Below the pieces are notes generated by a model. The model did not search any database, was not told where the DNA came from, and was given only the letters and a program-made list of their open reading frames with translations. A stretch of 64,000 nt of DNA, taken from contig NZ_FQVX01000001.1 in the NCBI RefSeq assembly GCF_900129495.1, positions 248,001 to 312,000 on the forward strand. Direction: 5' to 3'. Source of the stretch: Geodermatophilus nigrescens. GTDB taxonomy: Bacteria > Actinomycetota > Actinomycetes > Mycobacteriales > Geodermatophilaceae. Positions 1-64,000 of this stretch are shown in pieces. The position numbers and the translations under genes are program-made. Numbering within the stretch: position 1 is the first letter of the stretch; the number at the start of each line of letters is the position of its first letter.

Positions 1-252
1 GACGACGGCTGCATCTGCCGCAAGCCCGCCCCGGGGATGGTGAAGGCGGCCTGCGCCGAGCTCGGCGTCGAGCCCGCGCGCACGGTGGTGATCGGCGACA
101 TCGGCGCCGACGTCGAGGCCGCCGCGGCGGCCGGCGCGTCCGGGATCATGGTCCCGACGCCGGTGACGCGGCGGCAGGAGGTCGCGGCCGCGCCCCGCCG
201 CGCCGCGACCCTGACCGCCGCGGTCGACGACGTCCTGGCCGGCGAGTGGTGA
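1..252 (+). CDS. gmhB: GmhB-type HAD phosphatase, C-terminal fragment
   Basis: The gene enters from the left edge, and only its last 83 codons are visible. The fragment opens with a C-x-C-R-K-P-x-P-G-M block, which combines the zinc-binding cysteines and motif III lysine of HAD-IIIA histidinol/heptose bisphosphate phosphatases. It is followed by a motif IV aspartate region (IGDIGADVEAA). GmhB removes the C7 phosphate of D-glycero-D-manno-heptose 1,7-bisphosphate in the cytosol. The assignment to heptose rather than histidinol rests on the following gmhA, hldE and GT9 genes. The stop overlaps the next start by 4 bases (GTGA), so it belongs to the same operon. The catalytic nucleophile domain lies outside the window. 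Confidence 0.65.
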   Translation, partial: DDGCICRKPAPGMVKAACAELGVEPARTVVIGDIGADVEAAAAAGASGIMVPTPVTRRQEVAAAPRRAATLTAAVDDVLAGEW

Positions 253-1283
253 GCGCCGGCCGCGGCACGGTCCTCGTCGCCCGGCTCGACAACGCCGGCG
301 ACGTCCTCCTGCAGGGCCCGCTGGTGCGGGCGGTCGCCGCGTCCGCCGACCGGGTGGTGTTCCTCGCCGGGCCGGCCGGGGCCGACGCCGCGGCGCTGCT
401 GCCCGGGGTCGACGAGGTGGTGAGCTGGGCCTGCCCGTGGATCCTCGGCGACCCGCCGCCGGTCGACGCCGCCGACCTCGCCGCGTTCACCGCGCGCGTG
501 CGGGCGCTCGCCCCCGACGAGGCCGTCGTCTCCACGTCCTTCCACCAGTCGCCGCTCCCGCTGGCTCTGCTGCTGCGCGCGGCCGGCGTGCCGCGGATCA
601 GCGGCACCAGCGTCGACTACCCCGGCTCGCTGCTCGACGTCCGCCACCGGGTCGGGCAGGACGACGAGGTCGACCTGCCCGAGCCCGAGCGGGCGCTGTC
701 GCTGGCCCGCGCGGCCGGGTTCGACCTGCCCGAGGGCGACGACGGCCGGCTCGCCGTCCGCCGCCCGCTGCCGCCTCCGCCGCACGAGCCCGGCTACGTC
801 GTCCTGCACCCCGGCGCCTCGGTGCCCGCCCGCACCTGGCCCGCCGAGCGCTGCGCGGAGGCGGTCGAGGCGCTCGCCGACGCCGGCCACCGGGTGCTGG
901 TCACCGGCGGGCCGGGGGAGCGGGCACTCACCGCCGCCGTCGCCGGCAGCCGCGGCACCGACCTCGGCGGCGCCACGACGCTGCCGGAGATGGCCGCCCT
1001 GCTCAACGGCGCCGCGGCCGTCGTCGTCGGCAACACCGGCCCGGCGCACCTCGCCGCCGCCGTCGGCACGCCCGTCGTCTCACTGTTCAGCCCGGTCGTG
1101 CCCGCCGCCCGCTGGGCGCCCTACGGCGTGCCCACCGTGCTGCTGGGTGACCAGGACGCCCCCTGCCGCGGCACCCGGGCCCGCGCCTGCCCGGTGCCGG
1201 GCCACCCCTGCCTCTCGTCGGTCACCGCCGCCGACGTCGTGGCCGCCGTCGAGAAGGTGCGCATCGAGAAGGGAAGCGTGTGA
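249..1283 (+). CDS. Glycosyltransferase family 9 (heptosyltransferase-like) protein
   Basis: This is a 344-residue GT-B protein resembling ADP-heptose:LPS heptosyltransferases. The N-terminus carries the [14 protein letters not shown] block typical of GT9 acceptor domains. The C-terminal half contains [24 protein letters not shown] and [20 protein letters not shown], the nucleotide-sugar binding signatures of the family. It probably transfers a heptose from an ADP-sugar to a surface glycan or other acceptor, which cannot be told from sequence. GTG 249 overlaps the upstream stop as GTGA; GTG 246, one codon earlier, is also possible. It overlaps the next gene by 4 bases, so translation is likely coupled through the cluster. 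Confidence 0.85.
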
Positions 1284-2272
1284 AGGTCCTCGTCTGGCAC
1301 GTGCACGGCTCCTGGACGACCGCGTTCCTCGAGGGCCGGCACGAGTACCTGCTGCCCGTCGTGGACGGCCCCGACGGGAGGCGCAGTCCCGACGGGCTGG
1401 GCCGCGCCCGCACCTGGGACTGGCCGGCGTCGGCCCGCGAGGTGACCCCGGAGCAGCTGCGCGAGGAGGACGTCGACGTCGTCGTGCTCCAGCGGGTGCG
1501 CGACCTCGAGCTGGTCCGCGAGTGGCTCGGCCGCGAGCCCGGGCACGACCTGCCCGCGGTGTTCCTCGAGCACAACGCGCCGGGCCTGGAGCCCGGGGAC
1601 GGCCCGGTGCCGCACACCCGCCACCCGCTGGCCGACCGCGACGACATCCCGATCGCGCACGTCACGCACTTCAACCGGCTCTTCTACGACAACGGCCGCG
1701 CCCCGACGACGGTGATCGAGCACGGCATCGTCGACCCCGGCGAGCGCTGGACCGGCGAGCTCGCGCGGGCCGCCGTCGTCACCAACGAGCCGGTCCGCCG
1801 GGGCCGCACCGTCGGCGCGGACCTGCTGCCGGGGCTCGCCGCGGCCGCGCCGGTCGACGTCTTCGGCATGGGGCTGTCCGGGCTGCACGAGCGGCACGGC
1901 CTCGACCCCGACCGGGTCACCCTGTACGACGACCCGCCGCAGGCCGCCATGCACACCGAGCTGGCCCGCCGGCGCGTCTACGTGCACCCGGTGCGCTGGA
2001 CCTCCCTCGGGTTGTCCCTGCTCGAGGCGATGCACCTGGGCATGCCGGTGGTCGCGCTGGCCACCACCGAGGTGGTCGAGGCGGTGCCGGCCGGCGCGGG
2101 CGTCGTCTCCACCCGGCCCGAGGTCCTGTGGGACGCGGTCCGCACCTACCTGGACGACGAGGACGCCGCCCGGCTGGCCGGCAAGGCGGCCCGCGCCGCC
2201 GCGCTGGAGCGCTACGGCCTGGCCCGCTTCCTCGCCGACTGGGACCGGCTCCTCGAGGAGGTCACCCGATGA
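1280..2272 (+). CDS. GT-B fold glycosyltransferase
   Basis: This is a 330-residue protein with a GT4-like C-terminal half. The stretch [19 protein letters not shown] matches the conserved donor-binding glutamate region (E-x7-E type) of retaining GT-B enzymes. The N-terminal half is more divergent and has no signal peptide or membrane segment, so it is probably cytosolic. The GTG start overlaps the previous stop (GTGA), and its own stop overlaps the ATG of the next gene. Its position between a GT9 enzyme and another GT4 enzyme suggests that it adds a sugar to the same glycan. Donor and acceptor are unknown. Confidence 0.75.
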
Positions 2273-3513
2273 GGACGCATCGGCATCCCGGCGCGCCGCT
2301 GCGCATCGACATGGTCAGCGAGCACGCCTCGCCGCTGGCCGCGATCGGCGGGGTCGACGCCGGCGGGCAGAACGTGCACGTCGCCGCGCTGGCGGCGGGC
2401 CTGGCCGCCCGCGGCCACGAGGTCACCGTGCACACCCGCCGCGACGACCCCGGCCTGCCCGACGAGGTGACCACCGACGACGGCTACGTCGTCTCGCACC
2501 TCACCGCCGGCCCCGCCGAGGCGCTGCCCAAGGACGACCTGCTCGGGCACATGCCCGCGCTGGCCGCTGCGCTGCGGGCGCGCTGGGCGGTGCGGCCGCC
2601 CGACGTCGTCCACGCGCACTTCTGGATGAGCGGACTGGCCGCGGTCGAGGCCGCCGGGAGCCTGCTCACCCCCGTGCCGGTGCTGCAGACCTTCCACGCG
2701 CTCGGCTCGGTCAAGCGACGCCACCAGGGCGACGCCGACACCTCGCCGGCGCAGCGCGTGGAGCTGGAGCGGGGCCTGTGCGAGGCGGTCGGCCACGTGG
2801 TGGCCACCTGCAGCGACGAGGTGTTCGAGCTGCGCCGCCTGGGCCTCTCCCGCGACCGCGTCTCGGTCGTCCCCTGCGGCGTCGACACCACCGTCTTCAC
2901 CCCGCGCGGGCCGGTGGCGCCGCGCAGCGGCCGGCCGCGGTTGCTGGTGCTCGGCCGGCTGGTCGAGCGCAAGGGCCAGGAGGACGCCGTCCGCGCGCTG
3001 GCCGCGGTGCCCGACGCGGAGCTCGTCGTCGTCGGCGGCCCGCCGCCCGGCGCCGTCGACGCGGACCCGGAGGTGCGCCGGCTGCGCGAGCTCGCCGGCT
3101 CCCTCGGTGTCGCCGACCGCGTCGTCTTCGCCGGGTCGGTGGCGCGCGACGACGTCCCGGCCTGGATCCGCTCGGCCGACGTCGTCCTGGCCGTGCCCTG
3201 GTACGAGCCATTCGGCATCACCCCGCTGGAGGCGATGGCCTGCGGCCGCCCGGTCGTGGCCACGGCCGTCGGCGGGCTGCAGGACTCCGTCGCCGACGGT
3301 GTCACCGGCGACCTCGTGCCGCCGCGTGACCCGGCCCGGCTCGGCGCGGTCCTCGCCGCGCTGCTGGCCGACGACGCCCGGCGCGCCGCCTACGGCGCGG
3401 CCGGCGTCCGGCGGGCCCGCGCCCGCTACCGGTGGGCCCGCGTGGCCGCCGACACCGAGGCCGTCTACCGGTCGGTCCTCTCCACCCGGCGTCCCGTCGA
3501 GGCCGTCCGATGA
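2269..3513 (+). CDS. GT4 family glycosyltransferase (MshA/sucrose synthase-like)
   Basis: This is a 414-residue protein with both GT-B domains. The N-terminal [20 protein letters not shown] block matches the acceptor domain of the MshA/sucrose-phosphate-synthase group. Also visible are HAHFWMSG, a [12 protein letters not shown] stretch and [19 protein letters not shown], with the donor-binding glutamates. ATG 2269 overlaps the upstream stop as ATGA. A role as the true mycothiol MshA is not favoured, because the gene sits inside a heptose/glycan cluster; a surface-glycan sugar transferase is more likely. The substrate is not predictable. Confidence 0.8.
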
Positions 3514-3533
3514 GCGCCCCAGGAGGCGTCCCG

Positions 3534-4214
3534 ATGAGCTCCGCCCCGTTGTCCGAGGCCCCGCATTCGGCCGGCGAGGTCGTCTCGCCCGACTCGTGCA
3601 CGCACCTGACCGGCCGCGACCACGTCGCCTCGCTGACGCACGCCCTGCGCAGCCTCGACGACTCGGTCGACACCCTCGACCGCTGGGGCGCGCTGCTGGC
3701 CGACGTGCTGTGCGGCGAGTCCCGCGGGCGGCTGCTGGCGGCCGGCAACGGGGGCAGCGCCGCGCAGGCGCAGCACCTCACCGCCGAGCTCGTGGGCCGC
3801 TACCGGGCCGACCGGCCGCCGTTCTCCGCGATCTGCCTGACCGCCGAGACGTCGTCGCTCACCGCGATCGCCAACGACTACCCGGCCGACGAGCTGTTCG
3901 CCCGCCAGGTCGAGGCGCACGGCCGGGCCGGCGACGTCCTGGTGCTGCTGTCGACGTCGGGCCGCTCGCCCAACGCCGTCGCCGCCGCGCGCCGCGCCCG
4001 CGAGTGCGGCATCACGGTCCTGTCGATCACCGGCCCCGCGCCCAACCCGCTGGCCGCGGCCTCCGACGAGGCGGTGTGCATCGACTCCCCGTGGACGGCG
4101 ACCGTGCAGGAGTGCCACCTGGTGGCGCTGCACCTGCTGTGCGCCGCCTTCGACGCCGCGGTGCTGGCCGAGCCCGCCCGGGTGCCGCAGAGCCGGCTCG
4201 GGGTCGCCCGGTGA
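3534..4214 (+). CDS. gmhA: Sedoheptulose-7-phosphate isomerase (GmhA-like SIS protein)
   Basis: This 226-residue SIS-domain enzyme would convert sedoheptulose 7-phosphate to D-glycero-D-manno-heptose 7-phosphate, the first step of the ADP-heptose pathway. GNGGSAAQAQHLTAELVGRY (from residue 71) is the GmhA/DiaA sugar-phosphate loop, and LLSTSGRSPNAVAAA is the second SIS motif. The start is set by a perfect AGGAGG at 3521-3526, seven bases before ATG 3534. An in-frame ATG at 3510 overlaps the previous stop but has no such site. GTG of hldE overlaps its stop. A DiaA-like role is the alternative, but the neighbours favour GmhA. Confidence 0.85.
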   Translation: MSSAPLSEAPHSAGEVVSPDSCTHLTGRDHVASLTHALRSLDDSVDTLDRWGALLADVLCGESRGRLLAAGNGGSAAQAQHLTAELVGRYRADRPPFSAICLTAETSSLTAIANDYPADELFARQVEAHGRAGDVLVLLSTSGRSPNAVAAARRARECGITVLSITGPAPNPLAAASDEAVCIDSPWTATVQECHLVALHLLCAAFDAAVLAEPARVPQSRLGVAR

Positions 4215-5575
4215 AGCCGCTGGTGGTCGTGGGGGACGCCCTCCTCGACGTCGACCTGGTCGGCACCTCCACCCGGCTGACGCCCGACGCGCCGGTGCCG
4301 GTCGTCGAGGACGTCGAGACCCGCGAGCGCCCCGGCGGCGCCGCGCTGGCCGCCGTCATCGCCGCGCAGGCCACCGGCCGGGAGGTCGTGCTCGTCGCGC
4401 CGCTGGCCGACGACGAGGGCGCCGCGCGGCTGCGGGCGCTGCTGGCCGGCCGGGTCCGGCTGGTCGCCGTGCCCGCGACCGGCGGCACCGCGGTCAAGCA
4501 GCGCGTGCGGGTGGGCGACCACTCGGTCGTGCGCATCGACAGCGGCGCGCCGGCGGTCTCCCTCGGCGAGCTGCCGGACGAGGCCCGCGAGGCCATCCGC
4601 GGCGCGGCGGCCGTGCTGGTCGCCGACTACGGCCGCGGCACGACGTCGGACGGGGCGGTGCGGGCGGCGCTGGCCGAGGCCGGCGGGCCGGTGGTCTGGG
4701 ACCCGCACCCGCGCGGCGCCGACCCGGTGCCGAGCGTCCGGCTGGTGACGCCGAACGGCGCCGAGGCCGCCCGGGTCGCGCCGGGCGTCGAGGGCGACGG
4801 GCTGGCCGCGGTCGGCGCCCGCGCCGAGGCGCTCATCCGGCACTGGGGCGTGGGCGCGGTCGTGGTCACCCTCGGCGCGCGCGGCGCGCTGCTGTCCTAC
4901 GGCGAGGGCGCGCCGATGGTCGTGCCCGCGGTGCCCGTGACCGGCGGCGACCCGTGTGGCGCCGGCGACTCCTTCGCCGCCGCGGCCGCCCTCGCGCTGG
5001 CCGACGGCGCGGTGACCGGGGAGGCGGTGGCCGCGGCCGTCGCGTTCGCCGGGCGCTTCGTCGCCGCCGGCGGGGCCACCGCCTGGGACGCCTCCCCGGT
5101 GCGCGAGCCCAACGTGGCCGCGGAGGACGGCGTCTCGGCGCTGCTGGCGCGCGTGCGCAACGCGGGCGGCACCGTGGTGGCCACCGGCGGCTGCTTCGAC
5201 CTGCTGCACGCCGGGCACGTGGCCACGCTGCGCGCCGCCCGCGGGCTCGGCGACTGCCTCGTCGTGTGCATCAACTCCGACGACTCGGTGCGCCGGCTCA
5301 AGGGCCCCTCCCGGCCGCTGGTGACCGCCGCCGACCGCGCGCGGGTGCTCGAGGCGCTGGAGTTCGTCGACGCCGTCGTGGTCTTCGGCGAGGACACCCC
5401 CGCGCAGGTGCTCGACCGGCTGCGGCCCGACGTGTGGGCCAAGGGCGGCGACTACGCCGGCGCCGACCTGCCCGAGGCCGCGGTGCTGCGGCAGTGGGGC
5501 GGGCAGGCCGTCGTCCTGCCGTACCTGGACGGCCACTCGACCACCGCCCTGGTCGAGCGCTCCCGCGTGTGGTGA
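4211..5575 (+). CDS. hldE: Bifunctional heptose-7-phosphate kinase / heptose-1-phosphate adenylyltransferase
   Basis: This is a 454-residue fusion. Residues 1 to about 300 form a PfkB-family kinase (PGGAA near residue 42 and the catalytic GAGD at about 250-253). Residues about 320-454 form a cytidylyltransferase-like domain with the HAGH motif at 333-336 and LKGPSRPL. This domain order is that of HldE (RfaE), which phosphorylates heptose 7-phosphate at C1 and adenylylates the product to ADP-heptose. GTG 4211 overlaps the gmhA stop. With gmhA and the gmhB fragment, the pathway to ADP-D-glycero-D-manno-heptose is complete. No HldD epimerase is seen in the window. Confidence 0.9.
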   Translation: MKPLVVVGDALLDVDLVGTSTRLTPDAPVPVVEDVETRERPGGAALAAVIAAQATGREVVLVAPLADDEGAARLRALLAGRVRLVAVPATGGTAVKQRVRVGDHSVVRIDSGAPAVSLGELPDEAREAIRGAAAVLVADYGRGTTSDGAVRAALAEAGGPVVWDPHPRGADPVPSVRLVTPNGAEAARVAPGVEGDGLAAVGARAEALIRHWGVGAVVVTLGARGALLSYGEGAPMVVPAVPVTGGDPCGAGDSFAAAAALALADGAVTGEAVAAAVAFAGRFVAAGGATAWDASPVREPNVAAEDGVSALLARVRNAGGTVVATGGCFDLLHAGHVATLRAARGLGDCLVVCINSDDSVRRLKGPSRPLVTAADRARVLEALEFVDAVVVFGEDTPAQVLDRLRPDVWAKGGDYAGADLPEAAVLRQWGGQAVVLPYLDGHSTTALVERSRVW

Positions 5576-6561
5576 AGGACCCCCTCGCCCCCCACCGCTC
5601 GCAGGCTCGCGACGGGCCCCTGCGAGGGGGCCGTTCCGGCCGTGCCACTGCGGTCGTCCTGCGGCCGCTGGGGCTCGGTGACCTGCTCACCGGCGTCCCG
5701 GCGATCCGCGCGGTGCGGGCGGCCGTGCCCGGCCACCGGCTGGTGCTGGCCACGACGGCCGCGCTCGCGCCGCTGGCCGGGCTGGTCGACGCCGTCGACG
5801 AGGTGCTGCCCGCGCGCGAGCTCGAGCCGCTGGACTGGCCCGGGCCGCCGCCGGAGCTCGCCGTCGACCTGCACGGCAAGGGGCCGGCGTCGCACGTCGT
5901 CGTCGCGGGCCTGGACCCGGCGCGGCTGCTGACCTTCGCCAGCCCCGGCTACCCCGGCCCGACGTGGTACCCCGACGAGCACGAGGTCCGGCGCTGGTGC
6001 CGGCTGGTGTCCGAGGGCCTCGGGGTCGACGCGGACCCCGACGCGCTCGACCTCGCCGTCCCGCCCGTGCCCCCGGCGGTGCGCGGGGCGGCGCTCGTGC
6101 ACCCGGGCGCGGCGTTCCCCGGGCGGCGCTGGCCGCCGGACCGCTTCGCCGCCGTCGCGCGGGAGCTGGCCGCCGCCGGCCACGACGTGCGGGTCACCGG
6201 CGGGCCGGCCGAGCGCGAGCTGGCCTGCGCCGTGGCCGAGGCGGCCGGGCTGGGGGAGGACGCCGTCCTCGCCGGGCGCACGTCCACGCTGGAGCTGGCC
6301 GCCACCGTCGCCGCCGCCCGGGTGGTCGTGTGCGGCGACACCGGCGTCGCGCACCTCGCGACCGCCTACCGCCGCCCGTCGGTGGTGCTGTTCGGGCCGG
6401 TGTCGCCGGCGCTGTGGGGCCCGCCGCCGCGGCCCCACCACGTGGTGCTGTGGCACGGCGACGGCACCGGCGACCCGTGGGGCACCGAGCTGGACCCGGC
6501 CCTCGCGCGGATCACCGTCGGCGAGGTGACCGCCGCCCTGGAGCAGGTCCTCCAGCGCTGA
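5572..6561 (+). CDS. Glycosyltransferase family 9 protein, second copy
   Basis: This is a 329-residue GT9 enzyme with VVLRPLGLGDLLTGVPAIRAV near the N-terminus, VHPGAAFPGRRWP, VTGGPAERELA, and GDTGVAHLATAYRRPSVVLF in the donor domain. It is a paralogue of the 249-1283 gene and is probably another heptosyltransferase of the same pathway. The only plausible start is GTG 5572, overlapping the hldE stop (GTGA). This gives about 24 residues ahead of the conserved GT9 N-terminus, and those residues are encoded by a repeat element (5575-5637). It is the last gene of the cluster and is followed by a strong hairpin. Confidence 0.85.
   Translation: MKDPLAPHRSQARDGPLRGGRSGRATAVVLRPLGLGDLLTGVPAIRAVRAAVPGHRLVLATTAALAPLAGLVDAVDEVLPARELEPLDWPGPPPELAVDLHGKGPASHVVVAGLDPARLLTFASPGYPGPTWYPDEHEVRRWCRLVSEGLGVDADPDALDLAVPPVPPAVRGAALVHPGAAFPGRRWPPDRFAAVARELAAAGHDVRVTGGPAERELACAVAEAAGLGEDAVLAGRTSTLELAATVAAARVVVCGDTGVAHLATAYRRPSVVLFGPVSPALWGPPPRPHHVVLWHGDGTGDPWGTELDPALARITVGEVTAALEQVLQR
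5575..5637. repeat. Dispersed inverted-repeat element, copy 1
   Basis: This is a 63-base C/G-rich element beginning AAGGACCCC. It is also found, diverged, at 48739-48797. Its ends form an imperfect stem: 5577-5588 pairs with 5622-5632, leaving A5579 bulged. The second copy has the same bulged A but a different stem sequence that still pairs (CTCGC/GCGAG here, GCTGC/GCAGC there). This copy lies inside the 5' end of the second GT9 gene. Confidence 0.65.
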
Positions 6562-6573
6562 GGGCCGGGTGGA

Positions 6574-6605
6574 CCGATCGCGGGGGCCGGAGGCCCCCCG
6601 ATCGG
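6574..6605. terminator. Bidirectional hairpin between convergent genes
   Basis: A 14-bp stem (6574-6588 with 6592-6605, one bulged C at 6581) and a 3-base loop lie between the stop of the plus-strand GT9 gene and the stop of the minus-strand VWA gene. There is no clear U-tract, as is usual for GC-rich actinobacterial terminators. Confidence 0.65.
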
Positions 6606-6679
6606 GACACGGGCAGCGGCTCGTCGGTACCGGGGGACGGCACGTGGCCGCGGTGTCGGCCGGTAGGCCGACGGTGTGC

Positions 6680-8326
6680 CTAGCGCTGGCGCAGCGCGTC
6701 GAAGAGGACGTCCTGCAGGTCGGTCGGGTCGACGGCGGAGTAGGCCGCGCCCCCGGTGGCCGCGGCGATCTGCTCCAGGGCCGCGATGTCGGCGTCCGGG
6801 CCGAGCGCGACGCCGATGACCTTCACCGGCCGCGACGGGTCGGCCTCGTCCTGCAGCGTCTGCAGCAGCTGGTCCAGGCCGATGCCCGTGCTGTCCTCGT
6901 TCGTGCCGTCGGTGACGATCACGACGCTGCTCACGGCCCCGGGGTCGTACTGCTCGCGCGCGGCCCGGACGGCGCCCAGCGTCGTGTCGAACAGGCCGGT
7001 GCCGCCGCGGGAGAGCCGCTCGGGGATGGTGTCGAGCGCGGCGTCGAGCAGGTCGCGCTGGGTGCTGCCCCCGACCTCCTCCTGCAGTCCCCGGATCGGC
7101 TCGAGCTCGACCCAGTCCTGCTCGCCCTCCAGCTGGTAGGCGAAGAACCACAGGCCGATCGAGGAGGTGCCGGGGATCAGGGACAGCGCGCTGCGGGCCG
7201 CGTCGCGGGCCAGGGTGGCGCGGGTGCCGTCGCCGGCGGGCGCCTCCATCGACTGCGAGACGTCGAAGACGGTCAGCAGCCGCGACGGCGCCGCGAGCCG
7301 GGCCAGCTCGTCGAGCAGCCCCTGCACCTGCTCGGTGTCGACGTCCAGCGCCTGCGGCGCCTGCTCCTGCACGCCCGGGCCGGGCTCGGTCGGCGGGTTG
7401 CCCTCGGCGTCGCGGAAGCCGGCGTCGAGGACGGCGGTGCGCGCGGCCTCGGAGGTCAGGGTGCGGATGACGGCGTCGACGGCGGCGCGGTCCTCGTCGG
7501 AGGCGCTGCCGACCCGCAGCACCGGGTAGTCCAGCTGCGGCGAGCCCTCCGCCGGGTAGACGGCCACGAGCGCGGAGTCCTGCGTCGCGCGGTTGAGCGA
7601 GATGACCTCCTGCTCGCTCACCGGCACCAGCGGGGCCCCGGCGTCGTCGGCGGCCGCGGCGGTCAGCGCGTCGGCGGGCGTGACGGCCGGGCCGCGGCGG
7701 GCGGCGAGCACGGCCTGCACGACGGCGTTGTCGGCCTGGTCGCCGCCGCCGAGGGAGGTCTGGACGGCGGCCAGCGCGGCCACGCCCTCGGCGCTGGTGG
7801 CGAGGTCGGGGACGGCGACCGGGCGCTCGCCGCTGAGCGCGGCCCGCCAGCCCGGGGGCTGCGCGCTCCAGCCGAGCTGGTCGGCGGCGGCGCGGCTGGT
7901 GCCCAGGACGACGGGGGAGCGGGCCATCGAGCCGGAGGGGTCCAGGCCCGCGTCGTCCCCGGCGCGGACGGCCCACAGGGAGCTGTCGGGCACCCACACC
8001 TGCGGCAGGGCGCTGCCCTCCAGCGCGGTGAGGTCGCCGACGGTCTGCAGCGGCTCCTGCGCGGTCACCTCGGCCAGCGCGCACGTGCCGCCGCCGAGGT
8101 CCTGGCTCTCGTCGAGCAGGCCCTGGGCGACCACGCCCATCTCCGGCGCGACGGTGACACGGACGGTGCGGGTCTCGTCGCAGTCGGCGCCGGCGTCCGA
8201 GCCGGAGGACAGCCACCACACCAGCCCGCCGGCCACCAGGGCCAGGACGAGCAGTGCCGCGCCGATCGCGAGGGGTGCGGGACGGGTCGTGCGGCGCTGC
8301 GCGGTCGTGTCGGCGTGGCGGCCCAT
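6680..8326 (-). CDS. Membrane-anchored substrate-binding and VWA domain protein
   Basis: This is a 548-residue protein. A positively charged start and one hydrophobic segment (about residues 20-41) act as a membrane anchor or uncleaved signal. Residues about 50-320 look like a periplasmic-binding-type (extracellular solute-binding) fold. Residues about 350-548 form a von Willebrand A domain with the MIDAS motif D-V-S-Q-S at 355-359 and a later DGTNEDST stretch. VWA domains bind metal and protein partners, so the protein probably works outside the membrane. A ligand is not predictable. It stands alone between two hairpins; ATG 8326 has a weak ribosome site. Confidence 0.75.
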   Translation of the reverse strand: MGRHADTTAQRRTTRPAPLAIGAALLVLALVAGGLVWWLSSGSDAGADCDETRTVRVTVAPEMGVVAQGLLDESQDLGGGTCALAEVTAQEPLQTVGDLTALEGSALPQVWVPDSSLWAVRAGDDAGLDPSGSMARSPVVLGTSRAAADQLGWSAQPPGWRAALSGERPVAVPDLATSAEGVAALAAVQTSLGGGDQADNAVVQAVLAARRGPAVTPADALTAAAADDAGAPLVPVSEQEVISLNRATQDSALVAVYPAEGSPQLDYPVLRVGSASDEDRAAVDAVIRTLTSEAARTAVLDAGFRDAEGNPPTEPGPGVQEQAPQALDVDTEQVQGLLDELARLAAPSRLLTVFDVSQSMEAPAGDGTRATLARDAARSALSLIPGTSSIGLWFFAYQLEGEQDWVELEPIRGLQEEVGGSTQRDLLDAALDTIPERLSRGGTGLFDTTLGAVRAAREQYDPGAVSSVVIVTDGTNEDSTGIGLDQLLQTLQDEADPSRPVKVIGVALGPDADIAALEQIAAATGGAAYSAVDPTDLQDVLFDALRQR

Positions 8327-8412
8327 TGCTCACTCTCGGTCAGAGTCCGGTTCTCTGGCGTGTCCCCCGACCGCCGGAACCACTGTAGGTGCGAACTCCG
8401 CCACAGTGGAGG

Positions 8413-8439
8413 CCCGGTCGCGACGCCGTCGCGACCGGG
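8413..8439 (-). terminator. Terminator hairpin after the SDR gene
   Basis: A perfect 12-bp stem (8413-8424 with 8428-8439) has a 3-base loop and lies just past the stop of the minus-strand dehydratase gene. It separates that gene from the VWA gene. Confidence 0.65.
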
Positions 8440-8457
8440 TCCGGGCCCTCCCGCCGG

Positions 8458-9435
8458 TCAGCCGACGCGGGTCGCGGACTCCTGGAGCCGGGCGGCGAAC
8501 CAGTCAACCGTGCGGCGCAGCCCCTCCTCGGAGGGGACCGTCGGCCGCCAGCCGAGCAGCTCCTCGGCGCGGCGGGTGTCCGGTCGGCGGACCTTCGGGT
8601 CGTCGACGGGCAGGTCGACGAACTCGACGTCGGACGTGGAGCCGGTGAGCTCGCGGATCCACTCGGCCAGCCGGAGCATCGACAGCTCGTCGGGGTTGCC
8701 GATGTTGACCGGGCCGGGCTGGTCGGAGAAGGCCAGCGCGAGGATGCCGCGCACGGTGTCGTCGACGTAGCAGATCGACCGGGTCTGCGAGCCGTCGCCG
8801 GCGACGGTCAGCGGGCGCCCGGCCAGCGCCTGGCCCACGAAGGCGGGGATGGCGCGGCCGTCGTCGGCGCGCATGCGGGGGCCGTAGGTGTTGAAGATCC
8901 GCACGATCCCGGTGTCGGTGCCCTTCGACGTCCGGTAGGCGGTGGTCATGGCCTCGCTGAAGCGCTTCGCCTCGTCGTAGACCCCGCGCGGGCCGACCGG
9001 GTTGACGTTGCCCCAGTACTCCTCGGGCTGCGGGTGCACCAGCGGGTCGCCGTAGACCTCGGAGGTGGAGGCGAGCACGTACCGGGCGCCCTTCTCGTGC
9101 GCCAGGCCGAGGGTGTGCAGGGTGCCGAGGCTGCCGACCTTGAGCGTCTCGATCGGCATCCTCAGGTAGTCCAGCGGGCTGGCCGGCGAGGCGAAGTGCA
9201 GCACCAGGTCGACGTCGCCGGGGACGTGCACGAAGTCGGTGACGTCGCAGCGCACCAGCCGGAAGCCGGGGTGCTCCATGAGGTGGACGACGTTCTCCGG
9301 TGAGCCGGTGAGGAAGTTGTCGAGGCAGACGACCTCGACGCCGCGGTCGAGCAGGTGCTCGCAGAGGTGGGAGCCGAGGAAGCCGGCGCCGCCGGTCACC
9401 ACCGCCCGCCGGATCGTCCGTGCCGCGTGCACCAT
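8458..9435 (-). CDS. NAD-dependent UDP-glucuronate decarboxylase-like SDR
   Basis: This is a 325-residue extended short-chain dehydrogenase. The N-terminal [19 protein letters not shown] is the Rossmann NAD-binding loop. [20 protein letters not shown] and [11 protein letters not shown] (catalytic Y-x3-K) are hallmarks of UDP-xylose synthase (UXS). UXS oxidises and decarboxylates UDP-glucuronate to UDP-xylose in the cytosol. The sequence is not HldD-like, so it does not complete the L,D-heptose branch, though it may feed a pentose or related sugar to the nearby glycosyltransferases. It is a single transcription unit with a GGAG site upstream of ATG 9435. A related 4,6-dehydratase activity is the alternative. 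Confidence 0.8.
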
Positions 9436-9554
9436 GCCCTGCTCCGTCCTGTTCCGCCGCCCCGTCGCGCAGGGTCCGCGGCTGCCCTACCCGGAGATCA
9501 ACTGCCGACACTTCGAGGGCTGAGTGTCCGCCTCCCGGTCACCCGGGACGGCGA

Positions 9555-9588
9555 CGGGCCGCCGGTCCCCGAGGGAACCGGCGGCCCG
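9555..9588 (-). terminator. Terminator hairpin after the liv operon
   Basis: A 12-bp stem (9555-9566 with 9577-9588) with a 10-base loop lies 34 bases past the stop of the binding-protein gene on the minus strand. Confidence 0.6.
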
Positions 9589-9621
9589 CCGTCGTGCGCT
9601 GGAGGCTCTGGGGTCAGGGCC

Positions 9622-10965
9622 TCAGTTGATCGGCTCCTCCTCCGGGATGCCGTTCTCCGGCGGGCTGGCCGGCTCGCCGTCGAGCTCCTCGATCTCGGCG
9701 TCGCCGTTGTCGGTGACGAGGATCGGCGTCAGGTCCTCCGAGCCCTCGCCCTGCAGGCGGCTGACGAGCATGCCGCTGTAGCCCGCGTGGCGGTCCTCCG
9801 AGTAGCGGAAGGGCGTGAAGCCGGGGCCCTCCCACTCGGAGCCGGCCTGCTCGACGGCGGCGACGAGGTCGTCACGCGTCGGGTTCTGGCCGGCCGACTG
9901 CAGCGCCTGGACCATCGTGTAGGCCTGCGACATGCCGTAGATGCGGTAGTTGGTGAGCTCGCCCTCCTGGCCGGACTCCTCCCACACCTGCTGCCACAGC
10001 TGCACCCACGGGTTGTCGGGGGCGTCGAGGCCGGGGATGTACTCGGTGGTCAGCACGCCGTCGAGCAGGCTGGCGTCGCTGACCGCGCCCTCGGAGAAGC
10101 GGGCCAGCAGCGAGCCGACCAGCGCCGGGTCCGAGCCGACGTTCGAGTAGAACCACTGCGGCTGGTAGCCCAGGCGCAGGGCGGTCAGCTGCGAGAGCGC
10201 CGTGTAGCTCGGCACGTTGAAGCCGAGCACGAGGTCGGCGCCGGCGGCCTGCAGCGCGGAGATCTGCGGGACGACGTCGGTGTTGCCGGGGACGTAGGTC
10301 TCCTCGGCGACGATCTGGTCCTCGAGGTACTGGCGGGCGCCGGCCGCGCCGTCCTCGCCGAAGTCGTCGCCCTGGAGGAACAGGCCGACCTTGGCGTCGG
10401 GGAAGTTCTCGGCCACGTACTGGCCGATGATCTTGCCCTCGATCTCGTAGTCGGGCTGCCAGCCGAAGGTGTAGGGCTTCTCCTCGACGTCGTCCCACAG
10501 GCGCGAGCCCGACGACACGAACAGGTCGGGGACGTTCTCGCTGTTGAGGAAGTCGGTGACCGCGTTGTGGGTCGGCGTGCCGAGGCCCGACATGATCGCG
10601 AAGACCTCGTCCTCGAGGACGAGCTGGTTCACGATCTGGCTGGTGTTGGTCGGGTTGTAGGCGTCGTCGCGGTAGACGAACTCGATCTGCCGGCCGTTGA
10701 CCCCGCCGTTGGCGTTGACGTAGTCGAAGTAGGCCTCGACCCCGGTGGGGATCTCGCTGTAGCCGGGCGCCGCGACGCCGGTCAGCGGGTAGTGGGCACC
10801 GAGCTTGATGGTGTCCTCGGTGATGCCGATGTCCGAGGCCTCGTTCTCCTCGCTGCCACCGCCGCCGCCACCGCCACCGGAGTCCCCGCCGCCGCAGGCG
10901 GCCAGGGTGGTGGCGACGGTCGCCGCGGCCACGAAGCTGACGAGGCGTCGTGAGGAACTTGTCAA
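9622..10965 (-). CDS. livK: Branched-chain amino-acid-type ABC transporter substrate-binding lipoprotein
   Basis: This is a 447-residue type I periplasmic-binding protein (Peripla_BP_6). An N-terminal signal peptide ends in the lipobox L-A-A-C (Cys at about residue 24), followed by a glycine/glutamate linker with eight consecutive Gly. The body carries the family start GITEDTIKLGAHYPLTGVAA. It binds an amino acid, amide or related ligand outside the membrane for the LivHMGF importer. The start is an unusual TTG at 10965, supported by AGAGGAG five bases upstream and by the intact signal peptide. It is the last gene of the operon. The actual ligand cannot be read from sequence. Confidence 0.85.
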   Translation of the reverse strand: MTSSSRRLVSFVAAATVATTLAACGGGDSGGGGGGGGSEENEASDIGITEDTIKLGAHYPLTGVAAPGYSEIPTGVEAYFDYVNANGGVNGRQIEFVYRDDAYNPTNTSQIVNQLVLEDEVFAIMSGLGTPTHNAVTDFLNSENVPDLFVSSGSRLWDDVEEKPYTFGWQPDYEIEGKIIGQYVAENFPDAKVGLFLQGDDFGEDGAAGARQYLEDQIVAEETYVPGNTDVVPQISALQAAGADLVLGFNVPSYTALSQLTALRLGYQPQWFYSNVGSDPALVGSLLARFSEGAVSDASLLDGVLTTEYIPGLDAPDNPWVQLWQQVWEESGQEGELTNYRIYGMSQAYTMVQALQSAGQNPTRDDLVAAVEQAGSEWEGPGFTPFRYSEDRHAGYSGMLVSRLQGEGSEDLTPILVTDNGDAEIEELDGEPASPPENGIPEEEPIN

Positions 10966-11059
10966 CGGTTCTCCTCTGGAGGGACCCGGGCGCCTGTGCC
11001 CGGGGGGTTCTGGTGGGGGTGGGGGAGTCGGGGTGGCCGGCGGCCGGGAGGGCGGGCCC

Positions 11060-12232
11060 TCACCCCCGGGCGCGGCCGGCTGCCCGCCGGGCGCGCTGCT
11101 TCATCAGGGCCAGCCGGACCGACCCGACCAGGCCCGCGGGGGCGAAGAGCATGACCAGCACGAGGATCACGCCGTAGACGACGTAGGAGATCTCGGCGGC
11201 CTGGGCGGCGTCCATGTCCAGCGACTCGCCGGCGTCCCGGAGCAGGCGCGGCAGGAAGACCAGCAGCGCCGAGCCGATGAGCGCCCCGAGCAGGCTGCCC
11301 AGACCGCCGATGACGATGGCGGTGAGCAGCGACAGGGACAGCACGATCGTGAAGGCCGTCGGCGCGGTGAGCCGGACGACGAGGGCGAGGACGGCGCCGG
11401 CGAGGCCCGCCGCGGCGGCGCTGACGACGAAGGCGACGACCCGCCACGCGCCGAGGTTGATGCCGGACAGCTCGGCGGCGACCTCCTGGTCGCGCACCGC
11501 GCGCCAGGTGCGGCCGACCCGGCTGCGCATCAGGTTGGCCAGCAGGAAGTAGGTGACCAGCAGGCAGGCGACGCTGATGTAGGCGATCCACTTGACGCCC
11601 GAGGCGGGGTTGCCCGACAGCGTCCGGATGATCTCGGTGAACCAGTCCGGGCGGTCGGGCGTGGAGACCGTGAGGCCCTGCTCGCCACCGAGCAGGTCGT
11701 CGAAGTGCAGCGCCAGGCCCGGCAGGCCGACGGCCAGGGCGAGGGTGGCGCCGGCGAGGTACGGGCCGTGCAGCCGGGCCGCGGCCACGCCGACGATCGC
11801 GCCGACGACCGAGGTGAGCGCCACCGCGATCAGGAAGACCACGACCAGCGGCAGCGGCTCCTCGACGTCGAGCAGCAGTGCGGTGGTGTAGCCGCCGACG
11901 GCCATGAGCGCGCCGTGGCCTAGGGAGATCTGCCCGTTGAGGCCGGTGAGCAGGGTCAGCCCGCCCGCGGCGATCGCGTAGAAGGCGACGTAGCCGACCT
12001 GCGCGTTGAAGCCGAGGTCGGTCGACTCGAGCAGGAGCACCGCCCCGACCGCGCACAGCACCAGGACGAGCAGGTGGCGCAGCAGCGTGTTGCGCGGCAG
12101 GAACGAGCGCCCGCCGGTGGCCTGCGCCGAGCTGGCGTTGCTCGCCGCGGTGGCGGTGGTGGGCGCCTCGGAGGTGGCCGCGCCGGCGGCCGAGGCGGAG
12201 GCGGGGGTCTGCAGGTCGCTCATGGCGGTCAC
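11060..12232 (-). CDS. livM: Branched-chain amino-acid-type ABC transporter permease LivM
   Basis: This is a 390-residue integral membrane permease with a long, Ala/Ser/Thr-rich N-terminal extension of about 50 residues before the first helix. About eight to ten hydrophobic segments follow. LTGLNGQISLGHGALMAVGGYT is the conserved LivM/LivH EAA-like region, cut here to its recognisable core (ISLGHGA). It pairs with LivH to form the channel. GTG 12232 overlaps the livH stop (GTGA); ATG 12223 is a possible shorter start. It lies between livH and the binding-protein gene. Confidence 0.85.
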   Translation of the reverse strand: MTAMSDLQTPASASAAGAATSEAPTTATAASNASSAQATGGRSFLPRNTLLRHLLVLVLCAVGAVLLLESTDLGFNAQVGYVAFYAIAAGGLTLLTGLNGQISLGHGALMAVGGYTTALLLDVEEPLPLVVVFLIAVALTSVVGAIVGVAAARLHGPYLAGATLALAVGLPGLALHFDDLLGGEQGLTVSTPDRPDWFTEIIRTLSGNPASGVKWIAYISVACLLVTYFLLANLMRSRVGRTWRAVRDQEVAAELSGINLGAWRVVAFVVSAAAAGLAGAVLALVVRLTAPTAFTIVLSLSLLTAIVIGGLGSLLGALIGSALLVFLPRLLRDAGESLDMDAAQAAEISYVVYGVILVLVMLFAPAGLVGSVRLALMKQRARRAAGRARG

Positions 12233-13113
12233 GCCCTCCGCGTCTGGGTCGTCGAGAACAGGCCGCCGGGCCGGACGAGCAGGACCACGACGAGGATGAC
12301 GAGGGCGGCGAGGCCGACGAGGGTGTCGCCGAGGTAGCCGCGCACGTAGCTGAGGGCGACGCCGAGGACCAGCCCGCCGACGACGGCGCCGATCGGGGAG
12401 TCCAGGCCGCCGAGCACCGCGGCGACGAAGCCGAAGACGATCAGCGAGTCCATGAACGTCGGCGCCACGAAGGCGGTCTCGGCGGCGATCAGCATGCCGG
12501 CCAGCGAGCCGACGACGGCGGCCAGCGCCCAGCCGAGGGTGAGCATCCGGCCGACGCGGACGCCGAGCAGCCGGGCGACCTCCTGGCCGAAGGCCGAGGC
12601 GCGCATGGCGAGGCCCAGGCGGGTGAAGCGGAACAGCGCGATGAGCGCGACCATCACCAGCAGCACCGCGATGAGCGTGTAGACGGTGTTGGGGCTGAGC
12701 GACCCGAGCGTGGTGTCGCCGATCCGGAAGCCGATGTTGGAGAACGGCGGCACGAACGCGCGCTGGTTGACGCCGAAGAGCACCGAGATCAGCGCCTGGA
12801 TCGCGATGAACAGACCCAGGGTGACGATGACGGCGTTGAGCTCGGGCCCGCCCTCGACCGGCCGGATGACGACGCGCTCGACGACCGCGCCGATCACCAG
12901 GCCCGACAGCAGGGCGACGACCAGGCCCACCCAGTAGGACTGGCCGGCGTCGATGAGGGCGATCGCGATGAAGGTCGTCAGGGCGGCCATGGCGCCCTGC
13001 GCGAAGTTGACGATCCGGGTGGAGCGCCAGATCAGCACCAGGGCGAGGGCGAAGGCCGCGTAGACCGACCCGGTGATCACCCCGCCGAGGGTGAGGTTGA
13101 CGAACTCTTGCAC
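12229..13113 (-). CDS. livH: Branched-chain amino-acid-type ABC transporter permease LivH
   Basis: This is a 294-residue permease with around eight transmembrane segments and the family features NLTLGGVITGSVYAAFAL at the N-terminus and IVNFAQGAMA. It forms the translocation channel with LivM in the cytoplasmic membrane. GTG 13113 is used. The 42-base gap after livF and the 4-base overlap with livM fit a single operon. Length and order (G-F-H-M-binding protein) are a common actinobacterial variant of the E. coli KHMGF order. Confidence 0.88.
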   Translation of the reverse strand: MQEFVNLTLGGVITGSVYAAFALALVLIWRSTRIVNFAQGAMAALTTFIAIALIDAGQSYWVGLVVALLSGLVIGAVVERVVIRPVEGGPELNAVIVTLGLFIAIQALISVLFGVNQRAFVPPFSNIGFRIGDTTLGSLSPNTVYTLIAVLLVMVALIALFRFTRLGLAMRASAFGQEVARLLGVRVGRMLTLGWALAAVVGSLAGMLIAAETAFVAPTFMDSLIVFGFVAAVLGGLDSPIGAVVGGLVLGVALSYVRGYLGDTLVGLAALVILVVVLLVRPGGLFSTTQTRRA

Positions 13114-13155
13114 GTGGGGGGCTGCCTTCCTGGCGTGCGGAGGAGCGGGGAGCGG

Positions 13156-13947
13156 CTAGAAGCCGAGGTAGGCGTGCCGGAGGTCCTCGTCGCCGGCGAG
13201 CCGGGCGGCGTCGTCGGTGACGACCACGCGGCCGAGGTTGAGCACCACGCCGGTGTCGGCCACCGACAGCGCGCTGCGGGCGTTCTGCTCCACCAGCAGC
13301 ACCGACAGGCCCTCGGTGTCGACGAGCTTGCGCAGCAGGGCGAAGATCTGCGCCACGATCCGCGGCGCGAGGCCCAGCGAGGGCTCGTCGAGCAGCAGCA
13401 CCTTCGGGCGGGCCAGGAGCGCGCGGCCGATGACGAGCATCTGCCGCTCACCGCCCGAGAGCGTGTGCGCCGTCTGGCCGCGGCGCTCGGCGATGCGGGG
13501 GAAGAGGTCGTAGACCCGGTCGAACTCGTCCTGGCCGACCTTCCCGCGGAACAGCGAGCCCACTCGCAGGTTCTCGTCGACGGTCAGCTCGGCGATGACG
13601 CCGCGGCCCTCGGGCACGTGCGACATGCCCTTGGTGACCATGGCCTCGACCGGCGACCGGGTCACGTCCTCCCCGTTCAGGACGACCCGCCCCGCGGTCG
13701 GGCGGACCAGGCCGCTGATGGTGCGCAGCAGCGTCGTCTTCCCGGCGCCGTTCGCGCCGAGGACGGCGGTGATCCGGCCGGACTCCGCGCGCAGCGTCAC
13801 GCCGTCGAGCGCCCGGACCGGGCCGTAGGCGGCCGACAGGCCCTCGACCTCGAGGACGGCCGGGGCGGTGGCGGTCCCGCCGCCCTTCGAGAGGCCGACG
13901 CCGGCGGCCGAGGCCGCGGTGCTGCCGTGCGCGCCGGTCTCAGCCAC
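13156..13947 (-). CDS. livF: Branched-chain amino-acid-type ABC transporter ATPase LivF
   Basis: This is a 263-residue ABC ATPase. After an Ala/Gly-rich N-terminal tail of about 30 residues come Walker A GANGAGKTT, the LivF-specific HVPEGRGVI, an intact signature LSGGERQ, Walker B LLLDEPSLGLAP and the switch histidine region LLVEQN. It hydrolyses ATP in the cytosol for the importer. GTG 13947 overlaps the end of livG by 8 bases. The Q-loop and LAPRIV segments are typical of LivF rather than LivG. Confidence 0.88.
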   Translation of the reverse strand: MAETGAHGSTAASAAGVGLSKGGGTATAPAVLEVEGLSAAYGPVRALDGVTLRAESGRITAVLGANGAGKTTLLRTISGLVRPTAGRVVLNGEDVTRSPVEAMVTKGMSHVPEGRGVIAELTVDENLRVGSLFRGKVGQDEFDRVYDLFPRIAERRGQTAHTLSGGERQMLVIGRALLARPKVLLLDEPSLGLAPRIVAQIFALLRKLVDTEGLSVLLVEQNARSALSVADTGVVLNLGRVVVTDDAARLAGDEDLRHAYLGF

Positions 13948-14821
13948 GGTGGGTCCCCCCGTCGGTGCCCGCCAGCTCGCTGACGTCGGTGGTGTCGTCG
14001 ACGGCGTCGCCGAGGTAGGCCTCGGTGACCGCCGGGTCGTTCTGGACCTGCTGCGGGGTGCCGGCGGCGATCTGGCGGCCGGAGTCGAGCACGGTGATCT
14101 GGTCGCAGACCCGCATGACGAGGTCCATGTGGTGCTCGACGAGCAGCACGCTCATCCGGCCCGACAGCAGGCGGATGAGCTCGCCGAGCTCGTGCATCTC
14201 GTCCTCGGACAGGCCGCTGGCCGGCTCGTCGAGCAGCAGCAGCTCGGGCTCGGAGACCAGCGCGCGGGCCAGCGCGACCCGCTTCTGCACCGGGTAGGGG
14301 AGGCTGCCGGGGTAGCGCGCGGCGTAGCCCTCGGCGTCGAGCTCGGTGAGCGCGCCCATCGCGCGCTCCCGCAGCCGGGCGTCGTCCTTGTCGGCGGTGG
14401 GGATCGCGAACAGCGCCGAGAAGAAGCCCGCCTTCGCGTGCTTGTGCGCGCCGACCATGACGTTCTCGAGCACGGTCAGGCCCGGGAAGAGGCCCACGCC
14501 CTGCAGGGTGCGGGCGATGCCCAGCCCCGCGAGCTGGGCGGGCCGCAGGCGGCGCAGCTCCTGGCCGCGCCAGACGATCCGGCCCTCGGTGGCGCGGACC
14601 AGGCCGCAGGCCACGTTGAACATCGTCGTCTTGCCGGCGCCGTTGGGGCCGATGAGCCCGTGCACCTGCCCCGGCTCGACGGTCAGCGACACGTCGGTGA
14701 GGGCCTTCACGCCGCCGAAGGCGACGCTGATCCCGGTCATCTCGAGCCGGGCGGTGGGCGATCGGTCCTGGTGCCGGGTGCTGCTGCCTGTGGTGTCCGG
14801 CGGCTGCGCCAAGGTGCCCAC
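13940..14821 (-). CDS. livG: Branched-chain amino-acid-type ABC transporter ATPase LivG
   Basis: This is a 293-residue ABC ATPase with Walker A GPNGAGKTT, the LivG-specific IARTLQGVGLFPGLTVLENV region and Walker B LLLLDEPASGL. The signature position reads LPYPVQKRVALARAL, so it lacks the usual Ser-Gly-Gly; LivG proteins often have a degenerate signature, but this one is further from consensus. The partner LivF has a complete signature. It is the first gene of the operon. GTG 14821 has a GAGGAG very close upstream; a shorter start is possible. Confidence 0.85.
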   Translation of the reverse strand: MGTLAQPPDTTGSSTRHQDRSPTARLEMTGISVAFGGVKALTDVSLTVEPGQVHGLIGPNGAGKTTMFNVACGLVRATEGRIVWRGQELRRLRPAQLAGLGIARTLQGVGLFPGLTVLENVMVGAHKHAKAGFFSALFAIPTADKDDARLRERAMGALTELDAEGYAARYPGSLPYPVQKRVALARALVSEPELLLLDEPASGLSEDEMHELGELIRLLSGRMSVLLVEHHMDLVMRVCDQITVLDSGRQIAAGTPQQVQNDPAVTEAYLGDAVDDTTDVSELAGTDGGTHRG

Positions 14822-14996
14822 GTCTCCTCTTCATCGGGGAGGAGCCGCGCTCCAGCCGACGCCGCACGGCGTCGATTGGGTCACAGCTCGGTACCCGATG
14901 ACTCTGCGGTCCGGTGAGGGCCGTCACAATGGGCGCAGCGCACAGTGATGCCCCCGCCGTGTTGTGCTCTGTGCGATGGGAACCGGAGGTGATGGC
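14822..14996. promoter_or_regulatory. Divergent control region between livG and PucR-like regulator
   Basis: This 175-base gap must hold the promoters for both the liv operon (minus) and the regulator gene (plus). CACAG at 14941-14945 and CTGTG at 14969-14973 form an inverted pair, and CACAA/TTGTG flank them similarly, so a regulator could bind there. No clean -35/-10 pair is visible, and the operator assignment is tentative. Confidence 0.35.
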
Positions 14997-16232
14997 GTGC
15001 ACACGGCCCCCGGAGGCGTCACCGAGCGGCTGGCCGAGATGGTCCCCGCGCTGCTCGAGCAGCTCGACGCGATGACCGACCGGATGGTCGAGGTCCTCGT
15101 GGAGACCGAGCCGCCCTACCGGGAGGCGATGCAGTCGGGCGACCCGCTGCTGCGCACCACGCTGCGCCGCAACCTCGAGGTGGGCATCCGCGGGCTGCTG
15201 CCCGACGTCCCCGCGGCCTACTACGCCAGCCACGCCGAGGGCGCCCGCGCCGTCGGCCGGCTGCGCGCCGCGCAGGGCATCCCTCTGGAGGCGGTGCTGC
15301 GCGCCTACCGCCTCGGCGGGCAGATCACCTGGGAGGCGCTGGTCGCGCTGTCCCGGAACAGCGGCCGGCACGACGACGGCCTGCTGCTGGAGGTCGCGGG
15401 CTCCCTGTGGCGCACCAACGACCGCGGGTGCAGCGCCGCCGCCGAGGGCTACCGGGCCGAGGAGCGCCGCCGCGCCGGCCTCGACGTCGCCGAGCGCCGC
15501 CGGCTCGTCGACGGCCTGCTCGACGGCCGCGGCGGCGACCCGGCGTTCGTCCGGCAGGCCTCCGAGCTGCTCGCCGTCCCGCTGGGCGGGCGGCTGGCCG
15601 TCGTCGTCGCGCACCCGGCCGAGGACCGGCCCGAGGCGGCCGACCCGGCGCAGGCGCTGCTCAAGCGCGGCATCCGCTCGGCCTGGGGCACCCGGGCGCA
15701 GGCGCAGGTGGGCGTGGTGGCGCTCGGCACCCGGCGGCTGCCCGAGCTGCTGGGCTGGCTGGGGCTGCTGGCCACCGGCCCGGTCGGGGTGTCGCCGGTG
15801 GTCGAGGGCGCGGCCGCCGTCGCCGGCGCCTACCGGCTGGCCGAGACCGCGGCCCGCACGCTCCCGCCCGGGACGGCGCGCGTCGTCACCACCGACGACC
15901 GGCTGCCCGAGGCGCTGCTGTCGGACTCGCCGGAGATCGCCGAGCGGCTGGTCGGGCAGACGCTGGGCCGGCTGCTGGAGCTGCCCGAGGACGAGCGCGA
16001 GGTGCTGCTGGAGACGCTGTCGGCGTTCCTCGACGCCGACGGCTCACCGACCCGCGCCGCCGACCTCCTCTACTGCCACCGCAACACGGTCATGCACCGG
16101 CTGCGGCGGATCGAGTCGGTGACCGGCCGCAAGCCCACCGACCCGCGGGCCCGGCTGCTCTGGCAGCTCGCGCTGCTGGCCACCGGGCACCACGACGCCG
16201 GCACCCGGCGGCCGGTCCGCGACTCGGCGTAG
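14997..16232 (+). CDS. PucR/CdaR-type helix-turn-helix transcriptional regulator
   Basis: This is a 411-residue protein. The C-terminal third carries the PucR-family helix-turn-helix (TRAADLLYCHRNTVMHRLRR, about residues 351-370). The preceding region resembles the GGDEF-like middle domain of CdaR/PucR regulators. The N-terminal 150 residues form an all-helical sensor region seen in actinobacterial members. GTG 14997 is chosen because GGAGGTGA (14985-14992) lies seven bases from it after the GGAGG core; ATG 14976 is upstream of that site. Divergence from livG suggests that it regulates the transporter, probably in response to the imported nitrogen compound. This is an inference from position. 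Confidence 0.8.
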   Translation: MHTAPGGVTERLAEMVPALLEQLDAMTDRMVEVLVETEPPYREAMQSGDPLLRTTLRRNLEVGIRGLLPDVPAAYYASHAEGARAVGRLRAAQGIPLEAVLRAYRLGGQITWEALVALSRNSGRHDDGLLLEVAGSLWRTNDRGCSAAAEGYRAEERRRAGLDVAERRRLVDGLLDGRGGDPAFVRQASELLAVPLGGRLAVVVAHPAEDRPEAADPAQALLKRGIRSAWGTRAQAQVGVVALGTRRLPELLGWLGLLATGPVGVSPVVEGAAAVAGAYRLAETAARTLPPGTARVVTTDDRLPEALLSDSPEIAERLVGQTLGRLLELPEDEREVLLETLSAFLDADGSPTRAADLLYCHRNTVMHRLRRIESVTGRKPTDPRARLLWQLALLATGHHDAGTRRPVRDSA

Positions 16233-16255
16233 ACCGGGCCGCGACGCGCCGCCGG

Positions 16256-16489
16256 CTACTGCAGGTAGCCCTCGACCTCGGACTTCGGCCGCACCTGGGC
16301 GGTGTCGGGGTCCTCGTCGTACTGGCGCTTGGCGTCCCGCTGGCGCACGAGGTCCCAGAGCTGGTCGCGCTCCTCCTCGATCGCCCGGAGTCGGGCCCGC
16401 TGCTCCTCGGTGTGCTCGGCGCTGTCGCGGAGCCGGTGCTCCTCCTCGACCAGGGCGTCGATGCGGCTGCGGATCTCGCTGTCGTCCAT
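16256..16489 (-). CDS. DUF2630 family small protein
   Basis: This is a 77-residue, highly charged, mostly helical protein. It has the pattern MDDSEIRSRIDALVEEEH, then RARLRAIEEERDQLWDLVRQR, and ends EVEGYLQ. This matches the small actinobacterial DUF2630 family, whose function is unknown. Coiled-coil heptads are likely across residues 5-55. It has no signal or membrane segment. It lies downstream of tyrA on the same strand with a 38-base gap and may be co-transcribed. Confidence 0.7.
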   Translation of the reverse strand: MDDSEIRSRIDALVEEEHRLRDSAEHTEEQRARLRAIEEERDQLWDLVRQRDAKRQYDEDPDTAQVRPKSEVEGYLQ

Positions 16490-16527
16490 GCGGCCACTCT
16501 GCCCCATCGCCGGACCGGGTGCCGGGC

Positions 16528-17451
16528 TCAGCCCTCCGGCACCCAGCCCTCGACGAAGGCGGCCAGCCGCCGGGTGACCGCCCCGCCGGCGCGGCCGAGC
16601 GACAGCAGGGCGGCCCGGTCGAGAGGCACGCGCACGGCCCGCCGCCCGGCTCCCTCTCCGGCCTGAGCGCTGCGCACCCCGTGCCCGGCGGAGACGAGCT
16701 CGGGCCAGGGCCGTTCCAGCTGGGCGAGCACCCGGGCCAGCGCGGCCGCGGTGGGCCCGGCGTTGCCCTCGACCATCGCGGTGACGAACGCCGGGTCGCT
16801 GCCGATCACCCGGGTGCCGTCGCGGAAGCTGCCCGCGGCCAGCGCGAGCGCCAGCGGCCCGGCCGACCCCGCCGCGGCGGCCAGGGCGGCGGCCAGCAGG
16901 TGCGGCACGTGGCTCACGGCGGCGACGGCGTCGTCGTGCTCGGCGGCGGTCACCGGCACCACCTCGGCGCCCGCGTCGAGGGCCACCTCGGCGGCGCGCA
17001 GCCAGCGCGGCAGCTCGGTGCCCGGCTCCAGGCACAGCGCCCAGCGGGCGCCGCGGAAGAGCTCCGGGTCGGTGGCCGCGTGGCCCGAGCGCTCGGTGCC
17101 GGCCATCGGGTGCCCGCCGACGAACCGGCCGCCCAGCGCCGCGCCCACCGACCCGAGCACCGGCACCTTCACCGAGCCGAGGTCGGTGACCGTGGCGGCG
17201 GGGTCGACGTCGAGGCCGTCGAGGGCGGCGGCCATCGCGGGCAGCGGCACCGCCAGCACGACGACGCCGCCGAGCTCGCGGGTGACCCGCACGCCCCGGG
17301 CGGCGGCGGCCTCCCGGGCGGCGGGGTCGACGTCCCACCCGCGCACGTCGCGGCCGGCCGCCACCAGCGCCGCGGCGAGCGACCCGCCGAGCTGGCCGAG
17401 CCCGACGACGCCCACCGGCGGGGCCTCCATGGTGGGCACCGGCAGGCTCAC
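16528..17451 (-). CDS. tyrA: Prephenate dehydrogenase
   Basis: This is a 307-residue NAD(P)-dependent enzyme of tyrosine synthesis, converting prephenate to 4-hydroxyphenylpyruvate. The N-terminal VGVVGLGQLGGSLA is the Rossmann dinucleotide loop, and GGHPMAGTERSG is the substrate-binding signature of the TyrA family. HDDAVAAVSHVPHLLA is the helical dimerisation region with its conserved His. No ACT domain is present, as in many short TyrA proteins. GTG 17451 overlaps the stop of the thioesterase gene (GTGA), so the two genes are translationally coupled. Confidence 0.88.
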   Translation of the reverse strand: MSLPVPTMEAPPVGVVGLGQLGGSLAAALVAAGRDVRGWDVDPAAREAAAARGVRVTRELGGVVVLAVPLPAMAAALDGLDVDPAATVTDLGSVKVPVLGSVGAALGGRFVGGHPMAGTERSGHAATDPELFRGARWALCLEPGTELPRWLRAAEVALDAGAEVVPVTAAEHDDAVAAVSHVPHLLAAALAAAAGSAGPLALALAAGSFRDGTRVIGSDPAFVTAMVEGNAGPTAAALARVLAQLERPWPELVSAGHGVRSAQAGEGAGRRAVRVPLDRAALLSLGRAGGAVTRRLAAFVEGWVPEG

Positions 17452-17891
17452 TCGGCGTCCTCCCAGCTGCGGTCGGTGCGGAACACCCGCGCCAGGGCGG
17501 TGGCCACCGGCCGGCCGTCCTCCCCGCGCGCCTCGATCCGGTACACGGCGGTGCGCCGGCTGCGGTAGAGCTCGCTGCCCTCGGCGACCAGCCGCTCGCC
17601 GGGCCGGCCGGGGGCGAGGAACTCGGTGTGCACGTCCTGGGCCACCGCCACGACGCCGTGGCTGTTGCTCACCACCGCGTGGACGACGTCGAGCAGCGCC
17701 ATGGTGGCACCGCCGTGCGCGGTGCCGACGGCGTTGAGCAGCCGCGGGCCGACGGTCATCGCCGCGCGGGCGTACCCGGGCCGGACCTCCTCGAGCGCGA
17801 TGCCCAGCAGCTCGGCGAGCGGGTCGGCGGCGAGCCGCGCGGCCAGGGCGGGGGCGACCTGGGCGAGGTCGTCCGGGGCGGGATCGGCCAT
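17448..17891 (-). CDS. PaaI-type hotdog-fold thioesterase
   Basis: This is a 147-residue single hotdog domain. NAVGTAHGGATMALLD contains the His-Gly-Gly and catalytic acidic residue arrangement of PaaI/phenylacetyl-CoA-type thioesterases. The family hydrolyses aromatic or acyl-CoA thioesters in the cytosol. ATG 17891 has no ribosome site; instead a TAGCCT box lies six bases upstream, consistent with a leaderless mRNA. It is coupled to tyrA by a 4-base overlap, an arrangement that may only reflect shared transcription. Confidence 0.8.
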   Translation of the reverse strand: MADPAPDDLAQVAPALAARLAADPLAELLGIALEEVRPGYARAAMTVGPRLLNAVGTAHGGATMALLDVVHAVVSNSHGVVAVAQDVHTEFLAPGRPGERLVAEGSELYRSRRTAVYRIEARGEDGRPVATALARVFRTDRSWEDAE

Positions 17892-17897
17892 GATCAG

Positions 17898-17903
17898 AGG
17901 CTA
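17898..17903 (-). promoter_or_regulatory. -10 box, leaderless thioesterase-tyrA transcript
   Basis: TAGCCT on the minus strand ends six bases before ATG 17891. That places the predicted transcription start at or next to the start codon. No convincing -35 box is seen. Confidence 0.5.
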
Positions 17904-17931
17904 TGGCCTCCGCGCTCCCGGTCCGCGCCGC

Positions 17932-18594
17932 ATGACGCCGCGGTCGTTCCTGCTCACCCCGGAGCTCGCCGAGCACGTGCGGGCGAGCTCCGAGCCGCTC
18001 GACGACGTGGCCGCCGACCTGGTCGCCGAGACCGCGGCGCTGGCCGACCGCGGCGAGGCGCCGGCGACCTTCCAGATCGCCGTCGAGCAGGGCGTGCTCA
18101 TGCAGCTGCTCACCCGCGCGCTCGGCGTGCGGCGGGCGGTCGAGATCGGCACGTTCACCGGCTTCTCCGCGCTGTGCATCGCCCGCGGGATGCCCGAGGA
18201 CGGCTCGCTCGTCTGCCTCGACCGCAGCGAGGAGTGGACGGCGGTCGCCCGCCGGTACTGGGAGCGGGCGGGCGTCGCCGGCCGGATCGAGCTGCGGCTG
18301 GGCGAGGCGCTGGAGGAGCTGCGCGCGCTGCCGGCCGACCCGGTGCTCGACCTCGCCTTCGTCGACGCGGACAAGACCGGCTACCCGGCCTACGTCGAGG
18401 AGCTGTACCCGCGGATGCGGCCCGACGGGCTGGTCCTGCTGGACAACACGCTGCGCGGCGGGCGGGTGCTCGACCCGCGGACCGACGACGACCGCGCCGT
18501 CGTCGCGCTCAACGCCGCGCTGGCCCGCGACCCGCGCTGGGAGACCGTGCTGCTGCCGCTCGCCGACGGCCTGACCGTGCTGCGCAAGCGGTGA
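17932..18594 (+). CDS. Class I SAM-dependent O-methyltransferase (caffeoyl-CoA type)
   Basis: This is a 220-residue methyltransferase of the metal-dependent O-methyltransferase family 3. VEIGTFTGFSALCIARGMPE is the SAM-binding motif I. DLAFVDADKTGYPAYVEELY is the metal-binding aspartate/Lys region, and LVLLDNTLRGGRV carries the second metal-binding Asp-Asn. It methylates an unknown phenolic or catechol-like acceptor in the cytosol. ATG 17932 is the only start near the conserved N-terminus. Its stop overlaps the GTG of the next gene, so it heads a four-gene operon ending in tadA. Confidence 0.85.
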   Translation: MTPRSFLLTPELAEHVRASSEPLDDVAADLVAETAALADRGEAPATFQIAVEQGVLMQLLTRALGVRRAVEIGTFTGFSALCIARGMPEDGSLVCLDRSEEWTAVARRYWERAGVAGRIELRLGEALEELRALPADPVLDLAFVDADKTGYPAYVEELYPRMRPDGLVLLDNTLRGGRVLDPRTDDDRAVVALNAALARDPRWETVLLPLADGLTVLRKR

Positions 18595-19097
18595 GCGGGC
18601 CGGTGGCGGGGCAGGAGGGCGCCAGCTGGGCCGTGCGGGTCGACCGCCCGGGCGGGCGCTGGCGGGTGGAGCTGCTGGCCGACGACGCCGGCGACGAGCT
18701 GCCGGTGCTCGAGCGCGCGCTCGGCGAGCCGGGTGCGGGCGCGTGGCCGCCGCCGTTCGTGGTCGTCGTCGACTCGCGGCTGTACTTCGTCGTGCTGCGG
18801 CACGGCCCCGGCGGCATGGTCCGCGCGCTGATCTCCGACGCGACGATGCAGGAGTGGGTGCTCGGCGCCGAGGTGGTCGAGCGGTACGGCATCGGCGTCG
18901 ACGAGGACGGCGCCTTCGACGACGACGAGACCGGCTGGCCCGGAGGTGACCTGGACGTGTTCGCCGACGACGGCCTGCCCGCCGACGAGTTGCGGCCGAT
19001 CGTGACCGCCGACGACCTGTGGGCCGACGAGATGGTCGCCAGGGTCGCCGCCCGCCTCGGCTTCGCCGACGAGCTGGCCGCGGCGGTGGGCCGGTGA
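18591..19097 (+). CDS. tRNA adenosine deaminase-associated protein
   Basis: This is a 168-residue acidic protein, rich in Asp/Glu toward the C-terminus and without membrane segments. It matches the actinobacterial family found next to tadA: WAVRVDRPGGRWRVELL early, SDATMQEWVLGAEV centrally and ADELRPIVTADDLWADE later. Its molecular function is not established. GTG 18591 and its stop both form 4-base GTGA overlaps with neighbours. Context alone suggests a link to tRNA A34 deamination. Confidence 0.75.
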   Translation: MSGPVAGQEGASWAVRVDRPGGRWRVELLADDAGDELPVLERALGEPGAGAWPPPFVVVVDSRLYFVVLRHGPGGMVRALISDATMQEWVLGAEVVERYGIGVDEDGAFDDDETGWPGGDLDVFADDGLPADELRPIVTADDLWADEMVARVAARLGFADELAAAVGR

Positions 19098-19732
19098 GCG
19101 TCGCCGCGGTGGTGTTCGACCTCGGCGGGGTCATCACCGAGAGCCCGATGCTCGCCTTCGCCGCCTACGAGGCCGAGGCCGGTCTGCCCGAGGGGCTCAT
19201 CCGCCGGCTCAACAGCACCGACCCCGACACGAACGCCTGGGCCCGGTACGAGCGCAACGAGCTCGACGTCGAGGGGTTCGTCGACACCTTCGAGGCCGAG
19301 GCGCTGGCCGCCGGGCACCGGGTCGACGCCCGCCGCGTGCTCGCCGCGCTACACGGCGAGGTCCGCCCGGAGATGGTCGCCGCGGTGCGCCGGCTGCGGG
19401 CGGCCGGCCTGCCGCTGGCGATGCTGTCGAACAACGTGGCGCCCATGGAGCGCACGGGCCCCCTGGCGGAGCTGCTGGGCCTGTTCGACGCCGTCGTCGA
19501 GTCCTCGGTGGAGGGCGTGCGCAAGCCCGAGCCGGAGATCTACCGGCGGGCGCTGGCGCGGCTGAACGAGGCGGTCGGCCGCGACCTCGACTTCGCCGAC
19601 TGCGCCTACCTCGACGACCTGGGCATCAACCTCAAGCCGGCGCGGGCGCTGGGCATGCACACCGTCAAGGTCGCCGACCCGCGGGGAGCGCTGGACGAGC
19701 TGTCGGCGCTGGTCGGCTTCCCGCTGCCGTGA
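19094..19732 (+). CDS. HAD-IA family hydrolase
   Basis: This is a 212-residue haloacid dehalogenase-type phosphatase. VVFDLGGVITESP contains motif I (the first Asp is the nucleophile; the usual D-x-D second Asp is replaced by Gly, as in the epoxide-hydrolase N-domain/ACAD10-like branch). MLSNN is motif II, RKPEPEIY is motif III, and CAYLDDLGINLKPARALGM is motif IV. The substrate is unknown, and the lost second Asp leaves phosphatase activity open. GTG 19094 overlaps the upstream stop; tadA follows with another overlap. Confidence 0.8.
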   Translation: MSVAAVVFDLGGVITESPMLAFAAYEAEAGLPEGLIRRLNSTDPDTNAWARYERNELDVEGFVDTFEAEALAAGHRVDARRVLAALHGEVRPEMVAAVRRLRAAGLPLAMLSNNVAPMERTGPLAELLGLFDAVVESSVEGVRKPEPEIYRRALARLNEAVGRDLDFADCAYLDDLGINLKPARALGMHTVKVADPRGALDELSALVGFPLP

Positions 19733-20232
19733 CCACCGAGGACGGGGCCGCCGTCGGGGCCGGTCCGGGGCCGGACGCCGTCGACGCCGCCATGGCCCGC
19801 GCGCTGGAGCTCGCCGCCGCCGCGCAGGAGTGGGGCGACACCCCGATCGGGGCCGTCGTCCTCGGGCCCGACGGCGCCGTGCTCGCCGAGGCCGCCAACG
19901 AGCGGGAGAAGCAGGGCGACCCGACGGCGCACGCGGAGGTGCTCGCCCTGCGCGCCGCCGCGCGGGTGCACGGCGACGGGTGGCGGCTGACCGGCGCCAC
20001 GCTCGTGGTCACGCTCGAGCCCTGCACGATGTGCGCGGGCGCGAGCGTGCTGGCCCGGGTGGCGCACGTCGTCTACGGCGCCGACGACCCCAAGGCCGGC
20101 GCCGCCGGGTCGCTCTGGGACGTCGTCCGCGACCGCCGGCTCAACCACCGCCCGCAGGTCACCGGCGGGGTCCGGGCCGAGGAGAGCGCGACACTCCTAC
20201 GCGCGTTCTTCCGCCGGAAGCGGGGCCTGTAG
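19729..20232 (+). CDS. tadA: tRNA-specific adenosine deaminase
   Basis: This is a 167-residue zinc deaminase that converts A34 to inosine in tRNA-Arg(ACG). The HAE zinc/proton-shuttle motif is at residues 68-70, and the two further zinc ligands are C99 and C102 in PCTMC. The N-terminus has a short disordered extension before the catalytic domain. GTG 19729 overlaps the HAD stop. It is the last gene of the operon. The tRNA-Ser gene just downstream has its own -10 box inside the end of tadA. Confidence 0.92.
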   Translation: MTTEDGAAVGAGPGPDAVDAAMARALELAAAAQEWGDTPIGAVVLGPDGAVLAEAANEREKQGDPTAHAEVLALRAAARVHGDGWRLTGATLVVTLEPCTMCAGASVLARVAHVVYGADDPKAGAAGSLWDVVRDRRLNHRPQVTGGVRAEESATLLRAFFRRKRGL

Positions 20233-20235
20233 TCT
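20230..20235 (+). promoter_or_regulatory. -10 box of tRNA-Ser(CGA)
   Basis: TAGTCT lies seven bases before the 5' end of the mature tRNA and overlaps the tadA stop codon. A weak TTCTTC at 20206-20211 is at a workable -35 distance. Confidence 0.5.
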
Positions 20236-20242
20236 GTCCGAC

Positions 20243-20330
20243 GGTGGCGTGTCCGAGCGGCCGAAGGAGCACGCCTCGAAAGCGTGTGAGGTGCAAGCCT
20301 CCGTGGGTTCAAATCCCACCGCCACCGCCA
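20243..20330 (+). tRNA. tRNA-Ser (CGA anticodon)
   Basis: This is an 88-base class II tRNA. The 7-bp acceptor stem pairs 20243-20249 with 20320-20326, followed by discriminator G and a genome-encoded CCA (20328-20330). The anticodon loop begins at 20275, with anticodon CGA at 20277-20279. The T-arm is GTGGG/CCCAC with a TTCAAAT loop. The long variable arm is typical of serine tRNA. It reads UCG codons, which are very frequent in this GC-rich genome. Confidence 0.97.
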
Positions 20331-20340
20331 GCAGGAACCG

Positions 20341-20371
20341 ACGGCGGCGCCCCGTGCAGGGGCGCCGCCGT
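20341..20371. terminator. Bidirectional hairpin after tRNA-Ser and kinase gene
   Basis: A perfect 13-bp stem (20341-20353 with 20359-20371) with a 5-base loop lies between the tRNA (plus) and the end of the Ser/Thr kinase gene (minus). Confidence 0.75.
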
Positions 20372-20403
20372 CGTCGTCTGCGGGGTCGGGCGGCGGCGGC
20401 GGG

Positions 20404-22140
20404 TCAGGCGACGACGTCGAGGTCGATGAGCAGCCGGCCGTCGTCGGCCCGCACGAACGTCACCGCGTGCGTCTCCACCAGCCGGTCGCCGGGCGCGAGG
20501 AACTCGACGTCCGTCGTCGCGGTGATGACGTCCCCGCGGTCGACGACGTCGCGGACGTCCAGCAGGTTGATGTCCGACCAGCGGCTGAAGAAGTCCTCGT
20601 AGTAGCCGTAGCTCGCCCGCGACTGCAGCGTCGGCCCGGTGAGCTCGTAGGCGGCCGCGGTGTCGCCGGGCAGCAGCGTGTAGTACTGCTCGAGCGTGTC
20701 GCGCGCCTCGGCGGCCGGGTCGTCCGCCGGCGGGGGCTCGGCCGACGACGTCGGGGGCTCCGCGTCCCCCGTCGGGGACGGCTCCTCCGACGTCGGCTCC
20801 TCCCCGCCGGTGCCGGGCGCCTGCCCGCCGTCCGTGCCGCCGTCCGTGCCGCCGTCCGTGCCGTCGCCCGTCTCCGGTGCGTCCGTGGTCGGCTGGGTCG
20901 CCCCCGAGGACGACGACGGGTCCGCCGCGCCGGCCTGCGGGTCGCCGTCGCCGCGCACCGCCAGCCAGGTGCCGAGCGCGACGGCGGCCACCGCCAGCGC
21001 GGCCAGCAGCGCCACGACCAGCGGGCGGCGGCGCCGCGGGCGGGCGCCCACCAGCGGCGGGGCGGGCGGCCGGCGGTCCGGGTCCTGCGTCCCCGGCGGC
21101 GGCCCGGACCCCGGCGGCTGCGTCAGGGTCGGCGGCGAGGTGGCGGTCGGCGGGTCGACGGCGTCGGGGGAGGGCACGACCGGGGTCGGCGGCCCGGCGT
21201 CGGGCGCGGCCTCGGGGACGGGGGGCGTCGCCGTCCGGGCGCGGTCGGGCGCGGGGCCGAGGGCGGTGCGGGCGAGCAGCACGGTGGTCGGGTCGCCGTC
21301 GCGGCCGGCGGCCAGGCGGGCCAGCTCGTCGCGCATCTCGGTCATCGACGGCCGCCGCGCGGGGTCGGCGTCGAGCATCCGCATCAGCGGCCGCTCCAGC
21401 GACCCGGCCCGCCGCGGCGGGCGGAACTCGCCGGCGGCCACGCGGTGCAGCAGGCGCAGCGCGTTGTCGTCCATCCCGAACGGCGGCTCGCCCTCCAGGC
21501 AGGTGTAGAGGGTGGCGCCGAGGGAGAACACGTCGCTGGCCGGCGTCATGTCCGTGCCGCGAGCCACCTCGGGCGCCAGGAAGGCCGGCGTCCCGGTGAT
21601 CTGGCCGGTCTGGGTGAGGGTGACATCGCCGCTGGCGTGCGCGATGCCGAAGTCGGTGATCTTCACCAGGCCCTCGACCCGCCCGCCGCGGCCCACCAGG
21701 ACGTTCCCCGGCTTGACGTCGCGGTGCACGATCCCCGCCTCGTGCACCGCCACCAGCGCGTCGGCGAGCTGGGCGCCCACCTGGGCCACCTGGTCGGGGC
21801 GCAGCACGCCGTCCTCGTGCAGCACCACGGCCAGGCTGCGCGAGGGCAGGTACTCCATGACCAACCACGGGACGCCGTCCTCGAGGGCGACGTCGAACAC
21901 CGAGACCGCGTGCGGGTGGGAGAGCCGCGCGGCGATGCGGCCCTCGCGCATCGCCCGCTCGCGCTGCTGGCCGGCGAGCTCCGGGTCGACGCCGGCGGGC
22001 AGGAGCACCTGCTTGACGGCGACCTCGCGCCCGAGCAGCTCGTCGCGGCCGAGCCAGACCGCGCCCATGCCGCCGCCGGCGATGCGCGACACCAGGCGGT
22101 AGCGGCCGGCCACGAGGCGGCCCGGGACGGTCGTGGTCAC
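20404..22140 (-). CDS. Receptor-type Ser/Thr protein kinase (PknB-like)
   Basis: This is a 578-residue Hanks-type kinase. The glycine loop IAGGGMGAVWLG is near the N-terminus, followed by VAVKQV, catalytic HRD at 139-141, DFG at 163-165 and the activation-segment APE (LAPEVA). A Pro/Thr-rich juxtamembrane linker follows, then one transmembrane helix near residues 368-392. The extracellular part has a low-complexity Gly/Thr/Asp/Glu stretch and a C-terminal domain of about 90 residues that looks like an NTF2-like/DUF fold (YYTLLPGDTAAAYELTGP). It has no PASTA repeats. The GTG start at 22140 has TAGGGA six bases upstream, an imperfect -10. It may sense an extracytoplasmic ligand. Confidence 0.88.
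   Translation of the reverse strand: MTTTVPGRLVAGRYRLVSRIAGGGMGAVWLGRDELLGREVAVKQVLLPAGVDPELAGQQRERAMREGRIAARLSHPHAVSVFDVALEDGVPWLVMEYLPSRSLAVVLHEDGVLRPDQVAQVGAQLADALVAVHEAGIVHRDVKPGNVLVGRGGRVEGLVKITDFGIAHASGDVTLTQTGQITGTPAFLAPEVARGTDMTPASDVFSLGATLYTCLEGEPPFGMDDNALRLLHRVAAGEFRPPRRAGSLERPLMRMLDADPARRPSMTEMRDELARLAAGRDGDPTTVLLARTALGPAPDRARTATPPVPEAAPDAGPPTPVVPSPDAVDPPTATSPPTLTQPPGSGPPPGTQDPDRRPPAPPLVGARPRRRRPLVVALLAALAVAAVALGTWLAVRGDGDPQAGAADPSSSSGATQPTTDAPETGDGTDGGTDGGTDGGQAPGTGGEEPTSEEPSPTGDAEPPTSSAEPPPADDPAAEARDTLEQYYTLLPGDTAAAYELTGPTLQSRASYGYYEDFFSRWSDINLLDVRDVVDRGDVITATTDVEFLAPGDRLVETHAVTFVRADDGRLLIDLDVVA
20827..20862. repeat. 12-bp tandem repeat in kinase linker
   Basis: Three perfect copies of a 12-base unit (GCCGTCCGTGCC on the plus strand) encode a repeated Gly-Thr-Asp-Gly peptide in the extracellular linker of the kinase. 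Copy-number change would stay in frame. Confidence 0.8.
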
Positions 22141-22183
22141 CGGCCGTCCCTACCCAGCGCGGCCGCGCGCGGCACCGGGGGCG

Positions 22184-22531
22184 TCAGACGGTGCTGGGGA
22201 CGCCGAAGCGGCGGGCGTACTCCTCCTGCGCCCCCTCGGGCAGCACGTCGTAGAGCCCGCCGAGCTCCTCGACGGCGTCGGGGGCGAGGTCGTCGAACAG
22301 CCGCTCCCACGTCGGCGGCTCGTCGTAGCTGCGGGTCAGCAGCAGCTCCCACGCCTGGGTCTGCCGGTCGCGCTTGCTGCGCTCGGCGGCGAACTCCGAC
22401 AGGTAGCGGTCCTTCGCGGCGGCCTTCTCCTCCGCGGTGGCCGACGGCGGGAGGCCCGCCGGGTCGGCGCCGCGCAGCACGGCCACGATCTCGTCCACGA
22501 CCTCCGGTCGGACCTGGCCCGGCTCGCTCAT
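22184..22531 (-). CDS. Hypothetical protein, 115 residues
   Basis: I do not recognise the family. It is a cytosolic-looking, charged, mainly helical protein. Features are VRPEVVDEIVAVLRG at the N-terminus, an Ala/Lys/Glu helix (EEKAAAKDRYLSEF), a WELLLTRSYDEPPTWERLFDD segment (shown only by its ends WELLL and LFDD) and a C-terminal helix. There are no Cys motifs and no signal peptide. ATG 22531 is chosen because GGAG stands seven bases upstream; a longer frame continues to 22669 without such a site. It precedes the kinase gene on the same strand with a 43-base gap, so it could share its transcript. Confidence 0.6.
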   Translation of the reverse strand: MSEPGQVRPEVVDEIVAVLRGADPAGLPPSATAEEKAAAKDRYLSEFAAERSKRDRQTQAWELLLTRSYDEPPTWERLFDDLAPDAVEELGGLYDVLPEGAQEEYARRFGVPSTV

Positions 22532-22630
22532 CGTCCTGCTCCCGTCCCTCGCATGCGTCCCCCCGACCCCGCAAGCCTGCCTGGTGTGCCCGCGCCGGAC
22601 CACCCGGGGCGGCGTGCTGCGGGGCGGCGG

Positions 22631-22659
22631 CTGACCGCCGCCGGGCGTGCCGGTACGAT
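22631..22659 (+). promoter_or_regulatory. Promoter of tRNA-Ser(GGA)
   Basis: CTGACC (22631-22636) and TACGAT (22654-22659) are separated by 17 bases, a good match to a housekeeping sigma promoter. The mature tRNA begins 13 bases after the -10 box. Confidence 0.65.
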
Positions 22660-22671
22660 CGACGGGCACCG

Positions 22672-22756
22672 GGAGGATTCGCCTAGTGGCCTATGGCGCT
22701 CGCTTGGAAAGCGGGTTGGGGGCAACCCCTCGGGAGTTCGAATCTCCCATCCTCCG
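22672..22756 (+). tRNA. tRNA-Ser (GGA anticodon)
   Basis: This is an 85-base class II tRNA. The acceptor stem pairs 22672-22678 with 22749-22755, with discriminator G at 22756. The CCA end is not encoded. The anticodon GGA is at 22706-22708. The long variable arm contains a strong GGGG/CCCC stem, and the T-arm is GGGAG/CTCCC. It reads UCC/UCU codons. It lies about 2.3 kb from tRNA-Ser(CGA). Confidence 0.97.
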
Positions 22757-22762
22757 CACCAC

Positions 22763-22793
22763 GACGGGCCCCGGCAGTGCGCCGGGGCCCGTC
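22763..22793. terminator. Bidirectional hairpin after tRNA-Ser(GGA)
   Basis: A perfect 13-bp stem (22763-22775 with 22781-22793) and 5-base loop sit between the tRNA (plus) and the end of the EamA gene (minus). Confidence 0.75.
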
Positions 22794-22810
22794 GCCGTTC
22801 CCGGGGCCGC

Positions 22811-23785
22811 TCAGGCGCCGGGAGCCGCCACGCGCTCCGCCCGCCGGCCGAGCTCCCGCAGGTAGAGCCCGGCGACGGCGGCCAGCAGCAGCGCCCCGCC
22901 CGCCACCGCGGCCGGCTCGAGCCGCTCGCCGAGGAACGCCGTGGCCAGCGCGGTCGCCGTCAGCGGCTCCAGCAGCGTGACGATCGAGGCCACCGCGCCC
23001 GGGACGGTGCGCACCCCGGTGAAGAACAGCCCGTAGGCCAGCGCGCTCGGCACCAGGCCCAGGTAGAGCAGCACCGCCAGCGCCGTGCCGTCGTCGGGCA
23101 CCGACACCCCCTGCGCCAGCACGACCGGGGTGAGCAGCAGTGCGCCGCCGGCGAACCCGACGAGGGTCACCGGCACCCCGGCCGGCACGCCGCCGCCGGC
23201 CACGGTGACGACGGCGTAGCCGAGCGCCGAGCCGGTGGCCACGAGGGCGCCGAGCAGGACCGCCGTCCCGCTGTCCGCGCCGACCGAGACGCCCACGAGC
23301 AGGGTCAGCCCCACGAGGGCGACGCCGAGCGCGACGAGCGTGGCCCGCTGCGGCCGGCCGTGCCCGAGCAGTGCGCCGCCGACGGCGACGAGCAGCGGCG
23401 CGAGACCGAGGGCGACCAGCGTGGCGATGCTCACCCCGGCCCGCTCGACCGCGGTGAAGTAGGCCAGCTGGTAGCCGGCCAGCCCCGCGGCGATGAGCCC
23501 GAGGCGGACGGCGACGGGACGGGGAACGCGCACCGCGGGGCCGCGGCGGCGGGACGTGGCGGCCCACGCCGCCAGCAGCGCGAGCGCGCCGATGGCGAGG
23601 CGGTACCAGGCGATGTCGAGGGCGGAGAGGTCGCTGCGGTCGGCGACGACGCGGCCGCTGATCCCCGACGTGCCCCAGCAGAGGGCGGCGAGCACGACGA
23701 ACCCGAAGCCGCGTGCAGAGGACGAGGTGTGGGGGCGGGACCCGGGGGACCCGCGGCTCGAGCCGCGGGGGGAGGGGGTGGACAT
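22811..23785 (-). CDS. EamA/DMT-family transporter
   Basis: This is a 324-residue membrane protein with about ten hydrophobic helices in two repeated EamA halves. Family features are ALCWGTSGISGRV at the start of helix 1, AGYQLAYFTAVERAGVSIAT in the middle and LEPLTATALATAFLGERL near the end of the second repeat. Such proteins export amino acids, purines or other small metabolites; the substrate is unknown. ATG 23785 is preceded by AGGAG (23794-23790) and starts a serine-rich tail before helix 1. The frame is open upstream but without a better ribosome site. Confidence 0.83.
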   Translation of the reverse strand: MSTPSPRGSSRGSPGSRPHTSSSARGFGFVVLAALCWGTSGISGRVVADRSDLSALDIAWYRLAIGALALLAAWAATSRRRGPAVRVPRPVAVRLGLIAAGLAGYQLAYFTAVERAGVSIATLVALGLAPLLVAVGGALLGHGRPQRATLVALGVALVGLTLLVGVSVGADSGTAVLLGALVATGSALGYAVVTVAGGGVPAGVPVTLVGFAGGALLLTPVVLAQGVSVPDDGTALAVLLYLGLVPSALAYGLFFTGVRTVPGAVASIVTLLEPLTATALATAFLGERLEPAAVAGGALLLAAVAGLYLRELGRRAERVAAPGA

Positions 23786-23964
23786 GACGCTCCTGGGCGC
23801 TGGTTCCGGACGGGACGGGCGGGTCCGGAGCACGGCGCGAGCGCGGCCGGCGAGGTCGCGGCCGCGCGGGTCAGCCCGCGGTGCTCCGGGTCAGGAGCGC
23901 GGCGGGGGCAGGACGAGGGCGCGCCGGGGCGTCATGGGGCGGGAGCCTAGCGAGCGGCGTCCTC

Positions 23965-23970
23965 TACAGT
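23965..23970 (+). promoter_or_regulatory. -10 box of SRP RNA gene
   Basis: TACAGT lies seven bases before the predicted 5' end of the SRP RNA. No clear -35 is seen. Confidence 0.5.
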
Positions 23971-23977
23971 GGTGCGC

Positions 23978-24068
23978 AGACCCCTCGTGTGGCGTCACCC
24001 TGTGAACCTCCCCAGGGCCGGAAGGCAGCAAGGATAAGCGGGCTCTGGCGGGTGCGCGGGGGGTCCCT
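23978..24068 (+). ncRNA. ffs: Signal recognition particle RNA, small bacterial type
   Basis: The conserved apical domain is present: CCCCAGGGCCGGAAGGCAGC (24010-24029) and AAGGATAAGC just after it include the Ffh-binding internal loop and the GGAA tetraloop. The ends GACCCC (from 23979) and GGGGTC (to 24065) pair to form the closing helix, and a T-rich run follows at 24068-24072. This is the short 4.5S-type RNA. Ends are estimated to within a few bases. Its position upstream of dnaX is usual in actinobacteria. Confidence 0.93.
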
Positions 24069-24189
24069 TTCTTCCCCGGTCCTCCCCCGGGCGACCGTCC
24101 CGGGCACTCCGGCGGGCCGCGGCGCGTCTCACAGCTGGCTGCCAGCTCGGTCGGCCAGCATCCTCGGAGCCCGAGGAGAGGAGCTCGCC

Positions 24190-24861
24190 ATGGCCCGTCG
24201 CCGTCGCACCTGGTGGATCGTCGGAGGGGTCGTCGCCCTCCTCGCGCTCGGCCTCGGCGTGGGCCCGCTGCTCTACGCCGCCACGCAGGAGGACGCCGCC
24301 GCGGCGCCCACCGTGCAGGCACAGCCCTCCGACGTCGAGCTCGCCCCCGACACCGACGGCACCTGGACCGTCTCGCCGGGCTCCTCGGCCGGCTACCGCG
24401 TCGACGAGGTGCTCAACGGCGCCGACGTCACCGTCGCCGGCACCACCGACCAGGTCACCGGCGACGTCGTCGTCCAGGACGGTGACCTCAGCACCGCCCA
24501 GGTCACCGTGGACGTGGCGAGCGTGCGCACCGACAGCAACCAGCGCGACGGGTACTTCCGCGACAACGTCATGGACGTCGGCACGCACCCGACGGCGACC
24601 TTCGCCGTCCGCGGGCCGGTCGACCTGCCCGAGCTGTCCGGCACCCCGGTGACCGTCCCGGTCACCGGCGACCTCACGCTCCGCGGCACGACCCGGCAGG
24701 TGCAGGCCGAGCTGTCGGTCGTGCGCACCGCCGAGGGCGTCGAGGTCTCCGGGGTGGTCCCGGTCGTCTTCGGCGACTTCGGCATCACCCCGCCGAACCT
24801 GGGCTTCGTCCGGGTCGAGGACCGCGGCCAGGTGGAGTTCCTGCTCAAGCTCACGATGTGA
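24190..24861 (+). CDS. YceI family protein, membrane-anchored
   Basis: This is a 223-residue protein. Basic residues and one hydrophobic helix (about 8-30) anchor it in the membrane or act as a signal. A lipocalin-like YceI domain (about residues 55-223) follows, with SVRTDSNQRDGYFRDNVMDV, THPTATFAVRGP and the C-terminal FGITPPNLGFV stretch. YceI proteins bind isoprenoid or other lipid chains in an extracytoplasmic barrel; the ligand here is unknown. ATG 24190 follows an AGGAG-rich ribosome site. It lies between ffs and dnaX. Confidence 0.88.
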   Translation: MARRRRTWWIVGGVVALLALGLGVGPLLYAATQEDAAAAPTVQAQPSDVELAPDTDGTWTVSPGSSAGYRVDEVLNGADVTVAGTTDQVTGDVVVQDGDLSTAQVTVDVASVRTDSNQRDGYFRDNVMDVGTHPTATFAVRGPVDLPELSGTPVTVPVTGDLTLRGTTRQVQAELSVVRTAEGVEVSGVVPVVFGDFGITPPNLGFVRVEDRGQVEFLLKLTM

Positions 24862-24899
24862 GACACGGCCGGTGCTCCCGGCTCGTCGGTCCCGGCACG

Positions 24900-24905
24900 T
24901 AACCT
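24900..24905 (+). promoter_or_regulatory. -10 box, leaderless dnaX transcript
   Basis: TAACCT ends six bases before GTG 24912. There is no ribosome-binding sequence in between, so dnaX is predicted to be translated from a leaderless mRNA. Confidence 0.55.
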
Positions 24906-24911
24906 CGCCGC

Positions 24912-27293
24912 GTGGCTCTGGCGCTCTACCGGAAGTACCGCCCGGCGACCTTCGCCGAGGTGGTCGGCCAGGAGCACGTGACCACCCCGCTGGTCAACGC
25001 CGTCGACGGCGGGCGGATCAACCACGCCTACCTGTTCAGCGGCCCGCGCGGCTGCGGCAAGACGTCGTCGGCGCGCATCCTCGCCCGCTCGCTCAACTGC
25101 GAGCAGGGCCCGACGTCGACGCCGTGCGGCGTGTGCGCCTCGTGCGTCGCGCTGGCCCCCGACGGCCCCGGCTCGCTCGACGTCATCGAGATCGACGCGG
25201 CCAGCCACGGTGGTGTCGACGACGCCCGTGACCTGCGGGAGCGCGCGTTCTTCGCGCCGGTGAACAGCCGCTACAAGGTCTACATCGTCGACGAGGCGCA
25301 CATGGTCACCACGCAGGGCTTCAACGCCCTGCTCAAGGTGGTCGAGGAGCCGCCGGAGTTCCTCGTCTTCGTCTTCGCCACCACCGAGCCCGACAAGGTG
25401 CTGCCCACCATCCGCTCGCGCACGCACCACTACCCGTTCCGGCTGGTCCCGCCGACGACGCTGCGCGGCCTGCTGGAGAAGACCTGCGCCGCCGAGGGCG
25501 TGCAGGTCGAGCCCACGGTGTTCCCGCTGGTGGTGCGGGCCGGCGGCGGCTCGGTGCGCGACTCGCTGTCGATCCTCGACCAGCTGCTCGCCGGCGCGGG
25601 GTCCGAGGGCGTCACCTACGCGAGTGCGGTGAGCCTGCTCGGCGTCACCGACGACGCGCTGCTCGACGAGGCCATCGACGCGCTGGCCGCGCAGGACGCG
25701 CCCGGCGTCTTCCGCGCCGTCGACCGGGTGGTCGAGGCCGGCCACGACCCGCGCCGCTTCGCCACCGACCTGCTCGACCGGCTGCGCGACCTCATCGTGC
25801 TCGACGCGGTGCCCGAGGCCGGCGGCAACGGCCTGCTCGACTGCCCGCCCGACCGGCTCGACCTGATGGTCTCCCAGGCGCGTGCGCTGGGGTCGGCCAC
25901 GCTCTCGCGCCTGGCCGACACCGTGCACGCCGGGCTGAGCGAGATGCGCGGCACCACCGCGCCGCGGCTGCTGCTCGAGCTGGTGTGTGCCCGGATGCTG
26001 CTGCCGGCCACCGACGGCTCGGCCGCCGCCACCCTGCAGCGCCTCGAGCGGCTCGAGCGCCGGCTGTCCATCGCCGGCGGCGAGGCGGTCACCGACGCGC
26101 CCCTGCACGACGTCCCGGTGCGCGAGGCTCCGGTCCGGGAGGCGCCGGTCCGCGAGGCGCCGCGGCCCGTCCCGGCCCGCGAGGAGCCGGCGCCCGCCCC
26201 GGAGGAGCGCTCCGGGCCGCCGCGCAAGGAGTACGTCCGCCCCTCCCAGCGCGCCGCCGCCCCGCAGGCCCCCGCTCCCACACCCGCCGCCGCCCCGGCA
26301 CCGCCGCCCGCCTCGGCACCGGCGCCCGCGCCCGCGCCCGCGTCGTCGTCCCCCGCGTCCGGCGGGGACGACTGGCCGGAGACCGCCCGGCCGGGCTCCG
26401 GCGCCCGCCCGGCGCCGGCACCCGCAGCGGCCGCGGCCGGCGACGACTGGCCGGAGACCACGCAGCCCGGCAGCGGCGCCCCCGCCGCCTCCGCCCCGAA
26501 GGCCGCGCCCGCCCCGGAGCGGGCGCCGGCGGCCCCGGCGTCGCCCCCGCCGGCCGGGCCGCGGCAGGGCGTGCGGGTGGCCACGGGCGAGCCCGACATC
26601 CCGCTGCCGCCCGAGCCCACCGACGACGAGGACTGGCCGCACACGCCGCAGCCCGCCGCGGCCCGCGCGGCCGCCGCCCGGGTCGCCGAGCCGCGCCCGC
26701 CGGCCTCGCCCCCGCGGGCGGCCGCCGAGTCCACGCCCGCCCCGCGCGGCGGCGAGCCGACCCCGGTCGTCACCGCCAACCCGCCCGGCGCGCCCGACGG
26801 GGGAGGGGACGGCGACCTGGCCACCTCCGACGTCCGGCGGGTCTGGCCGGAGCTGCTCGCCGTCGTCAAGCGGCACAAGCGCACCACCGAGGCGCTGCTC
26901 AAGAACGCCCAGGTGCACGAGCTGCGGGCCGGCGTGCTCACGCTGTCCACGTCCTCGCCGGCGCTGGCCCGGCGGATCGGTGACGACCTCAACAAGGACG
27001 TGCTGCGCGAGGCGCTCAACGAGCTGCTGGGCGTGCGCTGGAAGATCGAGGCCGTCGTCGAGGGGGCCGCGGGCCGCTCGCCCGCGGCCGGCGGCGGCGC
27101 CGAGGGCTCCCGCGAGGCGGCCCAGGAGGCCGCGCGCGTCGCGGAGGCCGCCGAGGCCCGCGAGCTCATGGCGCAGCGGGCCGCGGAGGACGAGACCGCC
27201 GGCGCCCGCGAGCACGTGCCGGCCGTCGACCCCGAGCAGGCGGCGCTGGCGCTGCTGCGCGCGCAGCTGGGGGCGCAGCCGCTGGAGAGCTGA
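24912..27293 (+). CDS. dnaX: DNA polymerase III subunit gamma/tau
   Basis: This is the 793-residue clamp-loader ATPase. Walker [10 protein letters not shown] is at residues 44-52, the zinc cysteines lie in CGVCASC, and Walker B is VYIVDEAHM with LKVVEEPPE and the sensor region [16 protein letters not shown]. Residues 1-370 are domains I-III. A long Pro/Ala-rich linker of about 250 residues contains three V-R-E-A-P repeats and three D-W-P repeats. A C-terminal domain of about 160 residues ([21 protein letters not shown]) corresponds to tau. GTG start, apparently leaderless. No shift site for gamma was identified. It is followed by ybaB and recR. Confidence 0.95.
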
Positions 27294-27337
27294 CCGGCCG
27301 GCCGGGCCGTCGTCCGCCGGATGTCGCCCCCGCGGCC

Positions 27338-27343
27338 TACGCT
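27338..27343 (+). promoter_or_regulatory. -10 box, leaderless ybaB transcript
   Basis: TACGCT ends six bases before ATG 27350, with no ribosome site between. It suggests that ybaB-recR has its own promoter in addition to dnaX read-through. Confidence 0.5.
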
Positions 27344-27349
27344 CGGGTC

Positions 27350-27691
27350 ATGTTCCCCGGTGGTGGCCAGCCCGACCTGTCCGCGATCCTGCAGCAGGCC
27401 CAGCAGATGCAGCAGGCGCTGGCCGCCGCGCAGGACCAGCTGGCCAAGGAGGAGGTCACCGGCTCGGCCGGCGGCGGCCTCGTCACCGCCACGATGACCG
27501 GTGCCGGCGAGCTGCGGTCGGTCACCATCGCGCCGTCGGCGGTCGACCCCGACGACGTCGAGACCCTGCAGGACCTCGTCGTCGCGGCGGTCCGCGACGC
27601 CTCGCGGCTGGCCTCCGAGCTGACCGCCGACCGCATGGGCCCGCTGGCCGGCGGCCTCGGTGGCGGCTTCCCCGGGCTCCCCGGCGCCTGA
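27350..27691 (+). CDS. ybaB: YbaB/EbfC family nucleoid-associated protein
   Basis: This is a 113-residue protein with the family core [19 protein letters not shown], followed by [20 protein letters not shown] and a C-terminal helix. It binds DNA as a dimer and is almost always found between dnaX and recR, as here. The C-terminus is Gly/Pro-rich. The start is fixed by the -10 box six bases upstream and by the lack of any earlier start near the conserved region. Confidence 0.92.
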
Positions 27692-27741
27692 CCGGCACCT
27701 GACCGGCATCGCGCCCGACCACCTCTTCCCCTAGGAGCACC

Positions 27742-28341
27742 GTGTACGAGGGGGCCGTCCAGGACCTCATCGACGAGCTCGGCCGCCTGCCCGGCGTCGG
27801 GCCCAAGAGCGCCCAGCGCATCGCCTTCCACCTGCTGGCCGCCGAGTCCGCCGACGTCGGCCGGCTCGTCGCCGCCCTGCAGCGCGTGCAGGCCGAGGTG
27901 CGCTTCTGCGTGACCTGCTACAACGTCGCCGAGGGCGAGCAGTGCCGGATCTGCAAGGACCCGCGCCGCTCCGACGACGTCATCTGCGTCGTCGAGGAGC
28001 CCAAGGACGTCGTCGCCATCGAGCGCACCCGCGAGTTCCGCGGGCGCTACCACGTGCTCGGCGGCGCGATCAGCCCCATCGAGGGCGTCGGCCCCGACGA
28101 CCTGCGGGTCAAGGAGCTCATGACCCGCCTGATGGACGGCACGGTCACCGAGCTGATCATCGCCACCGACCCCAACCTCGAGGGCGAGGCCACCGCGGCG
28201 TACCTGGCCCGCCTGGTCGGCCCGCTGGGGCTCGCGGTCTCGCGGCTGGCCAGCGGCCTGCCCGTCGGCGGCGACCTCGAGTACGCCGACGAGATCACCC
28301 TCGGCCGGGCCTTCGAGGGCCGCCGCCGCATCGACGCCTAG
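27742..28341 (+). CDS. recR: Recombination mediator protein RecR
   Basis: This is a 199-residue protein of the RecFOR pathway, which loads RecA onto gapped DNA. The N-terminal helix-hairpin-helix is [20 protein letters not shown]. The C4 zinc finger uses C56, C59, C68 and C71. The Toprim domain includes [12 protein letters not shown] and [18 protein letters not shown], and the C-terminal Walker-B-like segment reads [19 protein letters not shown] 27742 follows TAGGAG with normal spacing. Length matches the family. Confidence 0.95.
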
Positions 28342-28546
28342 CACGACCTGGCACGGCCGCGACGCGGGCCCGCGGCCCGGCCCCGGCAAGGTCACAGGAT
28401 GGTGTCGATGGGGCCGCTCGGCTCTGGCGCCCGCCTCCTCGCGACCTAGGGTCCGTGAGCACGCCGTCCGGACGTCTTGCGTCCACCGGCGGTCCACCTC
28501 GGATCTCATCCGGCCCGGAGCGGGCCGAGAAGGCAGGTCTCCTGCG
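28342..28546 (+). promoter_or_regulatory. Leader region of the peptide ABC operon
   Basis: This 205-base gene-free stretch lies between recR and the binding-protein gene. TAGGGT at 28447-28452 is a candidate -10 box and would give a leader of roughly 90 bases. The palindrome CGCGGGCCCGCG lies just after recR. No known riboswitch pattern is recognised. Confidence 0.35.
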
Positions 28547-30253
28547 ATGCAGCGTCGACCCCAACGTGTGCTGGCCGCCTCCGCGGCCGCGCTGACCGCC
28601 GTCACCCTGGCCGCCTGCGCGTCCAGTGACCGCGACTCCGGCGAGGGCGGGGAGGGCGGGGAGGCCCAGTCCGGCGGCACGCTCGTCTTCGGGGCGGCCG
28701 GCGACCCGGCGATGCTCGACCCGGCCTTCGGCAGCGACGGCGAGACCTTCCGGGTCGCCCGTCAGATCCACGAGGGCCTGCTGGGCAACGAGCTCGGCGG
28801 CACCGAGCCGGTCCCCGAGCTGGCCGAGGACTACGAGGTGAGCGAGGACGGCCTCGAGTACACCTTCAACCTCCGCCAGGGCGTGACGTTCCACGACGGC
28901 ACGGACTTCAACGCCGAGGCGGTCTGCTTCAACTTCGACCGCTGGTACAACTTCGAGGGCCTGGCCACCAGCCCGAGCGCCTCGTACTACTACCAGGCGG
29001 TCTTCGGCGGCTTCGCCAGCACGCCGGACACCCCGAGCATCTACGAGTCCTGCGAGGCCACCGACGAGAGCACCGCGGTGATCCGGCTGACGCAGGTCAC
29101 CTCGAAGTTCCCGTCCGCGCTCGCGCTCCCGGCGTTCTCCATCCAGAGCCCCGAGGCGCTGCAGCAGTACGACGCCGACAACCTGTCGGGCAGCGAGGAC
29201 GCGCTCAGCTACTCCGAGTACGCCCTGGAGCACCCGACCGGCACCGGTCCCTTCCGCTTCGAGAGCTGGGACCGCGGCAACGGCGAGGTCACCCTCGTCC
29301 GCAACGAGGACTACTGGGGCGACGCCCCGCTCCTCGACGAGATCATCTTCCGCACCATCCCCGACGGGAACACCCGCCGTCAGGAGCTGCAGTCCGGCGC
29401 CATCGACGGCTACGACTTCGTCGCGCCGGCGGACTACCAGTCCCTGGAGGACGACGGCTTCCAGGTGCTCGTCCGCGACCCGTTCAACATCCTGTACCTG
29501 GGCTTCAACGGCGGGAACGTGCCCGGCACGCAGGCCAACCCGGCGCTGCAGAACCCGCAGGTGCGGCAGGCGATCGCCCACGCGATCGACCGCGAGACGA
29601 TCGTCAACTCGCTGCTCCCCGAGGGCGCCGAGGCGGCCACGCAGTTCATGCCGCCGACGGTCGACGGCTGGGCCGACGACGTCACCACGTACGACTACGA
29701 CCCCGACCGCGCCCGCCAGCTGCTGCAGGAGGCCGGCGCCGAGGGGACGACGCTGCGGTTCTACTACCCGACCGAGGTCAGCCGGCCCTACCTGCCGGAC
29801 CCGGCCGCGATGTTCCAGGTCATCAGCCAGAACCTGACCGACGCCGGCTTCACCATCGAGCCGGTGGCCCTGCCGTGGAACCCGGACTACCTGAACGCCG
29901 TCCAGGCCGGTCAGGCGGACATCCACCTGCTCGGGTGGACCGGTGACTACAACGACGCCTACAACTTCATCGGCACGTTCTTCGCCGAGGCGTCCAACGG
30001 CCAGGCGTCCGCGGAGTTCGGGGCGTTCAGCAACCCGGAGATCTTCGCCGCCCTCGCCGAGGCCGACGCGGAGCCCGACGCGAGTGCCCGCACCGAGCAG
30101 TACCAGGAGGCCAACCGGCTGATCATGGACTACCTGCCCGGTGTCCCGATCTCGCACTCGCCGCCGGCGCTCGTGGTGGCGGACAACGTGGAGGGCCTCG
30201 AGCCCAGCCCGCTGACCGCCGAGGTGTTCTCGACGGTGTCGATCACCGACTGA
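28547..30253 (+). CDS. Peptide/nickel-type ABC transporter substrate-binding lipoprotein
   Basis: This is a 568-residue SBP_bac_5 (DppA/OppA) protein. A signal peptide with lipobox L-A-A-C (Cys near residue 24) is followed by an acidic Gly/Glu linker. The mature protein has GTLVFGAAGDPAMLDPAF, HEGLLG, the family stretch YTFNLRQGVTFHDGTDFNAE and YLGFNGGN. It is lipid-anchored outside the membrane and captures oligopeptides or a similar ligand for the transporter encoded downstream. It is separated from the first permease by a strong hairpin, typical for a binding protein made in excess. Confidence 0.9.
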   Translation: MQRRPQRVLAASAAALTAVTLAACASSDRDSGEGGEGGEAQSGGTLVFGAAGDPAMLDPAFGSDGETFRVARQIHEGLLGNELGGTEPVPELAEDYEVSEDGLEYTFNLRQGVTFHDGTDFNAEAVCFNFDRWYNFEGLATSPSASYYYQAVFGGFASTPDTPSIYESCEATDESTAVIRLTQVTSKFPSALALPAFSIQSPEALQQYDADNLSGSEDALSYSEYALEHPTGTGPFRFESWDRGNGEVTLVRNEDYWGDAPLLDEIIFRTIPDGNTRRQELQSGAIDGYDFVAPADYQSLEDDGFQVLVRDPFNILYLGFNGGNVPGTQANPALQNPQVRQAIAHAIDRETIVNSLLPEGAEAATQFMPPTVDGWADDVTTYDYDPDRARQLLQEAGAEGTTLRFYYPTEVSRPYLPDPAAMFQVISQNLTDAGFTIEPVALPWNPDYLNAVQAGQADIHLLGWTGDYNDAYNFIGTFFAEASNGQASAEFGAFSNPEIFAALAEADAEPDASARTEQYQEANRLIMDYLPGVPISHSPPALVVADNVEGLEPSPLTAEVFSTVSITD

Positions 30254-30262
30254 CCCACCCCT

Positions 30263-30301
30263 CCGGCCGCGCCGGGACAGGACCTGTCCCGGCGCGGCCG
30301 G
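30263..30301 (+). terminator. Intercistronic hairpin after the binding-protein gene
   Basis: A perfect 18-bp stem (30263-30280 with 30284-30301) has a 3-base loop and starts 10 bases after the stop codon. It probably stabilises the upstream message and limits read-through into the permease genes. Confidence 0.75.
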
Positions 30302-30391
30302 ACCCGTGTCCGTGCCCTGTCGACCCCGATGATCGACACCCGACGTCGACCCGGGACGTCGACCCGGAACCCGGAGAGGTGACCCGACCGC

Positions 30392-31396
30392 GTGCTCCGC
30401 TTCGTCGTCCGGCGGCTCCTGCAGCTGATCCCGATCCTGCTGGGGCTGTCGGTCCTGCTCTTCGCCTGGCTGCGCGCCCTGCCCGGCGGCCCGGCCCAGG
30501 CCGCGCTCGGTGAGCGCGCCACCCCCGAGGCCATCGCCCGGTACAACGAGCTCTTCGGGCTCGACCAGCCGCTCTACGTCCAGTACCTGCGCTTCCTCGG
30601 CCGGGCCGTGCAGCTGGACTTCGGCAACTCCGCCCGGACCGGCCGGCCGGTCACCGAGGAGTTCCTCGAGCGGATGCCCGGCACGATCGAGCTGACCCTC
30701 TTCGCGATGGTCTTCGCCATCGGCGTCGGCATCCCGCTGGGCTACCTCGCCGCCCGCCGGCACGGCAGCTGGCTGGACTCGACGTCGGTGGTCGGGTCGC
30801 TGCTCGGCGTCGCCACCCCCGTCTTCTTCCTGGCCTACCTGCTGCGCCTGCTGTTCGCCGTCGAGCTGGGCTGGCTGCCCGGCTCCGGCCGGCAGGAGGT
30901 GCGCATCGACGCCACCCGCATCACGAACTTCTACGTCCTCGACGGCCTGCTGACCCGCGAGTGGGACGCCGCCTGGGACGCCTTCCTCCACCTCGTGCTG
31001 CCCGGTATCGCGCTCGGCACCATCCCGCTGGCGATCATCGTCCGGATCACCCGTGCCTCGGTGCTCGACGTCGTCAACGAGGACTACGTCCGGACGGCGA
31101 ACGCCAAGGGCCTCGCGACGGCGACCGTGCGGCGGCGGCACGTCATCCGCAACGCCCTGCTGCCGGTGTCGACGACGATCGGCCTGCAGACCGGACTGCT
31201 GCTGTCCGGCGCGGTGCTCACCGAGACCGTCTTCGCGTTCGGCGGGGTGGGCTCGGCGATATTCGACGCGATCTTCGCCCGGGACTTCGCCGTCCTGCAG
31301 GGCTTCATCCTCATGCTGGCGGTGGTGTACGTGCTGGTGAACCTGCTGGTCGACATCTCGTACGGCCTCCTCGACCCGCGGGTGAGGGTCCGATGA
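30392..31396 (+). CDS. Peptide-type ABC transporter permease DppB-like
   Basis: This is a 334-residue membrane permease. The N-terminal MLRFVVRRLLQLIPILLGLS pattern is the DppB/OppB signature helix. It has about six transmembrane segments and the cytoplasmic EAA loop (VRTANAKGLATATVRRRHVI) that contacts the ATPases. It forms half of the channel. GTG 30392 follows a GGAGAGGTGA ribosome site about 12 bases upstream. The stop overlaps the next start as ATGA. Confidence 0.9.
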   Translation: MLRFVVRRLLQLIPILLGLSVLLFAWLRALPGGPAQAALGERATPEAIARYNELFGLDQPLYVQYLRFLGRAVQLDFGNSARTGRPVTEEFLERMPGTIELTLFAMVFAIGVGIPLGYLAARRHGSWLDSTSVVGSLLGVATPVFFLAYLLRLLFAVELGWLPGSGRQEVRIDATRITNFYVLDGLLTREWDAAWDAFLHLVLPGIALGTIPLAIIVRITRASVLDVVNEDYVRTANAKGLATATVRRRHVIRNALLPVSTTIGLQTGLLLSGAVLTETVFAFGGVGSAIFDAIFARDFAVLQGFILMLAVVYVLVNLLVDISYGLLDPRVRVR

Positions 31397-32334
31397 GCGC
31401 CGTCGGTGACGTCCGGCGGCGGCGGATCGACGAGCTGGCCGCCCGCGCCGGGCAGGTGCCCGAGGGCGAGGGCGGCGTCTCGCTCACCCGCAGCGCCTTC
31501 CGCCGGCTGCGGCGCAACCCGGTGGCGATCCTCGGCGCGGTCATCGTCGTGGTCTTCCTGGTGGTGGCGGCCTTCGCGCCGCTGCTGGCCCCGCGCGACC
31601 CGCTGGCGCAGACGCTGCTGTCGGAGATCCGGCCCGGCTTCATCCCGGGCTCCCAGCCGGGCTTCCCGCTCGGGGTGGACGAGCTCGGCCGCGACCTGCT
31701 GTCCCGGCTGATCGTCGGGTCGCGGCAGTCGCTGCTCATCGGCGTGGTGTCCACGCTGCTCGGCGTCGTCGTCGGCATGGCGCTCGGCGTCCTCGCCGGC
31801 GCGTTCGGCGGGTGGGTCGACACCGTGGTGATGCGGTTCGTCGACATCATCCTGTCGATCCCCAGCCTGCTGATGGCGATCAGCATCTCGGTGCTGCTCG
31901 GGCAGAACCAGTGGTCGCTGATGATCGCCATCGCGGTCACCCAGGTGCCGGTCTTCGCCCGGCTGCTGCGCGGCTCGATGCTCGCCCAGCGTGGCAGCGA
32001 CTACGTCCTGGCCGCGCAGGCGCTGGGCATCCGGCGACGGCGCATCGTGTTCGGCCACGTGCTGCCCAACTCGCTGTCGCCGGTGATCGTGCAGGCCACG
32101 CTGTCGCTGGCGACGGCGATCATCGAGGCCGCGGCGCTGTCGTTCCTCGGCCTCGGCGACCCCGACCTCGCCCGGCCGGAGTGGGGCGCGATGCTGTCCA
32201 ACGCCCAGGACTTCCTGTCCGTCCGGCCGGAGCTGGCCATCTACCCAGCCGTCTGCATCATCGTCGTCGCGCTCGGCTTCACCCTGCTCGGTGAGGCGCT
32301 GCGCGAGGCCCTCGACCCGAAGTTCCGGAGGTGA
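31393..32334 (+). CDS. Peptide-type ABC transporter permease DppC-like
   Basis: This is a 313-residue permease of the DppC/OppC group. A 45-residue cytosolic N-terminal part ends in [18 protein letters not shown] (first helix). It has a periplasmic region with [19 protein letters not shown], and an EAA loop [20 protein letters not shown]. It has six predicted helices and pairs with the preceding permease. ATG 31393 overlaps the upstream stop, and its own stop overlaps GTG 32331. Confidence 0.9.
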
Positions 32335-33410
32335 GCCCGCTGACCATCGAGGAACTGCCCCCGAGGGACGCCGGCCAGGACGGGCGGCCCGTCCTCGAGG
32401 TCGAGGACCTGTCGGTCACCTTCACGCGCCGGGGCGAGCAGCCCACCCGCGCCGTCGACGGGGTCAGCTTCAGCGTGGCGCCGGGGGAGACCGTCGGCCT
32501 GGTCGGCGAGTCCGGCTGCGGCAAGTCGGTCACCTCGCTGGCGATCATGGGGCTGCTGCCCCGCCGCGGGGTCGAGGTCGGCGGCTCGGTGCGCCTGCAC
32601 GGCCAGGAGCTCATCGGCGCCCCGGACCGCGAGCTGCGGGGGCTCCGCGGCGCCGACATGGCCATGGTCTTCCAGGACCCGCTGTCCTCGCTGAACCCGA
32701 CGGTGCCCATCGGCGTCCAGGTCACCGAGGTCCTGCTCGAGCACCGCGAGATGTCGAAGAAGGACGCCGTCGCCGAGGCCACCCGGCTGCTCGACCGCGT
32801 CGGCATCCCCGACCCCTCGCGCCGGCTCAAGGAGTACCCGCACCAGCTCTCCGGCGGCATGCGGCAGCGGGCGCTCATCGCGATGGCGCTGGCCTGCTCG
32901 CCGCGGCTGCTCATCGCCGACGAGCCGACGACCGCCCTCGACGTGACGATCCAGGCGCAGATCCTGGAGCTGCTGCGCGAGCTCGTCGTCGACACGGGGA
33001 CGGCGCTGGTGATGATCACCCACGACCTCGGCGTCGTCGCCGGGCTGTGCGACCGGGTGCACGTCATGTACAGCGGCCGGATCATCGAGTCCGCCGACCG
33101 GCACGACCTGTTCGCCCGGCCGCGCCAGCCCTACACCGGCGGGCTGCTGGCGTCGGTGCCCCGGCTCGACGGCGCCCGCGGCGCGCCGCTGCACCCGATC
33201 CGCGGCTCCGCCCGCGACGTCATCCCGTGGGCCGAGGGCTGCGCCTTCGCGCCCCGCTGCGACAACGCCCAGGACGACTGCCTCACCGAGGTGGCCGGCA
33301 GCACCGTGCCGCTGGAGTACGACGGCCCGGGCCGCGAGCTGCGCTGCCGCCACCCCCTCGAGTACCCGCGGACCCCGGCCGGGGCCACCGCGTCCGGAGC
33401 CGCCCGATGA
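32331..33410 (+). CDS. Peptide-type ABC transporter ATPase DppD-like
   Basis: This is a 359-residue ATPase. Walker A GESGCGKS, the Q-loop [10 protein letters not shown], signature LSGGMRQR, Walker [13 protein letters not shown] and switch HDL are all present. The C-terminal oligopeptide-transporter extension contains the cysteine pattern [15 protein letters not shown] and a final RCRHPLEYP, which may hold an Fe-S cluster in related proteins. It powers import with the next ATPase. The GTG start overlaps the permease stop. Confidence 0.92.
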
Positions 33411-34546
33411 CCGCCGTCCCGTCCGCCGAGCCGCTGCTGCGGGTCGAGGGCCTGCAGGTGCACTTCCCGATCAAGCGCGGCGTGTTCGTCGACCGGACGG
33501 TGGGCCACGTGCGCGCCGTCGACGGCGTCGACCTGGCCATCGACCGCGGCACCACCTACGGGCTGGTGGGGGAGTCCGGCTGCGGCAAGTCCACCCTCGG
33601 CCGCGCCGTGCTGCGGCTGGTCGAGCCCACCGGCGGGCGGGTCGTCTTCGACGGCACCGACGTGTCGACGCTGTCCGGCGAGCCGCTGCGGACCCTGCGC
33701 CGCCGCATGCAGATGGTCTTCCAGGACCCGCTGGGCAGCCTCGACCCGCGGCAGAACGTCGAGTCGCTGCTGTCCGAGCCGCTGCTCGCCCACGGGATGG
33801 GCGGGGGCCGGCAGGGCGTGGCCACGCGCATCCGGACGCTGCTCGACGCCGTCGGCCTCCCGTCGGCGGCGCTGCGCCGCTACCCGCACGAGTTCTCCGG
33901 CGGGCAGCGGCAGCGCATCGGGATCGCCCGCGCCATCTCGCTGGAGCCCGACCTGCTCATCGCCGACGAGCCGGTGTCCGCCCTCGACGTCAGCGTCCAG
34001 GCGCAGGTGGTCAACCTGCTCGAGGAGCTGCAGGAGCGCCTGGGCCTCACCTACCTGGTCATCGCGCACGACCTCGCGGTGGTCCGGCACATCAGCGACG
34101 TCGTCGGGGTCATGTACCTCGGGTCGCTGGTGGAGCAGGCGCCCTCCGACGTCCTCTACGAGCAGCCGCTGCACCCCTACAGCCGGGCGCTGATGAGCGC
34201 CGTCCCGGTGCCCGACCCGGTGGTCGAGGCTGACCGCGAGCGGATCCTGCTCGCCGGCGACCTCCCGTCGCCGGCGAACCCGCCGAGCGGCTGCCGGTTC
34301 CACACCCGCTGCCCGTGGCGGCAGGAGACGCGCTGCGACGACGAGGTGCCGGTGCTGCGCGAGCTCGGGCCCGGGCACCTGGTCAGCTGCCACTGGGCCG
34401 AGGAGATCCGCGACGGGCTGCTCGCCCCGCGCTCGGCCGAGGAGGTCGCCGCCACGCAGGGCGTCTCGGTCCGCCCGACGGGCGCCGACAACCCGGAGAG
34501 CGACGCGCTCGTGCAGGGCCTGGACGCCCCGATCGAGCGGACGTGA
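33407..34546 (+). CDS. Peptide-type ABC transporter ATPase DppF-like
   Basis: This is a 379-residue ATPase. [12 protein letters not shown] is the typical DppF start, followed by Walker [23 protein letters not shown], signature FSGGQRQR, Walker [13 protein letters not shown], and a C-terminal extension with [10 protein letters not shown] plus a late cysteine. A tail of about 35 residues beyond the family end is poorly conserved. ATG 33407 overlaps the DppD-like stop. It is the last gene of the operon, ending four bases from the stop of the convergent Rieske gene. Confidence 0.92.
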
Positions 34547-34550
34547 CGGG

Positions 34551-34907
34551 TCACTCCACCACGACGTCGTCCCCGCGGCGCAGCACCTTCTTCACCTTCA
34601 GCTTGAGCACCTGGGCGTAGCCGCGGACGAGCTGCGTGTAGCCCGGCGTGGGCCCGTGGTAACCGAGGAGGCCGCGCGGGCCCTCGACCATGGCGCCGCT
34701 GCGGACGTCGTACCTCGCCTGGTGCCAGGGGCAGACGAGGCAGCCGTTCTCGTCGAGGCTGCCCTTCGACAGGTCGGCGAGCTGGTGCCGGCAGCGCCGC
34801 GACACGGCGAAGTACTCCCCGTCGCGGTTGCCGACGGCCCACTTCCCGGCCCGGCCCACCGTCCCCGGGGGCAACTGGGCGGCGGGGATGCGGTCGGGGT
34901 CGCTCAC
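34551..34907 (-). CDS. Rieske 2Fe-2S protein
   Basis: This is a 118-residue single-domain Rieske protein. The iron-sulfur ligands are C39-x-H41 and C59-x2-H62, with an additional cysteine at 56. VGNRDGEYFAVSRRCRH matches small ferredoxin-like Rieske proteins used as electron carriers or nitrite-reductase-D-like units. It has no signal peptide, so it is probably cytosolic. GTG 34907 is fixed by AGGAGG six bases upstream (34919-34914). No dioxygenase partner is adjacent, so the electron acceptor is unknown. Confidence 0.88.
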   Translation of the reverse strand: MSDPDRIPAAQLPPGTVGRAGKWAVGNRDGEYFAVSRRCRHQLADLSKGSLDENGCLVCPWHQARYDVRSGAMVEGPRGLLGYHGPTPGYTQLVRGYAQVLKLKVKKVLRRGDDVVVE

Positions 34908-34994
34908 GGGGGTCCTCCTGGGGTGCCGGTGCTGGGTCGAGAGCCCCCTACCCGGTCGTGCCCGTCCTACCCGGCCGGGTCGCGGCCGCCGACC

Positions 34995-35000
34995 TAGGGT
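34995..35000 (+). promoter_or_regulatory. -10 box, leaderless TPM-protein transcript
   Basis: TAGGGT ends six bases before GTG 35007, with no ribosome site between, indicating a leaderless mRNA. Confidence 0.5.
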
Positions 35001-35006
35001 CGGTCC

Positions 35007-37079
35007 GTGCGCCGACTGATGGGGGTCCTCGCCGTCGCGGCGGTCCTGCTGCTGGCCGGGAGCGGGCCGGCGCTGGCCGAGCAGCCGTTCGAGGTGCCCG
35101 ACGAGGTGACCGACCTCGTCGGGGCGCTCGACCCCGGCGCCCTGTCCCGGGTGCAGCAGGCCGTCGACGACCGGCAGGCCGAGGACGGCACGCAGGCCTT
35201 CGTCGTCTACGTGTCCTCCTTCGACGGGCTCGCCTCCGGTGAGTGGGCGGCGCGGACCGCACAGTTCTCCGGGCTCGGCCGCACCGACGTGCTGCTCGCC
35301 GTCGCGGTCGACGACCGGCAGTACGGCTACTGGGTGGACGACGCCTTCCCGCAGTCGACCGCCGACCTCGACGCCTTCCTCGCGCAGGACGTCGAGCCCG
35401 AGCTGTCCGCGGGCGACTGGGGCGCGGCCGCGGTGGCCTTCGCCGACGGGATCGGCGCCGGGGCGGCCGCGGGGACCGGCTCCGGGACCGGGGACGGCTC
35501 CGGCGGCGGGTCGGGTGCGGCCACCCTGGCGGTGGTCGGCGGCATCGCCGTCGTCGGGGGCGGCGCGTACCTGGTCTCCCGGTCGCGCCGGCGCCGGGCG
35601 GCCGTGCAGCCGCCGGCGTCCACCCGCATCGAGCGCCCCGACCCGTACGCGGGCGTGCCCACCGAGGAGCTGCAGGGCCGGGCCAGCGCCGCCCTGCTCG
35701 ACCTCGACGAGGCGGTGAAGACCTCGCAGCTCGACCTCGACTTCGCCCGGCTGCAGTACGGCGAGGCCGCCGTCGCGGGGTTCACCGAGGCGCTGGCGCA
35801 GTCGCGGCAGGAGCTGACCCGCGCCTTCACGCTGCGCCAGCAGCTCGACGACGAGGTGCCCGAGGACGAGCCGACCCAGCGCCGCGTGCTCACCGAGATG
35901 CTGCAGCTGACCGGCGCCGCCGACGCGCGCCTCGACGAGCAGGCGGAGGCCTTCGGGCAGCTGCGCGACCTCGAGCGCAACGCCCCGCAGGTGCTCGACG
36001 GCCTCGGCCCGCGGATCACCGCGCTGCACGGCCGGCTGCCGCAGGACGAGGAGCGGATGGCGCGGCTGCAGCGCCGGTACGCGGCCTCGGCGCTCGCGCC
36101 GGTGGCGGGCAACCTCGAGCAGGCGCGGTCGGCCCTGGCCGCCGCCGAGCACGAGGCCGGCGAGGCGCGCGCGGCGCTCGCCGACGGCCGGTCCGGGGAG
36201 GCGGTGGGCGACCTGCGCGCCGCCGAGGACGCGGTGGCCCAGGTGGGCACGCTGCTCGACGCCGTCGCCCGGCTCGAGCGCGACCTCGAGGACGCCGCCG
36301 CGCGGCTGCCCGCGGTGCGCGCGGAGACCGAGCAGGACCTCGCCGAGGCCCGCACGCTGGTCGCCTCCACGCCCGACGCCGGTGGGCTGCGGCCGCAGGT
36401 GGCCCGCGCCGAGGCGGGGCTGGCCGCCGCCGACGAGGCGCTGCGTGGGGACGGCGGCTTGCCCGACCCGCTCACCGCGCTGCGCCGGCTGGAGGAGGCC
36501 GACCTCGCGCTCGAGCAGGCGCTGTCGGTGGCCCGCGACGCGCAGACCCGCGCCCGCCGCGCCGCCGCCGCGCTGGACCAGACGCTGCTGCGCGCCCGCT
36601 CGTCGGTGGCGGCGGCGTCCGACTTCGTCGCCACCCGCCGCGGCGCGGTCGGGCCGGAGGCGCGCACCCGGCTGGCGGAGGCGCAGCGGCACCTCGACGC
36701 GGCGGTCGGGACGGGGCCGCGCGACCCCGAGGGAGCACTGCGCGAGGCCCAGTTGGCCGACCAGCTCGCCCAGCAGGCGCTGCAGTACGCGCAGTCCGAC
36801 GTCGCCACCTGGTCCTCCGGCTACGGCGGGGGCGGCTACGGCGGGGGCGGGTACGGCGGCGGGTACGGACGAGGCGGGTACGGACCGGGCTACGGCGGCG
36901 GCCGCGGCGGCGTCGACCTGGGCAGCCTCGTGCTCGGCGGCATCCTCGCCGGCGGCATGCGCGGCGGCTACGGGGGCTTCGGCGGCAGCGGCGGTCTGGG
37001 TGGCGGTGGCGGCCGGCCGCGGGGCGGCGGCTTCGGCGGCTCGGGCAGCCGGGGCCGCTCCGGCGGCGGCCGCTTCTGA
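35007..37079 (+). CDS. TPM domain protein with coiled coil and glycine-rich tail
   Basis: This is a 690-residue protein. An N-terminal signal peptide ends near residue 25 (GPALAEQPF). A TPM (YgcG-type) phosphatase-like domain spans about residues 30-160, with DRQAEDGTQAFVVYV and GYWVDDAFP. A Gly/Ser spacer, one transmembrane helix (about 171-190) and a basic stop-transfer follow. Next come about 400 residues of Ala/Leu/Arg/Glu-rich helix predicted as coiled coil. The last 80 residues are almost entirely Gly with Tyr, Phe, Arg and Ser. The TPM domain would be outside and the coiled coil inside. Function is unknown; TPM proteins are linked to membrane-protein or photosystem assembly elsewhere. 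Confidence 0.82.
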   Translation: MRRLMGVLAVAAVLLLAGSGPALAEQPFEVPDEVTDLVGALDPGALSRVQQAVDDRQAEDGTQAFVVYVSSFDGLASGEWAARTAQFSGLGRTDVLLAVAVDDRQYGYWVDDAFPQSTADLDAFLAQDVEPELSAGDWGAAAVAFADGIGAGAAAGTGSGTGDGSGGGSGAATLAVVGGIAVVGGGAYLVSRSRRRRAAVQPPASTRIERPDPYAGVPTEELQGRASAALLDLDEAVKTSQLDLDFARLQYGEAAVAGFTEALAQSRQELTRAFTLRQQLDDEVPEDEPTQRRVLTEMLQLTGAADARLDEQAEAFGQLRDLERNAPQVLDGLGPRITALHGRLPQDEERMARLQRRYAASALAPVAGNLEQARSALAAAEHEAGEARAALADGRSGEAVGDLRAAEDAVAQVGTLLDAVARLERDLEDAAARLPAVRAETEQDLAEARTLVASTPDAGGLRPQVARAEAGLAAADEALRGDGGLPDPLTALRRLEEADLALEQALSVARDAQTRARRAAAALDQTLLRARSSVAAASDFVATRRGAVGPEARTRLAEAQRHLDAAVGTGPRDPEGALREAQLADQLAQQALQYAQSDVATWSSGYGGGGYGGGGYGGGYGRGGYGPGYGGGRGGVDLGSLVLGGILAGGMRGGYGGFGGSGGLGGGGGRPRGGGFGGSGSRGRSGGGRF

Positions 37080-37088
37080 CGCCCCGCG

Positions 37089-37113
37089 GCACGATCAGGC
37101 CGCCTGATCGTGC
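37089..37113. repeat. GATCAGG palindrome, copy 1
   Basis: A perfect inverted repeat of 12-base arms around one central C lies 10 bases after the TPM-gene stop. Its 17-base core (37093-37109), GATCAGGCCGCCTGATC, recurs as GATCAGGTCACCTGATC at 45952-45968. It may end the upstream transcript, but the shared core suggests a repeat family. Confidence 0.6.
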
Positions 37114-37114
37114 T

Positions 37115-37150
37115 GCGTCCTGGCTCACCGCCGGCGGTGAGCCAGGACGC
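37115..37150. repeat. Perfect 36-base palindrome
   Basis: Bases 37115-37132 are exactly the reverse complement of 37133-37150, with no spacer. Its right arm is repeated in tandem immediately downstream. It lies in the non-coding gap between the TPM and VOC genes. Confidence 0.75.
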
Positions 37151-37192
37151 GCGGAGGTGAGCCAGGACGCGCGGAGGTGAGCCAGGACGCGC
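37137..37192. repeat. 20-bp tandem repeat, 2.8 copies
   Basis: The unit GTGAGCCAGGACGCGCGGAG occurs at 37137-37156 and 37157-37176, and as a 16-base partial at 37177-37192. The first copy overlaps the right arm of the palindrome, so the array probably arose by duplication of that arm. Confidence 0.85.
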
Positions 37193-37257
37193 CCGGGGCT
37201 CCCGGAGTGTCGGTCCCCGGTGGGACGGTGCCCTCCCCGAGCATCCGAGGAGGAGCC

Positions 37258-38019
37258 ATGCCCACGCGGAACACCCCCTGGCCCGACGGCACGCCCTGCT
37301 GGGTCGACTACGGCGCCGCCGACCCCGCCGCGGCGAAGGAGTTCTACGGCCGCCTGTTCGGCTGGGACTGGACGGCCGACAGCCCGGAGTACGGCGGCTA
37401 CGTCAACGCGCTGAAGGGCGGCGCGCAGGCCGCCGGCCTCGGGCCGCTGACCGGCCCGGACGACCCGCCGGCCTGGACGACGTACTTCGCGACGGGCGAC
37501 GCGGCGGCCACCTGCGACCGGATCCGCGAGGCCGGCGGCACCGTCGTCGTGGAGCCGATGGCGGTCGGGCCGATGGGCACGATGGCCATCGCCCTGGACC
37601 CGCAGGGGAACGGCTTCGGGCTGTGGCAGGCCGGCACGCACACCGGCGCGGAGGTGGTCAACGAGCACGGCGCGCAGGTGTGGAACGAGGCCGCCGTCGA
37701 CGACGTCCCCGCGGCCCGCGCGTTCTACGGCGCCGTCTTCGGGTTCTCCTGGGACGAGATCCCCGACATGGGCGGCTACGCCACCTTCAGCACGGACGGG
37801 CGCCCGCTCGGCGGCCTCGGGCCGGTCGGCCCCGGTGCGCCGAAGGGGTGGTCGACCTGCTTCGCGGTGACCTCCGCCGACGACACGGTGGCCGCGGTCG
37901 AGGCCGCGGGCGGCAAGGTCACCCACCCCGCCGAGGACACCGAGTTCGGCCGGTTCGCCGTGGTCACCGACCCGTGGGGCGCGTCCTTCTCGGTCATGCA
38001 GCTGCCGCCCGAGGGCTGA
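37258..38019 (+). CDS. VOC (glyoxalase/bleomycin-resistance fold) family protein
   Basis: This is a 253-residue protein with two VOC domains (about residues 8-120 and 135-250). Each begins with an A-A-K/R-x-F-Y-G motif (AAAKEFYGRLFGWDW and AARAFYGAVFGFSWD). Each ends with a conserved DPxG stretch (DPQGNGFGLWQ and DPWGASFSVMQ). VOC proteins bind a metal and act as lyases, dioxygenases or drug-binding proteins; the substrate here is unknown. ATG 37258 follows AGGAGGAG (37248-37255). A frame continues upstream through the tandem repeat but is not supported. Confidence 0.85.
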   Translation: MPTRNTPWPDGTPCWVDYGAADPAAAKEFYGRLFGWDWTADSPEYGGYVNALKGGAQAAGLGPLTGPDDPPAWTTYFATGDAAATCDRIREAGGTVVVEPMAVGPMGTMAIALDPQGNGFGLWQAGTHTGAEVVNEHGAQVWNEAAVDDVPAARAFYGAVFGFSWDEIPDMGGYATFSTDGRPLGGLGPVGPGAPKGWSTCFAVTSADDTVAAVEAAGGKVTHPAEDTEFGRFAVVTDPWGASFSVMQLPPEG

Positions 38020-38029
38020 GCGGACGGGG

Positions 38030-38060
38030 CGGGCCGGCGCGGACGGGGCGCGCCGGCCCG
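38030..38060. terminator. Bidirectional hairpin between VOC and PPOX genes
   Basis: A perfect 12-bp stem (38030-38041 with 38049-38060) and 7-base loop lie between the stops of two convergent genes. Confidence 0.7.
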
Positions 38061-38064
38061 GCCG

Positions 38065-38490
38065 TCAGCGGACCTGGCCGTAGGTGTGGTCGGGGGTGAA
38101 GCGGACGACGAGGCGGCGGTCGGCGACCATCGCCCGCCGGTAGTCGTCCCAGTCCTCGTGCTCGCCGGAGATCGCCCGGTAGTAGGCGACCAGCTCGTCC
38201 ACCGTCGCGTCGGACGGGTCGGCGGCCACCGGCGTCAGCTCGGCGGTGCCCTCCACGGCGGCCCAGGACCAGAAGTCGTCCGAGGACACGTGCAGGGTCA
38301 CCCGCGGGTCGGCCTGCAGGTTGCGGGTCTTCGCGCGGTCGGCGGTCACCGACACCCGGAACAGCCGCTGCTCCGGGTCGTACGCGTAGCCGACGTTGGA
38401 CAGCTGCGGCCGTCCGTCGCGCTTGACGGTGGCCAGCACGCCCCAGCGGCGCCCGGCCACGAACCCCAGCAGGCGGTCGTCGACGGTCAC
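38065..38490 (-). CDS. PPOX-class (pyridoxamine oxidase-fold) F420/FMN-dependent protein
   Basis: This is a 141-residue split-barrel protein. GFVAGRRWGVLATVKRDGRPQ is the standard N-terminal start (core RRWGVLATV). YDPEQRLFRVSVTADRAKTRNL contains the flavin-phosphate-binding R-x-K-x-R-N-L. DPRVTLHV and a C-terminal RRAMVADRRLVVRFTP follow. This pattern is typical of actinobacterial F420-dependent reductases. GTG 38490 overlaps the pirin stop (GTGA), so it is coupled to the upstream pirin gene. The substrate is unknown. Confidence 0.82.
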   Translation of the reverse strand: MTVDDRLLGFVAGRRWGVLATVKRDGRPQLSNVGYAYDPEQRLFRVSVTADRAKTRNLQADPRVTLHVSSDDFWSWAAVEGTAELTPVAADPSDATVDELVAYYRAISGEHEDWDDYRRAMVADRRLVVRFTPDHTYGQVR

Positions 38491-39458
38491 CGGACCCTCC
38501 CGCGGGCCTTGAGCGGGACGGGCGGCAGGGCCGGCGCGAGCTGGCGCTCGTCCTCGCCGAACCCCGGGACGGCGCCGAAGCGCGCGTCGCCGTCGTTCCA
38601 CCGCTCGGCGTACTCCGTGATCTCCTCGCCCGACCGGCCGACGAAGTTCCACCACATGACCAGCCGCTCCTCGAACGGCTCGCCGCCGAGCAGGAGCAGC
38701 CGGGTGGGGGCGTCGGTCCGGATCCGCACCGAGCGGCGGCCGGTGCCCAGGTAGACCATCGCGCCGTGGGCCAGCGGCGCGCCCTCGACGTCGGCCCCGC
38801 CCGCGGCGCCGAGCAGCGCGTGCTCGAAGTCCGGCTCCAGCGGCACCTCGACGTCGGCACCGGCGGCGAGGTCGAGGTCGACCCCCACCAGCGGCGAGTA
38901 CGCGGTGCCCGGGGACGTCGCCCCGCCGAAGGAGCCCATGAGCACCGTGGCGGTGAGCCCGTCGGAGGCGAAGCCCGGCAGCGCCGCGTGGTGCTCGAAG
39001 GCCGGCGCGGTGTCGCGGGCGCCGTCGGGCAGCGCCACCCACAGCTGGGCGCCGTGCAGGAACCGCGGGTGCGGCACCGGCGACTGCTCGGAGTGCGCGA
39101 TGCCGTGCCCGGCGGTCATCAGCGCGAGCTGCCGCGGGCCGAAGGTGACGTCGCTGCCGAGGGAGTCGCGGTGGTGGACGCTGCCCTCGATCAGCCAGGA
39201 CACCGTCTGCAGGCCGGTGTGCGGGTGCGGCGTGACCTGCATCCCGGTGGTGGCGGCGACGTCGTCGGGGCCGTAGTGGTCGACGAACGCCCAGGCGCCC
39301 ACCATCCGGCGGCCGAGCGTGGGCAGCAGCCGCCGGACGGGGGTGCCGGGGCCGAGCACGACCTCCTTCGCCGGCAGCAGGTCGAGGGCCGGGCCCGCGG
39401 CGGTGTCGTCGAGGCCGCCGACGGTGCGCGCGGTCGGCCGGGGTTCGGACGTGCTCAC
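38487..39458 (-). CDS. Pirin family protein (bicupin), first copy
   Basis: This is a 323-residue bicupin. The metal-binding cupin motif is visible as HPHTGLQTVSWLIEGSVHHRD, with the His pair in HPHTG and the later HSEQ. MTAGHGIAHSEQS is the second part of the motif, and a C-terminal cupin carries LLLGGEPFEERLVMWWNFV. Pirins bind iron; some have quercetinase activity or act as redox-sensitive cofactors. GTG 39458 has GGAGG four bases upstream. It forms an operon with the PPOX gene. It is only distantly similar to the second pirin 1 kb upstream. Confidence 0.85.
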   Translation of the reverse strand: MSTSEPRPTARTVGGLDDTAAGPALDLLPAKEVVLGPGTPVRRLLPTLGRRMVGAWAFVDHYGPDDVAATTGMQVTPHPHTGLQTVSWLIEGSVHHRDSLGSDVTFGPRQLALMTAGHGIAHSEQSPVPHPRFLHGAQLWVALPDGARDTAPAFEHHAALPGFASDGLTATVLMGSFGGATSPGTAYSPLVGVDLDLAAGADVEVPLEPDFEHALLGAAGGADVEGAPLAHGAMVYLGTGRRSVRIRTDAPTRLLLLGGEPFEERLVMWWNFVGRSGEEITEYAERWNDGDARFGAVPGFGEDERQLAPALPPVPLKARGRVR

Positions 39459-39478
39459 GGGACCTCCACGAGGGTGTG

Positions 39479-40390
39479 TCAGCGGGGCTCGGGGGCGGAC
39501 GGGCAGCGGAGTGCGCCGACGTCCCAGCCGGCGCGGCGGGCCCCGGCGGCGTGGGCGCTCTCGAGGAAGTCCAGCACGGCGGCGCGGGGGTCGGCCGCCG
39601 TCCGCACGTCCTCGTAGGTGAGCAGCGCGAGGTGGGCGCCGCGGCTGGGGACCCAGCGCGCGGCCGCGGGGCGCAGCGGCTCCTCGGTGAGGCCCGCCGG
39701 TTCCGGCGCGGTGTAGCAGTAGAACGCCGGCTCGGGCACCTGGTCGTCGCCGAACCAGAACCCGGCGCTGATCACCTCGTGCGAGTAGGCCTCGCGGGTG
39801 ACCGGGTCGACGGCGTCGGGCTGCTCCACCCGCCGGTCGGAGAAGCGGGTGACGGCGACGTCGAAGGTGTGCCAGAAGTGGTGCACCGGGCTCGTCTTCG
39901 CGTAGCTGCGGCCCGCGAACTCCTCGAGCACCTGCGCGACCTGCCCCAGCACCACCCAGTAGCGGGTCACGTGCGCCGGGTCGTAGGCGGCGTGGTGCTC
40001 GTCCTCGGCGAACGGGGTCCGGTCGGGCAGGTCGAAGGGCACCGGCCGGTCGATGTGGGCCGGCAGCCCGAGCCCGGTGAGCGTCGCCTGCAGCTGCCGG
40101 TAGAAGCCGGCGACGCTGAGCCCGGGCAGCGGGAAGGACGCCCGCCTGCCGTCGGCGACGCTGACCTCGAGCCGGTGGTCGACCAGGTCGAGGTCGACGG
40201 CGAAGACGGGGTCGAAGCCCATCGGCCGGGTGGTCAGGCCCCGGCCGGTGAGGTGGAACGGGACGTGCCACCAGTGGTTGCGCCGCGGGGCGTTGGCCAG
40301 GCGGAGCTTGCCGACCACCTGCAGGAACCGGTGCACGGTCTCCTTGGTGTCGGCCCACTCGGTCAGCGGGACGGGCGGGAAGACGGGCAC
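39479..40390 (-). CDS. DUF5996 family protein
   Basis: This is a 303-residue soluble protein of unknown function. Recognisable parts are PLTEWADTKETVHRFLQVVG, LRLANAPRRNHWWHVPF, a YDPAHVTRYWVVLGQVA region and PAFYCYTAPEPAGL. This pattern matches DUF5996, found in many bacteria. GTG 40390 is preferred because GAGGAG (40402-40397) stands six bases upstream. The longer ATG start at 40426 would sit directly against the terminator hairpin and has no clean ribosome site. It lies between the two pirin genes on the same strand. Confidence 0.75.
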   Translation of the reverse strand: MPVFPPVPLTEWADTKETVHRFLQVVGKLRLANAPRRNHWWHVPFHLTGRGLTTRPMGFDPVFAVDLDLVDHRLEVSVADGRRASFPLPGLSVAGFYRQLQATLTGLGLPAHIDRPVPFDLPDRTPFAEDEHHAAYDPAHVTRYWVVLGQVAQVLEEFAGRSYAKTSPVHHFWHTFDVAVTRFSDRRVEQPDAVDPVTREAYSHEVISAGFWFGDDQVPEPAFYCYTAPEPAGLTEEPLRPAAARWVPSRGAHLALLTYEDVRTAADPRAAVLDFLESAHAAGARRAGWDVGALRCPSAPEPR

Positions 40391-40427
40391 GTTCGGCTCC
40401 TCGATGGTCCGGGTCGACGTCAGCATG

Positions 40428-40465
40428 CACCCCCGGCGGAGGCGTGGAGGCCTCCGCCGGGGGTG
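40428..40465 (-). terminator. Terminator hairpin after the second pirin gene
   Basis: A perfect 16-bp stem (40428-40443 with 40450-40465) and 6-base loop start five bases past the stop of the pirin gene ending at 40470. It separates it from the DUF5996 gene. Confidence 0.8.
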
Positions 40466-40469
40466 CCGG

Positions 40470-41474
40470 TCACTGGCCGGACTCGCCGCGGACCGCGGCG
40501 TGCGGGACCGCGGGGGACGGCAGGTGCACGGCCGGGATCGAGCCCAGGCGCCCGGCGCGGAAGTCGTCGAAGGCCTGCACGACCTCCTGCCGGCTGTTCA
40601 TCACGAACGGCCCGTACATGGCGATCGGCTCGCGGATCGGCAGCCCGCCCAGGACGACGACGTCGAGGGCCGGCGTGCGCGACTCCTGGTGCACCGCGCC
40701 GCGGACGGTCACGGTGTCGCCGGGGCCGAGCACGGCCAGCTGGCCCGTGCGCACCGGCGCGCCGTCGATGCCGACGGAGCCGGCGCCGGAGAGCACGTAG
40801 ACCAGGGCGTTGAAGTCCGGCCGCCAGGGCAGGTCGAGCGAGGCGCCGGGCGCCACCGTCGCGTGCACCATCGCCATCGGCGTGTACGTGGAGCCCGGGC
40901 CGGTGTGCCCGCCGACGTCGCCGGCGATCACCCGCACCAGCGCGCCGGCGTCCGGGCTGGCCAGCAGCACCGACTCGCGGGCCCGCAGGTCCTGGTAGCG
41001 CGGCTCCACCCACTTCTGCGCGCGCGGCAGGTTCACCCACAGCTGCAGGCCGTGGAAGACCCCGCCGCTGACGACGAGCGCCTCCGGCGGCCGCTCGATG
41101 TGCAGGACGCCGCCGCCCGCGGTCATCCACTGGGTGTCGCCGTTGCTGATCGTGCCGCCGCCGCCGTGGGAGTCGGCGTGCTCGAAGGTGCCGTCGATGA
41201 TGTAGGTGACGGTCTCGAAGCCGCGGTGCGGGTGCCACGAGGTGCCCTTGGGCTCGCCCGGGGCGTACTCGACCTCGCCCATCTGGTCCATGTGGATGAA
41301 CGGGTCGAGGTCGCGCAGGTCGACCCCGGCGAACGCCCGGCGGACCGGGAAGCCCTCGCCCTCGAAGCCGGAGGGGGCCGTGGTCACCGACCGCGTGCGG
41401 CGGCGCACCGTCCGCGGGGCGGGCAGCGGGACCCGGGGGAGGGTGGTGGTGTCCTCGACGGTGACGGCGGGCAT
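40470..41474 (-). CDS. Pirin family protein (bicupin), second copy
   Basis: This is a 334-residue bicupin with the classical pirin signature: MDQMGEVEYAPGE, then HPHRGFETVTYIIDG with the metal-binding histidines, DTQWMTAGGGVLHIE as the second cupin motif, and a C-terminal cupin with SGAGSVGIDG. It binds a metal ion in the N-terminal barrel. ATG 41474 has a perfect AGGAGG (41486-41481) six bases upstream. It is transcribed alone. An inverted repeat (41489-41502) just upstream of the ribosome site may be a regulator-binding site. Confidence 0.88.
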   Translation of the reverse strand: MPAVTVEDTTTLPRVPLPAPRTVRRRTRSVTTAPSGFEGEGFPVRRAFAGVDLRDLDPFIHMDQMGEVEYAPGEPKGTSWHPHRGFETVTYIIDGTFEHADSHGGGGTISNGDTQWMTAGGGVLHIERPPEALVVSGGVFHGLQLWVNLPRAQKWVEPRYQDLRARESVLLASPDAGALVRVIAGDVGGHTGPGSTYTPMAMVHATVAPGASLDLPWRPDFNALVYVLSGAGSVGIDGAPVRTGQLAVLGPGDTVTVRGAVHQESRTPALDVVVLGGLPIREPIAMYGPFVMNSRQEVVQAFDDFRAGRLGSIPAVHLPSPAVPHAAVRGESGQ

Positions 41475-41488
41475 GGCCGGCCTCCTTC

Positions 41489-41502
41489 GTTGAACTCTCA
41501 AC
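41489..41502. promoter_or_regulatory. Inverted repeat GTTGA-N4-TCAAC, possible operator
   Basis: Five-base arms separated by four bases stand three bases before the AGGAGG of the pirin gene. The AT-containing sequence stands out in this GC-rich context, and the form (TTGA...TCAA) resembles MarR-type operators. No regulator gene is adjacent. Confidence 0.4.
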
Positions 41503-41557
41503 TGGTGGCGACTGTAGCGCCGCGGGGCCCCGCTGTCTTCCCTCCGCCGCGCCCCGG

Positions 41558-43093
41558 TCAGGAGGCGCGCTCGGCCCGCGCCGCGACGGCGGCCGGCGGG
41601 CCGTGCTCGGCGATGAGCGCCGTGTTGGCCACCTCGGCGTCATCGAGGTGGACCGCGTCGCGCGGGTCGGTGGTGTCGAGCATCCGCGTCTCGTGCCCGC
41701 GGCCCACGACCAGGACGACGTCGGCCGGCCCGGAGGCGCGCACCGCGGCGGAGATGGCGGCCCGCCGGTCGGGCACCGTGCGCACCGCCGCGCCGCCGCC
41801 GAGCAGGCCGACCCGCAGCTCGGCGATGATCGCCGCCGGGTCCTCGCCGTGGCTGCCCTCGTTGGTCAGCCAGACGACGTCGGCCGCCCGGGCGGACTCG
41901 CCCAGGCCCTGCCGCTTGTACCGGTCGCGCCGGCCGCGGGCGCCGAGGACCAGGTGCACCCGGCCGCCGGGGCCGCGCAGGTCGCGGGCGGTGGCGAGCG
42001 CGGCGGCGAGGGCGCGCGGGGTGTGCGCGTAGTCGACGACGACCACCGGCCGCCCGTCCCCGCCCAGCACCGTGTTGCGCCCGCGCGGCGGGGCGACCGC
42101 CGCGAGCCCGGCCGCGATCTCCTCGGCCGGCACGCCGAGCACCCGGCCGGTGGCCCACGCGGCGGCCAGGTTCGACACGTGCACCCGCCCGACGAGCCGG
42201 CTGGTGACGCGGTGCCCGCCGGTGTCGTCGGCCAGGAGCACCTCGGTGCCGGCCGCGCCGGTGCGCCAGCCGAGCACGCGCACGTCGGCGTCCTCCGCCG
42301 CGCCCACCCGGGTCACCGGCACCGGCGCCTGGTCGGCCAGCCGCCGTCCCCAGGGGTCGTCGACGACCACGACGCCGGCCGCCGCCCGGTCGGACCCGAA
42401 CAGCCGCGCCTTGCTCGCCCAGTAGTGCTCGATCGTGCCGTGGTGGTCGAGGTGGTCCTCCTCGAACCCGGTGAAGACGGCGACGTCGAAGCGCAGGCCG
42501 TCGATGCGGCCCATGTCCAGCGCGATGGAGGAGGCCTCGACGACGGCCCGCCGCGCGCCGGCGTCGACCATCCAGCGCAGCAGCTCGTGCAGCTCCGGCG
42601 CCTCCGGCGTGGTCAGCGCCGTGCCGCGGGACCGGCGCCCGACCGCCGCGCCGAGCGTGCCGACGACGCCGGTGGGCGTCCCGGCCGCCTCGAGGACGCC
42701 GCGGACCAGCGTGCTCGTCGTCGTCTTGCCGTTGCTGCCGGTCACCCCGACCAGGCGCAGCGCCGCGGCCGGGTCGCCGGCCAGCAGCGCGCCGAGCGGG
42801 CCCAGGCAGGCGCGCACCGACGGGACCTGCAGCACCGGCAGCGCGACGTCGACCGGCCGGTCGGCCAGCAGCGCCGCGGCACCCGCGGCGGCAGCGGCCC
42901 CCGCGTGCCGGTGCCCGTCGCTGGACGCGCCGCGCACGCAGGCGAACAGCGAGCCGGGGACGACGCGGCGCGAGTCGGTGACCAGGCCGCGCAGGAGCAG
43001 GTCGTCGGTGCCGCCGCGGCGCAGCACGGGGCCGAGCGGGACGGTCCGCGCCCGGGCCTCGACGTCGGACCAGGTCACCGCGGGCACTGGCAC
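41558..43093 (-). CDS. MurE-like Mur ligase with altered amino-acid motif
   Basis: This is a 511-residue three-domain Mur ligase. The ATP loop is GVTGSNGKTTT (GSNGKT at 119-124). MurE-type features follow: TTPEAPELHELLRWMVDAG, VVEASSIALDMGRIDGLRFD and FEEDHLDHHGTIEHYW with the metal-binding and carbamoylated Lys region. The C-terminal domain has GARGRRDRYKR. Where MurE has the D-N-P-R motif that grips meso-diaminopimelate or lysine, this protein reads E-G-S-H (412-415). It therefore probably adds a different amino acid or acts on a different nucleotide-activated precursor. It is isolated from any dcw genes. GTG 43093 appears leaderless. Confidence 0.8.
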   Translation of the reverse strand: MPVPAVTWSDVEARARTVPLGPVLRRGGTDDLLLRGLVTDSRRVVPGSLFACVRGASSDGHRHAGAAAAAGAAALLADRPVDVALPVLQVPSVRACLGPLGALLAGDPAAALRLVGVTGSNGKTTTSTLVRGVLEAAGTPTGVVGTLGAAVGRRSRGTALTTPEAPELHELLRWMVDAGARRAVVEASSIALDMGRIDGLRFDVAVFTGFEEDHLDHHGTIEHYWASKARLFGSDRAAAGVVVVDDPWGRRLADQAPVPVTRVGAAEDADVRVLGWRTGAAGTEVLLADDTGGHRVTSRLVGRVHVSNLAAAWATGRVLGVPAEEIAAGLAAVAPPRGRNTVLGGDGRPVVVVDYAHTPRALAAALATARDLRGPGGRVHLVLGARGRRDRYKRQGLGESARAADVVWLTNEGSHGEDPAAIIAELRVGLLGGGAAVRTVPDRRAAISAAVRASGPADVVLVVGRGHETRMLDTTDPRDAVHLDDAEVANTALIAEHGPPAAVAARAERAS

Positions 43094-43100
43094 TCGCCCG

Positions 43101-43106
43101 ACGGTA
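43101..43106 (-). promoter_or_regulatory. -10 box, leaderless MurE-like transcript
   Basis: TACCGT on the minus strand ends seven bases before GTG 43093, with no ribosome site between. Confidence 0.5.
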
Positions 43107-43149
43107 GGCGGGGCACGACCGATCCGCAGGTCGGCCGCACCCCGCCGGC

Positions 43150-43911
43150 TCAGCGGAGCAGCCGCGCGACCCCGGTCGGGCCCTGCTCGGCGTCGGCGTC
43201 GGGCAGCACCTCGGTGCGGGCCGACAGGCGCGGGGCCCACGCCGCGGGCGCGGTCTCCAGCCAGGCGGCGCCGGCGTCGGTGAGCCGGCCGTCGGACCGC
43301 AGCGGCGCCCAGCCGCGCAGCGAGCGCAGCCCCTCGGCGACGGTGACCAGCGTGCGGGCCACGCCCCGTCCCCGGTAGACCTGCTCCACCGAGACGGTGT
43401 CGACCAGGCCCGAGCGGATCCACCAGCGGACCTCGCCGATCCGGTCGGTGATCCGGACGCCCGCGGCGGCGACCTGGTGGGGCGCGACGACCGAGCCCGG
43501 CCGGAAGGCCGAGCCCCGGAAGGCGAGCAGCGAGGCCGCCGGCACCGCGCTGGTGGCGTGGGTGACCTCGGCGAACCACATCGGCGGGCAGCGGTCGGCG
43601 ACGTCCTCGACCACGTCGACCCGGACGACGCGGCGGTCGGCGGCGCGGTAGCGGACGTCGACCAGCCAGCCGGCGGGCCGGCGGCCGCGGGCGTCGAGGG
43701 CGGTCATGTCCACCGGGGTGCCGTCGTCGAACCGGTCGGAGTTGACGCCGACCAGCGAGTACTCGAGCGGGCCGGGGCCGCGGCGCAGCAGCCGCGCCCA
43801 CCACAGCGCCGTCGAGGTGGGGGCCGGCTCCGCCAGGGGCGGGACTGCCCGCAGGCGCGGCGCCGCCGGCGCCGGGACCGCCGCGTCGTGGGCCGCTGCC
43901 GTCATGCTCAT
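43150..43911 (-). CDS. GNAT family N-acetyltransferase-like protein
   Basis: This is a 253-residue protein. The C-terminal third contains VEQVYRGRGVARTLVTVAEG, matching the acetyl-CoA-binding R-x-x-G-x-G/A loop of GNAT enzymes. The N-terminal 60 residues are Ala/Pro-rich and probably flexible, and the middle shows RPAGWLVDVRYRAADRRVVR. The substrate is unknown. ATG 43911 follows GAGGA; a second ATG at 43905 is close. It lies 56 bases upstream of the MurE-like gene, which has its own -10 box, and it diverges from the ABC-F gene. Confidence 0.6.
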   Translation of the reverse strand: MSMTAAAHDAAVPAPAAPRLRAVPPLAEPAPTSTALWWARLLRRGPGPLEYSLVGVNSDRFDDGTPVDMTALDARGRRPAGWLVDVRYRAADRRVVRVDVVEDVADRCPPMWFAEVTHATSAVPAASLLAFRGSAFRPGSVVAPHQVAAAGVRITDRIGEVRWWIRSGLVDTVSVEQVYRGRGVARTLVTVAEGLRSLRGWAPLRSDGRLTDAGAAWLETAPAAWAPRLSARTEVLPDADAEQGPTGVARLLR

Positions 43912-44011
43912 CTCGTCCTCCAGTCCTCGCCCCCGTGGACCCGGGGTGTTCCGGGGACGACTCTCCGGACCGCACTTGTGGCCGCCTTGGGGTCCACTAG
44001 CGCGGCCCGGC

Positions 44012-44017
44012 GATACT
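44012..44017 (+). promoter_or_regulatory. -10 box of the uORF/ABC-F transcript
   Basis: GATACT lies nine bases before the ATG of the upstream ORF. The predicted transcript would begin at or just before that ATG. Confidence 0.4.
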
Positions 44018-44026
44018 GGTCTCCCG

Positions 44027-44071
44027 ATGACGCACTCCACGACGCCCCCGACGACGCAGGCCCGGTCGTGA
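44027..44071 (+). CDS. Upstream ORF (14-residue leader) of the ABC-F gene
   Basis: ATG 44027 opens a 14-codon frame, MTHSTTPPTTQARS. Its stop TGA (44069-44071) overlaps the GTG start of the ABC-F gene (GTGA 44068-44071). It is rich in Thr and contains a Pro-Pro pair. The -10-like GATACT just upstream makes it the first translatable frame of the mRNA. The 4-base overlap implies translational coupling, and leader peptides are known to control some ABC-F genes. Whether it is translated is untested; the overlap could be chance. Confidence 0.45.
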   Translation: MTHSTTPPTTQARS

Positions 44072-45888
44072 GCGCCCCGCTGAACCTGCTCAACCTGGAG
44101 CGGGTGTCCAAGGCGCACGGCACCACCGTGCTGCTCGACGACGTCTCCCTCGGCGTCGCGTCCGGCGAGCGCATCGGCGTCGTCGGCCGCAACGGCAGCG
44201 GCAAGTCCACGCTGCTCGGCGTCCTCACCGGCCGGGAGGAGCCCGACAGCGGGCGGGTCACGCAGCGCGGCGACCTCGCCGTCGGCGTCCTCGACCAGTC
44301 CGGGACGCTGCCGCCGGGCGCGACGGTCCGCGACGTCGTCCTGCCCCCGACGCTGTTCGCCGCCGAGCACGAGTGGGCCGCCGACCCGGCCGTCCGCAGC
44401 GTCCTCACCGGCCTGGAGCTCGACCGGCTGGGCCTCGACTCGCCCGTCGCGCCGATGTCCGGCGGGGAGCGGCGGCGGGTGGCGCTGGCCGCGCAGCTGA
44501 TCCGCCCGCTGGACCTGCTCGTCCTCGACGAGCCGACCAACCACCTCGACGTCGAGGGCGTCGCCTGGCTCGCCGACTTCGTGAAGCGGCGGGTCGGGGC
44601 GCTGGTGGTCGTCACCCACGACCGGTGGTTCCTCGACGAGGTGTGCACGCAGACGTGGGAGGTCGCCGACGGCGCGGTGCACTCCTACGAGGGCGGTTAC
44701 GCGGCCTACACGCTGGCCCGCGCCGAGCGGGCCCGCGTCGCGGCGGCCACCGAGGAACGCCGCCTCAACCTGGTGCGCAAGGAGCTCGCCTGGCTGCGCC
44801 GGGGCCCGCCGGCGCGCACCAGCAAGCCGCGCTTCCGCATCGAGGCCGCCGAGGCGCTCATCGCCGACGAGCCGCCGCCGCGCGAGACGATGCAGCTCAA
44901 GGGCTTCGCCGCGCGCCGGCTCGGCAGGACGGTGTACGACGTCGAGGACGTCGACTACGCGGTGCGGTCGGAGGCCGGCCCACGGACGCTGTTCGCCGAC
45001 CTGACCTGGCACGTCGGCCCGGGCGACCGGATCGGCGTCGTCGGGGTGAACGGCGCGGGCAAGACGTCGCTGCTGCGGATGCTCGTGGGCGAGGTCGAGC
45101 CCGACCGCGGCTCCGTGGTGCGCGGGCAGACGGTGGCGCCGGCCTACCTGTCCCAGCACGTCACCGAGCTGCCGGCTCGGCTGCGGGTGCTCGAGGCGGT
45201 GCAGGAGGTCGCCCGGATCGCGCGGATCGGCAACCAGGAGATCTCGGCGTCCTCGCTGGCCGAGCGCTTCGGCTTCCCGGCGTCGCGGCAGTGGACGCCG
45301 GTCGGCGATCTCTCCGGCGGCGAGCGGCGCCGGCTGCAGCTGCTCCGGCTGCTCATGGCCGAGCCGAACGTGTTGCTGCTCGACGAGCCGACCAACGACC
45401 TCGACATCGACACGCTCACCCAGCTCGAGGACCTGCTCGACGGGTTCCCCGGCACGGTGCTGGTGGTCAGCCACGACCGCTACTTCGTCGACCGGGTCTG
45501 CGACTCAGTGGTGGCGCTCATGGGCGACGGGTCGCTCGCCGCGCTGCCCGGCGGGGTGGAGGAGTACCTCGCCCGCCGGGCCGCCGGGGAGGCCGCGCTG
45601 CCCTCGGCCGGCTCCGGTCCCGCGCCCGCCGGCGGCGCGACCGCGACGCCCGCCCCGGCCGGCCCGTCGGCGGCGGAGGTGCGCGCCGCCCGCAAGGAGG
45701 CGGCCCGCCTCGAGCGGCGGCTGGAGAAGCTCACCGCGGAGGAGGAGCGGCTGCACGCCGACCTCGCCGCCGCAGCCACCGACCACGCGCGGGTCATGGA
45801 GCTCGACGGCCGGCTGCGGACCCTGCTGGCCGAGAAGGACCAGGTGGAGAGCGACTGGCTGGCCGCCGCGGAGCTCGCCGAGGGCTGA
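44068..45888 (+). CDS. ABC-F family ATPase (Uup-like)
   Basis: This is a 606-residue protein with two ABC domains and no membrane segment. Walker A motifs are GRNGSGKST and GVNGAGKTS, signatures are MSGGERRR and LSGGERRR, and Walker B is LLVLDEPTNHLD and LLLDEPTNDLD. An interdomain linker of about 80 helical residues (ERARVAAATEERRLNLV) is the ABC-F P-site tRNA interaction motif. A C-terminal extension of about 75 residues is a charged coiled coil like that of Uup. Such proteins act on the ribosome, as translation factors or in antibiotic protection. The Uup-like tail suggests the former. GTG 44068 overlaps the leader ORF. Confidence 0.88.
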   Translation: MSAPLNLLNLERVSKAHGTTVLLDDVSLGVASGERIGVVGRNGSGKSTLLGVLTGREEPDSGRVTQRGDLAVGVLDQSGTLPPGATVRDVVLPPTLFAAEHEWAADPAVRSVLTGLELDRLGLDSPVAPMSGGERRRVALAAQLIRPLDLLVLDEPTNHLDVEGVAWLADFVKRRVGALVVVTHDRWFLDEVCTQTWEVADGAVHSYEGGYAAYTLARAERARVAAATEERRLNLVRKELAWLRRGPPARTSKPRFRIEAAEALIADEPPPRETMQLKGFAARRLGRTVYDVEDVDYAVRSEAGPRTLFADLTWHVGPGDRIGVVGVNGAGKTSLLRMLVGEVEPDRGSVVRGQTVAPAYLSQHVTELPARLRVLEAVQEVARIARIGNQEISASSLAERFGFPASRQWTPVGDLSGGERRRLQLLRLLMAEPNVLLLDEPTNDLDIDTLTQLEDLLDGFPGTVLVVSHDRYFVDRVCDSVVALMGDGSLAALPGGVEEYLARRAAGEAALPSAGSGPAPAGGATATPAPAGPSAAEVRAARKEAARLERRLEKLTAEEERLHADLAAAATDHARVMELDGRLRTLLAEKDQVESDWLAAAELAEG

Positions 45889-45910
45889 GCGGGTCCTCCT
45901 GCACGGCAGC

Positions 45911-45946
45911 GCCTCCTCCCTCACGGTGGGACGTGGGGGAGGAGGC
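45911..45946 (+). terminator. Terminator hairpin after the ABC-F gene
   Basis: A 14-bp stem including one G-U pair (45911-45924 with 45933-45946) and an 8-base loop lie 22 bases past the ABC-F stop. Confidence 0.7.
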
Positions 45947-45951
45947 GCCAC

Positions 45952-45968
45952 GATCAGGTCACCTGATC
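45952..45968. repeat. GATCAGG palindrome, copy 2
   Basis: GATCAGGTCACCTGATC is a perfect 8-bp inverted repeat around a central C. It matches the core of the 37089-37113 element except for one exchanged base pair (T-A for C-G). It lies between the ABC-F terminator and the stop of the convergent membrane-protein gene. Confidence 0.6.
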
Positions 45969-45973
45969 CCGGC

Positions 45974-46672
45974 TCAGGCGGCGGCCTCGGCCCGGGTGCG
46001 GGCGATCATCCGCAGCCCGACGGCGACCGTGGGGACGGCGCCGACGAGCGCGAAGCCGGCGTAGAGCAGCGGGGTGAAGCTGAGCGCCGCCGAGGCGACC
46101 AGGCAGGCCACGGCCGGGACCAGCAGCCACCAGGTGATCACGCCGGCGCGCGCCAGGCCGGCGAGACCGACCAGCGGGCCGAGCAGCCCGAGCAGCGTCA
46201 CCGTGCCGACGACGCCCACGGCCGCCTGGCCCTGCACCGACTCGACTAGCGCCAGCGCGGTGTCGGCCGGCAGCTCCTGGCCGATCCCGCCGGTCCAGAA
46301 GTCGTAGAGCACCATCCCGGTCACCGTGACCAGGCCGATCGCCGACAGCAGGGCGCCGACGATCGTCGGGATGCGCCCGCGGCGGCCGCGGACCAGCGCC
46401 GGAGCGGCCAGCCAGGCCAGGGCCAGCGCCATGTTGCCGTAGTGCAGCAGCAGCGCCGAGAGCGCCGTCTGCCCCTCGTCGGCGGCCAGCGAGGCGATGT
46501 AGTCGGCGTCGGCGGGGGAGGCCTGCGGCGGCGAGGTGGCCAGGCCCGCCACGTAGAGCAGCGAGCCCGCGACCATCGCGCCGCCGGCGAGGGTCAGCAT
46601 CGTGGCACCGGCGCTGCGGGCCGGGCGCTGCGGGGTGGCGGCGGTGGGGGCGGGGGACAGGGAGGTGGTCAT
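45974..46672 (-). CDS. Multi-pass membrane protein of unknown function
   Basis: This is a 232-residue protein. A short Pro/Ala-rich N-terminus is followed by about six hydrophobic helices (for example GATMLTLAGGAMVAGSLLYV and VTLLGLLGPLVGLAGLARAG). There is an extracytoplasmic loop after helix 1 rich in Pro, Ser and Asp. No family signature is recognised. ATG 46672 has a GAGGA ribosome site. It diverges from the histidine kinase gene, so it may be a target of that two-component system. Confidence 0.65.
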   Translation of the reverse strand: MTTSLSPAPTAATPQRPARSAGATMLTLAGGAMVAGSLLYVAGLATSPPQASPADADYIASLAADEGQTALSALLLHYGNMALALAWLAAPALVRGRRGRIPTIVGALLSAIGLVTVTGMVLYDFWTGGIGQELPADTALALVESVQGQAAVGVVGTVTLLGLLGPLVGLAGLARAGVITWWLLVPAVACLVASAALSFTPLLYAGFALVGAVPTVAVGLRMIARTRAEAAA

Positions 46673-46845
46673 CGGTCCTCGTCGGGTCGGGCACCGCATC
46701 GGTCGGTGCGTCGGCGAGGACTCTCCGGCCGGCGGGGCACCCGGCACGTCCGCCGTCGCGGACCGACCGGGCTCCGCCGCACGGCGGATGGACAGGCCCC
46801 CGTCGATCGGCCGCGCGGGGGATCCCGTCCGCGCCCGGCCGCCCC

Positions 46846-46851
46846 TACCGT
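46846..46851 (+). promoter_or_regulatory. -10 box, leaderless histidine-kinase transcript
   Basis: TACCGT ends seven bases before GTG 46859, with no ribosome site between. Confidence 0.5.
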
Positions 46852-46858
46852 GCTCGCC

Positions 46859-48034
46859 GTGCCCCGCTGGACCTCGTCCCCCTCCGCCCGCCGGCTCGTG
46901 TGGCCGGCCCTCGGCGCGCTGCTCGCGGTGCTCTCGGGGGTGGAGACGGCGATCGACGAGACGTTCCGCTTCCCGCTGGTCACCGCGCTGCCGGGCGTCG
47001 CCGTCGGCGCGGTCGTGGCTCTGGGCGCGCGGTGGCCGGAGGCGGCCGCGGTCGCCGGGGCGCTCAGCGTGCTCGGCAACTACGCGCTCGGGACGCCCGG
47101 ACCCGGCGGCGCCCAGCTCATCGGGATGGCCGTCCTCGTCGGGCACGCGGCCGCGGTCCTGCCGGTGCGGCGCGGGCTGCGCGCGGCGGTCTCGGCGACG
47201 CTCGTCGTGGTGGTCGCCGGGCTGGTGTTCGGCCCCTCCACCTGGGAGAGCGTCTTCTACCTCGTCGTCACCGGGACCGCCTGGGGCGTCGGCCTGCTGG
47301 TGCGCCGGTCCCGCGAGCGGGCCCGGGAGCTGCAGGTGCTCGCCGCCCGGCTGGCCGAGCAGCAGGAGGCCGTGGCCGGCGCCGCCGTCGTGGCCGAGCG
47401 CGCCCGCATCGCCCGCGAGGTGCACGACTCGGTCGCGCACGCGGTCAGCGTGATGGTGCTGCAGATGGGCGGGCTGCGGCGGCTGCTGCCCGACCACCCC
47501 GAGGCCCAGGACGTGCTGCTGGGGCTGGAGCGGCTGGGCCGGGAGTCGGTCGACGAGATGCGCCGCGTGGTCGGCATCCTCCGCGAGTCCGGCGCCGGCG
47601 ACCCGGTGCCGCAGCCGTCGCTGTCGCGTCTGGACGCCGTCCTCGCCGAGCTGCGGGCCGGCGGGATGCCGGTGGAGCTGGTGGTCACCGGGGAGCCGGC
47701 CGAGCTGCCGCAGCTGGTCGACGTCGCGGCCGTGCGGGTGGTGCAGGAGGCGCTGTCCAACGTGGTCCGGCACGCGGGCGCGGCCGCCACCCGCGTCGAG
47801 GTCGCCTGGACGCCGGGCCGGGTGACCGTCACGGTCACCGACGACGGCCGCCCGCGCGTCGAGCCCACCCCGCACGCGCCGGGGGGCCACGGGCAGCTGC
47901 ACATGCGCGAGCGGGTCGCCGTCGCCGGCGGCGACCTCGACGTCGGCCCCGTCCGCGGCGGCGGCTACCGCGTGCGCGCCGGGTTCCCCGTCCCCGCGCC
48001 GGCCGCCGTCCCGCCCGCGGCGGTGGGCGCGTGA
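46859..48034 (+). CDS. NarL-type sensor histidine kinase
   Basis: This is a 391-residue kinase. Four or five hydrophobic helices occupy residues 10-150. A short coiled coil leads to the HisKA_3 dimerisation domain with the phosphoacceptor H189 in REVHDSVAHAVSVMVLQ. The HATPase_c domain has VVQEALSNVVRHAG (N-box), VTVTDDGRP (G1-like) and GGHGQLHMRERVAVAGGDL. There is no extended extracellular sensor domain, so it probably senses a signal at the membrane. GTG 46859 is leaderless by prediction. The stop overlaps the regulator start (GTGA). Confidence 0.9.
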   Translation: MPRWTSSPSARRLVWPALGALLAVLSGVETAIDETFRFPLVTALPGVAVGAVVALGARWPEAAAVAGALSVLGNYALGTPGPGGAQLIGMAVLVGHAAAVLPVRRGLRAAVSATLVVVVAGLVFGPSTWESVFYLVVTGTAWGVGLLVRRSRERARELQVLAARLAEQQEAVAGAAVVAERARIAREVHDSVAHAVSVMVLQMGGLRRLLPDHPEAQDVLLGLERLGRESVDEMRRVVGILRESGAGDPVPQPSLSRLDAVLAELRAGGMPVELVVTGEPAELPQLVDVAAVRVVQEALSNVVRHAGAAATRVEVAWTPGRVTVTVTDDGRPRVEPTPHAPGGHGQLHMRERVAVAGGDLDVGPVRGGGYRVRAGFPVPAPAAVPPAAVGA

Positions 48035-48690
48035 CGATCCGGGTGGTGCTGGTCGACGACCAGTCGATGATCCGCACGGGGCTGCGGATGGTGCTGGCCG
48101 CCGAGCCCGACATCGAGGTGGTCGGCGAGGCCGGCGACGGCGCGTCGGGCGTCCGCGTGGTCGCCGAGCTCGAGCCCGACGTCGTCCTGCTCGACGTGCG
48201 GATGCCCGGCATGGACGGGCTGGAGGCCGCGCGGCGCATCGTCGGGTCGGGCGCGCGCACGCGGGTCGTCGTCCTCACCACGTTCGACGAGGACGAGTAC
48301 GTGGCCGCCGCCCTGCGCGCCGGGGTCAGCGGCTTCCTGCTCAAGGTGGCCCCGCCGGAGGACCTGGTGGCCGCGGTGCGCACCGTCGCGGCCGGGCAGG
48401 GCCTGCTCGACCCGGCGGTGACCCTGCGGGTGATCCGCTCCTTCGCCGCCGCGCCCGCGCCCGACCCCGGCCGCGCCGCCGAGCTCGCGCAGCTCACCGA
48501 GCGGGAGACCGACGTGCTGGCGCTGGTCGCCGCCGGGCTGTCCAACGCCGAGATCGCCGCCCGGCTGTACCTGGGCGAGGCGACGGTCAAGACGCACGTG
48601 AGCCGGGTACTGCTGAAGCTGGGTCTGCGGGACCGCGTGCAGGCGGTCGCGTTCGCCTACGAGTCCGGCCTGGTGACGCCCGGCCGGTGA
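48031..48690 (+). CDS. NarL/FixJ-type response regulator
   Basis: This is a 219-residue regulator. The receiver domain has VVLVDDQSMIRTGL (acidic pocket), phosphoacceptor D55 in LLDVRMPGMDG and the conserved Lys in GFLLKVAPPEDL. The C-terminal LuxR-type helix-turn-helix is LTERETDVLALVAAGLSNAE and IAARLYLGEATVKTHVSRVL. It is phosphorylated by the upstream kinase and binds DNA as a dimer. Targets are unknown; the divergent membrane-protein gene and the Mrp operon 200 bases downstream are candidates. Confidence 0.92.
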   Translation: MTIRVVLVDDQSMIRTGLRMVLAAEPDIEVVGEAGDGASGVRVVAELEPDVVLLDVRMPGMDGLEAARRIVGSGARTRVVVLTTFDEDEYVAAALRAGVSGFLLKVAPPEDLVAAVRTVAAGQGLLDPAVTLRVIRSFAAAPAPDPGRAAELAQLTERETDVLALVAAGLSNAEIAARLYLGEATVKTHVSRVLLKLGLRDRVQAVAFAYESGLVTPGR

Positions 48691-48738
48691 GGCGTCCCCG
48701 CCGTCGCGAGCAGGGCGTTCGGCGCGGACGGGTAGCAG

Positions 48739-48797
48739 AAGGACCCCGCTGCCCCCCACACCTCGCTCCGCTCGGCGCGGGCCCCTGCAGCGCGGCC
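48739..48797. repeat. Dispersed inverted-repeat element, copy 2
   Basis: This element begins AAGGACCCC like the copy at 5575-5637 and shares GCCCCCCAC, a central CTCGC and GGGCCCCTGC in the same order. The ends pair (48741-48752 with 48787-48797), with one mismatch and the same bulged A at 48743. It lies in the gap between the response regulator and the Mrp operon. Confidence 0.65.
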
Positions 48798-48818
48798 GGG
48801 CCGAACGGACCTCACGGG

Positions 48819-48824
48819 TAGACT
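48819..48824 (+). promoter_or_regulatory. Candidate -10 box of the Mrp operon
   Basis: TAGACT lies 71 bases before the GTG of the first Mrp gene, just after repeat copy 2. No clear -35 box is seen, so the call is tentative. Confidence 0.35.
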
Positions 48825-48894
48825 CGCTGTCACCGCCGGCCGCGTCGACCGACGTTCCTGGTGTCCCCGAGCCGCCCACGACTCCCGGAGACAC

Positions 48895-51771
48895 GTGCTC
48901 GTTCTGCTGTTCCTCCACCTGTCCGCCGGACTGCTGGCGCCCGTGCTCGTGCGGTGGTGGGGGAGGCAGGCCTTCCTCGCCCTGGCCCTGGTGCCCGCGG
49001 CCGGGTTCGGCTGGGTGCTGTCCCGCCTCGGCCCGGTGCTGGCCGGCGAGGAGCAGCGCGAGACGGTGCCCTGGATCCCGGCGCTCGACCTCGACGTCGC
49101 CCTGCGCCTGGACGCCCTGTCGCTCACCTTCGCGGCGCTGGTCACCGGCGTCGGGGCGCTGGTGCTCGTCTACTGCGCCCGCTACTTCGAGCCCGGCGAG
49201 GAGGGGACCGGCCGCTTCGCCGGGTGCCTCACCGCCTTCGCGGGTTCGATGCTCGGGCTCGTCCTCGCCGACGACATGCTCCTGCTCTACGTGTTCTGGG
49301 AGCTCACCACCGTCTTCTCGTTCCTGCTCATCGGCGGCTCGGGACGGCGGCTGGCCGCGCGGCGGGCGGCGTCGCAGGCGCTGGTCCTGACCACCGCCGG
49401 CGGCCTGGCGATGCTCGTCGGCCTGATCGTCATCGGCCAGGCGAGCGGCTCGTACCTGCTCTCGGAGGTCGTCGCCGCCCCCGGCAGCGGCACCGCGATG
49501 ACGGCCGGCGTGGCCCTGGTGCTCGCCGGCGCGGTCACCAAGTCCGCCCTCGTCCCGTTCCACTTCTGGCTGCCCGCGGCCATGGAGGCGCCGACGCCGG
49601 TCAGCGCCTACCTGCACGCCGCGGCGATGGTGAAGGCCGGCGTGTACCTGGTCGCCCGGCTGGCGCCCGGCCTGGCCGACGTCCCCGGCTGGCGGCCGGT
49701 GGTGCTCGGCCTGGGCGTGGCCACCATGCTGCTCGGCGGCTACCGAGCGCTGCGGCAGAAGGACGTCAAGCTGCTGCTGGCCTTCGGCACCGTCAGCCAG
49801 CTCGGCTTCCTCGTGGTGCTGGTCGGCGCCGGCAGCGCCGAGCTCGCCGCCGCGGGCCTGGCCATGACGCTCGCGCACGGGCTGTTCAAGTCCACGCTGT
49901 TCCTCACCGTCGGCGTCGTCGACCACGCCACCGGCACCCGCGACCTGCGCAGGCTGTCCGGCCTCGGCCGCCGGCTGCCCGTCCTGGCCGCGATCGGCGG
50001 CGCCGCCGCGGCGTCGATGGCGGGGCTGCCGCCGCTGCTGGGCTTCGTCGGCAAGGAGGCGGCCTTCACCGCCCTGCTCGACGGCGGCCTGCCCGACCGC
50101 ACGGTGGCCCTGGTCGTGCTCGCCGGCCTGGTCCTCGGCTCCGTGCTCACCGCGGCCTACACCGCCCGGTTCGTGTGGGGCGCGTTCGCCCGCAAGCCCG
50201 GCGTCCCCGACACCGCGGTCGAGCACCCGCCGGGCGCGCTGTTCCTCGCCGCGCCCGCCGTCCTCGCGCTCACCGGGCTGGTGCTCGGGCCGCTGAGCCC
50301 GGTGCTGGACCCGCTGGTCGCCGCGTACGCCGAGACGCTGCCGCTGCTCGCCCCCGAGGCCGAGCACCTGGCGCTGTGGCACGGCTGGCAGCCGGCGCTG
50401 GCGCTGTCGGCGCTCACCGTGCTCGGCGGCGCCGCGCTGTTCGCCCTCCGGGGGCCGGTGCAGCGCCTGCAGGGCCGGGTGGCCGTGGGCGCCTCGGCGG
50501 ACGAGGGCTACTGGAACGTCCTGCAGGGCGTCGACCGGCTCTCCGTCCTGGTCACCGGCACCACCCAGCGCGGGTCGCTGCCGGCCTACCTCGGCACGAT
50601 CCTCGTCGTCGTCCTCGCGCTGCCCGGCACGCTGCTGCTCACGCAGGCGCCGTGGCCGGGGGAGTGGCGGGCCTGGGACACCCCGGTGCAGGCCGTCGTC
50701 GGCGTCGTCGTGGTGACCGCCGCCGCGCTCACCCTGCGGATCCGGCAGCGGCTGTCCGCGGTGCTCGTCGTCGGCGTCACCGGCTACGGCATCGCCGTCG
50801 TCTTCGCGCTGCAGGGCGCGCCCGACCTGGCGCTCACCCAGTTCCTCGTCGAGACGCTCACCCTCGTCGTGTTCGTGCTGGTGCTGCGCAAGCTGCCCAA
50901 GGACATCTCCGAGCGGCACCGGCCCCGCGAGCGGGCGGTGCGCGGCGTGATCGCCGTCGGGGTGGGCGCGTTCATGGGCGCGGTGGGCGCCGTGGCGATG
51001 GCGGTGCGCACGGCGCCGCCGGTGTCGGCGGGCTGGCCGGGCCCGGCCTACGACTTCGGCGGCGGTAAGAACGTCGTCAACGTGACGCTGGTCGACATCC
51101 GCGCCTGGGACACCATCGGCGAGGTCTCGCTGCTCGTCGTCGCCGCGACCGGCGTGGCCAGCCTGGTGTTCCTCCGCGGCCGCACCGGCGGGGTGGACCG
51201 GGTGACCCGCGCCGAGCTGACCGGCTCCGCCGAGCGCAGCCGCCGGGCGCCGCGCGACCGCTGGCTGGCCGCCACCGCCACCCTCGACCCCGCCCGGCGC
51301 TCGGTCGTGCTCGAGGTGGTTACCCGGCTGCTGTTCCACACGATCACCGTGTTCTCGCTGTACCTGCTCTTCAGCGGCCACAACGAGCCCGGCGGCGGCT
51401 TTGCCGGCGGCCTGGTCGCGGGGCTGGCGCTGGTGCTGCGCTACCTCGCCGGCGGCCGGTACGAGCTGGGCGAGGCCGCGCCGGTGGCCCCCGGCCTGCT
51501 GCTGGGCAGCGGCCTGCTGTTCGCGGGTGCCACCGGCGTCGCCGGGCTGCTGGTCGGCGGCGACGTGCTGCAGACGGCGATCCTGCAGACGACGCTGCCG
51601 GTCCTCGGCGACGTCAAGCTCGTGACCTCGCTGTTCTTCGACTGCGGCGTCTACCTGATCGTCGTCGGCCTGGTGCTCGACGTGCTGCGCAGCCTCGGCG
51701 CGGAGCTCGACCGCCAGGAGGACCAGGAGGACCCGATCGAACTCGCCCCCGGGGAGGTGGTGCTGCGATGA
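48895..51771 (+). CDS. mrpA: Mrp Na+/H+ antiporter subunit A with fused B domain
   Basis: This is a 958-residue membrane protein with more than 20 hydrophobic helices. The first 500 residues are a complex-I ND5-like antiporter domain (MEAPTPVSAYLHAAAMVKAG and HAATG-type features around a conserved Lys/Glu set). An MrpA C-terminal region follows, and the last 150 residues are an MnhB domain (FHTITVFSLYLLFSGHNEPG, CGVYLIVVGLVLD). It exchanges Na+ or other cations for protons as the core of a multi-subunit complex. GTG 48895 has GGAG four bases upstream. The stop overlaps mrpC by 4 bases. Confidence 0.92.
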   Translation: MLVLLFLHLSAGLLAPVLVRWWGRQAFLALALVPAAGFGWVLSRLGPVLAGEEQRETVPWIPALDLDVALRLDALSLTFAALVTGVGALVLVYCARYFEPGEEGTGRFAGCLTAFAGSMLGLVLADDMLLLYVFWELTTVFSFLLIGGSGRRLAARRAASQALVLTTAGGLAMLVGLIVIGQASGSYLLSEVVAAPGSGTAMTAGVALVLAGAVTKSALVPFHFWLPAAMEAPTPVSAYLHAAAMVKAGVYLVARLAPGLADVPGWRPVVLGLGVATMLLGGYRALRQKDVKLLLAFGTVSQLGFLVVLVGAGSAELAAAGLAMTLAHGLFKSTLFLTVGVVDHATGTRDLRRLSGLGRRLPVLAAIGGAAAASMAGLPPLLGFVGKEAAFTALLDGGLPDRTVALVVLAGLVLGSVLTAAYTARFVWGAFARKPGVPDTAVEHPPGALFLAAPAVLALTGLVLGPLSPVLDPLVAAYAETLPLLAPEAEHLALWHGWQPALALSALTVLGGAALFALRGPVQRLQGRVAVGASADEGYWNVLQGVDRLSVLVTGTTQRGSLPAYLGTILVVVLALPGTLLLTQAPWPGEWRAWDTPVQAVVGVVVVTAAALTLRIRQRLSAVLVVGVTGYGIAVVFALQGAPDLALTQFLVETLTLVVFVLVLRKLPKDISERHRPRERAVRGVIAVGVGAFMGAVGAVAMAVRTAPPVSAGWPGPAYDFGGGKNVVNVTLVDIRAWDTIGEVSLLVVAATGVASLVFLRGRTGGVDRVTRAELTGSAERSRRAPRDRWLAATATLDPARRSVVLEVVTRLLFHTITVFSLYLLFSGHNEPGGGFAGGLVAGLALVLRYLAGGRYELGEAAPVAPGLLLGSGLLFAGATGVAGLLVGGDVLQTAILQTTLPVLGDVKLVTSLFFDCGVYLIVVGLVLDVLRSLGAELDRQEDQEDPIELAPGEVVLR

Positions 51772-52259
51772 CCCCCACGATCGTGCTGCCGGTGATGATC
51801 GGCGGGCTGTACGCGGCGGGTGTCTACCTGCTGCTCGACCGCAGCCTCACCCGCGTCCTGCTGGGCTTCCTGCTGCTGGGCAACGCCACGAACCTGCTGC
51901 TGCTGTCCACCGGCGGCCCGGCGGGGCTGGCGCCGATCCTCGGCTACTCCGACGCCGAGGAGATCAACGACCCGCTGCCCCAGGCGCTGGTGCTCACCGC
52001 GATCGTGATCACCTTCGGCATCTCGGCGTTCGTGCTGGCGCTCATCCACCGCTCGTGGCGGCTGGCCCGCAACGAGGCCGTCGGCACCGACGAGGAGGAC
52101 CGCCGGGTCGCCGCCCGCCGCGACACCGACGCCGACGAGCTCGACCCGGACGACCTCGCCCCCGAGGACCGCGCGGCCATGCACGCCGACTCGCTGCGGG
52201 CCGACCTCGAGGAGCTGGCCGACGACGTCGACGTGCCGGCCGGCCGGGGCCCCTCGTGA
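51768..52259 (+). CDS. mrpC: Mrp antiporter subunit C
   Basis: This is a 163-residue protein similar to NuoK. Three helices occupy residues 1-105, with LLGFLLLGNATNLLLL and the DPLPQALVLTAIVITFGISA stretch. The family is usually about 110-125 residues long. Here about 55 extra, highly acidic residues (EEDRRVAARRDTDADELD onward) form a soluble C-terminal tail. ATG 51768 overlaps the mrpA stop, and its stop overlaps GTG 52256. Confidence 0.92.
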   Translation: MTPTIVLPVMIGGLYAAGVYLLLDRSLTRVLLGFLLLGNATNLLLLSTGGPAGLAPILGYSDAEEINDPLPQALVLTAIVITFGISAFVLALIHRSWRLARNEAVGTDEEDRRVAARRDTDADELDPDDLAPEDRAAMHADSLRADLEELADDVDVPAGRGPS

Positions 52260-53971
52260 TCGGGGTCCTCGCGCCGCTGCCGGTCCTGCTGCCGCTGCTC
52301 GGCGCGGCCGGCGCCCTGCTGGTCGCCCGGCACCCGACGTTCCAGCGCACGCTCAGCGTGCTGGTGCTCACCGCGGTGCTCGCCGTCTCGGTGGTGCTGC
52401 TGCTCGTCGCGGACGCGGAGGGTGCCGGGGCGGTGTCGGTGGGCGGCTGGCCGGTCCCGCTGGGCGTCGTGCTCGTCGTCGACCGGCTGTCGGCGCTGAT
52501 GCTGGTGGTCGCCTCGACCGTGGCGCTCGGCGTGCTGGTCTTCGCCGTCGGGCAGGGCGCGGCCGACGGGTCGGAGGAGACGCCGCTGTCGATCTTCCAC
52601 CCGACGTTCCTGGTGCTGGTCGCGGGCGTGAGCAACGCGTTCCTCGCCGGTGACCTGTTCAACCTCTACGTCGGCTTCGAGATCCTGCTGATGGCGTCCT
52701 ACGTGCTGCTGACCCTCGGCGGCACGGCCCCGCGCATCCGCGGCGGCGTGACCTACATCGTGGTCAGCCTGACCAGCTCGCTGCTGTTCCTCGCCGCGAT
52801 CGGCCTGGTCTACGCCGCCACCGGCACCGTGAACATGGCCCAGCTGGCGGTGCGCCTCGGCGAGCTGCCCGAGGGCACCCAGGTGCTGCTGCAGTCGATG
52901 CTGCTCGTCGCGTTCGGCATCAAGGCCGCGGTCTTCCCGCTGTCGGCCTGGCTGCCCGACAGCTACCCGACGGCGCCCGCCCCGGTCACCGCCGTGTTCG
53001 CCGGGCTGCTCACCAAGGTCGGCGTCTACGCGCTCATCCGCACCCAGACGCTGCTGTTCCCCGGCGGCGCGCTGGACGACGTGCTGATCTGGGCGGCGCT
53101 GGCGACGATGGTCGTCGGCATCCTCGGCGCCGTCGCGCAGAGCGACCTGCGCCGGATGCTCTCGTTCACGCTGGTCAGCCACATCGGCTACATGGTCTTC
53201 GGCATCGCCCTGGGCACGGCGGCGGGCCTGGCCGGCGCGGTCTTCTACGTCGCCCACCACATCGCCATCCAGACGACGCTGTTCCTGGTCGCGGGGCTCG
53301 TCGAGCGGCAGGGCGGGACGACGTCGGTCAACCGGCTGGGCGGGCTCGCCCGGCGCTCGCCGCTGCTGGCGGTGCTGTTCTTCGTGCCGGCGATGAACCT
53401 GGCCGGCATCCCGCCGCTGTCGGGGTTCATCGGCAAGCTCGGGCTGCTGGAGGCCGGCGTCGCGCAGGGGAGCACCGCGGCGTACACCCTCGTGGCCGGC
53501 GGGGTCGTCACCAGCCTGCTCACGCTGCTCGCCGTCGCCCGCGTGTGGACCCGGGCCTTCTGGCGGTCGCCGAGCCAGGCCCCGGCCGAGGAGACCGCCG
53601 CGGCCGCGGCGGCCGACGCCACCTCCCGCCGGCGGCCCGTGGACGAGGCGCCCGAGTCCTCCGGCACCCCGGGGTCCGGCGACGGGGACGGCGACGGCCG
53701 GCCGCGCACCGCGTTCAGCGACGCCTGGCGCCGGCACACCGCGGTGGCGACGGCGTCCGAGCCGGACCTGCCGCCGGCGGCCGGCGCGGTGCGGGCGCTG
53801 CGCCCGCTGCCGCGCACGATGGTCGGCGCGACCGCGGCGCTGGTGACCCTCACGGTGGCGCTCACCGGGCTGGCCGGCCCGCTCTACGGCCTGGCCGACC
53901 GGGCCTCGACCGACCTGTACGACCGCTCGCCCTACGTCTCGTCGGTGTTCGGGGAGGAGGAGGTGCCGTGA
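52256..53971 (+). CDS. mrpD: Mrp antiporter subunit D
   Basis: This is a 571-residue ND2/ND4-type antiporter-like membrane subunit with about 14 helices. Family features are FNLYVGFEILLMASYVLLTL, FPLSAWLPDSYPTAPAPVTA and a conserved Lys in TKVGVYALIRT. A flexible, Ala/Glu/Asp-rich insertion of about 80 residues separates the last helix from the rest and is unusual for MrpD. GTG 52256 overlaps mrpC. It forms the second proton/cation channel with MrpA. Confidence 0.92.
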   Translation: MIGVLAPLPVLLPLLGAAGALLVARHPTFQRTLSVLVLTAVLAVSVVLLLVADAEGAGAVSVGGWPVPLGVVLVVDRLSALMLVVASTVALGVLVFAVGQGAADGSEETPLSIFHPTFLVLVAGVSNAFLAGDLFNLYVGFEILLMASYVLLTLGGTAPRIRGGVTYIVVSLTSSLLFLAAIGLVYAATGTVNMAQLAVRLGELPEGTQVLLQSMLLVAFGIKAAVFPLSAWLPDSYPTAPAPVTAVFAGLLTKVGVYALIRTQTLLFPGGALDDVLIWAALATMVVGILGAVAQSDLRRMLSFTLVSHIGYMVFGIALGTAAGLAGAVFYVAHHIAIQTTLFLVAGLVERQGGTTSVNRLGGLARRSPLLAVLFFVPAMNLAGIPPLSGFIGKLGLLEAGVAQGSTAAYTLVAGGVVTSLLTLLAVARVWTRAFWRSPSQAPAEETAAAAAADATSRRRPVDEAPESSGTPGSGDGDGDGRPRTAFSDAWRRHTAVATASEPDLPPAAGAVRALRPLPRTMVGATAALVTLTVALTGLAGPLYGLADRASTDLYDRSPYVSSVFGEEEVP

Positions 53972-54543
53972 CCGTGGAACCGGCCGCCACGCGGCTGCGC
54001 CACCAGGTCCCGCTCGTCGTCTGGCTGGTGCTCGTCTGGATGCTGCTGTGGGGCAGCTGGTCGTGGGCCAACCTGCTGTCCGGCCTGGTCGTCGCGCTGG
54101 TCGTGCTGGTCCTGCTGCCGCTGCCGCACGTCGTCGGCGGGGTGCGGGTGCGGCCGGTGCCGCTGCTGGTCTTCCTCGGCCACTTCGTCGTCGACCTGTT
54201 CGTGTCGGGGGCCGAGGTGGCCTGGCAGACCCTGCGCCCGGCGGGGGTGCGCCGCACGGCGATCGTGCGGGTGCAGCTGCGCGTCGACTCCGATCTGCTG
54301 CTCACGATGGTCGCCGAGGCGATCTCCCTGGTGCCGGGTTCGCTGGTGCTCGACCTCGACCGGGAGCGGCGGGTGATGACCCTGCACCTGCTGCCCGTCC
54401 GCGACCGCGCCGACGTGGAGCGCAAGCGCGCCCACGTGCTGGTGGTCGAGGAGCGGCTGGTGCGGGCGTTCGGGGCGCCGGAGGACCTGGAGGCGCTGGA
54501 GCGGGCCGGGTCGGACGCGCGCGAGGAGGTGCGGGCTCCGTGA
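53968..54543 (+). CDS. mrpE: Mrp antiporter subunit E
   Basis: This is a 191-residue subunit with two or three N-terminal helices (WLVLVWMLLWGSWSWANLLS) and a cytosolic C-terminal domain. TLRPAGVRRTAIVRVQL and the AISLVPGSLVLDLDRERRVM stretch are the conserved MnhE motifs. GTG 53968 follows a GGAGGAGGAGG ribosome site inside mrpD. It is needed for complex assembly in other Mrp systems. Confidence 0.9.
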   Translation: MTVEPAATRLRHQVPLVVWLVLVWMLLWGSWSWANLLSGLVVALVVLVLLPLPHVVGGVRVRPVPLLVFLGHFVVDLFVSGAEVAWQTLRPAGVRRTAIVRVQLRVDSDLLLTMVAEAISLVPGSLVLDLDRERRVMTLHLLPVRDRADVERKRAHVLVVEERLVRAFGAPEDLEALERAGSDAREEVRAP

Positions 54544-54869
54544 TCGCCGTGGACGCGGTGCTGTACGCGCTGATCGGTGGGGGCGCGCTGCTGTGCCTGG
54601 TGCGGCTGGTGCGCGGGCCGTCCCTGCTCGACCGGGTGGTCGCCACCGACACGTTGCTGGTGATCATCGCGGCGGGGCTCGCGGTGCACGCGGCCCTGGT
54701 GCGCGACCCGACGCTCGTGCCCGTGCTGGTGGTGGTGTCGCTGCTGGCCTTCGTCGGCTCGGTCTCGGTGGCGCGCTACGTCGGCGGCATGCTGCTGCGG
54801 GCGAGCACCGACGACGGGCGGGACGTCGGCCTGCCGGTGGCCGCGGAGGAGCGGGAGGGCCGGTCGTGA
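54540..54869 (+). CDS. mrpF: Mrp antiporter subunit F
   Basis: This is a 109-residue subunit with three helices. GPSLLDRVVATDTLLVIIAA is the MnhF signature with the conserved Asp-Arg pair. GTG 54540 overlaps the mrpE stop, and its own stop overlaps mrpG. Family length is about 95 residues; the extra residues form a charged tail. Confidence 0.9.
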   Translation: MIAVDAVLYALIGGGALLCLVRLVRGPSLLDRVVATDTLLVIIAAGLAVHAALVRDPTLVPVLVVVSLLAFVGSVSVARYVGGMLLRASTDDGRDVGLPVAAEEREGRS

Positions 54870-55276
54870 CCGCGTTCGCCGACGTGCTCGCCTACGCCTG
54901 CCTGGTGGCCGGCGCCACGCTGTGCCTGACCGCCGGGTTGGGCCTGGTGCGCTTCCCGGACGTGCTGTCCCGGATGCACGCCGGCACCAAGCCGCAGGTG
55001 CTCGGCGTGCTGCTGGTGATGGTGGGCGCGGCGATCCGCCTCGACGGCTGGGCGAACGCCTGGATGCTGCTGCTCGTGGCGGCGTTCCAGCTGCTCACCG
55101 CGCCGGTCAGCGCACACCTGATCAGCCGGGTGGCCTACCGCCGCCGCCACGTCCGGCGCGACCTGCTGCTGGTCGACGAGCTGCGTGGCGCCGAGGCGCA
55201 GGACGACGCCCACCGCGGCGACGAGCCCGGCGACGCCCCGCCCGAGCGCGACGGGGCGGGCCGGGCGGGCGTCTGA
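54866..55276 (+). CDS. mrpG: Mrp antiporter subunit G
   Basis: This is a 136-residue subunit with three helices and the MnhG features GLVRFPDVLSRMHAGTKPQV and LLLVAAFQLLTAPVSAHLIS. A charged Asp/Glu-rich C-terminal tail of about 30 residues follows. GTG 54866 overlaps mrpF. The last codons and the stop lie within a long terminator hairpin shared with leuA. Confidence 0.9.
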   Translation: MTAFADVLAYACLVAGATLCLTAGLGLVRFPDVLSRMHAGTKPQVLGVLLVMVGAAIRLDGWANAWMLLLVAAFQLLTAPVSAHLISRVAYRRRHVRRDLLLVDELRGAEAQDDAHRGDEPGDAPPERDGAGRAGV

Positions 55277-55298
55277 GGCGCCCGCCCGGCCCTGCCCC
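55253..55298. terminator. Bidirectional terminator overlapping the end of mrpG
   Basis: A 14-bp stem (55258-55271 with 55279-55292) extends by five further pairs (55253-55257 with 55294-55298) after one bulged base. The 7-base loop contains the mrpG stop codon. leuA on the minus strand ends at 55302, so the hairpin serves both operons. Confidence 0.8.
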
Positions 55299-55301
55299 GG
55301 C

Positions 55302-57203
<1,902 letters not shown>

Positions 57204-57848
57204 TCAGTCGAGGCTGCAGCCACACGCGCAGTCCGGCGCGTGCGGCCGCAGCCGTCCGGGGGTGGGCGGCCGGTCGTCGAGGAAGACGTCGTCGCAGGCC
57301 GGCGGGCAGGTGCAGACGGGATCCGGGCGGGACGCGGCGGCCGCCCGGGCCTCGTCGACTCGCTCCCGCCACGCCCGCAGCGCGGCGCGCCGCCGGGCCT
57401 CGGCACGGTCGCGCAGGCCGTCCCCCGGCTGCGGGCGCTGGTGGTCGTCCGGGACGCCGCGGCGGACGCGCCGGAGGTCACGCCACCGGCGGTCGCGGTC
57501 GAAGGTGTAGGTCACCGGGTCGCGGTCGTAGCGGTGCGGGCCGTGCCACCACCCGTCGTCGCCGTGCCGGACGTCGAGGTGCGCCGGGTAGCGGCGGCCG
57601 CCCTCGTCGCGCACGGCCCCACCGTCCATCGGCGCCACCTCGTGCCCCTCGCCGTCGAGCAGCGCCAGCCGCAACCCGGCCGTGTCCGCGAGCCGGGCGA
57701 GCACGCGCGCGTCGAGTCCCCGGGAGCCGGCCTCGGCGGCGGCGATGGTCGTGCCGGATACCCCCGTGGCCCGTCCCAGTTCGCGCTGCGACAGGTCGGC
57801 CGTACGGCGGATGCGCCGCACCAGGCCGGGGAGGTCGAAGGCGGACAC
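57204..57848 (-). CDS. XRE-type DNA-binding protein with Cys-rich tail
   Basis: This is a 214-residue protein. The N-terminal 60 residues are a Cro/C1-type helix-turn-helix (LVRRIRRTADLSQRELGRAT, then VSGTTIAAAEAGSR). The middle is an unrecognised region rich in His, Asp, Arg and Trp (HGDDGWWHGPHRYDRDPVTY). The C-terminus has six cysteines in two groups, C-T-C-x3-C and C-A-C-G-C, suggesting a metal site. GTG 57848 is the start nearest the HTH; no strong ribosome site is visible. It ends 9 bases from the leuA promoter but is not known to regulate it. Confidence 0.7.
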   Translation of the reverse strand: MSAFDLPGLVRRIRRTADLSQRELGRATGVSGTTIAAAEAGSRGLDARVLARLADTAGLRLALLDGEGHEVAPMDGGAVRDEGGRRYPAHLDVRHGDDGWWHGPHRYDRDPVTYTFDRDRRWRDLRRVRRGVPDDHQRPQPGDGLRDRAEARRRAALRAWRERVDEARAAAASRPDPVCTCPPACDDVFLDDRPPTPGRLRPHAPDCACGCSLD

Positions 57849-57855
57849 GGCCTGA

Positions 57856-62178
<4,323 letters not shown>

Positions 62179-62185
62179 CGCTCCC

Positions 62186-63472
62186 GTGGCCGGCACCCGG
62201 GCCGGCGCGACGAGCCGGCGGCGCGTCGCCGCCGGCGTCGGGCTGTTCGCCGCACTGGTCGGCGTCGTCGCCTGGGTGTCGGTGGTCGTCCCCAACGACC
62301 CCTGGCACGACTTCTTCGACCTGCGCGTCTACCGCGGCGCGGTGGCCTGGTGGCTCGACGGGCAGCCGCTCTACGACTTCACCTACGGCCGCAGCCCCTA
62401 CGGCTTCACCTACCCGCCGTTCGCGGCGCTGCTGGTGCTGCCGATGGCGCTGCTGCCCTACCCGGTGGTCGCGGCCGGCCACGTGCTGCTCAACGTCGTC
62501 GTGCTGGGCGGGCTGGCGTGGTGGCTGCTCACGCCGCTCGCCCGGCGGCACGGCTGGCCGCTGCCGTGGGCGTGGGTGCTCGCGCTGCCGCTGCTGTTCG
62601 TGCTCGAGCCGGTGCGCGAGACGATGGGCTTCGGCCAGGTCAACCTGTTCCTGATGGCGCTGGTGCTCGCCGACGTCGCGGCGCTGCGGCGCGGCTCGCG
62701 GTGGGCCGGCGTCGGCATCGGGCTGGCCGCCGCGGTCAAGCTCACCCCCGGCCTGTTCGTCGTCTGGCTGCTGCTCACCCGTCGCACCCGCGCCGCCGCC
62801 GTGGCGATCGGCACCGCCGCCGCGGCCACGCTGCTGGCGTTCGCGGTCGTGCCCGGCACGTCGTGGCGCTTCTGGACCGAGACGCTGTGGCAGACCGAGC
62901 GCGTGGGCAAGCTGGACAAGACGTCCAACCAGTCGCTGCTCGGTGCGCTGGCGCGGCTCACCGACCCCGCCGAGCCGCCGCGGCTGGTCTGGGCGCTGCT
63001 CGCCGCTGCGGCGCTGGCGTTCGTCCTGACCCGGGCGGTGCGCGCCGCGCGGGCCGGTGACGACCTGGCCGGGGTCGCGCTCACCGGCCTGGCCGCCTGC
63101 CTGGTGAGCCCGATCAGCTGGTCGCACCACTTCGTCTGGCTGGTGCCGGCGCTGGTCGTGCTGGTCGACGTCGCCGCCGGCACGCCGCCCGCCGTGCCCG
63201 CCCCGCGGTGGTGGCGCGACCGGCCCCGGGTGCTCGCCGGGTCGCTGGCGGCGGTGGCCGCGGGCGTGCTGGCGTCGTCGGCGATCTGGTTCGCCTTCGC
63301 GACCACGGGCCACCACCACGAGCGCGGGGTGGCCGGCATCGTCGTCGAGGACCTCTACCTGCTGGTGACGCTGGTCGTGGTGGCCGTGCTCCCCGCCCGG
63401 GGGGTCAGGGCCGTACGTGCCTCAGAGCGAACGACAGCGCCGTCTCCACCTGGCGGATCGTCTCCTCGATGA
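62186..63472 (+). CDS. GT87-type (DUF2029) mannosyltransferase-like membrane protein
   Basis: This is a 428-residue polytopic protein with about ten helices. The first loop has DFFDLRVYRGAVAWWLDGQP, and YDFTYGRSPYGFTYPPFAAL follows. These match polyprenyl-phosphate-mannose-dependent transferases (GT87), which have an Asp in the first periplasmic loop. SPISWSHHFVWLVPALV is the second family motif. It would add mannose outside the membrane to a lipid- or protein-linked glycan. The GTG start is seven bases after asd. Its last 68 bases overlap the end of the opposite-strand peptidase gene. Confidence 0.83.
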   Translation: MAGTRAGATSRRRVAAGVGLFAALVGVVAWVSVVVPNDPWHDFFDLRVYRGAVAWWLDGQPLYDFTYGRSPYGFTYPPFAALLVLPMALLPYPVVAAGHVLLNVVVLGGLAWWLLTPLARRHGWPLPWAWVLALPLLFVLEPVRETMGFGQVNLFLMALVLADVAALRRGSRWAGVGIGLAAAVKLTPGLFVVWLLLTRRTRAAAVAIGTAAAATLLAFAVVPGTSWRFWTETLWQTERVGKLDKTSNQSLLGALARLTDPAEPPRLVWALLAAAALAFVLTRAVRAARAGDDLAGVALTGLAACLVSPISWSHHFVWLVPALVVLVDVAAGTPPAVPAPRWWRDRPRVLAGSLAAVAAGVLASSAIWFAFATTGHHHERGVAGIVVEDLYLLVTLVVVAVLPARGVRAVRASERTTAPSPPGGSSPR

Positions 63473-64000
63473 CCAGGGAGCCGTGCCCGGCGTCGAAGCG
63501 GTACACCTCGTGCGGCCGGCCGAGCTCCTCGAGCCGGCCCAGGTAGTTCTCGATCTGCCGGATGGGGCAGCGCGGGTCGTTGGCGCCGGCCACCACCAGC
63601 ACCGGCGCGCGCACCTGCTCGACGTAGGTGATCGGCGACGAGCGCTCGTACCGCTCCCGGACCTCCTCCGGCGAGCCGCCGAACAGCGCCCGGTCGTAGG
63701 CCCGCAGGCCCTCCATCTCGTCCTCGTAGGCGGCCAGGTAGTCGGCCACCGGCACCTCGGCGATGCCGGCCGCCCAGCGCTCGGGCTGGGTGCCCAGCGC
63801 CAGCAGGGTGAGGAAGCCGCCCCACGAGCCGCCCGTGATCAGCGCGCGCGCCGGGTCGAGCAGGCCCTCGGCGACCAGCGCGTCGTAGACGGCGGCGACG
63901 TCCTCGAGCTCGGTCGGGCCCGGGCAGCCGGTCAGCGCGTCGCGCCAGGCGCTGCCGTAGCCCGTGGAGCCCCGGTAGTTGACGTGCACGACCGCGTACC
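63405..64000 (-). CDS. S9 family peptidase (prolyl oligopeptidase type), C-terminal part
   Basis: The gene runs off the right edge; its last 198 codons are visible. They form the alpha/beta-hydrolase end of an S9 peptidase. The serine nucleophile is in GGSWGG (G-x-S-x-G-G). The catalytic Asp lies in VVAGANDPRCPIRQIENYL, and the His is in DAGHGSL. An internal GTG at 63989 is not the true start, because the conserved VNYRGSTGYG continues the fold from upstream. It cuts short peptides, probably after a beta-propeller domain beyond the window. Its stop lies within the convergent GT87 gene. Confidence 0.88.
   Translation of the reverse strand, partial: YAVVHVNYRGSTGYGSAWRDALTGCPGPTELEDVAAVYDALVAEGLLDPARALITGGSWGGFLTLLALGTQPERWAAGIAEVPVADYLAAYEDEMEGLRAYDRALFGGSPEEVRERYERSSPITYVEQVRAPVLVVAGANDPRCPIRQIENYLGRLEELGRPHEVYRFDAGHGSLVIEETIRQVETALSFALRHVRP

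What the first reader, a model, noticed from the sequence alone, without database searches (positions are those of the whole stretch)
1..6561. ADP-heptose pathway with two GT9 and two GT-B transferases in a presumably monoderm actinobacterium
The sequence shows gmhB (end), GT9, GT-B, GT4, gmhA, bifunctional hldE and a second GT9, nearly all joined by 4-base overlaps. In E. coli the same enzymes make heptose for LPS. Here no LPS genes are visible and the genome looks actinobacterial, so the heptose probably goes into a surface glycan, a glycolipid or a secreted glycoconjugate. No HldD epimerase is visible, which suggests that the D,D-heptose form is used directly. ADP-heptose is also an innate-immune agonist in Gram-negatives.
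Basis: partly seen in the sequence, partly recalled or inferred. Interest (0 to 1): 0.72.

Follow-up and report, generated by a model that had tools for sequence, protein, structure and literature searches.

The report
Actinobacterial heptose glycan gene cluster
A relative of Geodermatophilus carries a tightly packed gene set for making a rare seven-carbon sugar and, very probably, putting it on the cell surface; it looks like the local form of a Streptomyces operon that vancomycin switches on and whose product is described only as a putative cell wall glycan.

Summary
Six genes in window 246-6561, plus one that starts upstream and ends at 252, form a packed block: GT2-GmhB fusion, GT9, GT-B, GT4, GmhA, HldE, GT9. 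The host is close to Geodermatophilus telluris (HldE 94% identical). No LpxC, and no HldD above cut-off, was found, so NDP-D,D-heptose without LPS is well supported.

It is not peculiar to this strain. HldE was found in 83 of 96 family genomes and 76 of 296 class genomes sampled. Elsewhere in the class the block often sits with a UDP-xylose synthase and a carbamoyltransferase. That matches the printed make-up of the S. coelicolor cwg operon (SCO6179-6190), vancomycin-induced and partly sigma-E dependent. I read this locus as the Geodermatophilaceae form of cwg; S. coelicolor sequence itself was not compared.

New here: (1) 71 of 71 crown-family HldE loci have His where 56 of 68 other loci have the Arg linked in print to CTP/UTP use; (2) a 19-bp element about 5.5 kb upstream of hldE occurs once in each of the 74 sampled family genomes with crown-type HldE and in none of the other 22. 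The glycan's structure and anchor remain unknown.

The parts
1..252 (+). C-terminal part of the GmhB (HAD-IIIA phosphatase) half of a GT2-GmhB fusion; the gene starts about 1.24 kb before the window
   Evidence: L009:10762-12252; Pfam GT2 and HAD; best NCBIfam match heptose 1,7-bisphosphate 7-phosphatase, 111 bits, cut-off 178
246..1283 (+). GT9 glycosyltransferase a (heptosyltransferase-like); start may be 249
   Evidence: PF01075 E 8.5e-25; nearest solved structure 3tov, E 3.2e-11
1280..2272 (+). GT-B glycosyltransferase (Glycos_transf_1)
   Evidence: PF00534 E 7.5e-10
2269..3513 (+). GT4 glycosyltransferase, best NCBIfam match MshA but far below its cut-off
   Evidence: PF00534, PF13439; TIGR03449 228.6 vs 462.5 bits
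3510..4214 (+). GmhA, sedoheptulose 7-phosphate isomerase
   Evidence: SIS_2 E 1.5e-22; TIGR00441 147 vs 209 bits; phosphoheptose isomerase 5i01, E 1.3e-37
4211..5575 (+). HldE, heptose 7-phosphate kinase and heptose 1-phosphate nucleotidyltransferase
   Evidence: TIGR02199 above cut-off, 184 vs 181.5; TIGR02198 129.8 vs 345; only place above the TIGR02199 cut-off in the genome; conserved motifs
5521..5544 (+). Motif YLDGHSTT of HldE (His at the position where the published motif has Arg)
   Evidence: His in 71 of 71 crown loci, Arg in 56 of 68 others; motif from PMC11573728
5572..6561 (+). GT9 glycosyltransferase b (heptosyltransferase-like)
   Evidence: PF01075 E 1.1e-27; E. coli heptosyltransferase II 1psw, E 6e-13
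8458..9435 (-). UDP-xylose synthase (UDP-glucuronate decarboxylase) on the other strand; probable partner gene, found in 26 of 40 class loci outside the family
   Evidence: 2b69 E 1.1e-104; neighbourhood

Best explanation
The locus is the Geodermatophilaceae form of the actinobacterial cwg (cell wall glycan) operon. [quoted passage not shown] With no HldD the D,D form is used. The two GT9 enzymes transfer heptose, and the GT2, GT-B and GT4 enzymes add other sugars (possibly xylose, from the nearby UDP-xylose synthase) to an acceptor that ends in the cell envelope. Shown: gene content, order, conservation, no LpxC and no HldD found. Inferred: co-transcription, every enzymatic activity, the nucleotide, the acceptor and the location of the product.
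For: Families and motifs; colinear block in 69 of 80 named loci; all eight domains in 21 and a five-domain core in 35 of 40 class loci outside the family; two Streptomyces loci, L092 and L095, have UDP-xylose synthase, carbamoyltransferase, GT2, GmhB, GT9, GT-B, GT4, GmhA, HldE, GT9 in that order, which fits the printed cwg products, cwgH phosphoheptose isomerase and cwgI bifunctional synthase/transferase (PMC5839063 passages; PMC6767563 passages); no LpxC; no HldD.
Against: S. coelicolor cwg sequences were not compared. In the crown family the carbamoyltransferase and the SDR seen beside many class blocks are not beside this one; the genome has a 70%-identical carbamoyltransferase on another contig and only distant SDRs. 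No sigma-E-type promoter was found in 55 crown upstream regions, but the pattern also missed the 5 Streptomyces-type loci tried, so this says little. Three of four pathway models are below curated cut-off. No export or wall-attachment gene was identified. No heptose is reported in the family's sugar lists that I saw (passages).
Confidence: 0.72

Rival explanations
1. The heptose goes into a secreted small molecule or a glycolipid rather than a wall glycan, as in the antibiotic septacidin.
For: NDP-heptose feeds septacidin in Streptomyces (PMC11461863, part 1 of 2 seen). The GT4 resembles MshA, which glycosylates an inositol phosphate (acceptor recalled).
Against: Conservation in 74 of 96 family genomes at about 79-94% identity in HldE is unlike a strain-specific metabolite; no scaffold-building gene was identified in the block.
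Confidence: 0.18
2. The enzymes have drifted to another sugar and no heptose is made.
For: GmhA, GmhB and the HldE kinase score below the NCBIfam cut-offs.
Against: Isomerase, kinase, phosphatase and nucleotidyltransferase families of one pathway plus two GT9 enzymes keep company across genera; the nucleotidyltransferase passes its cut-off; GAGD and HAGH motifs are invariant in eight aligned HldE.
Confidence: 0.06
3. It is a remnant of, or feeds, an LPS-like outer-membrane glycolipid.
For: GT9 and GmhA/HldE are the LPS inner-core enzymes of Gram-negatives.
Against: No LpxC match in a 99.8% complete genome, while the control search rings in 4 of 14 known genomes.
Confidence: 0.02

Closest known systems
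cwg operon of Streptomyces coelicolor (SCO6179-6190)
   Same: Predicted heptose enzymes and several glycosyltransferases in the same order as judged from two other Streptomyces loci and the printed product names
   Different: Here GT2 and GmhB are fused; carbamoyltransferase not adjacent; UDP-xylose synthase downstream on the other strand instead of first gene; a different upstream element and no sigma-E-type site detected
NDP-heptose biosynthetic enzymes across kingdoms (Tang et al. 2024, known here through PMC11461863 and PMC11573728)
   Same: Isomerase, kinase/nucleotidyltransferase and phosphatase set for NDP-D,D-heptose; didomain HldE
   Different: His, not Arg, at the motif position tied to use of CTP and UTP
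Gram-negative LPS inner-core heptose pathway (E. coli GmhA, HldE, GmhB, HldD, WaaC/WaaF)
   Same: GmhA, HldE, GmhB and GT9 families
   Different: No HldD, no LpxC; extra GT2, GT-B and GT4; fused GT2-GmhB
Septacidin heptose pathway of Streptomyces
   Same: NDP-heptose made in a monoderm actinobacterium
   Different: A natural-product pathway; no scaffold gene identified here, and the block is conserved across a family

Membership tests
NDP-heptose biosynthesis | GmhA, HldE (kinase and nucleotidyltransferase) and GmhB encoded together | tested here: met
   three of the four activities are below the curated NCBIfam cut-offs, the nucleotidyltransferase above
NDP-heptose biosynthesis | Enzymatic production of NDP-heptose | not testable with these tools
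   Needs an assay
L,D-heptose (LPS) branch | HldD epimerase | tested here: not met
   Own genome best 120 bits vs cut-off 274.6; 0 of 296 class genomes above cut-off
LPS biosynthesis | Lipid A enzyme LpxC | tested here: not met
   0 matches in the own genome; controls ring in 4 of 14
Promiscuous nucleotidyltransferase (STTR5 type) | Arg at position 5 of (F/L)XXGRSTT | tested here: not met
   YLDGHSTT; definition; Arg is said not to be strictly necessary for promiscuity
cwg operon | GT2, GmhB, GT9, GT-B, GT4, GmhA, HldE in this order | tested here: met
   Against Streptomyces loci L092 and L095 and printed product names; S. coelicolor sequence not available
cwg operon | UDP-xylose synthase-like first gene and adjacent carbamoyltransferase | tested here: not met
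   Synthase is present but downstream on the other strand; carbamoyltransferase is on another contig
cwg operon | sigma-E promoter and induction by vancomycin | tested here: inconclusive
   Pattern absent from 55 crown upstream regions but also missed in 5 of 5 Streptomyces-type loci; induction not testable

The most novel reading that the evidence does not exclude
Many monoderm actinobacteria share a heptose-containing envelope glycan made by cwg-type operons, in Streptomyces induced by cell-wall antibiotics. In the crown Geodermatophilaceae it was rewired once: the block parted from its carbamoyltransferase, HldE lost the Arg for CTP/UTP use and became ADP-heptose specific, and expression came under a dedicated single-site upstream element.
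Probability: 0.3. Interest if true: 0.65.

Novelty: new variant of a known kind. Interest (0 to 1): 0.5.

Why it matters
In the cwg passages I saw, the operon is a marker of envelope stress in Streptomyces and its product only a putative cell wall glycan. Seeing it as a heptose block shared by many actinobacterial genera gives a chemical prediction (D-glycero-D-manno-heptose, perhaps with xylose and carbamoyl groups) that one hydrolysis experiment can test. It also offers a destination for the NDP-heptose of monoderms, whose biological roles PMC11573728 calls largely open.

Tried and rejected
LPS destination: rejected, no LpxC. A hidden HldD: rejected, the best SDR in the own genome is far below cut-off, and the SDR at 8458-9435 is nearest to UDP-glucuronate decarboxylases. 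MarR-family gene as obligate partner of the 19-bp element: not supported; 13 of 65 element-bearing loci show no such gene in the fetched stretch (L069 of these is cut by its contig end, L147 repeats L053). Element as a known RNA: no Rfam match up to E 5 in 301 bases around it. The SDR found near hldE in 34 of 40 class loci: only distant relatives in the own genome (best E-value hit 35% identity). sigma-E promoter: not found, but the pattern failed its own positive control. Neighbours of the distant carbamoyltransferase were listed but not identified. Heptose chemistry of the family in print: searches gave none; an unidentified sugar in Klenkia marina could not be tied to this locus. PMC7725333 (passages) reports its own heptose search as a false negative, so it does not help. 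The gene-calling script picked wrong frames in places; counts come from tblastn. An earlier count said two commentaries were read whole; I saw part 1 of 2 of each. My note places the element roughly; one search has the exact place.
Full report
WHAT IS THERE. The window is bases 248001-312000 of contig C2 of a 4.74-Mb genome, 99.8% complete. Its HldE is 94% identical to that of Geodermatophilus telluris and falls among Geodermatophilus in a tree of 133 HldE rows. The block reads GT2-GmhB fusion (496 aa from its ATG; ends at window 252), GT9, GT-B, GT4, GmhA, HldE, GT9, all on the + strand, with 4-base overlaps at five junctions and 7 or 4 bases at the first. Scores are mixed: each protein has a Pfam match above cut-off; in NCBIfam, of the pathway models only the HldE nucleotidyltransferase domain passes (184 vs 181.5 bits), while the HldE kinase, GmhA and GmhB are below. 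GAGD in the kinase domain and HAGH in the nucleotidyltransferase domain are invariant in eight aligned HldE (that they are catalytic is recalled). GmhB carries a Cys-x-His...Cys-x-Cys run (recalled as typical of the beta-type enzyme), and the beta model scores 111 bits against 41 for the alpha model.

NOT LPS, NO HldD. LpxC has no match in the genome; the control rings in 4 of 14 known genomes. The best HldD-model match scores 120 bits against a cut-off of 274.6, and none of 296 class genomes has one above cut-off. So D,D-heptose is the expected product.

DISTRIBUTION. HldE: 83 of 96 family genomes at E <= 1e-30 (77 of 85 good ones; 11 of 12 genera), and 76 of 296 class genomes at E <= 1e-25, the own one included (39 of 106 genera). 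Of the 83, I class 74 as crown type and 9 as a more distant type or fragment (G003, G005, G008, G018, G031, G036, G040, G050, G068); 13 have no match. Among the 80 best named loci (225 relatives were found, the list is biased to close ones) the eight domains are colinear in 69; two of the other 11 (L047, L061) are cut by contig ends. GT2 and GmhB are in one open frame in 70, separate in 4 (two of them Streptomyces), and one or both not found in 6. I fetched 40 of the 75 other class genomes with a match, one stretch each, none of this family. In these 40: HldE 40, GT9a 40, GT4 40, GmhB 38, GmhA 37, GT-B 36, GT9b 36, GT2 27; SDR 34, carbamoyltransferase 26, UDP-xylose synthase 26; all eight domains in 21, the five-domain core GmhB-GT9-GT4-GmhA-HldE in 35; GT2 and GmhB fused in 19, separate in 7, one missing in 14 (some stretches end at contig ends, and the two GT9 queries can cross-match).

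WHICH KNOWN SYSTEM. In Streptomyces loci L092 and L095 the order is UDP-xylose synthase, carbamoyltransferase, GT2, GmhB, GT9, GT-B, GT4, GmhA, HldE, GT9. This fits the printed names of S. coelicolor cwg: transferases cwgB, cwgC, cwgE, cwgG, cwgJ, dehydratase cwgD, phosphoheptose isomerase cwgH, bifunctional synthase/transferase cwgI (PMC5839063, passages). [quoted passage not shown] 2002, cited there, not read). PMC13011467 (passages) also treats it as a cell wall operon; PMC3123327 only cites the 2002 paper. The word heptose does not occur in PMC5839063 or PMC6767563 outside the compound 'phosphoheptose'. I did not have S. coelicolor sequence to compare. Heptose in actinobacteria is itself known: septacidin, and the survey of Tang et al. 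2024 as told in PMC11461863 and PMC11573728 (part 1 of 2 of each).

HOW IT PROBABLY WORKS. GmhA, HldE kinase, GmhB and HldE nucleotidyltransferase make NDP-D,D-heptose; the two GT9 enzymes transfer it; the GT2, GT-B and GT4 enzymes add other sugars. The UDP-xylose synthase at 8458-9435 (nearest solved structure UDP-glucuronate decarboxylase 1, 2b69, E 1.1e-104) makes xylose a candidate. The genome also has a carbamoyltransferase 70% identical to that of L095, on contig C6. Activities, acceptor and location are inferred.

NEW OBSERVATION 1: THE NUCLEOTIDE MOTIF. Arg at position 5 of (F/L)XXGRSTT is linked in print to use of CTP and UTP (PMC11461863 adds that it is not strictly necessary). Here the motif is YLDGHSTT. 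Of 140 loci, L129 gave no residue. Of 78 with at least 80% identity in this domain, 71 have His and 7 Arg; of the 61 others, Arg 49, Tyr 4, Gln 4, His 3, Trp 1. With those, L129 and one short row left out, the tree has 133 rows: the crown is one clade of 67 rows, all His (SH-aLRT 99), and two Arg-bearing family loci are its sister (support 93 for the joint group). The His label needs four changes on the whole tree, so it also arose elsewhere (quick method, many weak forks). Whether His changes specificity is untested.

NEW OBSERVATION 2: A SINGLE-COPY UPSTREAM ELEMENT. In 22 of the 56 upstream regions I had, aligned, CTTCAAGCCCGTAGTGTTT stands out in otherwise poorly conserved DNA; in the own genome it starts 50 bases before the ATG of the fusion gene. 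The own genome has it once with up to 3 mismatches. With up to 2 mismatches, 74 of 96 family genomes have it, once each, and the reversed-pattern control finds none. These are exactly the 74 with crown-type HldE (the nine distant types were left out of that list); in 69 it lies on the same contig and strand, 5.36-5.69 kb upstream of hldE, in 5 on another contig. TAGTGT fits an actinobacterial -10 (TANNNT, recalled); the eleven conserved bases before it would lie in the spacer and could be a regulator site. A MarR-family gene lies beside it in 52 of 65 element-bearing loci, 22-211 bases away, and was not found in 13.

VERDICT. Observation confirmed, interpretation partly supported. The block is a variant of a known kind of operon with an unidentified product and two lineage-specific features worth testing. 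What is in print was judged, in an open-access library only.

Noticed in passing
L009:10712-10730 (G000:C2:246712-246730), 1.29 kb before the window: 19-bp element CTTCAAGCCCGTAGTGTTT, once per genome in 74 of 96 family genomes and always those with crown-type HldE.
   Followed up: partly
L009:10133-10630: MarR-family regulator gene just upstream of the fusion gene, same strand; beside the element in 52 of 65 loci.
   Followed up: partly
family genus g4 (G003, G014, G022, G029, G036, G040, G045, G050, G054): No crown-type block in this genus: 4 of its 9 sampled genomes carry a more distant HldE with an Arg motif and an adjacent carbamoyltransferase, 5 have no match.
   Followed up: partly
L105, L110, L116, L125, L137, L138, L154, L157: A second, more distant HldE-like gene (about 35-41% identity) within the same 17-20 kb stretch as the main one; its role is unknown.
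   Followed up: no
L065: Record titled 'UNVERIFIED_ORG: Bacillus sp. AZ43' carries the block and falls inside the Geodermatophilaceae clade; probably a mislabelled record.
   Followed up: no
window:6680-8326 (-): VWA-domain protein convergent with the last GT9 gene, conserved next to the block in most of the named Geodermatophilaceae loci.
   Followed up: no
window:42077-42164 (-): tRNA-like hit with an undefined two-base anticodon.
   Followed up: no
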